Below the pieces are notes generated by a model, which was given only the letters and a program-made list of their open reading frames with translations, searched no databases and was not told where the DNA came from. A DNA stretch of 64,000 nt from positions 3,968,001 to 4,032,000 of the forward strand of contig NC_092672.1 of the NCBI RefSeq assembly GCF_964355755.1, in the 5' to 3' direction. The position numbers and the translations under genes were made by a program. This DNA comes from Antedon mediterranea (taxonomy: Eukaryota > Echinodermata > Crinoidea > Comatulida > Antedonidae). Below are positions 1-64,000 of the stretch, one piece after another. Every line of letters starts with the position of its first letter. The first letter of the stretch is position 1.

Positions 1-501
1 GCATACACACTTTTTAAGAAATATGAAGCACCAAGTTGATTGACGTTCAGAAATAGACCAATCAGCATCTTCCTATTATTTTACCTAATGGGAAGAATTC
101 TTAATTATCTATGTTCACATGTGAGAGGGAGGTAGTTTATTGAACTTGAACAAAAACTGCAGAAGTCATCGGATATTGCAGTTCCGATTAGTAATCCGGT
201 TTGAATAGTTCCCTTTCCTAATGTTATTGTAACACAAAGAGCCGGTCTAATAAAGGTACTTAACAAGTTCAAAAGTCGTGGGAATCGCATGATATGTCCT
301 TTACATTGTGGTATAATATCAGAAAATGGACAAATTAGGGAATTTTCGATTGCAAAATCACAACATATTGTTTACACGTGAGGAACAGATTTCATCTATA
401 AAAGTCAAGTGAATATTGAAACTGGATTTATACATACAACAGCAGATGACAGGGAAACATCCAGTTTACAGATCAACAGAAAAGACATTCAGAAAACAAC
501 A
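1..501 (+). promoter_or_regulatory. C1q-1 promoter and 5' UTR
   Basis: Conserved upstream block repeated before all nine C1q genes. It holds TGACGT (41-46), CCAAT (58-62), a GATTAGTAATCCG word (186-198), an E-box CACGTG (375-380) and TATAAAAG (397-404). The TATA box is 105 nt before the ATG at 502, a spacing kept in every copy, which supports a real core promoter. Which factors bind is not known. Confidence 0.75.
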
Positions 502-2169
502 ATGTATCTCAGGTAAGTAAATTGTTATTTTAGGTTTTAATAATATTTAGGATGATATATGGTGCTACTGTACTTTAGCACTGCTACTCTGTACTTTGAC
601 ATACTGTCTTTTACTGTAGTACTAATTTGTTAGAATTCTGTAACCTTCCTTGTATAGTATATGTTGGCTGTGGGAAGGAAAAACAATATTAAAACACACA
701 AAAGGTACAATATGGGTCATGTGTACTCCAGTTAGGAATGAAATACAACTGAAGATCATTTAATACAAGTCAATTTCTGTTATTCTTTTACCATTAATGT
801 TCTATTTAGCATATCTGAAATCATTTTTTTTATACATTAACATTTTGTCACCGATTATTGTAAACTGGAGTCCATTCTAAACACAGTGAAATGAGCTGTT
901 AGGAGCTCAATGTTATAAGACATTATGTGATAGGCTGGCCAATTCCTTTCCATGCCGTATTATGCTTCCTAACATTTTCAATCAGGTACTCATTTACAGC
1001 TGAGCTGTTCTTATTGGGAAATTAACTTGGGTCTTATATCATATTCAAACATCTTGTTTGGCTTAGTTATGTTTTTTCCTTGTACAACTGGACAGCCAGG
1101 CTGCTTCTTGGTCCTGAGAATCGTATGTATGCTGTGAAATAAAAGGGTTGCAGAATGCTGGCTAATGATGACATCATGATCAGTGTGCAAAACATACTTT
1201 GACGAAACTCTGCTAGACAATGACTAATGGATTGCAACCTTTTTTTTAAATGAAAGGGGTATTTTTATAAATATGGTAGATTGGAAGAGTGCAATTATTA
1301 CTAAAATTTTTTCGAGGGGAAAAAGTTAACTTACAGTTTTTATATTGAATTTCAGATTTAATATGATGTTAACAATTGTGATACAGATTAGTATAATCTA
1401 TGTCATCAAATCAGCAGCTCAAACCAATTCTGAAGCTTGTAATAGCTGTTGTACAGCTGGGGTTCCTGGCATTCCAGGAAATCATGGTAATCCAGGTGCA
1501 ATAGGGCCACAAGGAATGAATGGAATACAAGGAATGAAAGGAGAACAAGGAATTAATGGAGAACAAGGAATTAATGGAGAACAAGGAATTAATGGAGAAC
1601 AAGGAATAAAAGGAGAACAAGGATTGAATGGAGAACAGGGAATGAAAGGAGATAATGGAAGCAATGGCTTAGATGGGATTCCTGGTAAATTAGGACCAAA
1701 AGGACCTCAAGGCCTCATTGGACTACCAGGTGCAAATGGTGTAAAAGGAGAAAAGGGTGAACAAGCTAGTCAGCAGAAATCTGCTTTTTCAGTAGTTTTT
1801 ACATCAAACCCAGGTCGTCACGCCATTAGCCCAATGAAGTACGACACAATAATTTCAAATGTAGGAAATCCCTACAACAAAGAAACAGGAAAGTTTGTCT
1901 GTACAATTCCAGGTGTTTATGTATTCCAGGTGACATCAATGAAATCAACTGGTGGAAAAATTCTAACAGCAATCAAGAAAAATGGGAATATTCAAATGAC
2001 CACAAGGATGGATGCTGCTGGGTATAATTCTGCAAGTACAATGGTGGTTCTTGATCTGGTATCAGGTGATGAAGTTTGGACTGAGCCATATAATTCAGGC
2101 ACTAACTATTACCAAAGTGACAGCAACAGATACTGCTCATTTTCTGGTTTCTTACTTTATGCAGCATAA
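502..2169 (+). CDS. C1q-1: secreted collagen-stalk C1q-domain protein
   Basis: Two coding exons, 502-512 and 1356-2169, separated by an 843-bp GT-AG intron (donor GTAAGT at 513). Exon 1 ends AG and exon 2 begins A, giving Arg at residue 4. The start is therefore ATG-TAT-CTC in exon 1, not the intron-derived TTG before exon 2. The 274-aa product has a signal peptide (about 1-25), Cys 32, 35 and 36 (CNSCC) probably for interchain disulfides, an unbroken Gly-X-Y stalk of 34 triplets (39-140) and a 134-residue C1q head. The head ends in the family pattern [15 protein letters not shown] and [12 protein letters not shown]1q proteins trimerise, are secreted and often bind ligands in innate immunity; the ligand here is unknown. 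An AATAAA lies at 2557-2562. Confidence 0.9.
1411..1780 (+). repeat. Collagen-encoding 18-bp tandem repeat in C1q-1
   Basis: The stalk is coded by near-identical 18-bp units of the type GGAGAACAAGGAATTAAT, two Gly-X-Y triplets each. Unit number differs between array members, so all stalk-length differences stay in frame. Open frames on the opposite strand here are shadows of this period. Confidence 0.8.
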
Positions 2170-3377
2170 AGTAAACATACAAATACATGTATTGCTTTAA
2201 TCAATTAATTTGCAAATAGGCATAAAAAAAAGGGTAAAAAATCAGACTTTGAATACTGTAGGCTATTTTGCAGTTTTAATTAATCACTTCCATAGAAGAA
2301 CAAATGTTAAAAATAATGCTTTTACTTATAAAAAAACCCCCCAAATATACAGTTAAATTTAACCACAAACCCATTGGCTGGCAGGAAATTCACCTATTTC
2401 CACCCCACCCATTTTTGGTCAAAGTAAATAACTATTACATTAACATTTTCTTTTAGAAAGGTTAGTGATTTTTTATGTGAATTTTACTTACCAGTTAAAA
2501 AATTATAGATTTAACATTTATTTCATTCAAACTAAATGTTGTAAGTATATTTTAGAAATAAAAATATTAATATTCCGTATTTTGAGTGGATCATTATGTT
2601 GAACTATGAACTATATATGGTATAATTGTTTATGTGAGGTGAGAAAGTTGGATAAAAATCAAAGCCTCTTCTTTTTTTTAAAGTTTTTAATTCTTTGCTT
2701 GGCACACTTTATTTTATAAAATTCATATGAATCATAATATTGCTCATGACGACACTGGAAACCAGTTTGTTACAACTCGACATATAACTTTGCATAAAAT
2801 ATAAAACAGAACTGAACGTTAGAGGAAACATACCGTTAGAGGAAACAATAAACTCTGATAAAAAGAATTAAATATTTGACATACTACAAAAAATGCACTA
2901 AACATAAAAGAAAACATAACAAAATGGTAAAAAATACTGAAGAAGATTTTGAAAACTATGAAAACTAGAGAAATAAAAACACCTCCAAAATATTTAGACG
3001 AATTATATACCAAAGAAATATGAAGAGGCTTAAAAACAGGATCAATCATATTAATATTGACTACAGTAAAAAACAAAATATGGAAACATAACATTTACAT
3101 ATGTTGTTTTACATACTGTAATGGGATGAATAATATAAATATTTGAGTACAGTAAGAAATATGTTAATATAACATTAAATATTCTGTTTTACATACTCTG
3201 TATGTGGGACAAATTATATAAATATTTGACTACATTTACATATTTTGTTTTGCATACTACTGTAATGGACAAATTATATTTATGTTTGGCTGGAGTAAGT
3301 AACAATGCTCTTCAGTGTAAGAACTGACATGAATGCGCATACACACTTTTTAAGAAACACGAAGCATCAAGTTGATT
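2170..3377. other. Spacer between C1q-1 and C1q-2
   Basis: No gene is seen. It holds the C1q-1 3' UTR with AATAAA (2557-2562), a degenerate relative of the TTAA MITE (about 2230-2460), and AT-rich spacer shared with the other C1q intervals. A minus-strand open frame (2819-3094) is low-complexity, hydrophobic and disrupted in the sister spacers, so it is not called. Confidence 0.6.
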
Positions 3378-3840
3378 GACGTTCAGAAATAGACCAATCA
3401 GTATCTTCCTATTATTTTACCTGATGGGAAGAATTAGTAATTATCTATGTTCACATGTGAGAGGGAGGTAACTTCACAAAAACTGCGGAAGTCATCGGAT
3501 ATTGAAGTTTTGATTAGTAATCCGGTTTGAATATGTTCCCTTTCCTAATGTTATTTTAACACAAAGAGCCGGTCTAATAAAGGTACTTGTTTGTTTAAAA
3601 AAAAACATTTAACAAGTTCAAAAGTCGTGGGAATCGCATGATATGTCCTGTATAATATCAGCAAATGGACAAATTAGGGAGTTTTCGATTGCAAAATGAC
3701 AACATATTGTTTACACGTGAGGAACAGATTTCATCTATAAAAGTCGAGTGAAAATTGAAACTGGATTTATTCATACAACAGCAGATGACAGGGAAACATC
3801 CAGTTTACAGATCAACAGAAAAGACATCCAGAATACAACA
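3378..3840 (+). promoter_or_regulatory. C1q-2 promoter and 5' UTR
   Basis: Same block as C1q-1: TGACGT (3378-3383), GATTAGTAATCCG from 3512, CACGTG, and TATAAAAG (3736-3743), 105 nt before the ATG at 3841. Confidence 0.75.
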
Positions 3841-5451
3841 ATGTATCTCCGGTAAGTAAATTGTTATTTTAGCTTTTAATAATATTTAGGATATTTGGTG
3901 CTACTGTACTTTGGCACTGCTACTCTGTACTTTGACATTACTGTCTTTTACCGTAGTACTGATTTGTTAGAATTCTGTAACCTTCCTTGTATATGTTGCC
4001 GGTGGGAAGGAAAAAACAATATTAAAACACACAGAAGGTACAATATGGGTGTACTCCAGTTAGGAATGCAATACAACTGAAGATCATTTAATACAAGTCA
4101 ATTTCTGTTTAAATATTCTTTTACCATTGTGTTCTATTTAGCATATCTGAAATCATTTTTTTTTATACATTAACATTTTGTCACCGATTATTGTAAGGTA
4201 AACTGGAGTCCATTCTAAACACAGTTTAATGAGCTGTTAAGACTTAGCATTATGTGTTTCCACGCTGTATTATCCTTCCTAACATGTACTCATTTACAGC
4301 TGAGCTGTTCTTATTGGGAAATTAACTTGGGTCTTATACTGTATAATATCATATTCAAACTTTTTGGTAGGCTTAGTTATGTTTTTTCCTTGTACAACTG
4401 GACAGCCAGGCTGCTTCTTGATCTTGGGAATCTTATGTAGGCTGTGAAATAAAAGGGTTGCAGAATGCTGGCTAATGATGACATCATGATCAGTGTGCAA
4501 AACCTACTTTGACGAAACTCTGCTAGACAATGACTAATGGATTGCCTTTTTTAAAAATTTAATAAAAAGGGTATTTTTATAAGTATGGTAGATATGATGC
4601 AATTATTACTAAAATGTGTTAGGAGAAAAAGTTAACATACAGTTTTTATATTGAATTTCAGATTTAATATGATGTTAACAATTGTGATACAGATTAGTAT
4701 AATCTATGTCATCAAATCCGCAGCTCAAACCAATTCTGAAGCTTGTAATAGCTGTTGTACAGCTGGGGTTCCTGGTATTCCAGGAAATCATGGAAATCCA
4801 GGTGCAGCAGGGCCACAAGGAATGAGTGGAGTGAAAGGAGAACAAGGAATGAATGGAGAACAAGGAATGAAAGGAGAACAAGGATTGAATGGAGAACAAG
4901 GAATGAAAGGAGAACAAGGAATGAATGGAGATAATGGAAGCAATGGCTTAGATGGGACTCCTGGAAAGTTAGGACCAACTGGACCCCAAGGTATTGTTGG
5001 ATTACCAGGTGCAAATGGTGTAAAGGGAGAAAAGGGTGAACAATCTAGTCAGAAGAAATCTGCTTTTTCAGTAGTTTTTACTACAGACCCAGGTCGTCAT
5101 GCCATTAGCCCAATGAAGTATAACACAATAATTACAGATGTAGGAAATCACTACAACAAAGAAACAGGCAAGTTTGTCTGTACAATTCCAGGTGTTTATG
5201 TATTCCAGGTGACACCAATGAAATCAAGTGGTGGTGGTCAAATTTTAACAAGAATCATGAAAAATGGCCATATTCAAATGTCTGCATGGATGAGTGCTTC
5301 AGGGTATAATTCTGTAAGCACAATGGTGGTTCTTGATCTGATATCAGGTGATCAAGTATGGACTCAGCCAGGTAGTTCAAACACTAACTATTACCTCAGT
5401 GACGGCAACAGATTCTGCTCATTCTCTGGTTTCTTACTTTATGCAGCATAA
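3841..5451 (+). CDS. C1q-2: secreted collagen-stalk C1q-domain protein
   Basis: Exons 3841-3851 (MYL plus CG) and 4662-5451; the junction codon is CGA (Arg). Product 266 aa: signal peptide, CNSCC cluster, 31 Gly-X-Y triplets (39-131), C1q head 132-266. The head has a GGGQ insertion-type loop (KSSGGGQI) and the variable patch [14 protein letters not shown] before the invariant CSFSGF strand. The intron is the short type (type I), lacking the tRNA-like part of an old SINE that is retained in C1q-3, -4, -5, -7 and -9. AATAAA at 5866-5871. Confidence 0.9.
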
Positions 5452-6787
5452 AGTAAACATAAACAAATACTTTTATTTTTTTAAACAATTAATTTGCAAA
5501 TAGGCATCTAGAAGTCAAACTATAAATGTCAAAAATTAAAAATGTATTTTCCCTCAAAAACATGAAAAATTAAGATACAAAAATCAGACTTTTAATACTG
5601 TATACTGAGGACAAATATTAATATTATTATATTTTGGAGTTTTAATAAAGTTAATCATTTCCATAGAAAAATAAATTTAAAAATAATGCTTTCATTTTAT
5701 AAAAAAACCCAAAATTATACAGTTAAATTCAACCAATTCAACAGCCAATTTGCTGATTCACCCTCCCTCGAAATAAGTAAATAACCATCTTTTATTTGAC
5801 ATTAACATTTTTTTAGAAAGGTTAGTTTATTTCATTCAAACTAAATGTTGGAAGTATATATTACAAATAAAAATATTAATATTCAGTATATTGAGTAAAT
5901 CATTATGTTGAACTATGAACTATATATGGTATAATTGTTTATGTGAGGTGAGAAAATTGGATAAAAATCAAAGCCTCTTCTTTTTTTAAAGTTTTCAATT
6001 CTTTGCATGGCACACTTTATTTTATAAAATTCATATGAATCACAATATTGCTCATGACGACACTGGAAACCAGTTTGTTACAACTTGACATATAACTTTG
6101 CATAAAATACAAAACAGAACTGAACGTTAGAGGAAACAATAAATTCTGATAAAAGAATATTTGACATACTACAAAAATGCACTAAACATAAACGAAAACA
6201 TGACAAAATGATGAAAAATACTGAAGAGGATTTTGAAAACTATGAGAACTAGAGAAATACAAACACCAAAATATTTAGATGAATTATATACCAATGAAAT
6301 ATGAAGAAGCTTAAAAACAGGATAAATCATATTCATATTGAGTACAGTAAGAAACAAAATATGTAAACATAACATTTACATATTCTGTTTTACATATTTA
6401 TACTGTATGTGAGACAAGTTATATAAATATTTGACTAAATTTACACATTTTGTTTTACATATTTATACTGTATGTGGGACAAATTATATAAATATTTGAC
6501 TAAATTTACACATTTTGTTTTACATATTTATACGGTATGTGGGACAAATTATATAAATATTTGACTAAATTTACACATTTTGTTTTACATATTTATACGG
6601 TATGTGGGACAAATTATATAAATATTTGACTACATTTACATATTTTGTTTTACATACTACTGTAATGGGACAAATTATATTTATATTTGGCTGGAGTAAA
6701 TAACTACAACATATGCTCTTCAGTGTAAGAACTTGTGACATGAATGCGCATACACACTTTTTAAGAAACATGAAGCACCAAGTTGAT
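5452..6787. other. Spacer between C1q-2 and C1q-3
   Basis: C1q-2 3' UTR, AT-rich spacer shared with other intervals, and a 65-bp minisatellite (listed separately). No gene is seen. Confidence 0.6.
6397..6655. repeat. 65-bp minisatellite, about four copies
   Basis: The word TATAC(T/G)GTATGTG recurs at 6399, 6464, 6529 and 6594, an exact 65-bp period. Units differ by a few bases and the last drifts into the single-copy form found in the sister spacers. This looks like a local expansion of a spacer segment. Confidence 0.8.
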
Positions 6788-7249
6788 TGACGTTCAGAAA
6801 TAGACCAATCAGCATCTTCCTATTATTTTACCTAATGGAAAGAATTATTGATTATCTATGTTCACATGTGAGAGGGAGGTACTTCACAAAAACTGCGGAA
6901 GTCATCGGATATTGAAGTTTCGATTAGTAATCCGGTTTAAATAGTTCCCTTTCCTAATGTTATTGTAACACAAAGAGCCGGTCTAATAAAGGTACTTGTT
7001 TCTTTAAAAAAAAACATTTAACAAGTTCAAAAGTCGTGGGAATCGCATGATATGTCCTGTATAATATCAGCAAATGGACAAATTAGGGAGTTTTCGATTG
7101 CAAAATGACAACATATTGTTTACACGTGAGGAACAGATTTCATCTATAAAAGTCGAGTGAAAATTGAAACTGGATTTATTCATACAACAGCAGATGACAG
7201 GGAAACATCCAGTTTACAGATCAACAGAAAAGACATCCAGAATACAACA
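6788..7249 (+). promoter_or_regulatory. C1q-3 promoter and 5' UTR
   Basis: TGACGT (6788-6793), conserved GATTAGTAATCCG word, CACGTG and TATAAAAG (7145-7152), 105 nt before the ATG at 7250. Confidence 0.75.
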
Positions 7250-9025
7250 ATGTATCTCCGGTAAGTAAATTGTTCTTTAAGCTTTTAATAATATTTAGGA
7301 TGATATTTGGTGCTACTGTACTTTAGCACTGCTACTCTGTACTTTGACATTACTGTCTTTTACTGTAGTACTGATTTGTTAGAATTCTGTAACCTTCCTT
7401 GAACATGTTGGCAGTGAGAAGGAAAAACAATATTAAAACACACAAAAGGTACAATATGGGTCGTGTGTACTCCAGTTAGGAATGCAATACAACTGAAGAT
7501 CATTTAATACAAGTCAATTTCTGTTTAAATATTCTTTTACCATTGTGTTCTATTAGCCTATTTGAGATTATTTTATTATATACCTTAACATTTTGTCACC
7601 GATGTGAAATTATTGTAAGGCAAACTGAAGTCCATTCTAAAAAAAGTGGAATAAGCTGTTAGGAGCTCAACGTAATAAGCCTTAGCATTACGTGGTAGGC
7701 TGGCCAGGTCCTTTCCATGTCGCCTTATCCTTCGTAGCATTTTCAATCAGATACTCATTTACAGCTGAGTTGTTTTTATCTGGAAATTAGCTTGGGTCTT
7801 TCTGTATGATAGTCAAGTGTCCAACCACTCAGCTACCAAACTTCTTCGGCTAACAAATTATTATAAATATCATATTTAAAACTTCTTGTTGGGCTTAGTT
7901 ATGTTGTTTCCTTGTACAACTGGACAGCTTATTGCTCCAGGGAGAATCGTATGTAGGCTGTGAAATAAAAGGATTACAGAATGCTGGCTGATGAACATAC
8001 TTTGAAAAAACCCTGCTTGACAATGATTGATTCCAAACATTTTTTTTTACAAAATTTTAATACGGGGTATTTTTTGCTTCATTTTGATATAAACAAGTTT
8101 GGTTGATAAGAGTGTAATTATTACTGAATGTGTTAAGGGGTATAATTAATAATAACATACAGTGTTTATATTGAATTTCAGATTTAATATGATATTAACA
8201 ATGGTGATACAGATTAGTATAATCTATGTCATCAAATCAGCAGCTCAAACCAATTCTGAAGCTTGTAATAGCTGTTGTACAGCTGGGGTTCCTGGCATTC
8301 CAGGAAATCATGGAAATCCAGGTACATCAGGGCCACAAGGAATGAATGGAGAAAAAGGAATGAATGGAGTGAAAGGAGAACAAGGAATGAATGGAGAACA
8401 AGGATTGAAAGGAGATAATGGAAGGAATGGAGAACAAGGAATGAATGGAGAACAAGGAATGACAGGAGACCCGGGAATGAAAGGAGAACAAGGAATAACA
8501 GGAGATGATGGAAGGAATGGCTTAGATGGGTCTCCTGGAAAGTTAGGACCAACTGGACCTCAAGGCCTCATTGGACTACCAGGTACAAATGGTGTAAAAG
8601 GAGAAAAGGGTGAACAAGCTAGTCAGCAGAAATCTGCCTTTTCAGTATTTTTTACATCAAACCCAGGTCGTCATGCCGTTAGCCCAATGAAGTATAACAC
8701 AGTAATTACAGATGTAGGAAATCACTACAACAAAGAAACAGGAAAGTTTGTCTGTGAAATTCCAGGTGTTTATGTATTCCAGGTGACATCAATGAAATCA
8801 AATGGTAGTGGTAAAATTTTAACAAGAATCATGAAAAATGGCAATAATCAAATGTCTGCATGGATGAGTGCTTCAGGGCATAATTCTGTAAGTACAATGG
8901 TGGTTCTTGATCTGGTATCAGGTGATCAAGTATGGACTCAGCCACATAGTTCAAGCCATAACTATTACTACAGTGACAGTGACAGATACTGCTCATTCTC
9001 TGGTTTCTTACTTTATGCAGCATAA
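7250..9025 (+). CDS. C1q-3: secreted collagen-stalk C1q-domain protein
   Basis: Exons 7250-7260 and 8182-9025, junction codon CGA (Arg). Product 284 aa: signal peptide (MILTMVIQ variant), CNSCC, 37 Gly-X-Y triplets (39-149) including less regular GDN, GDP and GDD triplets, and a 135-residue C1q head. The head carries a Glu at TGKFVCEIPG where the others have Thr or Ala, and the variable patch PHSSSHNYYYSDSD. The intron is type II with a minus-strand tRNA-SINE remnant. AATAAA at 9484-9489, just before the hAT-like insertion. Confidence 0.9.
7690..7860 (-). mobile_element. Old tRNA-derived SINE remnant in the C1q-3 intron
   Basis: Read on the minus strand, GTAGCTGAGTGGTTGGA resembles a tRNA A box, followed by a decayed B box (GACCCAAGTT) and a tail ending GTAAATGAGTACCTG. 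The same remnant is in the introns of C1q-4 (about 13000-13110), C1q-5 (25455-25570), C1q-7 (38340-38450) and C1q-9 (52075-52180). In C1q-1, -2, -6 and -8 the tRNA-like part is deleted, defining two intron types. Confidence 0.5.
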
Positions 9026-9546
9026 AGCAAACATATACAAATAATTGTATTGTTTTAAACAATTAATTTGCAAATAGGCATCTAGAAGTCAAACTATATA
9101 AATGTCACAAGCTACATTACTATTAATTAAATGTTTGTCCCCAAAAACATGAAGATAACAAACTTTGAATACTGAAGGCTATATTGCAGTTTTAATAAAG
9201 TTAATCGCTTCCATAGAAGAACAAATTTTTTTAAATGCTTTTACTAAATATATAGTTAAATTCAACCAAAAACCCATTGGGTGGCAGCCAATTTTCTATT
9301 TTCTATTCCCCACCTATCTCCCACAATTGTTGGTCAAAATAAATAACTACTTTTTATGTGACATTAACATTTTTTAGAAAGGTTAGTGATTTTTTAGGTA
9401 ATTTTACTTACCAGTTGAAAAATTATAAATGTAACATTTATTTAAACTTATTTAGAACTAAATTTTTGTAAGTATATATTACAAATAAAAATATTAATAT
9501 TCAGCATTTTGAGTGGATCATTTGTTTGAACTATGAACGATATATG

Positions 9547-11299
9547 CAGGCCCGTATGCAGCATTTATAATGGGGGGGTGAGAGCGAAGCGAGCAACAAT
9601 GGCTGGGGGCCAGGGGGCCGCCAAGGGCCCCCGGTCAGGGTCCAGGGGCCGAAGGCCCTCGAAAAATTTGCGTTATTTGACGTTCTAAAGACTGATGTAA
9701 GACTCTCTGTTGTGGCTTGGGCTAGTTGAACGATGGACACCAGAACTTAACGCTTTCATGATGAGGCCAACTCAGCAGGGGTGGCGCCAGGATCTTCCCG
9801 ACGCGGGGGCTACATTCCCCGACGAGGGGGCTATGCGAGCAAAGCGAGCATCACTAGGCTGAGGGCCAGGGGCCGCCAAGGGCCCCCGGTGGGGGTCCAG
9901 GGGGCGAAGCCCCCGGAAGCAACGCGTTCTAGCGTCATTTGAGGTCTTTTTAATCAGATTTAGGGTAGCCATTTTTTATAATGCATAAAAAAAATACTGC
10001 GTGCAAAAAAACGATGCGCGATGACGGTTTCAATCCATATTTTTCAATTTAAAAAATAAAAGTTCAAAGAAAATTTTGAAAAATAGAGTTGGAGGTCCCG
10101 GAAATTGGACTTATTATACTTCAAAACATGAAAAAAAATATATAAGTCCCTATCATGGGTTGTGACTGAGCTAAGAAATGTTTGAAAAATAGAGATGTTA
10201 GGTCCCGGAAAATGTACTTCTTGTTCTTCGAAATATGACCAGCTTTATTGTTGGGGCTGAGCTAAGAAAATGTTTAAAACTAGAGCTGCAGGTCTTCAAA
10301 AAATTGCATTTTATACTTTGGAAACATCAGGCCTAGAGGCTTAAAAAACGCAAGCGTAGACCTTTTTCAGTCGGGGAAAAAAGTTTATTCCTCCCAGGTG
10401 TATGCATGCGTACCATCTGGACTTCCGAGTGGTGAGAAATTCATGACATACAGGATATTGAAAATGTAATAACTATAGCTATAATGTTGGCTAAGCGAAA
10501 ATGGCATGTTTTTTTGTTTAGTAATGGATGACAAATTTATTTTAGGTGCCCCACGGTACAGAAGGTTACTTGTAAATTAAAAAATTGGTGAACAAACGAA
10601 CAATTACCATAATTCGTTTTTGCTGTAGTGTAGCGTACGTCGACGCAGTACACGACGTAACCGTCGGTAAACTTCGCCTGGAAAATAACACATTACACAT
10701 TTTGGTCCCTGGATGAAACTTGATATCACGCGTCTCGACCCAACGTTGAACGATTCGTACAAAGGGATACCGCCAGACAAGTGCGTACCTAGCTATTGTT
10801 TAGTAGTAAGTTAGATCGCTGGCAATAATGAATGCATATAAAGTGCATAATATCACTCTGACGTACTCTCACGGTCAATGAAACGTCGCGGTTTTCTAGG
10901 CGCTGAAGCTAGCTACGAAGTGAACGCGAACGCTTTTTACTGTATATTATATTCCCCGACAAAAAGTACACGTGTTCCCTGACGTTAAGTTGTCTGTATT
11001 TCTCCAGCAAACACTTTACCGCGTACCGCGTACATGAAGCGCTAAGCTATTGCTTGTCGTCACATGATCGACTGCGCATGTTTTACATCGAGTTTGTAGT
11101 CCGTTCAGATTCCGTAATTTAATTACCGGTATTTTTTCATTTTATATTAGCATATTTTTGTTTGTATACCATTGATAATGTAAATTTTGTATATATATAT
11201 TTATTGACAAGAAAAAATACCAACCGAGGAAATAGTGGACCTTTTGGGACTTGGGGGGGTGCGTCTGCACCCAACGCACCCCCCCTGGATACGGGCCTG
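9547..11299. mobile_element. Non-autonomous hAT-like DNA transposon, 1753 bp
   Basis: The ends are inverted repeats: CAGGCCCGTATGCAG at the left and the complement of CAGGCCCGTATCCAG at the right. A 5-bp duplication ATATG flanks it (9542-9546 and 11300-11304), and removing one copy restores the sequence of the sister spacers. CAG-type ends with a 5-bp duplication fit the hAT group that makes 5-bp duplications (inference). No transposase frame is seen. Inside are two GC-rich blocks (about 9575-9660 and 9830-9920), a second hAT-like end (CAGGGGTGGCGCCAGGA near 9775) hinting at nesting, and three degenerate repeats of 100-110 bp starting near 10075. Confidence 0.8.
10070..10340. repeat. Three degenerate direct repeats inside the hAT-like element
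   Basis: The phrase AATAGAG-(T/A)TG-(G/T)AGGTCCCGGAAA recurs near 10080 and 10185, with a weaker third copy (ACTAGAGCTGCAGGTCTTC) near 10283. Period is roughly 100-105 bp. Function unknown. Confidence 0.5.
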
Positions 11300-12050
11300 A
11301 TATGGTATAATTGTTTATGTGATGTGAGAAAGTTGGATAAAAATCAAAGGATCTTCTTCTTTTAAGTTTTGAATTCTTTGCTTGGCACACTTTATTTTAT
11401 AAAATTCAGATGAATCACAATATTGCTCATGATGACACTGGAAACCAGTTTGTTACAACTTGACAAATAACTTTTTCATAAAATACAAAACAGAGCTGAA
11501 CGTTTAAAGGAAACAATAAATTCTGATATAAATAATTAAATATTTGAAAAACCACAAAAAATGCACTAAACATAAAGAAAACTTGACAAAATGGTAAAAA
11601 ATACTGAAGAGGATTTTGAAAACTATGAAAACTAGAGAAATAAAAATACCTCCAAAATATTTAGACGAATTATATACCAATGAAATATGAAGAAGCTTAA
11701 AAACAGGATAAATCATATTCATATTGACTACAGTAAGAAACAAAATATATAAACATAACATTTACATATGTTGTTTTACATACTGTAATGGGATGAATAA
11801 TATAAATATTTGAGTACAGTAAGAAATATGTTAATATAACATTAAATATTCTGTTTTACATACTCTGTATGTGGGACAAATTATATAAATATTTGACTAC
11901 ATTTACATATTTTGTTTTGCATACTACTGTAATGGGACGAATTATATTTATTTTTGGCTGGAGTAAGTATTACAATATATGCTCTTCAGTGTAATAACTG
12001 ACATGCATGCGCATACACATTTTTTAAGAAACACGAAGCAGCAAGTTGAT
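11300..12050. other. Spacer between the hAT-like element and the C1q-4 promoter
   Basis: Continuation of the C1q-3 downstream spacer after the insertion; collinear with 2620-3377. No gene is seen. Confidence 0.6.
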
Positions 12051-12517
12051 TGACGTTCAGAAATAGACCAATCAGCATCTTCCTATTATTTTACCTGATG
12101 GGAAGAATTAGTAATTATCTATGTTCACATGTGAGAGGGAGGTAACTTCACAAAAACTGCGGAAGTCATCGGATATTGAAGTTTCGATTAGTAATCCGGT
12201 TTGAATAGTTCCCTTTCCTAATGTTATTGTAACACAAAGAGCCGGTCTAATAAATGATAACCACAGGTACTTGTTTGTTTAGAAAAAAACATTTAACAAG
12301 TTTGAAAGTCGTGGGAATCGCATTTGTCCTTTACATTATGGTGGAAATTTCAGCAAATGGAAAAATTAGGGAATTTGTACATACTGTTTACAGGTGAGGA
12401 ACAGATTTCATCTATTAAAGTCGAGTGAAAATTGAAACTGGATTTATTCATACAACAGCAGATGACAGGGAAACATCCAGTTTACAGATCAACAGAAAAG
12501 ACATTCAGAAAACAACA
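12051..12517 (+). promoter_or_regulatory. C1q-4 promoter with altered TATA box
   Basis: TGACGT at 12051-12056. The TATA position (12413-12420) reads TATTAAAG and the E-box reads CAGGTG instead of CACGTG. Spacing to the ATG is still 105 nt. Expression may be weaker than for the sister genes (inference). Confidence 0.65.
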
Positions 12518-14761
12518 ATGTATCTCCGGTAAGTAAATTGTTATTTAAGCTTTTAATAATATTTAGGATGATATTTGGTGCTACTGTACTTTCACACTGC
12601 TACTCTGTACTTTGACATTACTGTCTTTAGTACTGATTTGTTAGAATTCTGTAACCTTCCTTGTACATGTTGGCAATGAGAAGGAAAAAACAATATTAAA
12701 ACACACAAAAGGTACAATATGTGTGTACTCCAGTTAGGAATGCAATACAACTGAAGATCATTTAATACAAGTCAATTTCTGTTTAAATATTCTTTTACCA
12801 TTGTGTTCTATTAGCCTATTTGAGATTATTTTATTATATACATTAACATTTTGTCACCGATGTGAAATTATTGTAAGGCAAACTGAAGTCCATTCTAAAA
12901 AAAGTGGAATGAGCTGTTAGGAGCTCAACGTAATAAGCCTTAGCATTACGTGGTAGGCTGGCCAGGTCCTTTCCATGTCGCCTTATCCTTCGTAGCATTT
13001 TCAATCAGGTACTCATTTACAGCTGAGTTGTTCTTATCGGGAAATTAACTTGGATCTTTCTGTATGATAGTGAAGTGTCTAACCACTCAGCTACCAAACT
13101 TCTTTGGTTAACAAATTATTATATAATATCATATTCAAAACTTCTTGTTGGGACCAGACTGGTTGGGACAGCCAGGCCGCTTCTTGGTCCTGGGAGAATC
13201 GTATGTAGGCTGTGAAATAAAAGGTTTACAGAATGCTTAAAGGACGTGTGGCGCAGTGTGTTGGACATTGGATTACTGATCGTGAGATCCAACTCTCACC
13301 ACATTGCTAGATCCTTAGGCAAGATACTTTATTTACATTTGCCTCTCTCCACACAGGTGTATAAATGGGTATAGACTTACGTCATTTGGTATAAACTCTG
13401 CAATAATGTCGTCCTTCTATAGCTCAGTTATAGAGTGTCATAACATATTCTTTAACGGTATGGTTCGGTAGCGCTACTGAAAATGAAAAGCGTGACCTAA
13501 ATAGAATAGTCAAGACGTATAAATGGATCTGCACAATTGCCTTTGGAGAACATATTTTCGGATCGTCTTCTGAAAAAGGCAGTGGCTATCAAAGATGATG
13601 AATTTCATCCGGTATGTTCCAGTTGATGCGCAGCGGTCGGCGACTTCATTCTATTAAGGCCAATAAGGCACGATTTACAAATAGTTTCTTTCCAGGAGCT
13701 ATTAGAGCCTTAAACATCATGTAGACAGTTTTTGTAATGTTTTTGTTTTGAGTTTGTGTTGTGTCCGTTGGATATTGTGCTCCGCACACAGAGCAAACAG
13801 AATTTCTATGTTTTTTTCTCAAAACAAATGACAATAAATGATACTTGACTTGACTTGGCGCTATATAAAAACGAATATTATTAATGCTGGCTCGATGACG
13901 ATATCACGATCAGCAAAATAAACTTTGACGAAACCCTGCTTGACAATGATTAATTGATTTAATTTTAAAAATGTTATAAAAAGAGCATTTTTATAAATAT
14001 AGTATAGATAAGATTGCAATTACTAAAATGAGTTAGAAGGTAAAAAAAGCTAACATACAGTTTTTATATTGAATTTCAGAGTAAATATGATGTTAACAAT
14101 TGTGATACAGATTAGTATAATCTATGTCATAAAATCAGCAGCTCAAATCAATTCTGAAGCTTGTAATAGCTGTTGTACAGTTGTGGTTCCTGGTATTCCA
14201 GGAAACCATGGTAATCCAGGTGTGTCAGGGCCACAAGGAATGAATGGAGAGAAGGGAAGGAATGGCTTAGATGGGATTCCTGGTAAATTAGGACCACAAG
14301 GCCTCATTGGACTACCAGGTACAAATGGTGTAAAAGGAGAAAAAGGTGAACAATCTAGTCAGAAGAAATCTGCTTTTTCAGTATTTTTTACATCAAACCC
14401 AGGTCGTCATGACACTAGCCCAATGAAGTATGACACAATAATTACAGATGTTGGAAATCATTACAACAAAGAAACAGGCAAGTTTGTCTGTACAATTCCA
14501 GGTGTTTATGTATTCCAGGTGACATCAATGAAATCAAGTGGTAGTGGTAAACTTAAAACAAGAATCATGAAAAATGGGAATGTTCAAATGTCTGCACAGA
14601 TGGATGCTGATGGGTATAATTCTGCAAGCACAATGGTGGTTCTTGATTTAGTATCAGGTGATGAAGTATGGACTCAGCCAGGTAGTCCAAGCTATAACTA
14701 TTACCACAGTAGCAGCCTAAGATACTGCTCATTCTCTGGTTTCTTACTTTATGCAGCATAA
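12518..14761 (+). CDS. C1q-4: short-stalk C1q-domain protein
   Basis: Exons 12518-12528 and 14080-14761, junction codon CGA, then Val-Asn (MYLRVN), shared only with C1q-9. Product 230 aa. The first collagen Gly (residue 39) is Val, so the unbroken stalk has only 18 triplets (42-95), the shortest here. The C1q head is 135 residues with the patch [14 protein letters not shown]. The 1551-bp intron holds a 645-bp retroelement insertion shared with C1q-9. AATAAA at 14898-14903. The weak TATA, short stalk and Gly loss could mean relaxed constraint, but the frame is intact. Confidence 0.85.
13238..13882 (+). mobile_element. tRNA-SINE carrying a LINE 3' fragment, in the C1q-4 intron
   Basis: Flanked by a 6-bp duplication AATGCT (13232-13237, 13883-13888); the uninterrupted site is seen in sister introns. 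The 5' part has an A box (TGGCGCAGTGTGTTGG) and a B-box-like GAGATCCAACTC, then a tail with GTGTATAAATGGGTAT. From about 13505 to 13855 lies a LINE 3' end whose frame reads RSGRRLHSIKANK, then ARFTNSFFPGAIRALN, then stop. This is the usual C-terminal signature of jockey/CR1/L1-type reverse transcriptases. It ends in AATAAA-like and CTTGACTTGACTT tails. An identical-length copy sits at 52313-52957. Confidence 0.75.
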
Positions 14762-15377
14762 AGTAAGCATATACAAATACTTGTATTGTTTTAAACACTT
14801 TAGATGAATGATGCTAATTCAAAAGAAGCCAGTTAAAAAATTATAGATATAACATTTATTTCATTTGAGGAACTAAATTGTTTAAATACATGTTAGAAAT
14901 AAAAATATTAATATTCAGTAGTTTGAGTAAATCTATGCAGGCGGTTCAAAAGGATTACATTTTTTTACACACTTTATTACAGCCTATTCACACTCAAATC
15001 AGGAAGGTTTTAGTAAATTCATCCACTACAATTCTGAATTAATTAATTAAAGACTGTCAACATTCAGTTCTTTGACATTTGACCTTTTAAAACAGATTTT
15101 ACACATTTATTTATTTAACCCATGGCTGGTAGTAGTAGTACTGCACTTTGCAAAGATTATGCTAAGAGAAATATATCAGCATGGGTAACTCTGCAAGTTC
15201 CTTGTTTAAAAATCAAAGCCTCTTCTTTTTTTAAAGTTTTGAATTCTTTCCTTGGCACACTTTATTTTATAAAATTCATATGAATCGCAATATTGCTCAT
15301 GACGACACTGAAACCAGTTTGTTACAACTTGACATATAACTTTACATAAAATATAAAAAAAAACTGAGCATACTTTT
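14762..15377. other. Spacer between C1q-4 and the kinase A exons
   Basis: C1q-4 3' UTR and AT-rich spacer shared with 26931-27597, 39559-40228 and 53917-54601. No gene is seen. In this model it is part of the last intron of kinase A. Confidence 0.55.
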
Positions 15378-15510
15378 AAACTCGGTCTACACTATCAAAC
15401 TATTTTAACAAATATAGTAATAGTAATATGGTAGTAATATGCCAGAATATGGTCATCATATCCATATATTGTTGTTGTCACATAAACTTTTGATAGTGTA
15501 GACAGAGTTT
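15378..15510. mobile_element. MITE with CTGTCTACACTATCAAA-type inverted ends, copy A
   Basis: Inverted ends AAACTCGGTCTACACTATCA and the complement of AAACTCTGTCTACACTATCA. Non-coding interior with one and a half ATGGTAGTAATATGCC words. The same insertion is in kinase units B, C and D, so it predates the block duplication. Confidence 0.75.
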
Positions 15511-16737
15511 TAGATGAAACAATGATACAAAAATTATTCCGTGCCCAATTATAGGAATAGTATGTGGAATAGACTACACTACTTTAGAATACTTACGGAC
15601 AATTCCCTAGAAATTGGGCGTGGTTTCCAGACATCGTTACTGACACCATTCAATGTTAAACTCCTGACACGTTTTTGGCAATTTCCTCTTTAAATAAACA
15701 GTTGGCGGTGTCTGTTTAGAGAGAACCTTTTCAAAAGACATACCGACAAAAAACTCCATTCTTTTTAACGTTGCTAAGCAGCTTAGTCTTGCACATGGAT
15801 CTTTACAGAGTAACTACAGGAAAAAAAAGTGATCATAAAGAAAAATGCATAAACTACCAGAGACTATCGGGTTATTCAAGGTCAGGCTGTTGTATACTGC
15901 AAAAAAGAACGTATAGTTTGATTATCAAGATAAAAACGTGGTATTATTAGGGAACTATCAATCTGCGACGATCTAGAAATTAGTTGACGTGTTGCCAAAA
16001 CGGTGTCCAAAAATGAGTGTTCAAAAAGAATGTTGAAATGGATCTGTGTGCACACAATAATATGGCATAAAACTATAGTAGCTAATTCGGCATAAAATTA
16101 TAGTAGCTCCGAGTTCATTGATTGTCAGATGAGAATTTTACAAATTTAATTAAAAAGTAGTTAACTAAAAATGAATCAACTGTTACCTGAAGAATGACGT
16201 CCTGAGCTGGATAACTAACAAATGGAGGTAACTTGAATTCCTTATTTCTAACCTTATTATAAATCTCAATGTGATTGGTGGAACCGCTTAACGGATATTT
16301 ACCCGTCATCAAGCAAAACATTATAATGCCGAGTGACCACCAGTCAACACGATGATCATAGTCACCCATATTTAGTACTTCAGGCGCTGAAAAAATTAAG
16401 GTAGATGTTTAGTTGTCCTGTTAAAAAAAACATTAAAACTATGGTATAAATTTGGAGACTATTACAGAGCAGAATTTAGATTTGTGACCATGTTTAATTA
16501 GCGGTGGTCGATATAGGATTTTAAAAAAGATGGTAGGGCTGGAAATCAACAAAAGGAAGCAGTTCTGTGCATCTCCTATTCTAGCTTACATTAACTATTA
16601 ACTACATACTGTATTAACTACGAATTCAGCATTTTATTAATCAATTTAAAAAACTGTCTACCTGTTGAACAACAAACAATTTTGGATGATATTATTTAAA
16701 GATAGCAAAATGATTCACTTAGCCTTATTAGAGATAA

Positions 16738-19296
16738 CTAGATGGCACGCTCGCTTCGCTCGCGTACCATCTAGGGGTGCTCACAGATGGTTCTCGAATA
16801 CAGTAGAATCCACGGACGGGGACTTTTTTGGGACACTAAACAAAAACGGAAGTGTCCCCCTAATTGGGGTATTCAGAAATAGAGACAACAAAACCAATAC
16901 TGGATTCCATAAAGGACAATTAATTTATGTGGATTAAAGAAATTAGGGAGAAATGGAAATGTATGTACGGGAATTGGGCGACACGTGGTGGTGGTGATGG
17001 AACCGCAGTAATAAAGTTGATTGTATTTATATATTATAAGAACCAAACTAAATAAATAGACCTAGACATTCTGCGAAATGAAAATCGGAAATGCAAGCTC
17101 CTATTCAGTGAAAAATTAAACTGTAGTCTACCTAAATATTTAGGGCAAATCATCGGTTGTGGTGTTGAAATTCCTGTAAACATTTGTGTGAACCAAACTG
17201 GGTCGAATTTCTGTCATGAGTACTGATTTGTTGGCCTGTGATTTATGACGCCTAAGGGATCTATCTAGACTTATTTTTTAGAATAATGTACGTACCTGTC
17301 AGATACAATTGTCTTGTGTCGTATAATAAATAAGTACTGTAATAGTTACTGAAGTTACTATTACAATCTCGTCAATGAAAACACGAAAATGTATATGCAC
17401 TTACTTATGAAAACGTATACAGTATTATACTCAGTTATTGAAACAGTAGGTTTAAAAAAGTTTCGTTTGTCTGTAAAATGATGTAATCAAGCTGTTTACA
17501 TGAGTCTTAATTTATAAGCACATCAATAATAAAATAGTTTATCTATCCTGTAATTGGCGAGATTATGGTCGCTGTTGAATGAAATAAAGCCAATCGGTAT
17601 CATATTTGTACAGAAACGTTTTCGCGGCCGAAGGGTGTAACCTAAATTCGTTGTATTATCGTCAAGAACTAACTGTAACTAAACTTACATAGAAAGTAGG
17701 GTATCATAAATTTGGCCTTAGCACTCGGGGGAGTGGCTAAGATGAAGTCCGTGGGACTACTAAATATAAATTTTAATGAACCTCGAGGGACATAAATAGG
17801 AATATTTCATGTTTCATTATCAATGTATAATAAATGGAAACTGTTTACCGATTCAAATAATAGAAATTGGTTTTTAACATTTTCCGAACCTATTGCAAGT
17901 TTATTCTCAAAGGGCCCATATATTTACCTACCGTATGTGTTAAACCAAGGGCTCATAAATTTACCTACAGTACTTGTGTTAAACCAAACTCTGGCAGACT
18001 GAGAGATTGGGATGTTCCATTCATCGCAAATCAATACATTTGTATAATCGTATATTAAATCTATCAAAATAGTATTTTTTAAAGAAAATCGGCCTGTCTT
18101 CAACATTATGATGGTGTACTCTAGCAATCTATCAAAATAGTATTTTTTAAAGAAAATCGGCCTGTCTTCAACATTATGATGGTGTACTCTAGCTGTTCAA
18201 CCGGTTTTCAGCTATTAAAAACAATTATCGTAGGAGGAGATAGGAAAATGCGAAGCCTCCTCGCTATGTAACATTAGGGTTGAGGGATGGGAAAGCGGAT
18301 AGGTACAAAGAGGAACAATTTTTAAATATATTCTTTATCCACTGAGTAACGAAATATTTTGTTCATGTTTTATAGGCCTATAAATAATATACCTCTAAAT
18401 ACAGTAGGCCTAAAACATTTGCGATTTAATACTTTGTTAAAACTGTCACTGTCATAATCGATTGAAATATTAAAGTACATGTCACGATACACCACTACGA
18501 CGTTTATATTTTTGGTAATTATTAATTAATACAAACGTTGAGAAGGAACTGTCAGTATAAAGTTTATTTGTATATCTAACAGTAGAGCCTATCCACAGTC
18601 TCAGTAATAAAGTTTATTTGTATATATTTTTATATTACATCTAACAGTACGAACATTCACAGTAAGAAATGTTCGATTCAAATGAAAAATAGTTAATAGG
18701 TATTTACAGTATTGTCAAAGTATTGCAAGTTTATTCTCAAAGGGCCCATATATTTACCTACCGTATGTGTTCAAGGGCTCATAAATTTACCTACAGTACT
18801 TGTGTTAAACCAAACTCTGGCAGACTGAGAGATTGGGATGTTCCATTCATCGCAAATCAATACATTTGTATAATCGTATATTAAATCTATCAAAATAGTA
18901 TTTTTTAAAGAAAATCGGCCTGTCTTCAACATTATGATGGTGTACTCTAGCTGTTCAACCGGTTTTCAGCTATTAAAAACAATTATCGTAGGAGGAGATA
19001 GAAAAATGCGAAGCCTCCTCGCATTTTTTTGGCGGGTATTTTTCAAGATGGACATCCATTAGACAGTGTATACCACGATCGGAAAACACCCCTATTTGGG
19101 GCAAATCGTTTAACCTAAATTCGTTTTAATCGTCAATAACTAATTATTTAACTCAATTTAATTAGTAAACAGGGTTACATCAGGCGGTTAAAATCAGTAC
19201 CGAAAGTACGAACCAACTTTACATACCATCGAGTGAAAATTCTAGAAGTAAGGCGCGATTTACCGAATTTTGCCCTTACGTAAATTTATATATAGA
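16738..19296 (-). mobile_element. Non-autonomous Helitron, 2559 bp
   Basis: Read on the minus strand the element starts TCTATATATAAA and ends GCCATCTAG. It sits exactly between A and T of the empty site seen in kinase units B and C (ATTA|TTATCTC) without target duplication. A hairpin with 13-bp arms (CTAGATGGTACGC and GCGTGCCATCTAG, one wobble, 11-nt loop) covers the 3' end (16738-16774). The TC start, CTAG end, terminal hairpin and A/T target are the Helitron hallmarks. No Rep/helicase frame is present. The hairpin reaches the terminus instead of ending about 10 nt before it, which is somewhat unusual. Confidence 0.85.
17891..19025. repeat. Internal duplications in the Helitron
   Basis: A segment starting TATTGCAAGTTTATTCTC occurs at 17891 and again at 18721, each running about 300 bp. 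Within the first copy a 68-bp unit (from AATCTATCAAAATAG at 18058 and 18126) is tandemly doubled. This explains the short open frames on both strands near 17870-18130. Confidence 0.75.
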
Positions 19297-20405
19297 TAAT
19301 AGATATACAATTACCCACCCATATACATAAGTGTCCCACAGACACTGGACGTCCTGCCTCCTTGCTTCAGCCATTTTGAAAATCCAAAATCGGACAGAAG
19401 TATATGACCGCCCTCATCAAGTAAAATATTCTCCATCTGAAAAGAAAAATTAGTGTTTAATGCTTTTTAAATCTTTCAGCCAACCCAATTTAAACTCCCT
19501 GCCTGTAATTTACTTCCAAAATCCAGAATTGGAATATGACCACTTTCAACTAGCAGAACAATCTGCATCTGCTATGAAAATAGAAATAATTATAGCAGAA
19601 GTTCTTTTATTATTATATATTAATATGCATATATATATATATAAATAATAAAAATTCTTATTATATAATATTTTACATTTTTTCGAATACATACCTTTAA
19701 ATCTCTATATATAATTCCTGCCCTATGTAAAAATGCCAAAGCCATCGCTATACGAATACGAATAGAACTTTACGAATACGATCTCCATGAGTGGCATAAT
19801 CCATTACTTTAAATCAGAACAAACAAAATAAATTATATTATTTGGAATATTTTTGTATTTTCAAATTGATTTCCCTAATATTTTTTTTGCATTTATTAAA
19901 AAAAAAAAATATTGATTAGTATGTCCTTATCCGAGAAGACCACTAGGATTATGGCTGTGGAGTGCCTTGAACATGTGCTGATTTTATGGCTATGGTTGGC
20001 AGCGCCTCTGCCTTAAACCGCTTGATACTCAGCTGATGTAACTCTCACATATATATAACTATATCTTTATTTCATTGTGTAAATAAAACACATGTTAACC
20101 ATAAATATGTACATCATCATCTTAAATCCTGATATCTTAATCTGTCATCACACAACTTACAAATTATATATAGCTATCGATATCAATACATATCTGAATT
20201 CAACAACAGTTTATCTAGGTATGCAGCTCACATAACAGCATCAACATTGGAGAAATGTATGTAACTGATTAAGAATTAACCATTAAGTTTCCATTACAAA
20301 AAGGCAAATTGTCCAACAAGAGCTAAATGTTAATATGAATGTATGACATAGATATGGAAATAAGAAAAAACTAAAGTATATTTAATATTTATTTTATTTG
20401 TAGCT

Positions 20406-20530
20406 TTGTGGATTTACAGTTTAAAAAAACATGATACAAAAAGAGACTATTTAGATGAGGGTGCATTAATTGAATTGTGGAACAGGAACGTCAGCACATT
20501 CCTGGTTAAATTAGAAAAAAAAAACAATAA
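20406..20530 (+). other. Exon-like open segment of unknown origin
   Basis: A good polypyrimidine tract and TTTGTAG acceptor (about 20380-20402) precede a frame reading LWIYSLKKHDTKRDYLD, then EGALIELWNRNVSTFLVKLE. The copy at 30235 keeps most of the frame but stops sooner, and the copy at 43080 has an extra A that breaks it. It may be a decayed exon or a transposon fragment. I do not recognise it. Confidence 0.25.
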
Positions 20531-20570
20531 ACAACCATTTGATAGTACATTCACCAATTACTGTTTCAAG

Positions 20571-20709
20571 TTCTGTCTACACTATCAAACATTATTTGAC
20601 AAAAATGTGTGATTTGCACAAATATAGGGTAGTGATATGACATAATCATGTCCATATATGGGCACATCACATGTCTTTGTCACAAGTTTGATAGTATAGA
20701 CAAGGCTTT
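20571..20709. mobile_element. MITE with CTGTCTACACTATCAAA-type ends, second locus in unit A
   Basis: Ends TCTGTCTACACTATCAAAC and, inverted, GTTTGATAGTATAGACA; the interior is largely palindromic (ACAAAAATGTGTGAT against CACATCACATGTCTTTGT). Sister copies lie at 30401-30540 and 43249-43394. Confidence 0.7.
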
Positions 20710-20799
20710 ACTCCACCAAGCATTCTATGGTTGACAAGCATGAACAGAAGTTAAAATAATATCTGTTGCTTAAGTAACTATTATTTTACGTATACTAAT

Positions 20800-20949
20800 C
20801 AGGGAAGATTTAGGCGGGGAAGATTTAGGTGGGCTAAACAGGCTTTAGGCCCCCCTTCCCCTAAAATTTAACAGCCATATCTTTTTTTTAAATAAAATTA
20901 TTCTGCAACCTGACGGATCATTTTATCATTTATGAAATATTTAGCGCCC
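20800..20949. mobile_element. Truncated hAT-type MITE, unit A
   Basis: Left end CAGGGAAGATTTAGG preserved. The right end present in units B and C (GGATCC-CCCCTG) is missing here, so the element stops at GCGCCC near 20949. Confidence 0.55.
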
Positions 20950-21943
20950 AATAGCAATCAATATAGGCCTACCATTTACCTAAATTCATTCATGTTCGAC
21001 ATTTTAATCAATTTTTTAACACTGTATATTTCTTAATGAACATTTACCAAATAAAAATTTAGACAAATCTAAACTGAAATAGGACATACTTTTTAGCAAA
21101 TAATTTTAAATAGATACATGAAAAAAACAAAAAATATAACCTCATGGCGGAGGTATAACCGTTATATAAAACAAAAATATTTACATATAAAAAAACAACT
21201 TATATAAAATGTATAAACAATTCTGACAATGTTGGTAATTGTGATGTTGACATATTTGGATGAGCATATCTTTTAGAAAAAAATGGTACAATTGCACAAA
21301 TTAATGTTGAAAATGAGGTAAATTGTCAGCATAAGAGGAATATATATGTTTGACAGTACAAGCCTTTTTTTTTTTATAGCAGAGCTTATTATTATGTTTC
21401 TAGGTATAATTTCAATAATATTTGAAAAATCATGCTCAAATTAAAAATGTCTATTTAATATAAGTTTACAGGGTTTTATTATAAGCAGTGGTGACCCCAG
21501 GAAATGTCCGAGGGAAGGTAATTAACTATGAAGACTTGTGGGAATTTCTCTCCAAAGTATTAATACCTGTAGTATGATAGTATGCAATGTGTTATCAACC
21601 AATGCACTTTATTTTAACATTTACTGTAAATTCTTGCACCTGATTTGCACAAAAGAAATGTATAAATAATATAAATATAATAATATATATATAAAAAAAA
21701 CATTTATGAAAACAAAGGTTTTATGGTATTGTACATTTATACATTGACATATTACTATACATGGAAATTGTTGTTTTGGATAAAAATAAATATTAAAACA
21801 GATTGCACGTAGCAAAACTTGGAAAGTTTTACAATTAAATAATGTAGACTAACAGTACTATAAATCTAACACCAATTCACTATGTTGTTTTGAAGCAACT
21901 ACAATACACCTACTACACCTTTAGGACCCCAAAAAATGTTCCC

Positions 21944-22262
21944 TTAAAGATGTATTGTCCCCCAAAACATGAAAAATAAAGATTAATTAAATCAGACTTT
22001 GAATATGTGATTTAATAATTCCGTAGAAAAAACCCGAAAAAAAACCCAATGTTTTCACTTATAAATTGACAAAATAAATGGTCAAAATCAATCAAAAACC
22101 CATTGGCGGCCAGCTATTTTGACCACTTTTTATTTTAAATTACAGGTAAATACATTTTTTTCGATCCAATTTCTGGTCAAAGTGGAACTATTATGTGACA
22201 TTAAAATGGAATATTCAACAAAAATCTTGTTGAGAATTTTCAGGGGGACAATACATCTTTAA
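21944..22262. mobile_element. TTAA-flanked MITE, unit A
   Basis: Inverted ends AAAGATGTATTGTCCCC bounded by TTAA on both sides (21944-21947 and 22259-22262), as in piggyBac- or Kolobok-type MITEs. Sister copies at 31783-32094 and 44721-45129. Its left half (GTCCCCAAAAACATGAA, then AAACCCATTGG) also recurs in the 3' flanks of several C1q genes. Confidence 0.75.
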
Positions 22263-22352
22263 TAGGGATGTCCAAAAGGAAGGGTTTTTCTGTATATCTT
22301 TTTTGTAGTTTGTATTAAAGGTCTGTGTGGATTGAAAATCTATATACAGTAT

Positions 22353-22415
22353 GGTTGGTTATCTAATGGTATAAATGTTGCCTTATAGGTCGCAGGTTCA
22401 AATCTTACCAGAGAC
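22353..22415 (+). mobile_element. tRNA-like SINE head
   Basis: An A-box-like TTATCTAATGGTATA and a clean B box GGTTCAAATC (22395-22404) at tRNA spacing. The T-stem is imperfect and no acceptor stem closes, so this is a SINE head or tRNA pseudogene, not a working tRNA. The unit B copy (about 32188-32243) has lost sequence before the B box; in unit C the B box is at 45323-45332. Confidence 0.5.
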
Positions 22416-22944
22416 ATTTTTTTTTATTTAACAAAATGTTTGAAACTTCTGTTGATATATGAGCTATGTTTGATATACAGTATGTTCCAAAATGAGCAGT
22501 TTGGTTTCTAGTAATGATTATATAGGCCTATTACACTGTATTTATTGGCCTACTATACATGCCATTCTCTACTGTACAATTATATGACTAAATGTTATTT
22601 TCAAGGCCTTTGTAGAAAAGATACCACAATTATATGACATTTATTCAGGCTTTTAGTCACGTTTAATACGTCCTTTTTTAAGCAAAAACAAGCTGAATTG
22701 GCTCCAGGCCTTCAGTCACTTTGGAGAGTTCACCAGTCAATCCAATCGGCACCAGGCTTTTAGTCTCTGGGGCTTGGTCCTATTAAACACCACACAGCAC
22801 TGTAATAGTACCACTAACATTAGACAATAATGCATGTTAGTACTGACCCTTAAATAATCAACGTCGCTACTAAATATAACTTAACCTAACCTTCTCAATA
22901 TTCCCTTCTATAGGTAGTGTGTTAGTGGAGTCTATCCTAGAGTC

Positions 22945-23567
22945 ATATAACATCTAAATAAATTCCTGTCATTTGATTGTGGATCAAATGGCGTGCAATA
23001 GTACGCACTATTAAACGATCGTTTAACAGTACTTTTTTTGTGTACGAAAAAAAATAATTTTGTTTTATACTATTGCGTTTGAAATACAACAGCGCCACCT
23101 ATGTTGTACTTTCGCGGCGATTTTAATGTTATGACTGGTTTTTCGCGATGGAAGTACATTTCTGGAGAGATATATGTACTAATTTAGATCAAAAAGGCAT
23201 TTAAATTTATAGCTTCAGATCGTTTATAGGATTTTGATTAACTAATGGGAACATCTCTAAAAGATATGAAATCGTTGAAAAAACATAATTAGCCTAGATG
23301 AGTTCTAGTTGCCTGTCAAAGTTTTGCCTTTCAGCCTAGCTAGTAGGCCTGTTAGTATTAGGCCTAGCAAGGTTAAAACGTCTAGTTTGTTTGGTCGTTT
23401 GTTGACATAATTAACACTAAAGTAGGTGTGTTTATAAAATCCATATAAATATAACATTTAATATAATATTATAAAACACCAAATGTTACTGTCAATGTGA
23501 ATCAAATGTAAGCCTAAGCCTACCTTTTATTTGATTCCAATGACAGGATTCTATTTAGATGTTATAT
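22945..23567. mobile_element. 623-bp inverted-repeat element, unit A
   Basis: The ends match as inverted repeats over about 30 bp (ATATAACATCTAAATAAATT against the complement of the right end at 23540-23567). Inside is a perfect 16-bp palindrome TTAAACGATCGTTTAA (23011-23026). A second inverted pair outside it (GGTCCTATTAAACACCACAC near 22787 and its complement near 23755) suggests a larger foldback. Sister copies at 32769-33382 and 46466-47079. No coding capacity is seen. Confidence 0.6.
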
Positions 23568-23948
23568 AAAACAAATAATGAATGCTTTATATTCGTGAAT
23601 GAATATTTGGTGAATGATGAAAGGTTATATATCAACTCGACTTCGCCTCGTTGAAATATAACCAGGCTTTCATCATTCACCTCATGCCATTATTTGTACC
23701 ATTACACTCATAAAAATTCATTTTTGTATATTATCATTTACAAATAGTGTTGTGTGGTGTTTAGTAGAGGACCAAACAAACTCCCACTCTTTTTGGAGGG
23801 CTAAGGGCACTAGTCAATCCAACATGCTCAATGAGGCCCCTGCCTTTGGTCTCTCTGGAGTCAGTCCAAATGTTCACATAGCATGAAGAACAATCTTCAA
23901 ATGAATTCTGATAATAATGATTTACTTCATGGCGAATCTTTGTTGTTG

Positions 23949-23987
23949 TTATAAGTCGGTTTCTCTAATCCAATCAAAGTTATCAAA
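23949..23987 (-). CDS. RSKR: Terminal exon of kinase B with hydrophobic motif
   Basis: After a polypyrimidine tract and TTTTACAG acceptor, 39 nt read [12 protein letters not shown] and stop in phase 0, matching the phase-0 donor at 28003. FxxF-acidic-aromatic is the AGC-kinase hydrophobic motif with an acidic residue in place of the phospho-site, as in atypical PKC and PRK. The identical peptide is kept at 33734-33772 and 47455-47493. Confidence 0.6.
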   Translation of the reverse strand, partial: FDNFDWIRETDL

Positions 23988-26900
23988 CTGTAAAATAGAA
24001 AAAAGGATTATTATTATTATGTAATAATTGAAATGTCTAAATCAAAAATAAAAACTTAATATTGACTATTACAACATAATCTACACGAAGAGCCTTAAAC
24101 AAAGGAACAAAATATGTAACCATCACATCATATTTTGTTTTACATTAATCGGACGAATTATATTAATATTTGAATACAGTAAGAAATATGTAAACATAAC
24201 ATACATACTACTGTAATCATGGAGGTATTTATACCTCCATGACTGTAATGGGACAAATTATATTTATATTTGGCTGGAGTAAGTATTACAATATATGCTC
24301 TTCAGTGTAATAACTGATATGTGTGCGCATACACACTTTTTAAGAAACAAGAAGCATCAAGTTGATTGACGTTCAGAAATAGACCAATCGGAATCTTCCT
24401 ATTATTTTACCTAATGGGAAGAATTATTAATTATCTATGTTCACATGTGAGAGGGAGGTAGTTTATTGAACTTGAACAAAAACTGCGGAAGTCATCGGAT
24501 ATTTAAGTTTTGATTAGTAATCCGGTTTGAATAGTTCCCTTTCCTAATGTTATTTTAACACAAAGAGCCGGTCTAATAAAGGTACTTGTTTGTTTAGAAA
24601 AAAAGATTTAACAAGTTTAAACGTCGTGGGAATCGCATGATATGTCCTGTATAATATCAGCAAATGGACAAATTATGGAATTTTCGATTGCAAAATGACA
24701 ACATATTGGTTACACGTGAGGGACAGATTTCATCTATAAAAGTCAAGTGAAAATTGAAACTGGATTTATTCATACAACAGCAGATGACAGGGAAACATCC
24801 AGTTTACAGATCAACAGAAAAGACATTCAGAAAACAACAATGTATCTCCGGTAAGTAAATTGTTATTTAAGCTTTTAATAATATTTAGGATGATATTTGG
24901 TGCTACTGTACTTCAGCACTGCTACTCTGTACTTTGACATTACTGTCTTTTACTGTAGTACAGATTTGTTAGAATTCTGTAACCTTCCTTGAACATGTTG
25001 GCTGTGGGAAGGAAACAACAATATTAAAACACACAGAAGGTACAGTATGGGTGTACTCCAGTTAGGAATGCAATACAACTGAAGATCATTTTAATACGTC
25101 GATTTGATGTGAAATTATTGTATTAGGTAAACTGTAGTCTTGTGTTCATTCTGAACAAAGTGGAATGAGCTGTATAGGTCGTGTGTACTCCAGTTAGGAA
25201 TGCAATACAACTATTAATTTGATCATTTAATACAAGTCAATTTCTGTTTAAATATTCTTTTATATCTGAGATCATTTTATTATATACATTAACATTTTGT
25301 CACAGATAATGATGTGAAATTATTGCAAGGTAAACTGGAGTCCATTCTAAACAAAGTGGAATGAGCTGTTAGGAGTTCAATGTAATAAGGCTCAGAATTT
25401 TGGGGTAGGCTGGCCAATTCCTCTCCACGCTGCCTTATCCTCCCTAGGATTTTCAATCAGGTACTCATTTACAGCTGAGTTGACTGATAGCCGTTTTTAT
25501 CTGGAAATTAACTTGGGTCTTTCTGTATGATAGTCAAGTGTCCAACCACTCGGCTACCAAACTTCTTCGGCTAACAAATTATTATATATCATATTTAAAA
25601 CTTCTTGGTCCTGAGAATCGTATGTAGACTGTGAAATGGGTTGCAGAATGCTGGCTGATGACGACGACAGTGTGCAAAATATACTTTGACAAAACCCTGC
25701 TTGACAATGACTAATTGATTGCAACCTTTTTTAAAAATTTAATAAAAAGGGTATTTTTATAAGTATGGTAGATATGATGCAATTATTACTAAAATGTGTT
25801 AGAGGAGAAAAAGTTAACATACAGTTTTTATATTGAATTTTAGATTTAATATGATGTTAACAATTGTGATACAGATTAGTATAATCTATGTCATCAAATC
25901 AGCAGCTCAAACCAATTCTGAAGCTTGTAACAGCTGTTGTACAGCTGGGGTTCCTGGTATTCCAGGACACCATGGTAATCCAGGTGCAATAGGGCCACAA
26001 GGAATGAATGGAGAACAAGGAATGAATGGAGAACAAGGAATGAATGGAGAACAAGGAATAAAAGGAGAACAAGGAATGAATGGAGTGAAAGGAGAACAAG
26101 GAATGAATGGAGAACAAGGATTGAAAGGAGAACAAGGAATGAATGGAGAACAAGGAATAAAAGGAGAACAAGGAATGAATGGAGTGAAAGGAGAACAAGG
26201 AATGAATGGAGAACAAGGAATAAAAGGAGAACAAGGAATGAATGGAGAACAAGGAATAAAAGGAGAACAAGGAATGAATGGAGTGAAAGGAGAACAAGGA
26301 ATGAATGGAGTGAAAGGAGAACAAGGAATGAATGGAGAACAAGGATTGAAAGGAGATAATGGAATGAATGGAGAACAAGGAATGAATGGAGAACAAGGAA
26401 TAAAAGGAGATGATGGAAGGAATGGCTTAGATGGGTCTCCTGGAAAGTTAGGACCAACTGGACCTCAAGGTATTGTTGGATTACCAGGTGCAAATGGTGT
26501 AAAGGGGGAAAAGGGTGAACAATCTAGTCAGCAGAAATCTGCCTTTTCAGTAGTTTTTACATCAAATCCAGGTCGCCATGCCCTTAGCCCAATGAAGTAT
26601 GACACAATAATTACAGATGTTGGAAATGACTACAACAAAGAAACAGGAAAGTTTGTCTGTGCAATTCCAGGTGTTTATGTATTCCAGGTGACATCAATGA
26701 AATCAAGTGGTAGTGGTAAAATTAGAACAAGAATCATGAAAAATAGGAGTGTTCAAGTGTCTGCACAGATGGATGCTGATGGGTATAATTCTGCAAGCAC
26801 AATGGTGGTTCTTGATTTGGTATCAGGTGATGAAGTATGGACTCAGCCAGGTAGTTCAAGCTACAACTATTACCACAGTAGCAGCCTAAGACACTGCTCA

Positions 26901-29679
26901 TTCTCTGGTTTCTTACTTTATGCAGCATAAAGTAAACATATACAATAAATACTTGTATTGTTTTAAACACTTTAGATGAATCATGCTAATTCAAAAGAAG
27001 CTTTTGTTAGTAATTTTTAAAGGTTAATTTTACCAGTTAAAAAATTATAGATATAACATTTATTTTATTAGAGGAACTAAATTGTTTAAATACATGTTAG
27101 AAATAAAAATATTAATATTCAGTATTTTGAGTAAATCTATGTTATGTTGAACTATGCAGGCGGTTCAAAAGGATTACATTTTTTTACACACTTTATTACA
27201 GCCTATTCACACTCAAATCAGGAAGGTTTTAGTAAATTCATCCACTACAATTCTGAATTAATTAATTAAAGACTGTCAACATTCAGTTCTTCGACATTTG
27301 ACCTTTTAAAACAGATTTTACACATTTATTTATTTAACCCATGGCTGGTAGTAGTACTGCACTTTGCAAAGATTATGCTAAGAGAAATATATCAGCATGG
27401 GTAACTCTGCAAGTTCCTTGTTTAAAAATCAAAGCCTCTTCTTTTTTTTTGTTAAGTTTTGAATTCTTTCCTTGGCACACTTTATTTTATAAAATTCATA
27501 TGAATCGCAATATTGCTCATGACGACACCGAAACCAGTTTGTTACAACTTGACAAATAACGTTGCATAAAATATAAAACAGAACTGAGCATACTTTTAAA
27601 CTCTGTCTACACTATGAAGCTATTTTAACAAAATATGGTAGTAATATGCCAAAATATGGTAGTAATATGCCAAAATATGGTAGTAATATGCCAAAATATG
27701 GTAGTAATATGCCAAAATATGGTAGTAATATGCCAAAATATGGTAGTAATATGCCAAAATATGGTAGTAATATGCCAAAATATGGTAGTAATATGCCAAA
27801 AGATGGTAGTAATATGCCAAAATATGGTAGTAATATGCCAAAATATGGTCATCATATCCATATATTGAGAAATCAAATTTTGTTGTCACATAAACTTTGA
27901 TAGTGTAGACAGAGTTTTAGATGAAACAATGATACAAAAATTATTCCGTGCCCAATTATAGGAATAGTATGTGGAATAGACTACACTATTTTAGAATACT
28001 TACGGACAATTCCCTAGAAATTGGGCGTGGTTTCCAGACATCGTTACCGACACCATTCAATGTTAACTCCTGACACGTTTTTGGCAATTTCCTCTTCAAA
28101 TAAACAGTTGGCGGTGTCTGTTTAGAGAGAACCTTTTCAAAAGACATACCGACAAAAAACTCCATTCTTTTTAACGTTGCTAGGCAGCTTAGTCTTGCAC
28201 ATGGATCTTTACAGAGTAACTACAGGAAAAAAAAGTGATCATAAAGAAAAATGCATAAACTACCAGAGACTATCGGGTTATCCAAGGTCAGGCTGTTGTA
28301 TACTGCAAAAAAGAACGTATAGTTTGATTATAAAGATAAAAACGTGGCATTATTAGGGAACTATCAATCTACGACGATCTACAAAATAGTTGACGTGTTG
28401 CCAAAACGGTGTCCAAAAATGAGTGTTCAAAAAGAATGTTGAAATGGATCTGTGTGCACACAATAATATGGCATAAAACTATAGTGGCTTCGGCATAAAA
28501 GTATAGTAGCTCCGAGTTCATTGATTGTCAGATGAGAATTTAAAAAATTTAATTAAAAAGTAGTTAACTAAAAATGAATCAACTGTTACCTGAAGAATGA
28601 CGTCCTGAGCAGGATAACTAACAAATGGAGGTAACTTGAATTCCTTATTTATAACCTTATTATACATCTCAATGTGATTGGTGGAACCGCTTAACGGATA
28701 TTTACCCGTCATCAAGCAAAACATTATAATGCCGAGTGACCACCAGTCAACACAATGATCATAGTCACCCATATTTAGTACTTCAGGCGCTGAAAAAATT
28801 AAGGTAGATGTTTAGTTGTCCTGTTTAAAAAAAACATTAAAACGATGGTATAAATTTGGAGACTATTACAGAGCAGAATTTAGATTTGTGACTATGTTTA
28901 ATTAGCGGTGGTCGATATAGGATTTTAAAAAAGGTGGTAGGGCCGGAAATCAACAAAAGGAAGTTCTGTGCCTCTCTCCTATTCTAGCTTACATTAACTA
29001 TTAACTACATACTGTATTAACTACGAATTCAGCATTTTATCAATCAATTTAAAAAACTGTCTACCTGTTGAACAACAAACAATTTTGGATGATATTATTT
29101 AAAGATAGCAAAATGATTCACTTAGCCTTATTAGAGATAATAATAGATATACAATTACCCACCCATATACATAAGTGTCCCACAGACACTGGACGTTCTG
29201 CCACCTTGCTTCAGCCATTTTGAAAATCCAAAATCGGACAGAAGTATATGACCGCCCTCATCAAGAATATTCTCCATCTGAAAAGAAAAATTAGTGTTTA
29301 ATGCTTTTTAAATCTTTCAGCCAAGCCAATTTAAACTCCCTGCCTGTAATTTACTTCCAAAATCCAGAATTGGAATATGACCACTTTCAACTAGCAGAAC
29401 AATCTGCATCTGCTATGAAAATAGAAATAATTATAGCAGATGTTCTATTATTATATATTAATATGCATATATATATATAAATAATAACAATTCTAATTAT
29501 ATAATATTTTACATTTTTTCGAATACATACCTTTAAATCTCTATATATAATTCCTGCCCTATGTAAAAATGCCAAAGCCATCGCTATCTCTGCAATGTAA
29601 AATCGTGTCGCAATCACACTGAAAGCGCCCTCTAACAACCATAGACTATGAAGATCTCCATGAGTGGCATAATCCATTA
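23949..29679 (-). CDS. RSKR: RSKR-like AGC-type kinase, copy B (C-lobe exons, apparently intact)
   Basis: Minus-strand exons 29531-29679, 29163-29277, 28590-28789, 28004-28219 and terminal 23949-23987, all with consistent phases and GT-AG sites. Together they encode the kinase C-lobe: HGDLHSLW, catalytic loop IIYRDLK (Tyr in place of His), SDFG, CGTLMYMAPEVL, DWWSLG, then [10 protein letters not shown], and a tail ending in hydrophobic motif FDNFDW and stop. The order and wording ([25 protein letters not shown]) resemble vertebrate RSKR (SGK494) more than RSK or SGK, recognised from memory. A 3-nt deletion removes one Leu (MENILDE). No N-lobe exon is recognised upstream, so the gene may be 5'-truncated. 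Its last intron encloses C1q-5 on the opposite strand. Confidence 0.65.
24218..24241. repeat. 24-bp hairpin flanked by an 8-bp duplication
   Basis: CATGGAGGTAT-TT-ATACCTCCATG folds into a perfect 11-bp stem. It is flanked by ACTGTAAT on both sides (24210-24217, 24242-24249). The other C1q upstream regions have one ACTGTAAT and no hairpin, so this is a precise small insertion. Confidence 0.8.
24367..24839 (+). promoter_or_regulatory. C1q-5 promoter and 5' UTR
   Basis: TGACGT (24367-24372), GATTAGTAATCCG, CACGTG and TATAAAAG (24735-24742), 105 nt before the ATG at 24840. Confidence 0.75.
24840..26930 (+). CDS. C1q-5: longest-stalk C1q-domain protein
   Basis: Exons 24840-24850 and 25844-26930, junction codon CGA. 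Product 365 aa: signal peptide, CNSCC, an unbroken stalk of 64 Gly-X-Y triplets (39-230) and a 135-residue head. The stalk is about twice the array average and consists of higher-order blocks such as [15 protein letters not shown]. The first half of the head matches C1q-7 ([19 protein letters not shown]) while the second half matches C1q-4 ([20 protein letters not shown]), so the gene is a mosaic. Its intron has an internal duplication of about 130 bp (from 25051, repeated from 25183). It is the only C1q gene inside the last intron of kinase B. Confidence 0.9.
25975..26450 (+). repeat. Expanded collagen 18-bp repeat in C1q-5
   Basis: About 25 near-identical 18-bp units plus 9-bp GTGAAAGGA half-steps that preserve frame. 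A strong candidate for replication slippage or unequal crossing-over. Long open frames on the minus strand here are artefacts of the period. Confidence 0.85.
26931..27597. other. Spacer between C1q-5 and the kinase B exons
   Basis: C1q-5 3' UTR and the shared AT-rich spacer. No gene is seen. Confidence 0.55.
27598..27917. mobile_element. MITE with CTGTCTACACTATCAAA-type ends, copy B, expanded by a VNTR
   Basis: Same ends as the copy at 15378-15510 (left end now CTGTCTACACTATGAAG), but 320 bp instead of about 130 because the interior word has been amplified. Confidence 0.8.
27634..27843. repeat. VNTR: ten 21-bp units
   Basis: Unit TATGGTAGTAATATGCC-AAAA repeated exactly ten times with one substitution (AAGATGG in one unit). 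Units A, C and D of the block carry only one to one and a half units at the same place. The period is divisible by three, which creates open frames on both strands. Confidence 0.95.
28220..28589. other. Kinase B intron between the 28590 and 28219 exons
   Basis: Ordinary intron, conserved in units A, C and D, with no feature recognised. Confidence 0.5.
28790..29162. other. Kinase B intron, the empty Helitron site
   Basis: Corresponds to the A-unit intron without the Helitron; the empty site ATAATAATAG is near 29140. It is the reference for the boundaries of that element. Confidence 0.6.
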
Positions 29680-30400
29680 CTTTAAATCAGAACAAACAAA
29701 ATAAATTTATTATTTGGAATTTTTTTGCATTTATTGAAAAAAAAAATATTGATTAGTATGTCCTTATCCGAGAAGGATTATGGCTGTGGAGTGCCTTGAA
29801 CAAGTGCCGATTTTATGGCTATGGTTGGTGGCGCCTCTGCCTTAAACCGCTTGATAACTCAGCTGATGTAACTCTCACATATATATAACTATATCTTTAT
29901 TTCATTGTGTAAATAAAACACATGTTAAAATAAAATAAATATATACATCATCATCTTAAATCCTGATATCTTAATCTGTCATCACACAGCTGACAAATTA
30001 TATATAGATATCGATATCAATACATATCTGAATTCAACAACAGTTTATCTAGGTATGCAGCTCACATAACAGCATCAACATTTGAGAAATGTATGTAACT
30101 GATTAAGAATTAACCATTAAGTTTCCATTACAAAAAGGCAAATTGTCCAACAAGAGCTAAATGTTAATATGAATGTATGACATAGATATAGAAATAAGAA
30201 AAAACTAAAGTATATTTAATATTTATTTTATTTGTAGCTTTGTGGATCTACAGTTTAAAAAAACATGATACAAAAAGAGACTATTTAGATGAGGGTGCCT
30301 TAATTGAATTGTTGAACAGGAACGTCAGCACATTCCTGTTAAATTAGAAAAAAAAAACAGTAAACAACAATTTGATATTACATTCACCAATTACTGTTTA

Positions 30401-30540
30401 AAGCTCTGTCTACATTATCAAACATTATTGTGACAAAAATGTGTGATGTGCTCAAATATGGTAGTGATATGACATCATCATGTCCATATATGGGCACATC
30501 ACATGTCTTTGTCACAAGTTTGATAGTATAGATAAGGCTT
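30401..30540. mobile_element. MITE with CTGTCTACACTATCAAA-type ends, second locus in unit B
   Basis: Ends CTCTGTCTACATTATCAAAC and, inverted, GTTTGATAGTATAGATAAG; palindromic interior as at 20571-20709. Confidence 0.7.
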
Positions 30541-30631
30541 TACTCCACCAAGCATTCTATGGTTGACAAGTATGAACAGAAGTTAAAATAATATCTGTTG
30601 CTTAAGTAACTATTATTTTACATATACTAAT

Positions 30632-30804
30632 CAGGGGAAGATTTAGGCAGGGCTAAACAGGCTTTATCCCCACTTCCCCTAAAATTTAACAGCCATATCT
30701 TTTTTAAAAATAAAATTATTCTGCAACCTGACGGATCGTTTTATCATTTATGAAATATTTAGCGCCCCCCTCCACCCTAATCTATAACGCTGGATCCACC
30801 CCTG
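30632..30804. mobile_element. 173-bp hAT-type MITE, unit B
   Basis: Starts CAGGGGAAGAT and ends GGATCCACCCCTG. Flanked by a 5-bp duplication CTAAT (30627-30631, 30805-30809). Internal C-runs and no coding capacity. Confidence 0.7.
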
Positions 30805-31782
30805 CTAATCAATATAGGCCTACCATTTACCTAAATTCATTCATGTTCGACATTTTAATCAATTTTTTAACACTATATTTCTTAATGAACATTTACCAAA
30901 TAAAAATTTAGACAAATCTAAACTGAAATAGGACATACTTTTTAGCAAATAATTTTAAATAGATACATGAAAAAAACAAAAAATATAACCTCATGGCAGA
31001 GGTATAACCGTTATATAAAACAAAAATATTTACATATAAAAAAACAACTTATATAAAATGTATAAACAATTCTGACAATGTTGGTAATTGTGATGTTGAC
31101 ACATTTGGATGAGCATATTTTTTAGAAAAAATGGTACAATTGCACAAATTAATGTTGAAAATGAGGTAAACTGTCAGCATATGTGGAATGCAGATATGTT
31201 TGTGTACACACCTTTTTTTTTATAGCAGTGCTTTTAATAATATTGGAAAAATCTACTCAAATTAAAAATGTCTATTTAATATAAGTTTACAGGGTTTTAT
31301 TATAACCAGTGGTGACCCCAGGAAATGTTCGAGGGAGGGTAATTAACGACGGAGACTTGTAGGAATTTCTCTCCAAATTATTAATACCTGTAGTATGATA
31401 GTATGCAATGTGTTATCAACCAATGCACTTTATTTGAACATTTACTGTAAATTCTTGCACCTGATTTGCACAAAAGAAACGTATAAATTATTTAAATATA
31501 ATAATATATATAAAAAAAACATTTATGAAAACAAAGGTTTTATGGTATTGTACATTTATACATTGACATATTTACCAAACATGGAAATTGAAATATAAAT
31601 TAAAGGAATGTTTTGGATTAAAAATAAATATTAAAACAGATTGCACGTAGCAAAACTTGGAAAGTTTTACAATTAAATAATGTAGACTTAATAGTACCAT
31701 AAATCTAACACCAATTCACTATGTTGTTTGAAGCCAACTACAGTACACCTACTACACCTTCAGGACCCCAAAAAATGTTCCC

Positions 31783-32094
31783 TTAAAGAAGTATTGTCCC
31801 CAAAAACATGAAAAATAAAGATTAATTAAATCAGACTTTGAATATGTGATTTAATAATTCCGTAGAAAAAACCCGAAAAAAAACCCAATGTTTTCACTTG
31901 ACAAAATAAATGGTTAAAATCAATCAAAAACCCATTGGCTGGCAGCCATTTTGACCACTTTTTCTTTTAAATTACAGGTAAATACATTTTTTTCGATCCA
32001 ATTTCTGGTCAAAGTGGAACTATTATGTGACATTAAAATGGCAGATTCAACAAAAATCTTGTTGAGAATTTTAAGGGGGACAATACATCTTTAA
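31783..32094. mobile_element. TTAA-flanked MITE, unit B
   Basis: Ends AAAGAAGTATTGTCCCC and, inverted, GGGGACAATACATCTT, bounded by TTAA on both sides. Confidence 0.7.
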
Positions 32095-32768
32095 TAGGGA
32101 TGTCCAAAAGGGAGGGTTTTTCTGTATATCTTTTTTGTAGCTTGTATTAAAGGTCTGTGAGGATTGAAAATCTATATACAGTATGGTTGGTTATCTAATG
32201 GTATAAATGTTGCCTTATAGGTTCAAATCTTACCAGAGACATTTTTTTTATTTAACAAAATGTTTGGAACTTGTGTTGATATATGAGCTATGTTTGATAT
32301 ACAGTATGTTCCAAAATGAGCAGTTTGGTTTCTAGTAATGATTATATAGGCCTATTACACTGTATTTATTGGCCTACTATACATGCCATTCTCTACTGTA
32401 CAATTATATGACTAAATGTTATTTTCAAGGCCTTTGTAGAAAAGATACCACAATTATATGACATTTATTCAGGCTTTTAGTCACGTTTAATACGTCCTTT
32501 TTGAAGCAAAAATCAGCTGAATTGGCTCCAGGCATTCAGTCACTTTGGAGGGTTCACCAGTCAATCCAATTGGCACCAGGCTTTTAGTCTCTGGGGCTTG
32601 GTCCTATTAAACACCACACAGCACTGTAATAGTACCACTAACTTTAGACAATAATGCATGTTAGTATTGACCCTTAAATAATCAACGTCGCTACTAAATA
32701 TAACTTAACCTAACCTTGTCAATATTCCCTTCTATAGGTAGTGTCTTAGTGGGGTCTATCTTAGAGTC

Positions 32769-33382
32769 ATATAACCCCTAAATAAATTCCTGTCATTTGA
32801 TTGTGGATCACATGGCGTGCAATAGTACGCACTATTAAACGATCGTTTAACAGTACTTTTTTTGTGTACGAGAAAAAAAAAATTTGTTTTATACTATTGC
32901 GTTTGAAATACAACAGCGCCACCTATGTTGTACTTTCGCGGCGATTTGAATGTTATGACTGGTTTTTCGCGATGGAAGTACATTTCTGGAGAGATATATG
33001 TACTAATTTAGATCAAATAGGCATTTAAATTAGCTTAAGATCGTTTATAAGATTTTGATTAACTAATGGGAACATCTCTAAAAGATATGAAATCGTTGAA
33101 AAAACATAATTATCCTAGATGAGTTCTAGTTGCCTGTCAAAGTTTTGCCTTTCAGCCTAGCTAGTAGGCCTGTTAGTACTAGCAAGGTTAAAACGTCTAG
33201 TTTGTTTGGTCGTTTGTTGACATAATTAACACTACAGTAGGTGTGTTTATAAAATCCATATAAATATAACATTTAATATAATATTATAAAACACCAAATG
33301 TTACTGTCAATGTGAATCAAATGTAAGCCTAAGCCTACCTTTTATTTGATTCCAATGACAGGATTCTATTTAGATGTTATAT
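32769..33382. mobile_element. Inverted-repeat element, unit B
   Basis: Sister of 22945-23567, with the same 16-bp palindrome TTAAACGATCGTTTAA and the same inverted ends; the left end has CCCCTAAATA for CATCTAAATA. Confidence 0.6.
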
Positions 33383-33733
33383 AAAACAAATAATGAATGC
33401 TTTATATTCGTGAATAATATTTGGTGAATGATGAAAGGTTATATATCAACTGGACTTCGCCTCGTTGTTCACCTCATGCCATTATTTGTACCATTAAACT
33501 CATAAAAATTCATTTTTGTATATTATCATTTACATATAGTGTTGTGTGGTGTTTAGTAGAGGACCAAACAAACTCCCACTCTTTTTGGAGGGCTAAGGGC
33601 ACTAGTCAATCCAACATGCTCAATGAGGCTCCTGCCTTTGGTCTCTCTGGAGTCAGTCCAAATGTTCACATAGCATGAAGAACAATCTTCAAATGATAAT
33701 GATGATTTACTTCATGGCGAATCTGTGTTGTTG

Positions 33734-33772
33734 TTATAAGTCAGTTTCTCTAATCCAATCAAAGTTATCAAA
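33734..33772 (-). CDS. Terminal exon of kinase C with hydrophobic motif
   Basis: Encodes the same [12 protein letters not shown] and stop as 23949-23987, with one silent change (ACT for ACC). A TTTTACAG acceptor lies at the right edge. Retained although the gene body is broken. Confidence 0.55.
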   Translation of the reverse strand, partial: FDNFDWIRETDL

Positions 33773-34082
33773 CTGTAAAATAGAAAATATTATTATTATT
33801 ATGTAATAATTAAAATGTCTAAATCAAAAATAAAAACTTAATATTGACTATTACAATATAATCTACATAAGAGCCTTAAACAAAGGATAAATTATATTCA
33901 TATTGAGTACAGTAAGGAACAAAATATGTAAACATAACATCATATTTTGTTTTAATACTACTGTAATGGGACAAATTATATTTATTTGGCTGGAGTAAGT
34001 ATTACAATGTATGCTCTTCAGTGTAAGAACTTACATGTGTGCGCATACACACTTTTTAAGAAACATGAAGCATCAAGTTGAT

Positions 34083-34568
34083 TGACGTTCAGAAATAGAC
34101 CAATCAGCATCTTTCTATTATTTTACCTGATGGGAAGAATTAGTAATTATCTATGTTCACATGTGAGAGGGAGGTAACTTCACAAAAACTGCGGAAGTCA
34201 TCGGATATTGAAGTTTTGATTAGTAATCCGGTTTGAATAGTTCCCTTTCCTAATGTTATTGTAACACAAAGAGCCGGTCTAATAAATGATAACCACATGT
34301 ACTTGTTTGTTTAGAAAAAAAACATTTAACAAGTTCAAAAGTCGTGGGAATCGCATGATATGTCATTTTTATTATGGTGGAAATATCAGCAAATGGAAAA
34401 ATTAGGGAATTTTCGATTGCAAAATCACAACATATTGATTACACGTGAGGAACAGATTTCATCTATAAAAGTCGAGTGAAAATTGAAACTGGATTTATTC
34501 ATACAACAGCAGATGACAGGGAAACATCCAGTTTACAGATCAACAGAAAAGACATCCAGAATACAACA
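34083..34568 (+). promoter_or_regulatory. C1q-6 promoter and 5' UTR
   Basis: TGACGT (34083-34088), GATTAGTAATCCG, CACGTG, TATAAAAG (34464-34471), 105 nt before the ATG at 34569. Confidence 0.75.
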
Positions 34569-36167
34569 ATGTATCTCCGGTAAGTAAATTGTTATTTAAG
34601 CTTTTAATAATATTTAGGATGATATTTGGTGCTACTGTACTTTGGCACTGCTACTCTGTACTTTGACATTACTGTCTTTTACTGTAGTACTGATTTGTTA
34701 GAATTCTGTAACCTTCCTTGAACATGTTGGCAATGAGAAGGAAAAAACAATATTAAAACACACAGAAGGTACAATATGGGTGTACTCTAGTTAGGAATGC
34801 AATACAACTTAAGATCATTTAATACAAGTCAATTTCTGTTTAAATATTCTTTTACCATTAATGTTCTATTTAGCATATCTGAAATCATTTTTTTTTATAC
34901 ATTAACATTTTGTCACCGATTATTGTAAGGTAAACTGGAGTCCATTCTAAACACAGTGAAATGAGCTGTTAGGATCTCAATGTAATAAGACATTATGTGA
35001 TAGGCTGGCCAATTCCTTTCCATGCCGTATTATGCTTCCTAACATTTTCAATCAGGTACTCATTTACAGCTGAGCTGTTCTTATTGGGAAATTAACTTGG
35101 GTCTTATATCATATTCAAACATCTTGTTTGGCTTAGTTTTGTTTTTTCCTTGTACAACTGGACAGCCAGGCTGCTTCTTGGTCCTGAGAATCGTATGTAG
35201 GCTGTGAAATAAAAGGGTTGCAGAATGCTGGCTAATGATGACATCATGATCAGTGTGCAAAACATACTTTGACGAAACTCTGCTAGACAATGACTAATGG
35301 ATTGCAACCTGTTTTTTAAATGAAAGGGGTATTTTTATAAATATGGTAGATTGGAAGAGTGCAATTATTACTAAAATTTTTTAGAGGGGAAAAAGTTTAC
35401 TTACAGTTTTTATATTGAATTTCAGATTTAATATGATGTTAACAATTGTGATACAGATTAGTATAATCTATGTCATCAAATCAGCAGCTCAAACCAATTC
35501 TGAAGCTTGTAATAGCTGTTGTACAGCTGGGGTTCCTGGAATTCCAGGAAATCATGGTAATCCAGGTGCAATAGGGCCACAAGGAATGAATGGAATACAA
35601 GGAATGAAAGGAGAACAAGGATTGAATGGAGAACAAGGAATGAAAGGAGATAATGGAAGCAATGGCTTAGATGGGATTCCTGGTAAATTAGGACCAACTG
35701 GACCTCAAGGCCTCATTGGATTACCAGGTGCAAATGGTGTAAAAGGAGAAAAGGGTGAACAAGCTAGTCAGCAGAAATCTGCTTTTTCAGTAGTTTTTAC
35801 ATCAAACCCAGGTCGTCATGACACTAGCCCAATGAAGTATAACACAATAATTTCAAATGTAGGAAATCCCTACAACAAAGAAACAGGAAAGTTTGTCTGT
35901 ACAATTCCAGGTGTTTATGTATTCCAGGTGACATCAATGAAATCAACTGGTGGAAAAATTCTAACAGCAATCAAGAAAAATGGGAATATTCAAATGACCA
36001 CAAGGATGGATGCTGCTGGGTATAATTCTGCAAGTACAATGGTGGTTCTTGATCTGGTATCAGGTGATGAAGTTTGGACTGAGCCATATAATTCAGGCAC
36101 TAACTATTACCAAAGTGACAGCAACAGATACTGCTCATTTTCTGGTTTCTTACTTTATGCAGCATAA
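34569..36167 (+). CDS. C1q-6: secreted collagen-stalk C1q-domain protein
   Basis: Exons 34569-34579 and 35426-36167, junction codon CGA, type I intron. Product 250 aa with 26 Gly-X-Y triplets (39-116). From [13 protein letters not shown] to the end the head is identical to C1q-1, including [14 protein letters not shown]. The segment RHDTSPMKY instead matches C1q-4. This points to recent duplication or conversion between distant array members, with a patch from another copy. Confidence 0.9.
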
Positions 36168-37412
36168 AGTAAACATACAAATACATGTATGGCTTTAATC
36201 AATTAATTTGCAAATAGGCATAAAAAAAAGGGTAAAAAATCAGACTTTGAATACTGTAGGCTATTTTCCAGTTAATCCCTTCCATAGAAGAACAAATGTT
36301 AAAAATAATGCTTTTACTTATAAAAAAAACCCAAATATACAGTTAAATTTAACCACAAACCCATTGGCTGGCAGGAAATTCACCTATTTCCACCCCAACA
36401 CCCCCCCTCCCCCACCCCACCCCACCCATTCCCACCCATTTTTGGTAAAAAGTAAATAACTATTACATTAACATTTTCTTTTAGAAAGGTTGGTGATTTT
36501 TTATGTCAATTTTACTTACCAGTTAAAAAATTATAGATATAACATTTATTTCATTCAAAACTAAATTTTTGTAAGTATATATATTACAAATAAAAATATT
36601 AATATTCCGTATTTTGAGTGGATCATTATGTTGAACTATGACCTATATATGGTATAATTGTTTATGTGAGGTGAGAAAGTTGGATAAAAATCAAAGCCTC
36701 TTCATTTTTTTTAAAGTTTTGAATTCTTTGCTTGGCACACTTTATTTTATAAAATTCATATGAATCACAATATTGCTCATAACGACACTGGAAACCAGTT
36801 TGTTACAACTCGACATATATAACTTTTGCATAAAATACAAAACGGAACTGAACGTTAGGGGAAACAATAAATTCTGATAAAAAGAATGAAATATTTGACA
36901 TACTACAAAAAATGCACTAAACATAAAAGAAAACATGACAAAATGGTAAAAAATACTGAAGAGGATTTTGAAAACTATGAAAACTAGAGAAATAAAACAC
37001 CTCCAAAATATTTAGACGAACTTATATACCAATGAAATATGAAGAGGCTTAAAAACAGGATCAATCATATTAATATTGACTACAGTAAGAAACAAAATAT
37101 GTAAATGTCAAATTTACATATTTTTTTTTACATTCTGTATGTACCGGTAATAGGATGAATTATATTAATATTAGAATACAGTAAGAAATATGTAAACATA
37201 ACATTTACATATTCTGTTTTACATAATTAATACTGTATGTGGGAAAAATTATATAAATATTTTACTACATTTACATATTTTGTTTTAATACTGTAATGGG
37301 ACAAATTATATTTATTTGGCTGGAGTAAGTATTACAATGTATGCTCTTCAGTGTAAGAACTGACATGTGTGCGCATACACACTTTTTAAGAAACATGAAG
37401 CATCAAGTTGAT
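36168..37412. other. Spacer between C1q-6 and C1q-7
   Basis: 3' UTR, a C-rich run near 36395-36440 (CCCACCC units) and the shared AT-rich spacer. No gene is seen. Confidence 0.55.
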
Positions 37413-37851
37413 TGACGTTCAGAAATAGACCAATCAGCATCTTCCTATTATTTTACCTAATGGGAAGAATTAGTAATTATCTATGTTCACATGTGAGATG
37501 GAGGTAGTTTATTGAATTTCACAAAAACTGCGGAAGTCATCGGATATTTAAGTTTCGATTAGTCTAATAAATGGTAACCACAGGTACTTGTTTGTTTAGA
37601 AAAAAACATATAACAAGTTCAAAAGTCGTGGGAATCGCATGATATGTCCTTTACATTATAGTATAATATCAGCAAATGGACAAATTAGGGAGTTTTCGAT
37701 TGCAAAATCACAACATGTTGTTTACACGTGAGGAACAGATTTCATCTATAAAAGTCGAGTGAAAATTGAAACTAAATTTATTCATACAACAGCAGATGAC
37801 AGGGAAACATCCAGTTTACAGATCAACAGAAAAGACATTCAGAAAACAACA
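37413..37851 (+). promoter_or_regulatory. C1q-7 promoter, partly deleted
   Basis: TGACGT at 37413-37418, CACGTG and TATAAAAG (37747-37754), 105 nt before the ATG. About 60 bp are missing after CGATTAGT (near 37557), removing the TAATCCGGTTTGAA element kept in the other promoters. Confidence 0.7.
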
Positions 37852-39558
37852 ATGTATCTCCGGTAAGTACATTTTTATTTTAGCTTTTAATATTTAGGAT
37901 GGTATTTGGTGCTACTGTACTTTAGCACTGCTACTCTGTACTTTGACATTACTGTCTTTTACTGTAGTACTGATTTGTTAGAATTCTGTAACCTTCCTTG
38001 AACATGTTGGCAGTGAGAAGGAAAAACAATATTAAAACACACAGAAGGTACAATATGGGTCGTGTGTACTCCAGTTAGGAATGAAATACAACTGAAGATC
38101 ATTTAATACAAATCAATTTCTGTTATTCTTTTACCATTGTGTTCTATAAGCTTATCTGAGATTATTTTATTATATACATTAACATTTGATGTGAAATTAT
38201 TGTAAGGTAAACTGGAGTCCTGTGTTCATTCTGAACAAAGTGAAATGAGCTATTAGGAGCTCAATGTAATAAACCTTAGCATTATGTGGTAGGATGGCCA
38301 GTTCCTTTCCACGCTACCTCATACTTCCTAGAATTTTCAATCAGGTACTCATTTACAGATGAGTTGTTCTTATCGGGAAATTAAATTGGTTCTTTCTGTA
38401 TGATAGTCAAGTGTCCAACCACTCAGCTACCAAACTTCTTCGGCTAACAAATTATTATAAATATCATATTTAAAACTTCTTGTTGGGCTAGTTATGTTGT
38501 TTCCTTGTACAACTGGACAGCTTATTGCTCCAGGGAGAATCGTATGTAGGCTGTGAAATAAAAGGATTACAGAATGCTGGCTGATGAACATACTTTGAAA
38601 AAACCCTGCTTGACAATGATTGATTCTAAACATTTTTTTTACAAAATTTTAATACGGGGTATTTTTTGCTTCATTTTGATATAAACAAGTTTGGTTGATA
38701 AGAGTGTGATTATTACTAAATGTGTTATTAAAGGGGTATAATTAATAATAACATACAGTGTTTATATTGAATTTCAGATTTAATATGATGTTAACAATTG
38801 TGATACAGATTAGTATAATCTATGTCATCAAATCAGCAGCTCAAACCAATTCTGAAGCTTGTAACAGCTGTTGTACAGCTGGGGTTCCTGGAATTCCAGG
38901 ACACCATGGTAATCCAGGTGCAGCAGGGCCACAAGGAATGAATGGAGAACAAGGAATAAAAGGAGAACAAGGAATGAATGGAGAACAAGGAATGAAAGGA
39001 GAACAAGGAATGAAAGGAGGACAAGGAATGAATGGAGATAATGGAAGGAATGGCTTAGATGGGTCTCCTGGAAAGTTAGGACCAACTGGACCTCAAGGTA
39101 TTGTTGGATTACCAGGTGCAAATGGTGTAAAGGGAGAAAAGGGTGAACAATCTAGTCAGCAGAAATCTGCCTTTTCAGTAGTTTTTACATCAAATCCAGG
39201 TCGCCATGCCCTTAGCCCAATGAAGTATGACACAATAATTACAGATGTTGGAAATGACTACAACAAAGAAACAGGAAAGTTTGTCTGTGCAATTCCAGGT
39301 GTTTATGTATTCCAGGTGACATCAATGAAATCAAGTGGTAGTGGTAAAATTCTAACAAGAATCATGAAAAATGGGAGTTTTCAAGTGTCCACAAGGATGG
39401 ATCCTGCTGGGTATAATTCTGCAAGCACAATGGTGGTTCTTGATCTGATATCAGGTGATGAAGTATGGACTCAGCCACATAGTTCAGCCTACAACTATTA
39501 CTACAGTGACATCAACAGATACTGCTCATTCTCTGGTTTCTTACTTTATGCAGCATAA
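37852..39558 (+). CDS. C1q-7: secreted collagen-stalk C1q-domain protein
   Basis: Exons 37852-37862 and 38778-39558, junction codon CGA, type II intron. Product 263 aa with 30 Gly-X-Y triplets (39-128), one of them GGQ. Head of 135 residues, with first half nearly identical to C1q-5 and a distinct second half (STRMDPAGYNS, PHSSAYNYYYSDIN). Confidence 0.9.
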
Positions 39559-40228
39559 AGTAAACATATACAAATAATTGTATTGTTTTAAACACTTTAG
39601 ATGAATGATGCTAATTCAAAAGAAGCTTTTGTTAGTAATTTTTTAAGATCAATTTTACCAGTTAAAATATTATAGATATAACATTTATTTCATTTGTGCA
39701 ACTAAATTGTTTAAATAAATGTTAGAAATAAAAATATTAATATTCAGTATTTTGAGTAAATTTATGTTATGTTTAAACTATGCAGGCGGTTCAAAAGAAT
39801 TACATTTCTTTACACACTTTATTACGGCTTATTCACACTCAAATAAGTCCTGAACTAGGAAGGTTTTAGTAAATTTATCCACTACAATTCTGAATTAATT
39901 AATGAAAGACTGTCAACATTCAGTTGTTTGACATTTGACCGGCAACTTTTAACAGATTTTATACATTTATTAACCCATGGCTGGTAGTAGTACTACACCT
40001 TACAAAGATTATGCTAAGAGAAATTTATCAGCATGGGTAACTCTGCAAGTTCCTTGTTTAAAAATCAAAGCCTCTTCTTTTTTTAAAGTTTTGAATTCTT
40101 TCCTTGGCACGTTATTTTATAAAATTCATATGAATCGCAATATTGCTCATGATGACACTGGAAACCAGTTTGTTACAACTTGACATATAACTTTACATAA
40201 AATATAAAAAAGAACTGAGCATACTTTT
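39559..40228. other. Spacer between C1q-7 and the kinase C exons
   Basis: 3' UTR and the shared AT-rich spacer. No gene is seen. Confidence 0.55.
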
Positions 40229-40359
40229 AAACTCTGTCTACACTATGAAGCTATTTTAACAAAATATGGTAGTAATATGCCAAAAGATGGTCATCATATC
40301 CATATATTGAGAAATCAAATTTTGTTGTCACATAAACTTTGATAGTGTAGACAGAGTTT
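40229..40359. mobile_element. MITE with CTGTCTACACTATCAAA-type ends, copy C
   Basis: Same ends as 27598-27917, with a single ATGGTAGTAATATGCC unit. Confidence 0.75.
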
Positions 40360-41469
40360 TAGATGAAACAATGATACAAAAATTTTTCCGTGCCCAATTA
40401 TAGGAATAGTACATTCGGAATAGACTACACTACTTTAGAATACTTACGGACAATTCCCTAGAAATTGGGCGTGGTTTCCAGACATCGTTACCGACACCAT
40501 TCAGCGTCAACTCCTGACACGTTTTTGGCAATTTCCTCTTCAAATAAACAGTTGGCGGTGTCTGTTTAGAGAGAACCTTTTCAAAAGACATACCAACAAA
40601 AAACTCCATTCTTTTTAACGTTGCTAAGCAGCTTAGTCTTGCACATGGATCTTTACAGAGTAACTACAGGAAAAAAAAAGTGATCATAAAGAAAAATGCA
40701 TAAACTACTAGAGACTATGAGGTCATCGAAGGTCAGGCTGTTGTATACTGCAAAAAAGAAAGATATAAACGTGGTGTTATTAGGGAGCTATCAATCTGCG
40801 ACGATCTAGAAATTAGTTGTGTTGCCAAAAAAATGAATGTTCAAAAAGAATGTTGAAATGGATCTGTGTGCACACAATAATATGGCATAAAACTATAGTA
40901 GCTTCGGCATAAAATTATAGTAGCTCCGAGTTCATTGATTATGAGATGAGAATTTTAAAAATTTAATTAAAAAGTAGTTAACTAAAAATGAATCAACTGT
41001 TACCTGAAGAATGACGTCCTGAGCAGGATAACTAACAAATGGAGGTAACTTGAATTCCTTATTTATAACCTTATTATACATCTCAATGTGATTGGTGGAA
41101 CCGCTTAACGGATATTTACCCGTCATCAAGCAAAACATTATAATGCCGAGTGACCACCAGTCGACACAATGATCATAGTCTCCCATATTTAGTACTTCAG
41201 GCGCTGAAAAAATTAAGGTAGATGTTTAGTTGTCCTGTTAAAACTATGGTATAAATTTGGAGACTATTACAGAGCAGAATTTAGATTTGTGACCATGTTT
41301 AGTTATTGGTGGTTGATATAGGATTTTAAAAAAGGTAGTAGGGCCGAAAATCAACAAAAGGAAGCAGTTCTGTGCATCTCCTATTCTAGCTTACAATAAC
41401 TATAAACTACATACTACAAATTCAGCATTTTATTAATCAATTTAAAAAAACTGTCTACCTGTTGAACAA

Positions 41470-41928
41470 TTACCGATTTCCATCTGAAACTTTATTTAAA
41501 CGATTAAATATTTTTAATTTATTTGATATTAATAAAGTTCAATTATCAATATTTATGTTTCAGTATTTTATGAAAACGCTTCTTATGCCTATGTTAAAAT
41601 TGTTAGATACTACTAAGAAAACTCATTCACATAATTTTAGAAATCCTTCTGTTCCAGTTCCCTTCATATGGAATAATCTTGATGTTTCAATTAAAAATTC
41701 TGTTTCTTTACCAGCTTATAAAAGTAAATTAAAAAATAAATATTTATCACTGTACCAACAATAATTTTATATAACATTAATTAAGGTAGCCTTTTATATA
41801 TGTTTTTTTTGTCTCTCTTAGGGAAATGGTGAGACAAGTTTTTTACTTCTAATCATGACCCCAATGATGGCATTCCTTTCTCTTATTTACCTCTCCTTGT
41901 CTTTGTTTGAAATTGAAATAAATTAACT
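41470..41928 (+). mobile_element. LINE 3' fragment (CR1/L2/jockey-like), 5'-truncated
   Basis: Absent from kinase units A, B and D. The frame to 41764 reads LFKRLNIFNLFDINKVQLSI, later HSHNFRNPS, then WNNLDVSIKNSVSLPAYKSK and stop. This is the typical C-terminal region of CR1/L2/jockey-type reverse transcriptases. A short internal deletion joins PSVPVP to FIWNN. It ends with an A-rich AATAAATTAA tail, about 165 bp after the stop. Confidence 0.75.
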
Positions 41929-43248
41929 ATTTTGGATGATATTATTTAAAGATAGCAAAATGACTCGCGTATTAGAGATAATAATAGATATACAATTACC
42001 CACCCATATACATAAGTGTCCCACAGACACTGGACGTTCTACCACCTTTCTTCAGCCATTTTGAAAGTCCAAAATCGGACAGAAATATATGACCGCCCTC
42101 ATCAAGTAAAATATTCTCCATCTGAAAAGAAAAATTAATGTTTAATGCCTTTTAAATCTTTCAGCCAAGCCAATTTAAACTCTCTGACTGTAATTTACTT
42201 CCAAAATCCAGAATTGGAATATGACCACTTTCAACTAGCAGAACAATCTGCATCTGCTATGAAAATAGAAATAATTATAGCAGAAGTTCTTTTATTATTA
42301 TATATTAATATGCATATATATATATATAAATAATAAAAATTCTTATTATATAATATTTTACTTTTTTTCGAATACATACCTTTAAATCTCTATATATAAT
42401 TCCTGCCCTATGTAAAAATGCCAAAGCCATCGCTATACGAATACGAATAGAACTTTACGAATACGATCTCCATGAGTGGCATAATACATTACTTTAAATC
42501 AGAACAAACAAAATAAATTATATTATTTGAAATATTTTTGTATTTTCAAATTGATTTCCCTAATATTTTTTTTGCATTTATTGAAAAAAAAAATATTGAT
42601 TAGTATGTCCTTATCCGAGAAGACCACTAGGATTATGGCTGTGGAGTGCCTTGAACATGTGCCGATTTTATGGCTATGGTTGGCAGCACCTCTGCCTTAA
42701 ATCGCTTGATCACTCAGCTGATGGAACTCTCACATATATATAACTATATCTTTATTTGTGTAAATAAAACACATGTTAAACATAAATATATACATCATCA
42801 TCTTAAATCCTGATATCTTAATCTGTCATCACACAGCTTACAAATTATATATAGATATCGATATCAATACATATCTGAATTCAACAACAGTTTATCTAGG
42901 TATGCAGCTCACATACAGCATCAACATTGGAGAAATGTATGTAACTGATTAAGAATTAACCATTAAGTTTCCATTACAAAAAGGCAAATTGTCCAACAAG
43001 AGCTAAATGTTAATATGAATGTATGACATAGATATGGAAATAAGAAAAAACTAAAGTATATTTAATATTTATTTTATTTGTAGCTTTGTGGATTTACAGT
43101 TTAAAAAAAACATGATACAAAAAGAGACTAATTAGATGAGGGTGCATTAATTGAATTGTGGAACAGGAACGTCAGCACATTCCTGGTTAAATTAGAAAAA
43201 AAAAACAATAAACAACCATTTGATAGTGCATTCACCAATTACTGTTTA

Positions 43249-43394
43249 AAGTTGTCTACACTATCAAACATTAGTTGACAAAAATGTGTGATTTGCACAA
43301 ATATAGGGTAGTGATATGACATCATCATGTCCATATATGGGCACATCACATGTCTTTGTCACAAGTTTGATAGTAATAGTATAGATAAGGCTTT
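43249..43394. mobile_element. MITE with CTGTCTACACTATCAAA-type ends, second locus in unit C
   Basis: Sister of 20571-20709 and 30401-30540, with GATAGTA doubled at the right end. Confidence 0.65.
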
Positions 43395-43419
43395 ACTCCA
43401 CCAAGCATTCTATGGTTGA

Positions 43420-43447
43420 CCATAGAGATATTATAATATCTCTATGG
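43420..43447. repeat. Perfect 28-bp palindrome, unit C only
   Basis: CCATAGAGATATTA and its exact complement TAATATCTCTATGG are fused with no loop. Flanked by GTTGA on both sides (43415-43419, 43448-43452). Absent at the same site in units A and B. Confidence 0.85.
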
Positions 43448-43517
43448 GTTGACAAGCATGAACAGAAGTTAAAATAATATCTGTTGCTTAAGTAACTATT
43501 ATTTTACGTATACTAAT

Positions 43518-43712
43518 CAGGGAAGATTTAGGCGGGGAAGATTTAGGTGGGGCTAAACAGGCTTTAGCCCCCCCTCCCCCTAAAATTTAACAGCCATATC
43601 TTTTTAAAAAATAAAATAATGACTATTATTCTGCAACTTGACGGATCGTTTTATTATTTATGAAATATTTAGCGCCCCCCCCCCCCAATCTATAATGCTT
43701 GATCCGCCCCTG
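43518..43712. mobile_element. hAT-type MITE, unit C
   Basis: Starts CAGGGAAGATTTAGG and ends GATCCGCCCCTG, with CTAAT on the left and CTAGT on the right. Sister of 30632-30804. Confidence 0.65.
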
Positions 43713-44720
43713 CTAGTCAATATAGGCCTACCATTTACCTAAATTCGTTCATGTTTGACATTTCAATCAATTCTTTTAATATTGGATTTCTTAATGAAAA
43801 TTTACTAAATAAAAATTTAGACAAATCTAAATTATTTTAAACTGAAATAGGACATGCTTTTTAGCAAATAATTTAATAATAGATACATGAAAAAATAAAT
43901 TATATAAACTCCTTGGCGGAAGTAATAACTGTTACATAAAACACAAATATTTGCATATAAAAAAACAACTTATATAAAACGTATAAACTGACAATGTTGG
44001 TGATGCTGACATATTTGGATGAGCATATTTGTTTAGACAAAAATGGTACAATTGCACAAATTAATGTTGAAAATGAGGTAAACTGTCAGCATATGTGGAA
44101 TGCAGGTATGTTTGTGTACAAGCCTTTTTTTTTATAGCAGTACTCAATATGTTTCTAGGTATAATTTTAATAATATTTGAAAAATCTACTCAAATTAAAA
44201 ATGTCTATTTAATATATGTTTACAGGGTTTTATTATAACCAGTGGTGACCCCAGGAAATGTTCGAGGGAGGGTAATTAACGTCGGAGACTTGTGGGAATT
44301 TCTCTCCAAATTATTAATACTTGTAGTATGATAGTAGTATGAAATGTTTTATCAACCAACATGCACTTTATTTGAACATTTACTGTAAATTCTTGCACCT
44401 GATTTGCACAAAACAAACATATAAATAATATAAATATAATAATATATATAAAAAAAAACATTTATGAAAACAAAAGATTTGATGGTATGTACATTTATAC
44501 ATTGACATATTTACTATACATGGAAATTGAAATATAAATTAAAGGAATGTTTTGGATTAAAAATAAATATTAAAACAGATTGCACGTAGCAAAACTTGGA
44601 AAGTTTTACAATTAAATAATGTAGACTAATAGTACCATAAATCTAACACCAATTTACTATGTTGTTTGAAGCCAACTACAGTACACCTACTACACCTTCA
44701 GGACCCCAAAAAATGTTCCC

Positions 44721-45129
44721 TTAAAGAAGTATTGTCCCCAAAATATGAAAAATAAAGATTAATTAAATCAGACTTTGAATATGTTATTTTGTAGTTTTAA
44801 TAAAGTTAAAGATGTATTGTCCCCAAAAACATGAAAAATGAAGATTAATTGAATTAGACTTTGAATATGGTATTTTTTAGTTTTAATAAAGTTAAAAATC
44901 ACTTCTGTAGAAAAAAAAAACGAAAAAAATAATGTTTTACTTATAAAATGACAAAATAAATGGTTAAATTCAACCAAAAACCAATTGGCTGGCCGTTTTA
45001 AATTACAGGTAAATCAATTTTTTTTCGATCCAATTTTTGGTCAAAGTGGAACTATTATGTGACATTAAAATGGCATATTCAACAAAAATCTTGAGAATTA
45101 TTTTTTTCAGGGGGACAATACATCTTTAA
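44721..45129. mobile_element. TTAA-flanked MITE with duplicated left part, unit C
   Basis: Left end TTAAAGAAGTATTGTCCCC at 44721, then a second left end TTAAAGATGTATTGTCCCC near 44806, and one right end at 45129. Looks like one element inserted into, or duplicated within, another. Confidence 0.65.
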
Positions 45130-45358
45130 TAGGGATGTCCTAAAGGAGGGGTTCTTCTGTACTGTATATCTTTTTTTAGCTTGTATTAAAGGCTTAACTT
45201 AGAACTTCTGACGAGAACCGGTGTTTTAACGTGGTAAAGCCGTATTCAAGCTTGTATTAAAGGTCTGTGTGTATTGAAAATCTATACAGTTTAGTTGGTT
45301 ATGTAATGGTATGAATGTCGCAGGTTCAAATCTTACCAGAGACATTTTTTTAATTTAA

Positions 45359-45950
45359 AGCTCAGGTACAGGCATGAATTTTAAATTTAATATTTGGTTA
45401 ATTGTACATAAATCAAATATTTGTAACAGAAATCGAGACGAAAAAACATGAATTTCACTTAATATGGTCAAATACAAAATTTGGCAAAATTCTTCCATAA
45501 AAACCAGGAAGACTTTTTTTCAGTAGTTAGGTAGTTAACCTAATGTAATAACATGTCTGGTGACTCCCTAGACGGTGAAAAAAGATGGTGGATATACGGT
45601 GGATAATTTTTTGCTATAGCATGAAAATAAAAATCTGAAGTTGAATAAAAATATCAGAAATGTAATATTCAAGTTATATTACCTATATTTAGTCATCTGA
45701 TAACATTTTTTACCACCGTTTATTTTTCATAGCTTTTTAAAATGCCTCTCTATTTACAAAATGTGTGTACAAACGAATAGAGATTTTACTGTGTAATTTG
45801 AACTATCCCCCACTGATAAGAAAGTGCTTATTTTCAACAAACTCGTGTAACACAAATAAAATCCCAAAAATTATGAAACATAGGGGAAACTATAGATCGA
45901 TAATTAATGGAATGTATGATCAATAGAAATTTTTTGCCCGCACCTGGCTT
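45359..45950. mobile_element. TTAA-flanked DNA element, 592 bp, unit C only
   Basis: Inverted ends AGCTCAGGTACAGGCA and the complement of AAGCCAGGTGCGGGCA, flanked by TTAA (45355-45358, 45951-45954). Units A and B have a single TTAA here. No open frame; a non-autonomous piggyBac- or Kolobok-type element (inference from the target). Confidence 0.75.
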
Positions 45951-46465
45951 TTAACAAAATGTTTGGAACTTGTGTTGATATATGAGCTATGTTTGATATA
46001 CAGTTCATTCCAAAATGAGCAGTTTGGTTTCTAGTAATGATTATATAGGCCTATTACACTGTATTTATTGGCCTACTATACATGCCATTCTCTACTGTAC
46101 AATTATTTGACTAAATGTTATTTTCAAGGCCTTTGTAGAAAAGATACCACAATTATATGACATTTATTCAGGCTTTTAGTCACGTTTAATAGGTCCTTTT
46201 TTAAGCAAAAACCAGCTGAATTGGCTCCAGCCTTCAGTCACTTTGGAGGGTTCACCAGTCAATCCAATTGGCACCAGGCTTTTAGTCTCTGGGGCTTGGT
46301 CCTATTAAACACCACACAGCACTGTAATAGTACCACTAACATTAGACAATAATGCATGTTAGTATTGACCCTTAAATAATCAACGTCGCTACTAATATAA
46401 CTTAACCTAACCTTCTCAATATTCCCTTCTATAGGTAGTGTGTTAGTGGAGTCTATCCTAGAGTC

Positions 46466-47079
46466 ATATAACATCTAAATAAATTCCTGTCATTTGATTG
46501 TGGATCACATGGCGTGCAATAGTACGCACTATTAAACGATCGTTTAACAGTACTTTTTTTGTGTACGAAAAAAAAAAAATTTTGTTTTATACTATTGCGT
46601 TTGAAATACAACAGCGCCACCCATGTTGTACTTTCGCGGCGATTTTAATGTTATGACTGGTTTTTCGCGATGGAAGTACATTTCTGGAGAGATATATGTA
46701 CTAATTTAGATCAAAAAGGCATTTAAATTAGCTTCAGATCGTTTATAGGATTTTGATTAACTAATGGGAATATCTCTAAAAGATATGAAATCGTTGAAAA
46801 AACATAATTAGCCTAGATGAGTTCTAGTTGCCTGTCAAAGTTTTGCCTTTCAGCCTAGCTAGTAGGCCTGTTAGTACTAGCAAGGTTAAAACATCTAGTT
46901 GTTTGGTCGTTTGTTGACATAATTAACACTAAAGTAGGTGTGTTTATAAAATCCATATAAATATAACATTTAATATAATATTATAAAACACCAAATGTTA
47001 CTGTCAATGTGAATCAAATGTAAGCCTAAGCCTACCTTTTATTTGATTCCAATGACAGGATTCTATTTAGATGTTATAT
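46466..47079. mobile_element. Inverted-repeat element, unit C
   Basis: Third copy of the 22945-23567 element, with the same ends and the same TTAAACGATCGTTTAA palindrome. Confidence 0.6.
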
Positions 47080-47454
47080 AAAACAAATAATGAATCCTTT
47101 ATATTCGTGATGAATATTTGGTGAATGATGAAAGGTTATATATCAACTCGACTTCGCCTTGTTGAAATATAACCAGGCTTTCATCATTCACCTCATGCCT
47201 TTATTTGTACCATTACACTCATAAAAATTCATATTTTGTATCATTTACAAATAGTGTTGTGTGGTGTTTAGTAGAGGACTAAACAGACTGCCACTCTTTT
47301 TGGAGGGCTAAGGGCACTAGTCAATCCAACATGCTCAATAGGCTCCTGCCTTTGGTCTCTCTGGAGTCAGTCCAAGTGTTCACATAGCATGAAGAACAAT
47401 CTTCAAATGAATTCTGATAATGATGATTTACTTCATGGCGAATCTGTGTTGTTG

Positions 47455-47493
47455 TTATAAGTCAGTTTCTCTAATCCAATCAAAGTTATCAAA
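47455..47493 (-). CDS. Terminal exon of kinase D with hydrophobic motif
   Basis: Same [12 protein letters not shown] and stop, same phase and acceptor as in copies B and C. Conserved although the gene body is destroyed, so the copies are young or this exon serves another transcript. Confidence 0.5.
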   Translation of the reverse strand, partial: FDNFDWIRETDL

Positions 47494-47887
47494 CTGTAAA
47501 ATAGAAAATATTATTATTATTATTATTATGTAATAATTAAAATGTCTAAATCAAAAATAAAAACTTAATATTGACTATTACAACATAATCTACATGAAGA
47601 CCCTTAAACAAAGGATACATTATATTCATATTTGACTACAGTAAGGAACAAAATATGTAACCATCACATCATATTTTGTTTTACATTAATGGGACGAATT
47701 ATATTAATATTTGAATACAGTAAGAAATATGTAAACATAACATCATATTTTGTTTTACATACTACTGTAATGGGACAAATTATATTTATATTTGGCTGGA
47801 GTAAATACTACAACATATGCTCTTCAGTGTAAGAACTGACATGTGTGCGCATACACACTTTTTAAGAAACATGAAGCATCAAGTTGA

Positions 47888-48379
47888 TGGACGTTCAGAA
47901 ATAGACCAATCAGCATCTTCCTATTATTTTACCTAATGGGAAGAATTCTTAATTATCTATGTTCACATGTGAGAGGGAGGTACTTCACAAAAACTGCAGA
48001 AGTCATCGGATATTGCAGTTCCGATTAGTAATCCGGTTTGAATAGTTCCCTTCCTATATATGTTATTGTAACACAAAGAGCCGGTCTAATAAATGATAAC
48101 CACATGTACATGTACTTGTTTGTTTGGAAAAAAACATTTAACAAGTTCGAAAGTCGTGGGAATTGAATGATATGTCCTTTACATTGTGGTATAATATTAG
48201 CAAATGGACCAATCAGGGAATGTTCGATTGCAAAATCACAACATATTGATTACACGTGAGGAACAGATTTCATCTATAAAAGTCGAGCGAAAATTGAAAC
48301 TGGATTTATTCATACAACAGCAGATGACAGGGAAACATCCAGTTTACAGATCAACAGAAAAGACATCCAGAATACAACA
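47888..48379 (+). promoter_or_regulatory. C1q-8 promoter and 5' UTR
   Basis: GATTAGTAATCCG, CACGTG and TATAAAAG (48275-48282), 105 nt before the ATG at 48380. The TGACGT word reads TGGACGT here. Confidence 0.7.
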
Positions 48380-50022
48380 ATGTATCTCCGGTAAGTAAAT
48401 TGTTATTTAAGCTTTTAATAATATTTAGGATGATATTTGGTGCTACTGTACTTTAGCACTGCTCCTCTGTACTTTGACATTACTGTCTTTTACTGTAGTA
48501 CTGATTTGTTAGAATTCTGTAACCTTCCTTGTATATGTTGCCGGTGGGAAGGAAAAAACAATATTAAAACACACAGAAGGTACAGTATGGGTATACTCTA
48601 GTTAGGAATGCAATACAACTGAAGATCATTTAATACAAGTCAATTTCTGTTTAAATATTCTTTTACCATTAATGTTCTATTTAGCATATCTGAAATCATT
48701 TTTTTTTATACATTAACATTTTGTCACCGATTATTGTAAGGTAAACTGGAGTCCATTCTAAACACAGTGAAATGAGCTGTTAGGATCTCAATGTAATAAG
48801 ACATTATGTGATAGGCTGGCCAATTCCTTTCCATGCCGTATTATGCTTCCTAACATTTTCAATCAGGTACTCATTTACAGCTGACCTGTTGTTATTGGGA
48901 AATTAACTTGGGTCTTATATCATATTCAAACATCTTGTTTGGCTTAGTTTTGTTTTTTCCTTGTACAACTGGACAGCCAGACCGCTTCTTGGTCCTGAGA
49001 ATCGTATGTAGGCTGTGAAATAAAAGGGTTGCAGAATGCTGGCTGATGATGACATCATGATCAGTGTGCAAAACATACTTTGACGAAACTCTGACTAATG
49101 GATTGCAACCTTTTTTTTAAATGAAAGGGGTATTTTTATAAATATGGTAGATTGGAAGAGTGCAATTATTACTAAAAATTTTTAGAGGGGAAAAAGTTAA
49201 CTTACAGTTTTTATATTGAATTTCAGATTTAATTTGATGTTAACAATTGTGATACAGATTAGTATAATCTATGTCATCAAATCAGCAGCTCAAACCAATT
49301 CTGAAGCTTGTAATAGCTGTTGTACAGCTGGGGTTCCTGGCATTCCAGGAAATCATGGTAATCCAGGTGCAATAGGGCCACAAGGAATGAATGGAATACA
49401 AGGAATGAAAGGAGAACAAGGAATTAATGGAGAACAAGGAATTAATGGAGAACAAGGAATAAAAGGAGAACAAGGATTGAATGGAGAACAAGGAATGAAA
49501 GGAGATAATGGAAGCAATGGCTTAGATGGGACTCCTGGAAAGTTAGGACCAACTGGACCTCAAGGCCTCATTGGACTACCAGGTGCAAATGGTGTAAAAG
49601 GAGAAAAGGGTGAACAAGCTAGTCAGCAGAAATCTGCCTTTACAGCAGTTTATACATCAGACCCAGGTCGTCCTATTGGTCCATTAAAATATGACACAAT
49701 AATTACAGATGTAGGAAATCACTACAACAAAGAAACAGGCAAGTTTGTCTGTGCCATTCCAGGTGTTTATGTATTCCAGGTGACATCAACAAAATCACAA
49801 GGTGGTCGTCAAATTGTAACAAGAATCATGAAAAATAGGAATATTCAAATGTCCACAAGGATGAGTGCTGATGGGTTGAATTCTATAAGCACAATGGTGG
49901 TTCTTAATCTAGTATCAGGTGATGAAGTATGGATTCAGCCAGTTAGTTCAATCGATAACTATTACTGCAGTAGCGGTGCAAGATACTGCTCATTCTCTGG
50001 TTTCTTTCTTTATCCAGCATAA
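48380..50022 (+). CDS. C1q-8: C1q-domain protein with the most divergent head
   Basis: Exons 48380-48390 and 49227-50022, junction codon CGA, type I intron. Product 268 aa. The signal peptide, CNSCC and 32-triplet stalk (39-134) are nearly identical to C1q-1. The head is the outlier: [44 protein letters not shown], an extra Cys in [11 protein letters not shown], and the ending GFFLYPA. The contrast between a shared stalk and a private head suggests exchange of the 3' part of the exon. Confidence 0.9.
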
Positions 50023-51115
50023 AGTAAAAATATACAAATAATTGTATTGTTTTAAACAATTAATTTGCAAATAGGCATCTAGAAGTCAAACTAAATGTCA
50101 CAAGCTACATTACTATTAATTAAAATGTATTGTCCCCAAAACATGAAAAATGAAGATAACAAACTTTGAATGCTGTAGGCTATTTTGCAGTTTTAATAGA
50201 AGAACAAATTTTAAAAATAATGCTTTTACTAAATATACAGTATAGTTAAATTCAACCAAAAACCCATTGGGTAGCAGCCAATTTACCTATTCACAACTTT
50301 TGGTCAAATAAATACCATTTTTTATGTGAATGTTTACATTTTTTTTTAGAATGTTTAGTGATTTTTTATGTCAAGTATATATATTAGAAACAAAAATATT
50401 AATATTCAGTATTTTGAGTGGATCATTTTGTTGAACTATGAACTATATATGGTATAATTGTTTATGTGAGGTGAGAAAGTTGGATAAAAATCAAAGCCTC
50501 TTCTTCTTTTAAAGTTTTGAATTCTTTGCTTGGCACACTTTATTTTATAAAATTCATATGAATCACAATATTGCTCATGACGACACTGGAAACCAGTTTG
50601 TTACAACTTGACATATAACTTTGCATAAAATACAAAACAGAACTGAATGTTAGAGGAAACAATAAATTCTGATAAAAACAATTAAATATTTGAAATACTA
50701 CAAAATTGCACTAAACATAAAGAAAACATGACAAAATGGTAAAAATACTTGGGAGGATTTTGAAATGAAATAGAGAAATAAAAACACCTCCAAAATATTT
50801 AGACGAATTATATACCAATGAAATATGAAGAGGCTTAAAAACAGGATAAATCATAATAATATTGACTACAGTAAGAAACCAAATATGTAAACATAACATT
50901 TACATATGTTGTTTTACATATTTATACTGTATGTTGGACAAATTATACAAATATTTGACTACATTTACATATTTTGTTTTACATAGTACTGTAATGGGAC
51001 AAATTATATTTATATTTGGCTGGAGTAAATAACTACAACATATGCTCTTCGTGTAAGAACTTGTGACATGAATGCGCATACACACTTTTTAAGAAACATG
51101 AAGCACCCAGTTGAT
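50023..51115. other. Spacer between C1q-8 and C1q-9
   Basis: 3' UTR with TTAA-MITE-related sequence and the shared AT-rich spacer. No gene is seen. Confidence 0.55.
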
Positions 51116-51587
51116 TGACGTTCAGAAATAGACCAATCAGCATCTTCCTATTATTTTACCTAATGGGAAGAATTATTGATTATCTATGTTCACATGTGAG
51201 AGGGAGGTAGTTTATTGAACTTCACAAAAACTGCGGAAGTCATCGGATATTGAAGTTTCGATTAGTAATCCGGTTTAAATAGTTCCCTTTCCTAATGTTA
51301 TTGTAACACAAAGAGCCGGTCTAATAAAGGTACTTGTTTGTTTAAAAAAAAACATTTAACAAGTTCAAAAGTCGTGGGAATCGCATGATATGTCCTGTAT
51401 AATATCAGCAAATGGACAAATTAGGGAGTTTTCGATTGCAAAATGACAACATATTGTTTACACGTGAGGAACAGATTTCATCTATAAAAGTCGAGTGAAA
51501 ATTGAAACTGGATTTATTCATACAACAGCAAATTACAGGGAAACATCCAGTTTACAGATCAACAGAAAAGACATCCAGAATACAACA
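51116..51587 (+). promoter_or_regulatory. C1q-9 promoter and 5' UTR
   Basis: TGACGT (51116-51121), conserved upstream words and TATAAAAG (51483-51490), 105 nt before the ATG. The promoter looks intact although the gene is broken. Confidence 0.65.
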
Positions 51588-53916
51588 ATGTATCTCTGGT
51601 AAGTAAATTGTTATTTAAGCTTTTAATAATATTTAGGATGATATTTGGTGCTACTGTACTTTCTCACTGCTACTCTGTACTTTGACATTACTGTCTTTTA
51701 CTGTAGTACTGATTTGTTAGAATTCTGTAACCTTCTTTGAACATGTTGGCAATGAGAAGGAAAAACAATATTAAAACACACAGAAGGTACAATATGGGTG
51801 TACTCCAGTTAGGAATGCAATACAACTGAAGATCATTTAATACAAGTCAATTTCTGTTTAAATGTTCTTTTACCATTGTGTTCTATTAGCCTATTTGAGA
51901 TTATTTTATTATATACATTAACATTTTGTCACCGATGTGAAATTATTGTAAGGCAAACTGAAGTCCATTCTAAAAAAAGTGGAATGAGCTGTTAGGAGCT
52001 CAACGTAATAAGCCTTAGCATTACGTGGTAGGCTGGCCAGGTCCTTTCCATGTCGCCTTATCCTTCGTAGCATTTTCAATCAGGTACTCATTTACAGCTG
52101 AGTTGTTCTTATCGGGAAATTAACTTGGGTCTTTCTGTATGATAGTGAAGTGTCTAACCACTCAGCTACCAAACTTCTTTGGTTAACAAATTATTATATA
52201 ATATCATATTCAAAACTTCTTGTTGGGACCAGACTGGTTGGGACAGCCAGGCCGCTTCTTGGTCCTGGGAGAATCGTATGTAGGCTGTGAAATAAAAGGT
52301 TTACAGAATGCTTAAAGGACGTGTGGCGCAGTGTGTTGGACATTGGATTACTGATCGTGAGATCCAACTCTCACCACATTGCTAGATCCTTAGGCAAGAT
52401 ACTTTATTTACATTTGCCTCTCTCCACACAGGTGTATAAATGGGTATAGACTTACGTCATTTGGTATAAACTCTGCAATAATGTCGTCCTTCTATAGCTC
52501 AGTTATAGAGTGTCATAACATATTCTTTAACGGTATGGTTCGGTAGCGCTACTGAAAATGAAAAGCGTGACCTAAATAGAATAGTCAAGACGTATAAATG
52601 GATCTGCACAATTGCCTTTGGAGAACATATTTTCGGATCGTCTTCTGAAAAAGGCAGTGGCTATCAAAGATGATGAATTTCATCCGGTATGTTCCAGTTG
52701 ATGCGCAGCGGTCGGCGACTTCATTCTATTAAGGCCAATAAGGCACGATTTACAAATAGTTTCTTTCCAGGAGCTATTAGAGCCTTAAACATCATGTAGA
52801 CAGTTTTTGTAATGTTTTTGTTTTGAGTTTGTGTTGTGTCCGTTGGATATTGTGCTCCGCACACAGAGCAAACAGAATTTCTATGTTTTTTTCTCAAAAC
52901 AAATGACAATAAATGATACTTGACTTGACTTGGCGCTATATAAAAACGAATATTATTAATGCTGGCTCGATGACGATATCACGATCAGCAAAATAAACTT
53001 TGACGAAACCCTGCTTGACAATGATTAATTGATTTAATTTTAAAAATGTTATAAAAAGAGCATTTTTATAAATATAGTATAGATAAGATTGCAATTAATA
53101 AAATGAGTTAGAAGGTAAAAAAAGCTAACATACAGTTTTTATATTGAATTTCAGAGTAAATATGATGTTAACAATTGTGATACAGATTAGTATAATCTAT
53201 GTCATAAAATCAGCAGCTCAAACCAATTCTGAAGCTTGTAATAGCTGTTGTACAGCTGGGGTTCCTGGCATTCCAGGAAATCATGGTAATCCAGGTGTAT
53301 CAGGGCCACAAGGACTGAAAGGAGAACAAGGAATAAATGGAGAAGAAGGAATTAATGGAGAACAAGGAATGAAAGGAGAACAAGGAATGAATGGAGATAA
53401 TGGAAGAAATGGCTTAGATGGGATTCCCGGTAAATTAGGACCAAAAGGACCTCAAGGCCTCATTGGACTACCAGGTGCAAATGGTGTAAAAGGAGAAAAG
53501 GGTGAACAAGCTAGTCAGCAGAAATCTGCCTTTTCAGTAGTTTTTACATCAGACCCAGGTCGTCATGCCACTAGCAAATGAAGTATAACACAATAATTAC
53601 AGATGTAGGAAATCACTACAACAAAGAAACAGGCAAGTTTGTCTGTGCAATTCCAGGTGTTTATGTTTTCCAGGTGACATCAATGAAATCAAGTGGTAGT
53701 GGTAAAATTGTAACAAGAATCATGAAAAATGGCAATATTCAAATGTCTGCATGGATGAGTGCTTCAGGGTATAATTCTGTAAGCACAATGGTGGTTCTTG
53801 ATCTAGTATCAGGTGATGAAGTATGGACTCAGCCAGCTGGTTCAACCTCTAACTATTACCACAGTGACATTGGAAGATACTGCTCATTCTCTGGTTTCTT
53901 AATTTATGCAGCATAA
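51588..53916 (+). pseudogene. C1q-9: pseudogene (splice-junction stop and frameshift)
   Basis: Exons 51588-51598 and 53155-53916. Exon 1 reads ATG-TAT-CTC-TG; joined to the A of exon 2 the fourth codon is TGA, stop. The sister genes read CG|A, so this is a C-to-T change at a CpG. Exon 2 also has a net 1-nt loss near 53575 (AGCAAATGAAG for AGCCCAATGAAG), which ends the frame at HATSK. Without these, the protein would have 28 Gly-X-Y triplets and the head patch PAGSTSNYYHSDIG. Translation from ATG codons in exon 2 could bypass the first lesion but not the second. Confidence 0.85.
52313..52957 (+). mobile_element. tRNA-SINE carrying a LINE 3' fragment, in the C1q-9 intron
   Basis: Same 645-bp insertion, same AATGCT duplication (52307-52312, 52958-52963) and, by eye, the same sequence as 13238-13882. 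It came with the duplicated intron, not by a second insertion. Confidence 0.75.
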
Positions 53917-54601
53917 AGTAAACATAAACAAATACTTGTTTATTAAATTAATTTGCAAATAGGCATCTAGAAGTCAAACTATATAAATGACACAAGCTAA
54001 ATTTAATATTATATTATTTTTGCAATTATTGATTATTTCTGCTTGAGATGCAACAGTTTAGATGAATGATGTCAATTTTACCAGTTAAAAAATTATAGAT
54101 ATAACATTTATTTCATTTGAGGAACTAAATTGTTTAAATACATTGTTAGAAATAAAATATTAATATTCAGTATTTTGAGTAAATCTATGTTATGTTGAAC
54201 TATGCAGGCGGTTCAATTTCTTTTGGCCTATTCACACTCAAATCAGTCCTAAATCAGGAAGGTTTTAGCAAATTCATCCACTACAATTCTAAATTAATTA
54301 ATGAAAGACTGTCAACACTCAGTAGTTTGACATTTGACCTGCAAAAACAGGTTTTACACATTTATTAACCCATGGCTGGTAGTAGTACTGCACAAAGATT
54401 ATACTTAGAAATATATCAGTATGGGTAACTCAATCAAAGCCTCTTCTTTTTTTTTTTTGGTTGAGTTTTGAATTCTTTCCTTGGCACACTTTACTTATAA
54501 AATTCATATGAATCGCAATATTGCTCATGACGACACCAAAACCAGTTTGTTACAACTTGATATATAACTTTTGAATAAAATACAGAACTGAACATACTTT
54601 T
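53917..54601. other. Spacer between C1q-9 and the kinase D exons
   Basis: 3' UTR and the shared AT-rich spacer. No gene is seen. Confidence 0.55.
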
Positions 54602-54730
54602 AAACTCTGTCTACACTATCACATTATTTTAACAAAATATGGTAGTAATATGCCAAAATATGGTCATCGTATCCATATATGGGCAAATCAATTTTTTTTG
54701 TCACAAACTTTGATAATGTAGACAGAGTTT
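54602..54730. mobile_element. MITE with CTGTCTACACTATCAAA-type ends, copy D
   Basis: Same ends as 15378-15510, with one ATGGTAGTAATATGCC unit. Confidence 0.75.
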
Positions 54731-55006
54731 TAGATGAAACAATGATAGAAAAATTATCCCATGACCAATTATAGGAATATAGTACATTCGGAATAGACTA
54801 CACTACTTTAGAATACTTACTGACAATTCCCTAGAAATTGGGCGTGGTTTCCAGACATCGTTACCGACGCCATTCAGCGTTATAGTCCAGATCCCTATGT
54901 ATTTTCGTGTGCAGATCATGGGGAAAGTGTAAACATTGTGTTTTATGAATATTTGAATCATGCTGGTTATAAAAACCCATGTTGTCAAATTTCTAAAATT
55001 TATCTT

Positions 55007-55338
55007 TGACCTCTGACCTCAATTTGAATGTTTTGACCCATTGAAAACAAAATGATCATATCTTTGCAACGCGTGGATTAAATGAAATAATTTTAGTGTC
55101 AAATTATTTGGGAGATGCATATTAATATTCGTTCTAATGGAAAAGTTTGTCCAAAAATGGCTGAAGTATGATTTTTGGCATATTTGACCTTTGACCTACA
55201 TATCATATAACTCCGTAACTAATAGTTGGACAAACTTAAAATAGGGCTCAAATTAATCTGAAGGTATATGTTTCTATTCAGTCTAATAAGAACTTTTACA
55301 AGAAAATGACCCAAAATCTTGTTATTGACCTTTGACCT
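55007..55338. promoter_or_regulatory. Three DR1 nuclear-receptor-type half-site pairs in the left foldback arm
   Basis: TGACCT-N-TGACCT at 55007-55019, 55185-55197 and 55326-55338. On the other strand this is AGGTCA-N-AGGTCA, the DR1 form bound by RXR, HNF4 and COUP-TF families. The right arm keeps perfect pairs at 60691-60703 and 60991-61003; the middle one (60832) is degraded. Binding is not shown. Confidence 0.45.
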
Positions 55339-55799
55339 GTACAGGTAGTACATATTTCTATAATCTCAAAAACTATGGGCCGTAAAATGGTTGTTTTTGT
55401 GAAATTGTTTGAACAATTTACATTTATATGTTGTATAATAACAACATTTTATAGAAATGTAAAAGAATTCTATTCATGATCACTAACTTTATAATTTATT
55501 AACATCACTAGCATTTGTTATAATATTAAAATGTGTTATATTTGCTGATTTTAAGCACTTCCCATGAATTTATCAGAATTATGTGTATTTAATATAAAGT
55601 TTGTTTTTTTTTTATATATAAAGAAAATTTAATTGTCTATCAAATAAGACTATTTTCAAATTATTATGGCTAAAACTTAATTAGATACAGGCAAAAAAGT
55701 GTATTTTTACTTGTGTGAACAGCGTCCTCAATCTTCATTTTTTCCCCAAAAATATACGAAAGCCCATTAATGCCATTTGAAGTATATGTTTTTCGAACG

Positions 55800-58660
55800 T
55801 AATCCGTTCTAACGAATTAGTAATTCGTTTGAACGGATTAATAATCTGTTCAAACGAATTAGTAATCCGTTCAAACGAATTGCAACATATACAACAAGTG
55901 CCATTTAAAGTACATGTTGTAATTCGTTTAAACGGATTACTAATCCGTTCAAACGAATTACTAATTTGTTTAAACGGATTACTAATTTGTTCAAACGAAT
56001 TACTAAATTCGTTCAAACGAATTACTAATTTGTTTAAACGGATTACTAATTTGTTTAAACAAATTAATAATTTGTTTAAACGGATTACTAATTCGTTCAA
56101 AAGGAATTAGTAATCCGTTTAAACAAATTAATAATTTGTTTAAACAAATTAATATAAGTTGTTTAAACGGATTACTAATCTGTTTGAACGAATTAGTAAT
56201 TCGTTTCAACGAATTAGTAATTTGTTTAAACAAATTAATAATTTGTTTAAACGGATTACTAATTCGTTTAAACGAATTAGTAATTCGTTTAAACAGATTA
56301 GTAAGCCGTTTAAACAAATTACTAATCCGTTTGGACGGATTCCTAATTCGTTTGAACAGATTTAATCTGTTTAAACAAATTAGTAATTCGTTTGAACGGA
56401 TTAGTAATCTGTTCAAACGAATTAGTAATCCGTTCAAACCAATTGCAACATATACAACAAGTGCCATTTAAAGAATATGTACGAAAGCCCATTAATGCCA
56501 TTTTAAGTATATGTTTTTCGAACGTAATCCGTTCTAACGAATTAGTAATTCGTTTGAACGGATTAATAATCTGTTCAAACGAATTAGTAATCCATTCAAA
56601 CGAATTGCAACATATACAACAAGTGCCATTTAAAGTATATGTTGTAATTCGTTTGAACGGATTACTAATCCGTTCAAACAAATTACTAATTTGTTTAAAT
56701 GGATTACTAATTTGTTCAAACGGATTACTAATCCGTTCAAACAAATTACTAATTTGTTTAAACGGATTACTAATTCGTTCAAACGAATTACTAATTTGTT
56801 TAAACGGATTAGTAATCCGTTCAAACGAATTACTAATTCGTTCAAACGAATTAGTAATCCGTTTAAACGAATTAATAATTTGTTTAAACAAATTAATAAT
56901 TTGTTTAAACGGATTACTAATCTGTTTGAACAAATTAGTAATTCGTTTGAACGAACTAGTAATCCGTTTAAACAAATTATTAATTTGTTTAAACAAATTA
57001 ATAATTTGTTCAAACGGATTACTAATTCGTTAGAACGAATTAGTAATTCGTTTGAACAAATTAGTAATCCGTTTAAACAAATTACTAATCCGTTTGAACG
57101 GATTCCTAATTCGTTTTAACAGATTATTAATCTGTTTAAACAAATTAGTAATTCGTTTGAACGGATTAGTAATCCGTTCAAACGAATTACAACATATTCT
57201 TTAAATGGCACTTGTTGTATATGTTGCAATTGGTTTGAACAGATTACTAATTCGTTTGAACAGATTACTAATCCGTTCAAACGAATTACTAATTTGTTTA
57301 AACAGATTAATAATCTGTTCAAACGAATTAGGAATCCGTCCAAACGGATTACTAATTTGTTTAAACGGATTACTAATCTGTTTAAACGAATTACTAATTC
57401 GTTTAAACGAATTAGTAATCCGTTTAAACAAATTATTAATTTGTTTAAACAAATTAATAATTTGTTTAAACAAATTACTAATTTGTTTAAACAGATTACT
57501 AATTCGTTCAAACGAATTACTAATTCGTTCAAACAGATTAGTAATCCGTTTAAACAAATTATTAATTTGTTTAAACAAATTATTAATTTGTTTAAACGGA
57601 TTACTAATTCGTTTGAACGAATTAGTAATCCGTTTAAACAAATTATTAATTCGTTTAAACAAATTAGTAATCCGTTTAAACAAATTAGTAATTCGTTTGA
57701 ACGAATTAGTAATTCGTTTGAACAAATTAGTAATCCGTTTGAACAAATTAGTAATTCGTTTGAACGGATTAGTAATCCGTTTAAACGAATTACAACATAT
57801 ACTTTAAATGGCACTTGTTGTATATGTTGCAATTCGTTTGAACGGATTACTAATTCGTTTGAACAGATTATTAATCCGTTCAAACGAATTACTAATTCGT
57901 TAGAACGGATTACGTTCGAAAAACATATACTTAAAATGGCATTAATGGGCTTTCGTAATTATGTTGTAATTCGTTTGAACGGATTACTAATCTGTTCAAA
58001 CGAATTACTAATTTGTTTAAACAGATTAATAATCTGTTCAAACGGATTAGTAATTTGTTTAAACGGATTACTAATTTGTTCAAACGAATTACTAATTCGT
58101 TCTAACGAATTAGTAATCCGTTTGAACAAATTATTAATTTGTTTAAACAAATTAATAATTTGTTTAAACGGATTACTAATTCGTTCAAACGAATTACTAA
58201 TTTGTTCAAACAGATTAATAATCCGTTTAAACAAATTATTAAACAAATTATTAATTCGTTTAAACGGATTACTAATTCGTTTGAACGAATTAGTAATTCG
58301 TTTGAACGGATTACTAATCCGTTTAAACAAATTAGTAATTCGTTTGAACGAATTAGTAATCCGTTTAAACAAATTAGTAATTCGTTTGAACGGATTAGTA
58401 ATCCGTTTGAACAAATTAGTAATCCGTTTAAACAAATTAGTAATTTGTTTGAACGGATTAGTAATCCGTTCAAACGAATTACAACATATACTTTAAATGG
58501 CACTTGTTGTATATGTTGCAATTCGTTTGAACGGATTACTAATTCGTTTGAACAGATTATTAATCCGTTCAAACGAATTACTAATTCGTTATAACGGATT
58601 ACGTTCGAAAAACATATACTTAAAATGGCATTAATGGGCTTTCGTACTAATTCGTTAGAA
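55800..58660. repeat. 21-bp palindromic-word satellite, block I
   Basis: Units of the form GTTYRAAC-RRATTANTAATYY at a 21-bp period. Words such as GTTTAAAC, GGATTAGTAATCC and AATTAATAATT are themselves palindromic or near-palindromic. Because 21 is divisible by three and the words lack stops in most frames, several frames on both strands stay open for up to 400 codons. These are not genes. Confidence 0.9.
56481..57956. mobile_element. Satellite foldback element nested within element I
   Basis: Complete ends ACGAAAGCCC and GGGCTTTCGT. Flanked by GAATATGT (56473-56480) and AATTATGT (57957-57964), a diverged 8-bp duplication. The target, AAAGAATATGTTGTAATTCG, occurs intact in the related elements at 59547 and 63000. 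Confidence 0.75.
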
Positions 58661-58711
58661 CGGATTACGTTCGATAAACATATACTTAAAATGGCATTAA
58701 TGGGCTTTCGT

Positions 58712-59021
58712 ATAATTTTGAGCTAAAAGTTCATCTTTTTGGTTTAATAAAAGCTATCTAGCAGATATTAATACACACAATTCATATTTTATTGGATAGA
58801 TATTATGATTATCTTTCCAATAAAATATGCTGTTTGTGTAAGAATGGCTGTACAAGATTGTTTGTACTGGACCAAAAAGATGGATTTTTAGCACAAAATC
58901 AAAATCTTTTTTAGCATGCACCATGTAATAACCTCAGGAAAAATGTCAAGCTATCGAAATATTTTTCTCATTTTTTTTCATAAACTGACCTAGTACGTTA
59001 TAAAAGTGGTATGTAAATTAC
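58712..59021. other. Single-copy core of the 6.25-kb foldback
   Basis: The only part of the foldback between the satellite insertions. AT-rich, no open frame of note, with a small inverted pair (TTTTATTGGA near 58787 and TCCAATAAAA near 58817) and another (CATCTTTTTGG near 58733 and CCAAAAAGATG near 58873). No function is recognised. Confidence 0.5.
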
Positions 59022-59029
59022 AGGTTACT

Positions 59030-60232
59030 ACGAAAGCCCATTAATGCCATTTTAAGTATATGTTTTTCGAACGTAATCCGTTATAACGAATTAGTAATTC
59101 GTTTGAACGGATTAATAATCTGTTCAAACGAATTAGTAATCCGTTCAAACGAATTGCAACATATACAACAAGTGCCATTTAAAGTATATGTTGTAATTCG
59201 TTTAAACGGATTACTAATCCGTTCAAACGAATTACTAATTTGTTTAAACGGATTACTAATTTGTTCAAACGAATTACTAATTCGTTCAAACGAATTACTA
59301 ATTTGTTTAAACGGATTACTAATTTGTTTAAACGAATTAATAATTTGTTTAAACGGATTACTAATTCGTTCAAACGAATTAGTAATCCGTTTAAACAAAT
59401 TAATAATTTGTTTAAACAAATTAATAATTTGTTTAAACGGATTACTAATCTGTTTGAACGAATTAGTAATTCGTTTGAACGGATTAGTAATCTGTTCAAA
59501 CGAATTAGTAATCCGTTCAAACCAATTGCAACATATACAACAAGTGCCATTTAAAGAATATGTTGTAATTCGTTTGAACGGATTACTAATCTGTTCAAAC
59601 GAATTACTAATTTGTTTAAACAGATTAATAATCTGTTAAAACGAATTAGGAATCCGTTCAAACGGATTAGTAATTTGTTTAAACGGATTACTAATTTGTT
59701 CAAACGAATTACTAATTCGTTCTAACGAATTAGTAATCCGTTTGAACAAATTATTAATTTGTTTAAACAAATTAATAATTTGTTTAAACGGATTACTAAT
59801 TCGTTCAAACGAATTACTAATTTGTTCAAACAGATTAATAATCCGTTTAAACAAATTATTAATTTGTTTAAACAAATTATTAATTCGTTTAAACGGATTA
59901 CTAATTCGTTTGAATGAATTAGTAATTCGTTTGAACGGATTACTAATCCGTTTAAACAAATTAGTAATTCGTTTGAACGAATTAGTAATCCGTTTAAACA
60001 AATTAGTAATTCGTTTGAACGAATTAGTAATCCGTTTAAACAAATTAGTAATTCGTTTGAACGGATTAGTAATCCGTTTGAACAAATTAGTAATCCGTTT
60101 AAACAAATTAGTAATTAACAGATTATTAATCCGTTCAAACGAATTATTAATCCGTTCAAACGAATTACTAATTCGTTATAACGGATTACGTTCGAAAAAC
60201 ATATACTTAAAATGGCATTAATGGGCTTTCGT
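59030..60232. mobile_element. Satellite foldback element II, 1203 bp, perfect 8-bp duplication
   Basis: ACGAAAGCCC at 59030 and GGGCTTTCGT ending at 60232. Flanked by AGGTTACT on both sides (59022-59029, 60233-60240). The right end lacks the subterminal CAACATATAC/GTATATGTTG hairpin present at the left, so it has a small deletion near 60115. The body is the 21-bp satellite. Confidence 0.9.
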
Positions 60233-62265
60233 AGGTTACTGTAAATAATCAGTAAAACAAAGTTATAACCTGTTAAGTTTATGAAACCACATAAAAATGT
60301 GGTATTTTGAGCGGAAAATGAAGATTGAGGGCGCTGTTTACACAAGTAAAAAAATACACCTTTTTGCCTGTATCTAATTAAGTTTTAGCCATATTAATTT
60401 GAAAATGGTCTTATTTGATAGATAATTAAATTTTCTTTATGTCAAAAAAATAAAACTTTATATTTAAATACACATAATTCTGATAAATTCATGTGAAGTG
60501 CTTAAAATCAGCAAATTTAATATTATAACAAATGCTTACAAAGTTGGTGATCATAAATAAAATTATTTTACATTTCTATAAAATGTTGTTATTATACAAC
60601 ATATGAATGTAAATTTTTCGAACAATTTCACCAAAAAAAACCTTTTACGGCCAATAGTTTTAAGACTGTAGGAATGTGTACTACCTGTACAGGTCAAAGG
60701 TCAATAAGAAGATTTTGGGTCATTTTCTTGTAAAAGTTCTTATTAGACTGAATAGAAACATATACCTTCAGATTAATTTGAGCCCTATTTAAAGTTTGTC
60801 CAACTATTAGTTACGGAGTTATATGATATGTAGGTCAAAGGTAAAAAATGCCAAAAATCATACTTCCGGCCATTTTTGGACAAACTTTTCCATTAGAACG
60901 AATATTAATATTTCATTAATTATTTCATTTAAAATAAGCGTTGCAAAGATATGACCATTTTGTTTTCAATGGGTCAAAACATTCAAATTGAGGTCAGAGG
61001 TCAAAGATGAATTTTAGAAATTTGACAACATGGGTTTTTATAACCAGCATGATTCAATTATTCATAAAACACAATGTTTACACTTTCCCCATGATCTGCA
61101 CACGAAGGCACTTTTTTTGACATAGGGATCTGGACTATTAGCTCCTGACACGTTTTTGGCAATTTCCTCTTCAAATAAACAGTTGGCGGTGTCTGTTTAG
61201 AGAGAACCTTTTCAAAAGACATACCGACAAAAAACTCCATTCTTTTTAATGTTGCTAGGCAGCTTAGTCTTGCACATGGATCTTTACAGAGTAACTACAG
61301 GAAAAAAAAAAAGTGATCATAAAGAAAAACTGATAAACTACCAGAGACTATTGGGTTATCCAAGTTCAGGCTGTTTTATACTGCAATAAAGAACGTATAG
61401 TTTGATTACAAAGATAAAAACGTGGTATTATTAAGGAACTATCAATCTGCGACAATCTAGTTGTGTTGCCAAAATAGTGTCCAAAAATGAATGTTCAAAG
61501 AGAATGTTGCACTGAATAAAGATGGCATAACTACAGTAATTCCTAGTTCATTAATTATGAGATGAGAATTAAAAAATTTAATTACTTAGAAATCAATCAA
61601 CTGTTACCTGAAGAATGACGTCCTGAGCTGGATAACTAACAAATGGAGGTAACTTGAATTCCTTATTTATAACCTTATTATACATCTCAATGTGATTGGT
61701 GGAACCACTTAACGGATATTTACCCGTCATCAAGCAAAACATTATAATGCCGAGTGACCACCAGTCAACACGATGATCATAGTCACCCATATTTAGTACT
61801 TCAGGCGCTGAAAAAATTAAGGTAGATGTTCAGTTGTCCTGTTAAAAAAAAATATTAAAACTATGGTATAAATTTGGAGACTATTACAGAGCAGAATTTA
61901 GATTTGTGACCATGTTTAATTGCGGTGGTCGATATAGGATTTTAAAAAGACGGTAGGGCCGGAAATCAACAAAAGGAAGTTCTGTGCATCTCTCCTATTC
62001 TAGCTTACATTAACTATTAACTACATACTGTATTAACTACGAATTCAGCATTTTATTAATCAATCTAAAAAACTGTCTACCTGTTGAACAATAAACAATT
62101 TTGGATGATATTATTTAAAGATAGCAAAATGATTCACTTACCCTTATTAGAGATAATAATAGATATACAATTACCCACCCATATACATAAGTGTCCCACA
62201 GACACTGGACGTTCTGCCACCTTGCTTCAGCCATTTTGAAAGTCCAAAATCGGACAGAAGTATAT

Positions 62266-63720
62266 ACGAAAGCCCATTAATGCCATTTTAAGTATATGTT
62301 TTTCGAACGTAATCCGTTCTAACGAATTAGTAATTCGTTTGAACGGATTAATAATCTGTTCAAACGAATTAGTAATCCGTTCAAACGAATTGCAACATAT
62401 ACAACAAGTGCCATTTAAAGTATATGTTGTAATTCGTTTAAACGGATTACTAATCCGTTCAAACGAATTACTAATTTGTTTAAACGGATTACTAATTTGT
62501 TCAAACGAATTATTAATTCGTTCAAACGAATTACTAATTTGTTTAAACGGATTACTAATTTGTTTAAACGAATTAATAATTTGTTTAAACGGATTACTAA
62601 TTCGTTCAAACGAATTAGTAATCCGTTTAAACAAATTAATAATTTGTTTAAACAAATTAATAATTTGTTTAAACGGATTACTAATCTGTTTGAACGAATT
62701 AGTAATTCGTTTGAACGAATTAATAATCTGTTTAAACAAATTAGTAATTTGTTTAAACAAATTAATAATTTGTTTAAACGGATTACTAATTCGTTTAAAC
62801 GAATTAGTAATTCGTTTAAACAGATTAGTAATCCGTTTAAACAAATTACTAATCCGTTTGGACGGATTCCTAATTCGTTTGAACAGATTATTAATCTGTT
62901 TAAACAAATTAGTAATTCGTTTGAACGGATTAGTAATCTGTTCAAACGAATTAGTAATCCGTTCAAACCAATTGCAACATATACAACAAGTGCCATTTAA
63001 AGAATATGTTGTAATTCGTTTGAACGGATTACTAATCTGTTCAAACGAATTACTAATTTGTTTAAACAGATTAATAATCTGTTAAAACGAATTAGGAATC
63101 CGTTCAAACGGATTAGTAATTTGTTTAAACGGATTACTAATTTGTTCAAACGAATTACTAATTCGTTCTAACGAATTAGTAATCCGTTTGAACAAATTAT
63201 TAATTTGTTTAAACAAATTAATAATTTGTTTAAACGGATTACTAATTCGTTCAAACGAATTACTAATTTGTTCAAACAGATTAATAATCCGTTTAAACAA
63301 ATTATTAATTTGTTTAAACAAATTACTAATTCGTTTAAACGGATTACTAATTCGTTTGAACGAATTAGTAATTCGTTTGAACGGATTACTAATCCGTTTA
63401 AACAAATTAGTAATTCATTTGAACGAATTAGTAATCCGTTTAAACAAATTAGTAATTCGTTTGAACGGATTAGTAATCCGTTTGAACAAATTAGTAATCC
63501 GTTTAAACAAATTAGTAATTTGTTTGAACGGATTAGTAATCCGTTCAAACGAATTACAACATATACTTTGAATGGCACTTGTTGTATATGTTGCAATTCG
63601 TTTGAACGGATTACTAATTCGTTTGAACAGATTATTAATCCGTTCAAACGAATTACTAATTCGTTATAACGGATTACGTTCGAAAAACATATACTTAAAA
63701 TGGCATTAATGGGCTTTCGT
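62266..63720. mobile_element. Satellite foldback element III, 1455 bp, in the DFG exon of kinase D
   Basis: Perfect 8-bp duplication AAGTATAT (62258-62265, 63721-63728). The terminal inverted repeats are about 190 bp and include ACGAAAGCCCATTAATGCC, TTTTTCGAACGTAATCC and a subterminal hairpin (CAACATATAC and GTATATGTTG around AACAAGTGCCATTTAAA). The body is the 21-bp satellite, whose polarity flips around the middle. Excising the element and one duplication restores the exon seen in copies A to C. Confidence 0.92.
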
Positions 63721-63759
63721 AAGTATATGACCGCCCTCATAAAGTAAAATATTCTCCAT

Positions 63760-64000
63760 CTGAAAAGAAAAAATGAGTGTTTTTAAATCTTTCAGCCAAG
63801 CCAATTTAAACTCCCTGCCTGTAATTTGCTTCCAGAATCCAGAATTTGAATATGATCACTTTCAACAATCTGCATCTGCTACGAAAATAGAAATAATCAT
63901 AGCAGAAGATGTTTAATAATTAGTTCTTTTATAATAATATATTAATATGCATATATACACACAACAGGCAAAGAACATTAATTCTAAACCGCCCGGTGGT
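63760..64000. other. Intron upstream of the kinase D DFG exon
   Basis: Matches copies A to C up to about 63950 and then departs (from CACACAACAGGCAAAG). The window ends before the next exon would be reached. Confidence 0.5.

Follow-up and report, generated by a model that had tools for sequence, protein, structure and literature searches.

The TU elements of sea urchins are foldback transposons whose outer domain consists of short direct repeats, an arrangement that recurs in the element described here; they differ from it in having 15-bp repeats and 8-bp target-site duplications. Comparable architectures have been characterized in Drosophila. Galileo, a member of the P superfamily, likewise carries long, internally repetitive inverted repeats, in which tandem repeats have been found by footprint and EMSA to hold extra transposase binding sites, but its transposase is of the P type with a THAP domain and its repeats have not been described as 21-bp palindromes (PMC3688188). 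What the tandem units do in Foldback and Phantom elements is reported as untested (PMC3688188). Similarly, Tetris of Drosophila virilis is a foldback with tandem repeats within its inverted repeats, which differs in its 8-10-bp duplications, its suggested Mutator affiliation and the occurrence of its 220-bp repeats as free satellite arrays as well; no autonomous copy of Tetris was found (PMC4079207).

A different set of eukaryotic transposons, IS3EU, is defined by TA..TA termini, usually 6-bp duplications and a transposase related to those of IS3/IS481, and GingerRoot elements are defined likewise (PMC10045372). In the literature searched, IS3EU was linked to satellite DNA only through notes of similarity, with the oyster satellites CgiSat35/47 and the beetle satellite TCAST10. 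In this study we examined an element of the crinoid Antedon mediterranea lying in a 64,000-nucleotide stretch of contig NC_092672.1 (positions 3,968,001 to 4,032,000), hereafter referred to as the window. A preliminary description of the locus knew of no described family with such a plan. In that breadth the statement does not stand, since foldbacks made of long, repetitive inverted repeats and hardly anything more are known in FB, Galileo and Tetris, but for the IS3EU-like superfamily no foldback of this plan was found in the literature searched.

Architecture of the element and its insertion in a kinase exon

The element is a non-autonomous foldback of 1,457 bp (TACGAAAGCCC...GGGCTTTCGTA) at positions 62265-63721 of the window, delimited with reference to 35 paired ends genome-wide. 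As expected of the foldback class, most of its length is filled by two inverted arms with internal 21-bp arrays (62265-62982 and 63004-63721; 718 nt, 89% complementary), separated by about 21 nt. Its body is a 21-bp tandem repeat of 60 copies (78% match, unit GTAATTCGTTTAAACGAATTA). Each end begins with a terminal segment of the inverted repeat, represented by 134 ends genome-wide: on the left (62265-62308, plus strand) it starts with TACGAAAGCCCATTAATGCCATTTTAAGTATATG.. and precedes the first 21-bp unit, and on the right it occupies 63678-63721 (minus strand). Inwards of these lie the outer blocks of 21-bp units, recognized as tandem repeats (62309-62391 on the left, where the sequence itself was also read, and 63595-63677 on the right), followed by hairpin linkers read from the sequence (62392-62429 and 63557-63594) and by the inner arrays, delimited by the inverted arms and tandem repeats and, in the left arm, by dyad centres as well (62430-62973 and 63012-63556). 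The inner arrays meet at a central linker, placed by sequence and inverted arms at 62974-63011, where the polarity flips. The GCCATTT.AAGTATATG motif found at the terminus recurs in the left hairpin linker, GCAACATATACAACAAGTGCCATTTAAAGTATATGTTG, and each of the three 38-bp linkers, the central one included, echoes part of the terminal sequence (GCCATTT.AAG.ATATG).

These data confirm a discrete foldback insertion with a 21-bp tandem body, a polarity flip at mid-element and palindromy at the scales of the word, the sub-terminal region and the whole element, all as initially proposed. The inverted ends, originally put at 190 bp, in fact extend over about 718 bp, and the boundaries first set at 62266-63720 each move outwards by one base. 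Indeed, a T before the ACG core and an A after the CGT core were present in 35/35 paired copies, with TACG..CGTA in nearly all of them, and the terminal T and A must therefore belong to the element. It follows that the duplicated 8-bp string AAGTATAT is A+AGTATA+T, and that the target-site duplication is AGTATA (62259-62264 on the left and 63722-63727 on the right), as supported by the flanks, the genome-wide copies and the empty site in paralogs. A perfect 6-bp duplication flanks 24 of the 35 paired copies, only 10 of which are compatible with the 8-bp duplication of the preliminary description, which was consequently rejected. The occasional fit of the longer reading is explained by a target site favouring A before the 6 bp (15/24) and T after them (14/24).

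The insertion interrupts a kinase exon on the minus strand, whose portion downstream of the element, including the DFG motif, lies at 62175-62264 and whose upstream portion lies at 63722-63759. When joined across the element, these flanks form an open kinase exon, which in combination with the next exon matches Pkinase at 4.9e-22. The interrupted gene belongs to a tandem array of about nine (C3:3942484-4085958), and uninterrupted paralogous exons in the window (19311-19436, 29155-29277 and 41996-42121, all on the minus strand) allow a direct empty-site comparison: the empty site GGTCATATACTTCTGTCC is found in two of these three paralogs and the third differs at one base. The joined reading and the empty sites together uphold the placement of the insertion in a kinase exon. 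The loss of one kinase paralog may be well tolerated. Several arrays of a repeated 18-bp ACAAGGAATGAATGGAGA unit, between positions 1509 and 53412 of the window, resemble collagen-type coding repeats and recur across the kinase gene array.

Other copies and the transposase-bearing partner

The genome (354 Mb, 18 contigs) was searched for the family ends allowing at most three mismatches, which returned 134 ends, while a reversed control returned none. Four copies lie inside the window. The second, identified by repeat comparison and paired ends, spans 1,205 bp (59029-60233) with a perfect 6-bp duplication, GGTTAC. The third (55755-58646) has an extra right end at 58712, a 66-bp end duplication, and is split by the fourth (56480-57957), which is nested within its central linker and whose duplication matches at 5/6 bases. 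The cluster at 55755-60233 is bracketed by 89% inverted repeats (54904-55741 and 60315-61106) and thus lies within a larger palindromic repeat; positions 58715-58899 form an imperfect hairpin. Many copies exceed 95% identity, and several unlinked ones of 1.4-1.5 kb are 95-99.7% identical (lower values are unreliable given the repeat alignments) and retain intact duplications, which implies recent movement of the family.

The preliminary description had suggested looking for an autonomous partner with the same ends, and this search succeeded. A search with the Pfam profile rva_4 (PF24764) matched C1:8956612, between two ends of the foldback's family, within a 14.4-kb element (C1:8954369 to ~8968774) that has the same ends, a perfect duplication, CGTAAG, and at both ends inverted repeats of about 0.8 kb built of the foldback's own array. 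A non-autonomous 1.46-kb copy is nested in its right end (C1:8967302-8968758), where it shows an 8-bp TTAATGGG repeat instead of a 6-bp one. The left arm of the window element matches the autonomous copy's outer left inverted repeat at 93% identity and the nested copy at 97%. The foldback family is real and recently mobile, and its probable autonomous partner has been found.

A short intron with GT..AG borders seems to interrupt the transposase gene of this copy, between ..CFMKLIQ and KELDIIVNEWN.. in the predicted protein. Its product is of the DDE type, matching PF24764 at 7.5e-30, with weak matches to Clr5 and rve and no other; among NCBIfam profiles it matches IS3 (2.9e-5) and IS481 (3.3e-3), both below curated cut-offs. 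A structure model built from 11 relatives (pLDDT 80) comprises N-terminal helices and an integrase-like core, and its closest structures are IstA, TnsB and retroviral integrases, with TM-scores that are low over the full length and rise when the core domains are taken alone. Another gene (joined positions 9439-11379 of the copy), on the strand opposite the transposase, encodes a partial HECT (ubiquitin ligase) domain (4.7e-7). Open transposase exons were found in only one copy of the foldback's family, plus one broken relative (C3:17383106).

Another large copy, of 9.07 kb (C1:36080679-36089946), was considered as the autonomous partner and rejected: it shows both ends and a perfect duplication yet lacks a transposase ORF, its middle being another foldback. 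This second foldback, at 2127-2943 and 7167-7990 of the copy, has arms of 832 nt that are 96% identical when one is inverted, and holds about 35 copies of another unit, which is near-palindromic and 88 bp long. Single ends with no partner inside about 3 kb looked truncated, and none was accompanied by a transposase-like ORF.

Related families and superfamily assignment

Two related families occur in the same genome. The sister family, whose transposase is 74% identical in amino acids and matches IS481 at 1.2e-7, has TA..TA ends, TACGAAAGCCTATTAGGG (TACGAAAGCCTATTAGGGCC), and perfect 6-bp duplications in 9/11 checked copies. Its array has a period of 21 and the unit AATTCGAAATTTCGAATTATT, which has CGAATTAnTAATTCG in common with the first family and a different 6-bp core. 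One of its copies (C6:31610731-31616525) carries the transposase gene doubled head to head in 1.2-kb arms of 97.8% identity, which enclose a retrotransposon-like integrase fragment, and in several further copies transposase matches occur close to both ends and on opposite strands. The transposase of the third family is 50% identical and is preceded upstream by period-21 units, GGCGTTATAACGCCCTAATAC. Its end, TACGGTGGCTGATTTCCGCC, was guessed from a single locus (L106) and then searched genome-wide, which gave 106 occurrences, with TA..TA termini and perfect 6-bp duplications in nine of the ten checked copies. The eight small copies among those checked hold about 3-7 units close to one end or to both, in most cases enclosing ordinary interior DNA, so that an array can be anything from a short sub-terminal block to a whole element. 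Its period is looser (21-23 bp) and its dyad signal weaker. A more distant group (34-37%) includes one member (L066) with a few 21-bp AAAATGGCnGCCATTTT repeats nearby, which is only suggestive.

On the basis of termini, duplication length and profile matches, the element is very probably a non-autonomous foldback derivative of an IS3EU/GingerRoot-like cut-and-paste DNA transposon. With these elements it shares the TA..TA termini, the 6-bp duplications found in the three families, and, in the partner copy, a DDE transposase related to those of IS3/IS481 in which no HHCC motif was seen by inspection. It departs from them in that its inverted repeats consist of about 0.7-0.8 kb of 21-bp palindromic units, which yield foldback derivatives, and in the HECT-like gene within its autonomous copy. 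An origin from a superfamily with 7-10-bp duplications (FB/Mutator, hAT or P/Galileo) might be suspected from the duplicated 8-bp string at the window element and from the fact that described foldbacks have mostly been assigned to Mutator (PMC4079207). However, the duplication is 6 bp genome-wide, in disagreement with the 8 bp of hAT and the 8-10 bp of FB/Mutator foldbacks, and the partner encodes an IS3/IS481-like transposase, matching rva_4 and, weakly, Clr5 and rve, instead of a THAP/P-type enzyme, which leaves such an origin extremely improbable. A Maverick/Polinton-derived element, which would also combine 6-bp duplications with long inverted repeats, is hardly credible either, given that the termini are TA..TA, that the genes found in the autonomous copy are an IS3/IS481-like transposase and a HECT-like one, and that a Pfam scan of four of its long ORFs recognized no polymerase or capsid gene.

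Origin and possible function of the 21-bp arrays

The preliminary description proposed that elements of this kind let satellite arrays spread by transposition. This reading needs rewording, as the array is the transposon's own terminal repeat and not its cargo. The array word has 1,047 exact occurrences genome-wide, and the number of words per end is the same in elements fetched by their ends (7.84) as in the genome (7.81), so that no free captured satellite is apparent. In addition, the 100 array matches listed all fall inside end-bearing elements. Within the assembled DNA, practically all such satellite is transposon end. That a pre-existing 21-bp satellite was captured by the transposon and spread as cargo, as the satellite-like appearance of the body might suggest, is thus largely refuted and very improbable: besides the ratio of array words per end, on which it was rejected, and the location of the matches, the array lies within each inverted repeat of the autonomous copy, and in two related families the corresponding place is taken by arrays of their own.

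The geometry of the arrays is regular. Dyad centres are far more frequent than in mononucleotide-shuffled sequence, and in the first two families their spacing is mostly a multiple of 10.5 bp and autocorrelation is highest at 21 bp and multiples thereof; in the third family the period of 21 is weaker. Half-site variants within the word show modest symmetry: it was detected for the ANT-centred word (P=0.008), while the TTTAAA-centred word is not symmetric. Across the three families the unit sequences differ partly (second family) or wholly (third family), with the period of about 21 bp being kept. The conservation of geometry under changing sequence is what would be expected of multimerized protein-binding sites on one face of the helix, and Galileo, whose transposase binds repeats within its inverted repeats, provides a precedent. 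We consider it reasonably probable, from these sequence patterns, that the 21-bp palindromic units constitute a binding-site array for the transposase or a partner protein.

Alternatively, the same transposon could carry arrays that are by-products and not binding sites, arising through slippage and expansion of hairpins or short terminal repeats in the course of replication or gap repair, while concerted evolution maintains the palindromes. Many copies differ in length by multiples of 21 bp, a perfect duplication flanks a 293-bp copy with only about 8 units, and the foldback architecture itself favours slippage, all of which agrees with this explanation. Neutral expansion alone would not, however, predict the recurrence of a 21-bp period and palindromic units in three families with differing unit sequences, and we regard the by-product reading as rather unlikely.

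In the reading favoured here, the window element is hardly anything beyond the autonomous element's pair of long terminal inverted repeats placed back to back. The DDE transposase of the autonomous copy would most likely recognize the TACGAAAGCCC ends and insert them at staggered cuts of 6 bp. The palindromic units of 21 bp are an integral part of the inverted repeat and, with a dyad every ~10.5 bp, one turn of B-DNA, would most likely bind the transposase or a partner protein, and the array would expand or contract in 21-bp steps through slippage or unequal exchange. As a more tentative generalization, to which we give somewhat less credence, the terminal repeats of this lineage might be co-evolving, multimerized transposase-binding arrays, in which the period of about 21 bp and a dyad per helical turn are kept, the sequence can vary freely along with the transposase, and the array is able to swell into a whole element.

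An IS3EU-like foldback is now paired with a transposase-bearing copy that has the same ends, a partner that was never found for Tetris (PMC4079207). The presence in one genome of three families with the same period and different units makes the idea of foldback repeats as binding sites directly testable. Our results highlight that DNA with the appearance of a satellite can be an intrinsic component of a transposon end.
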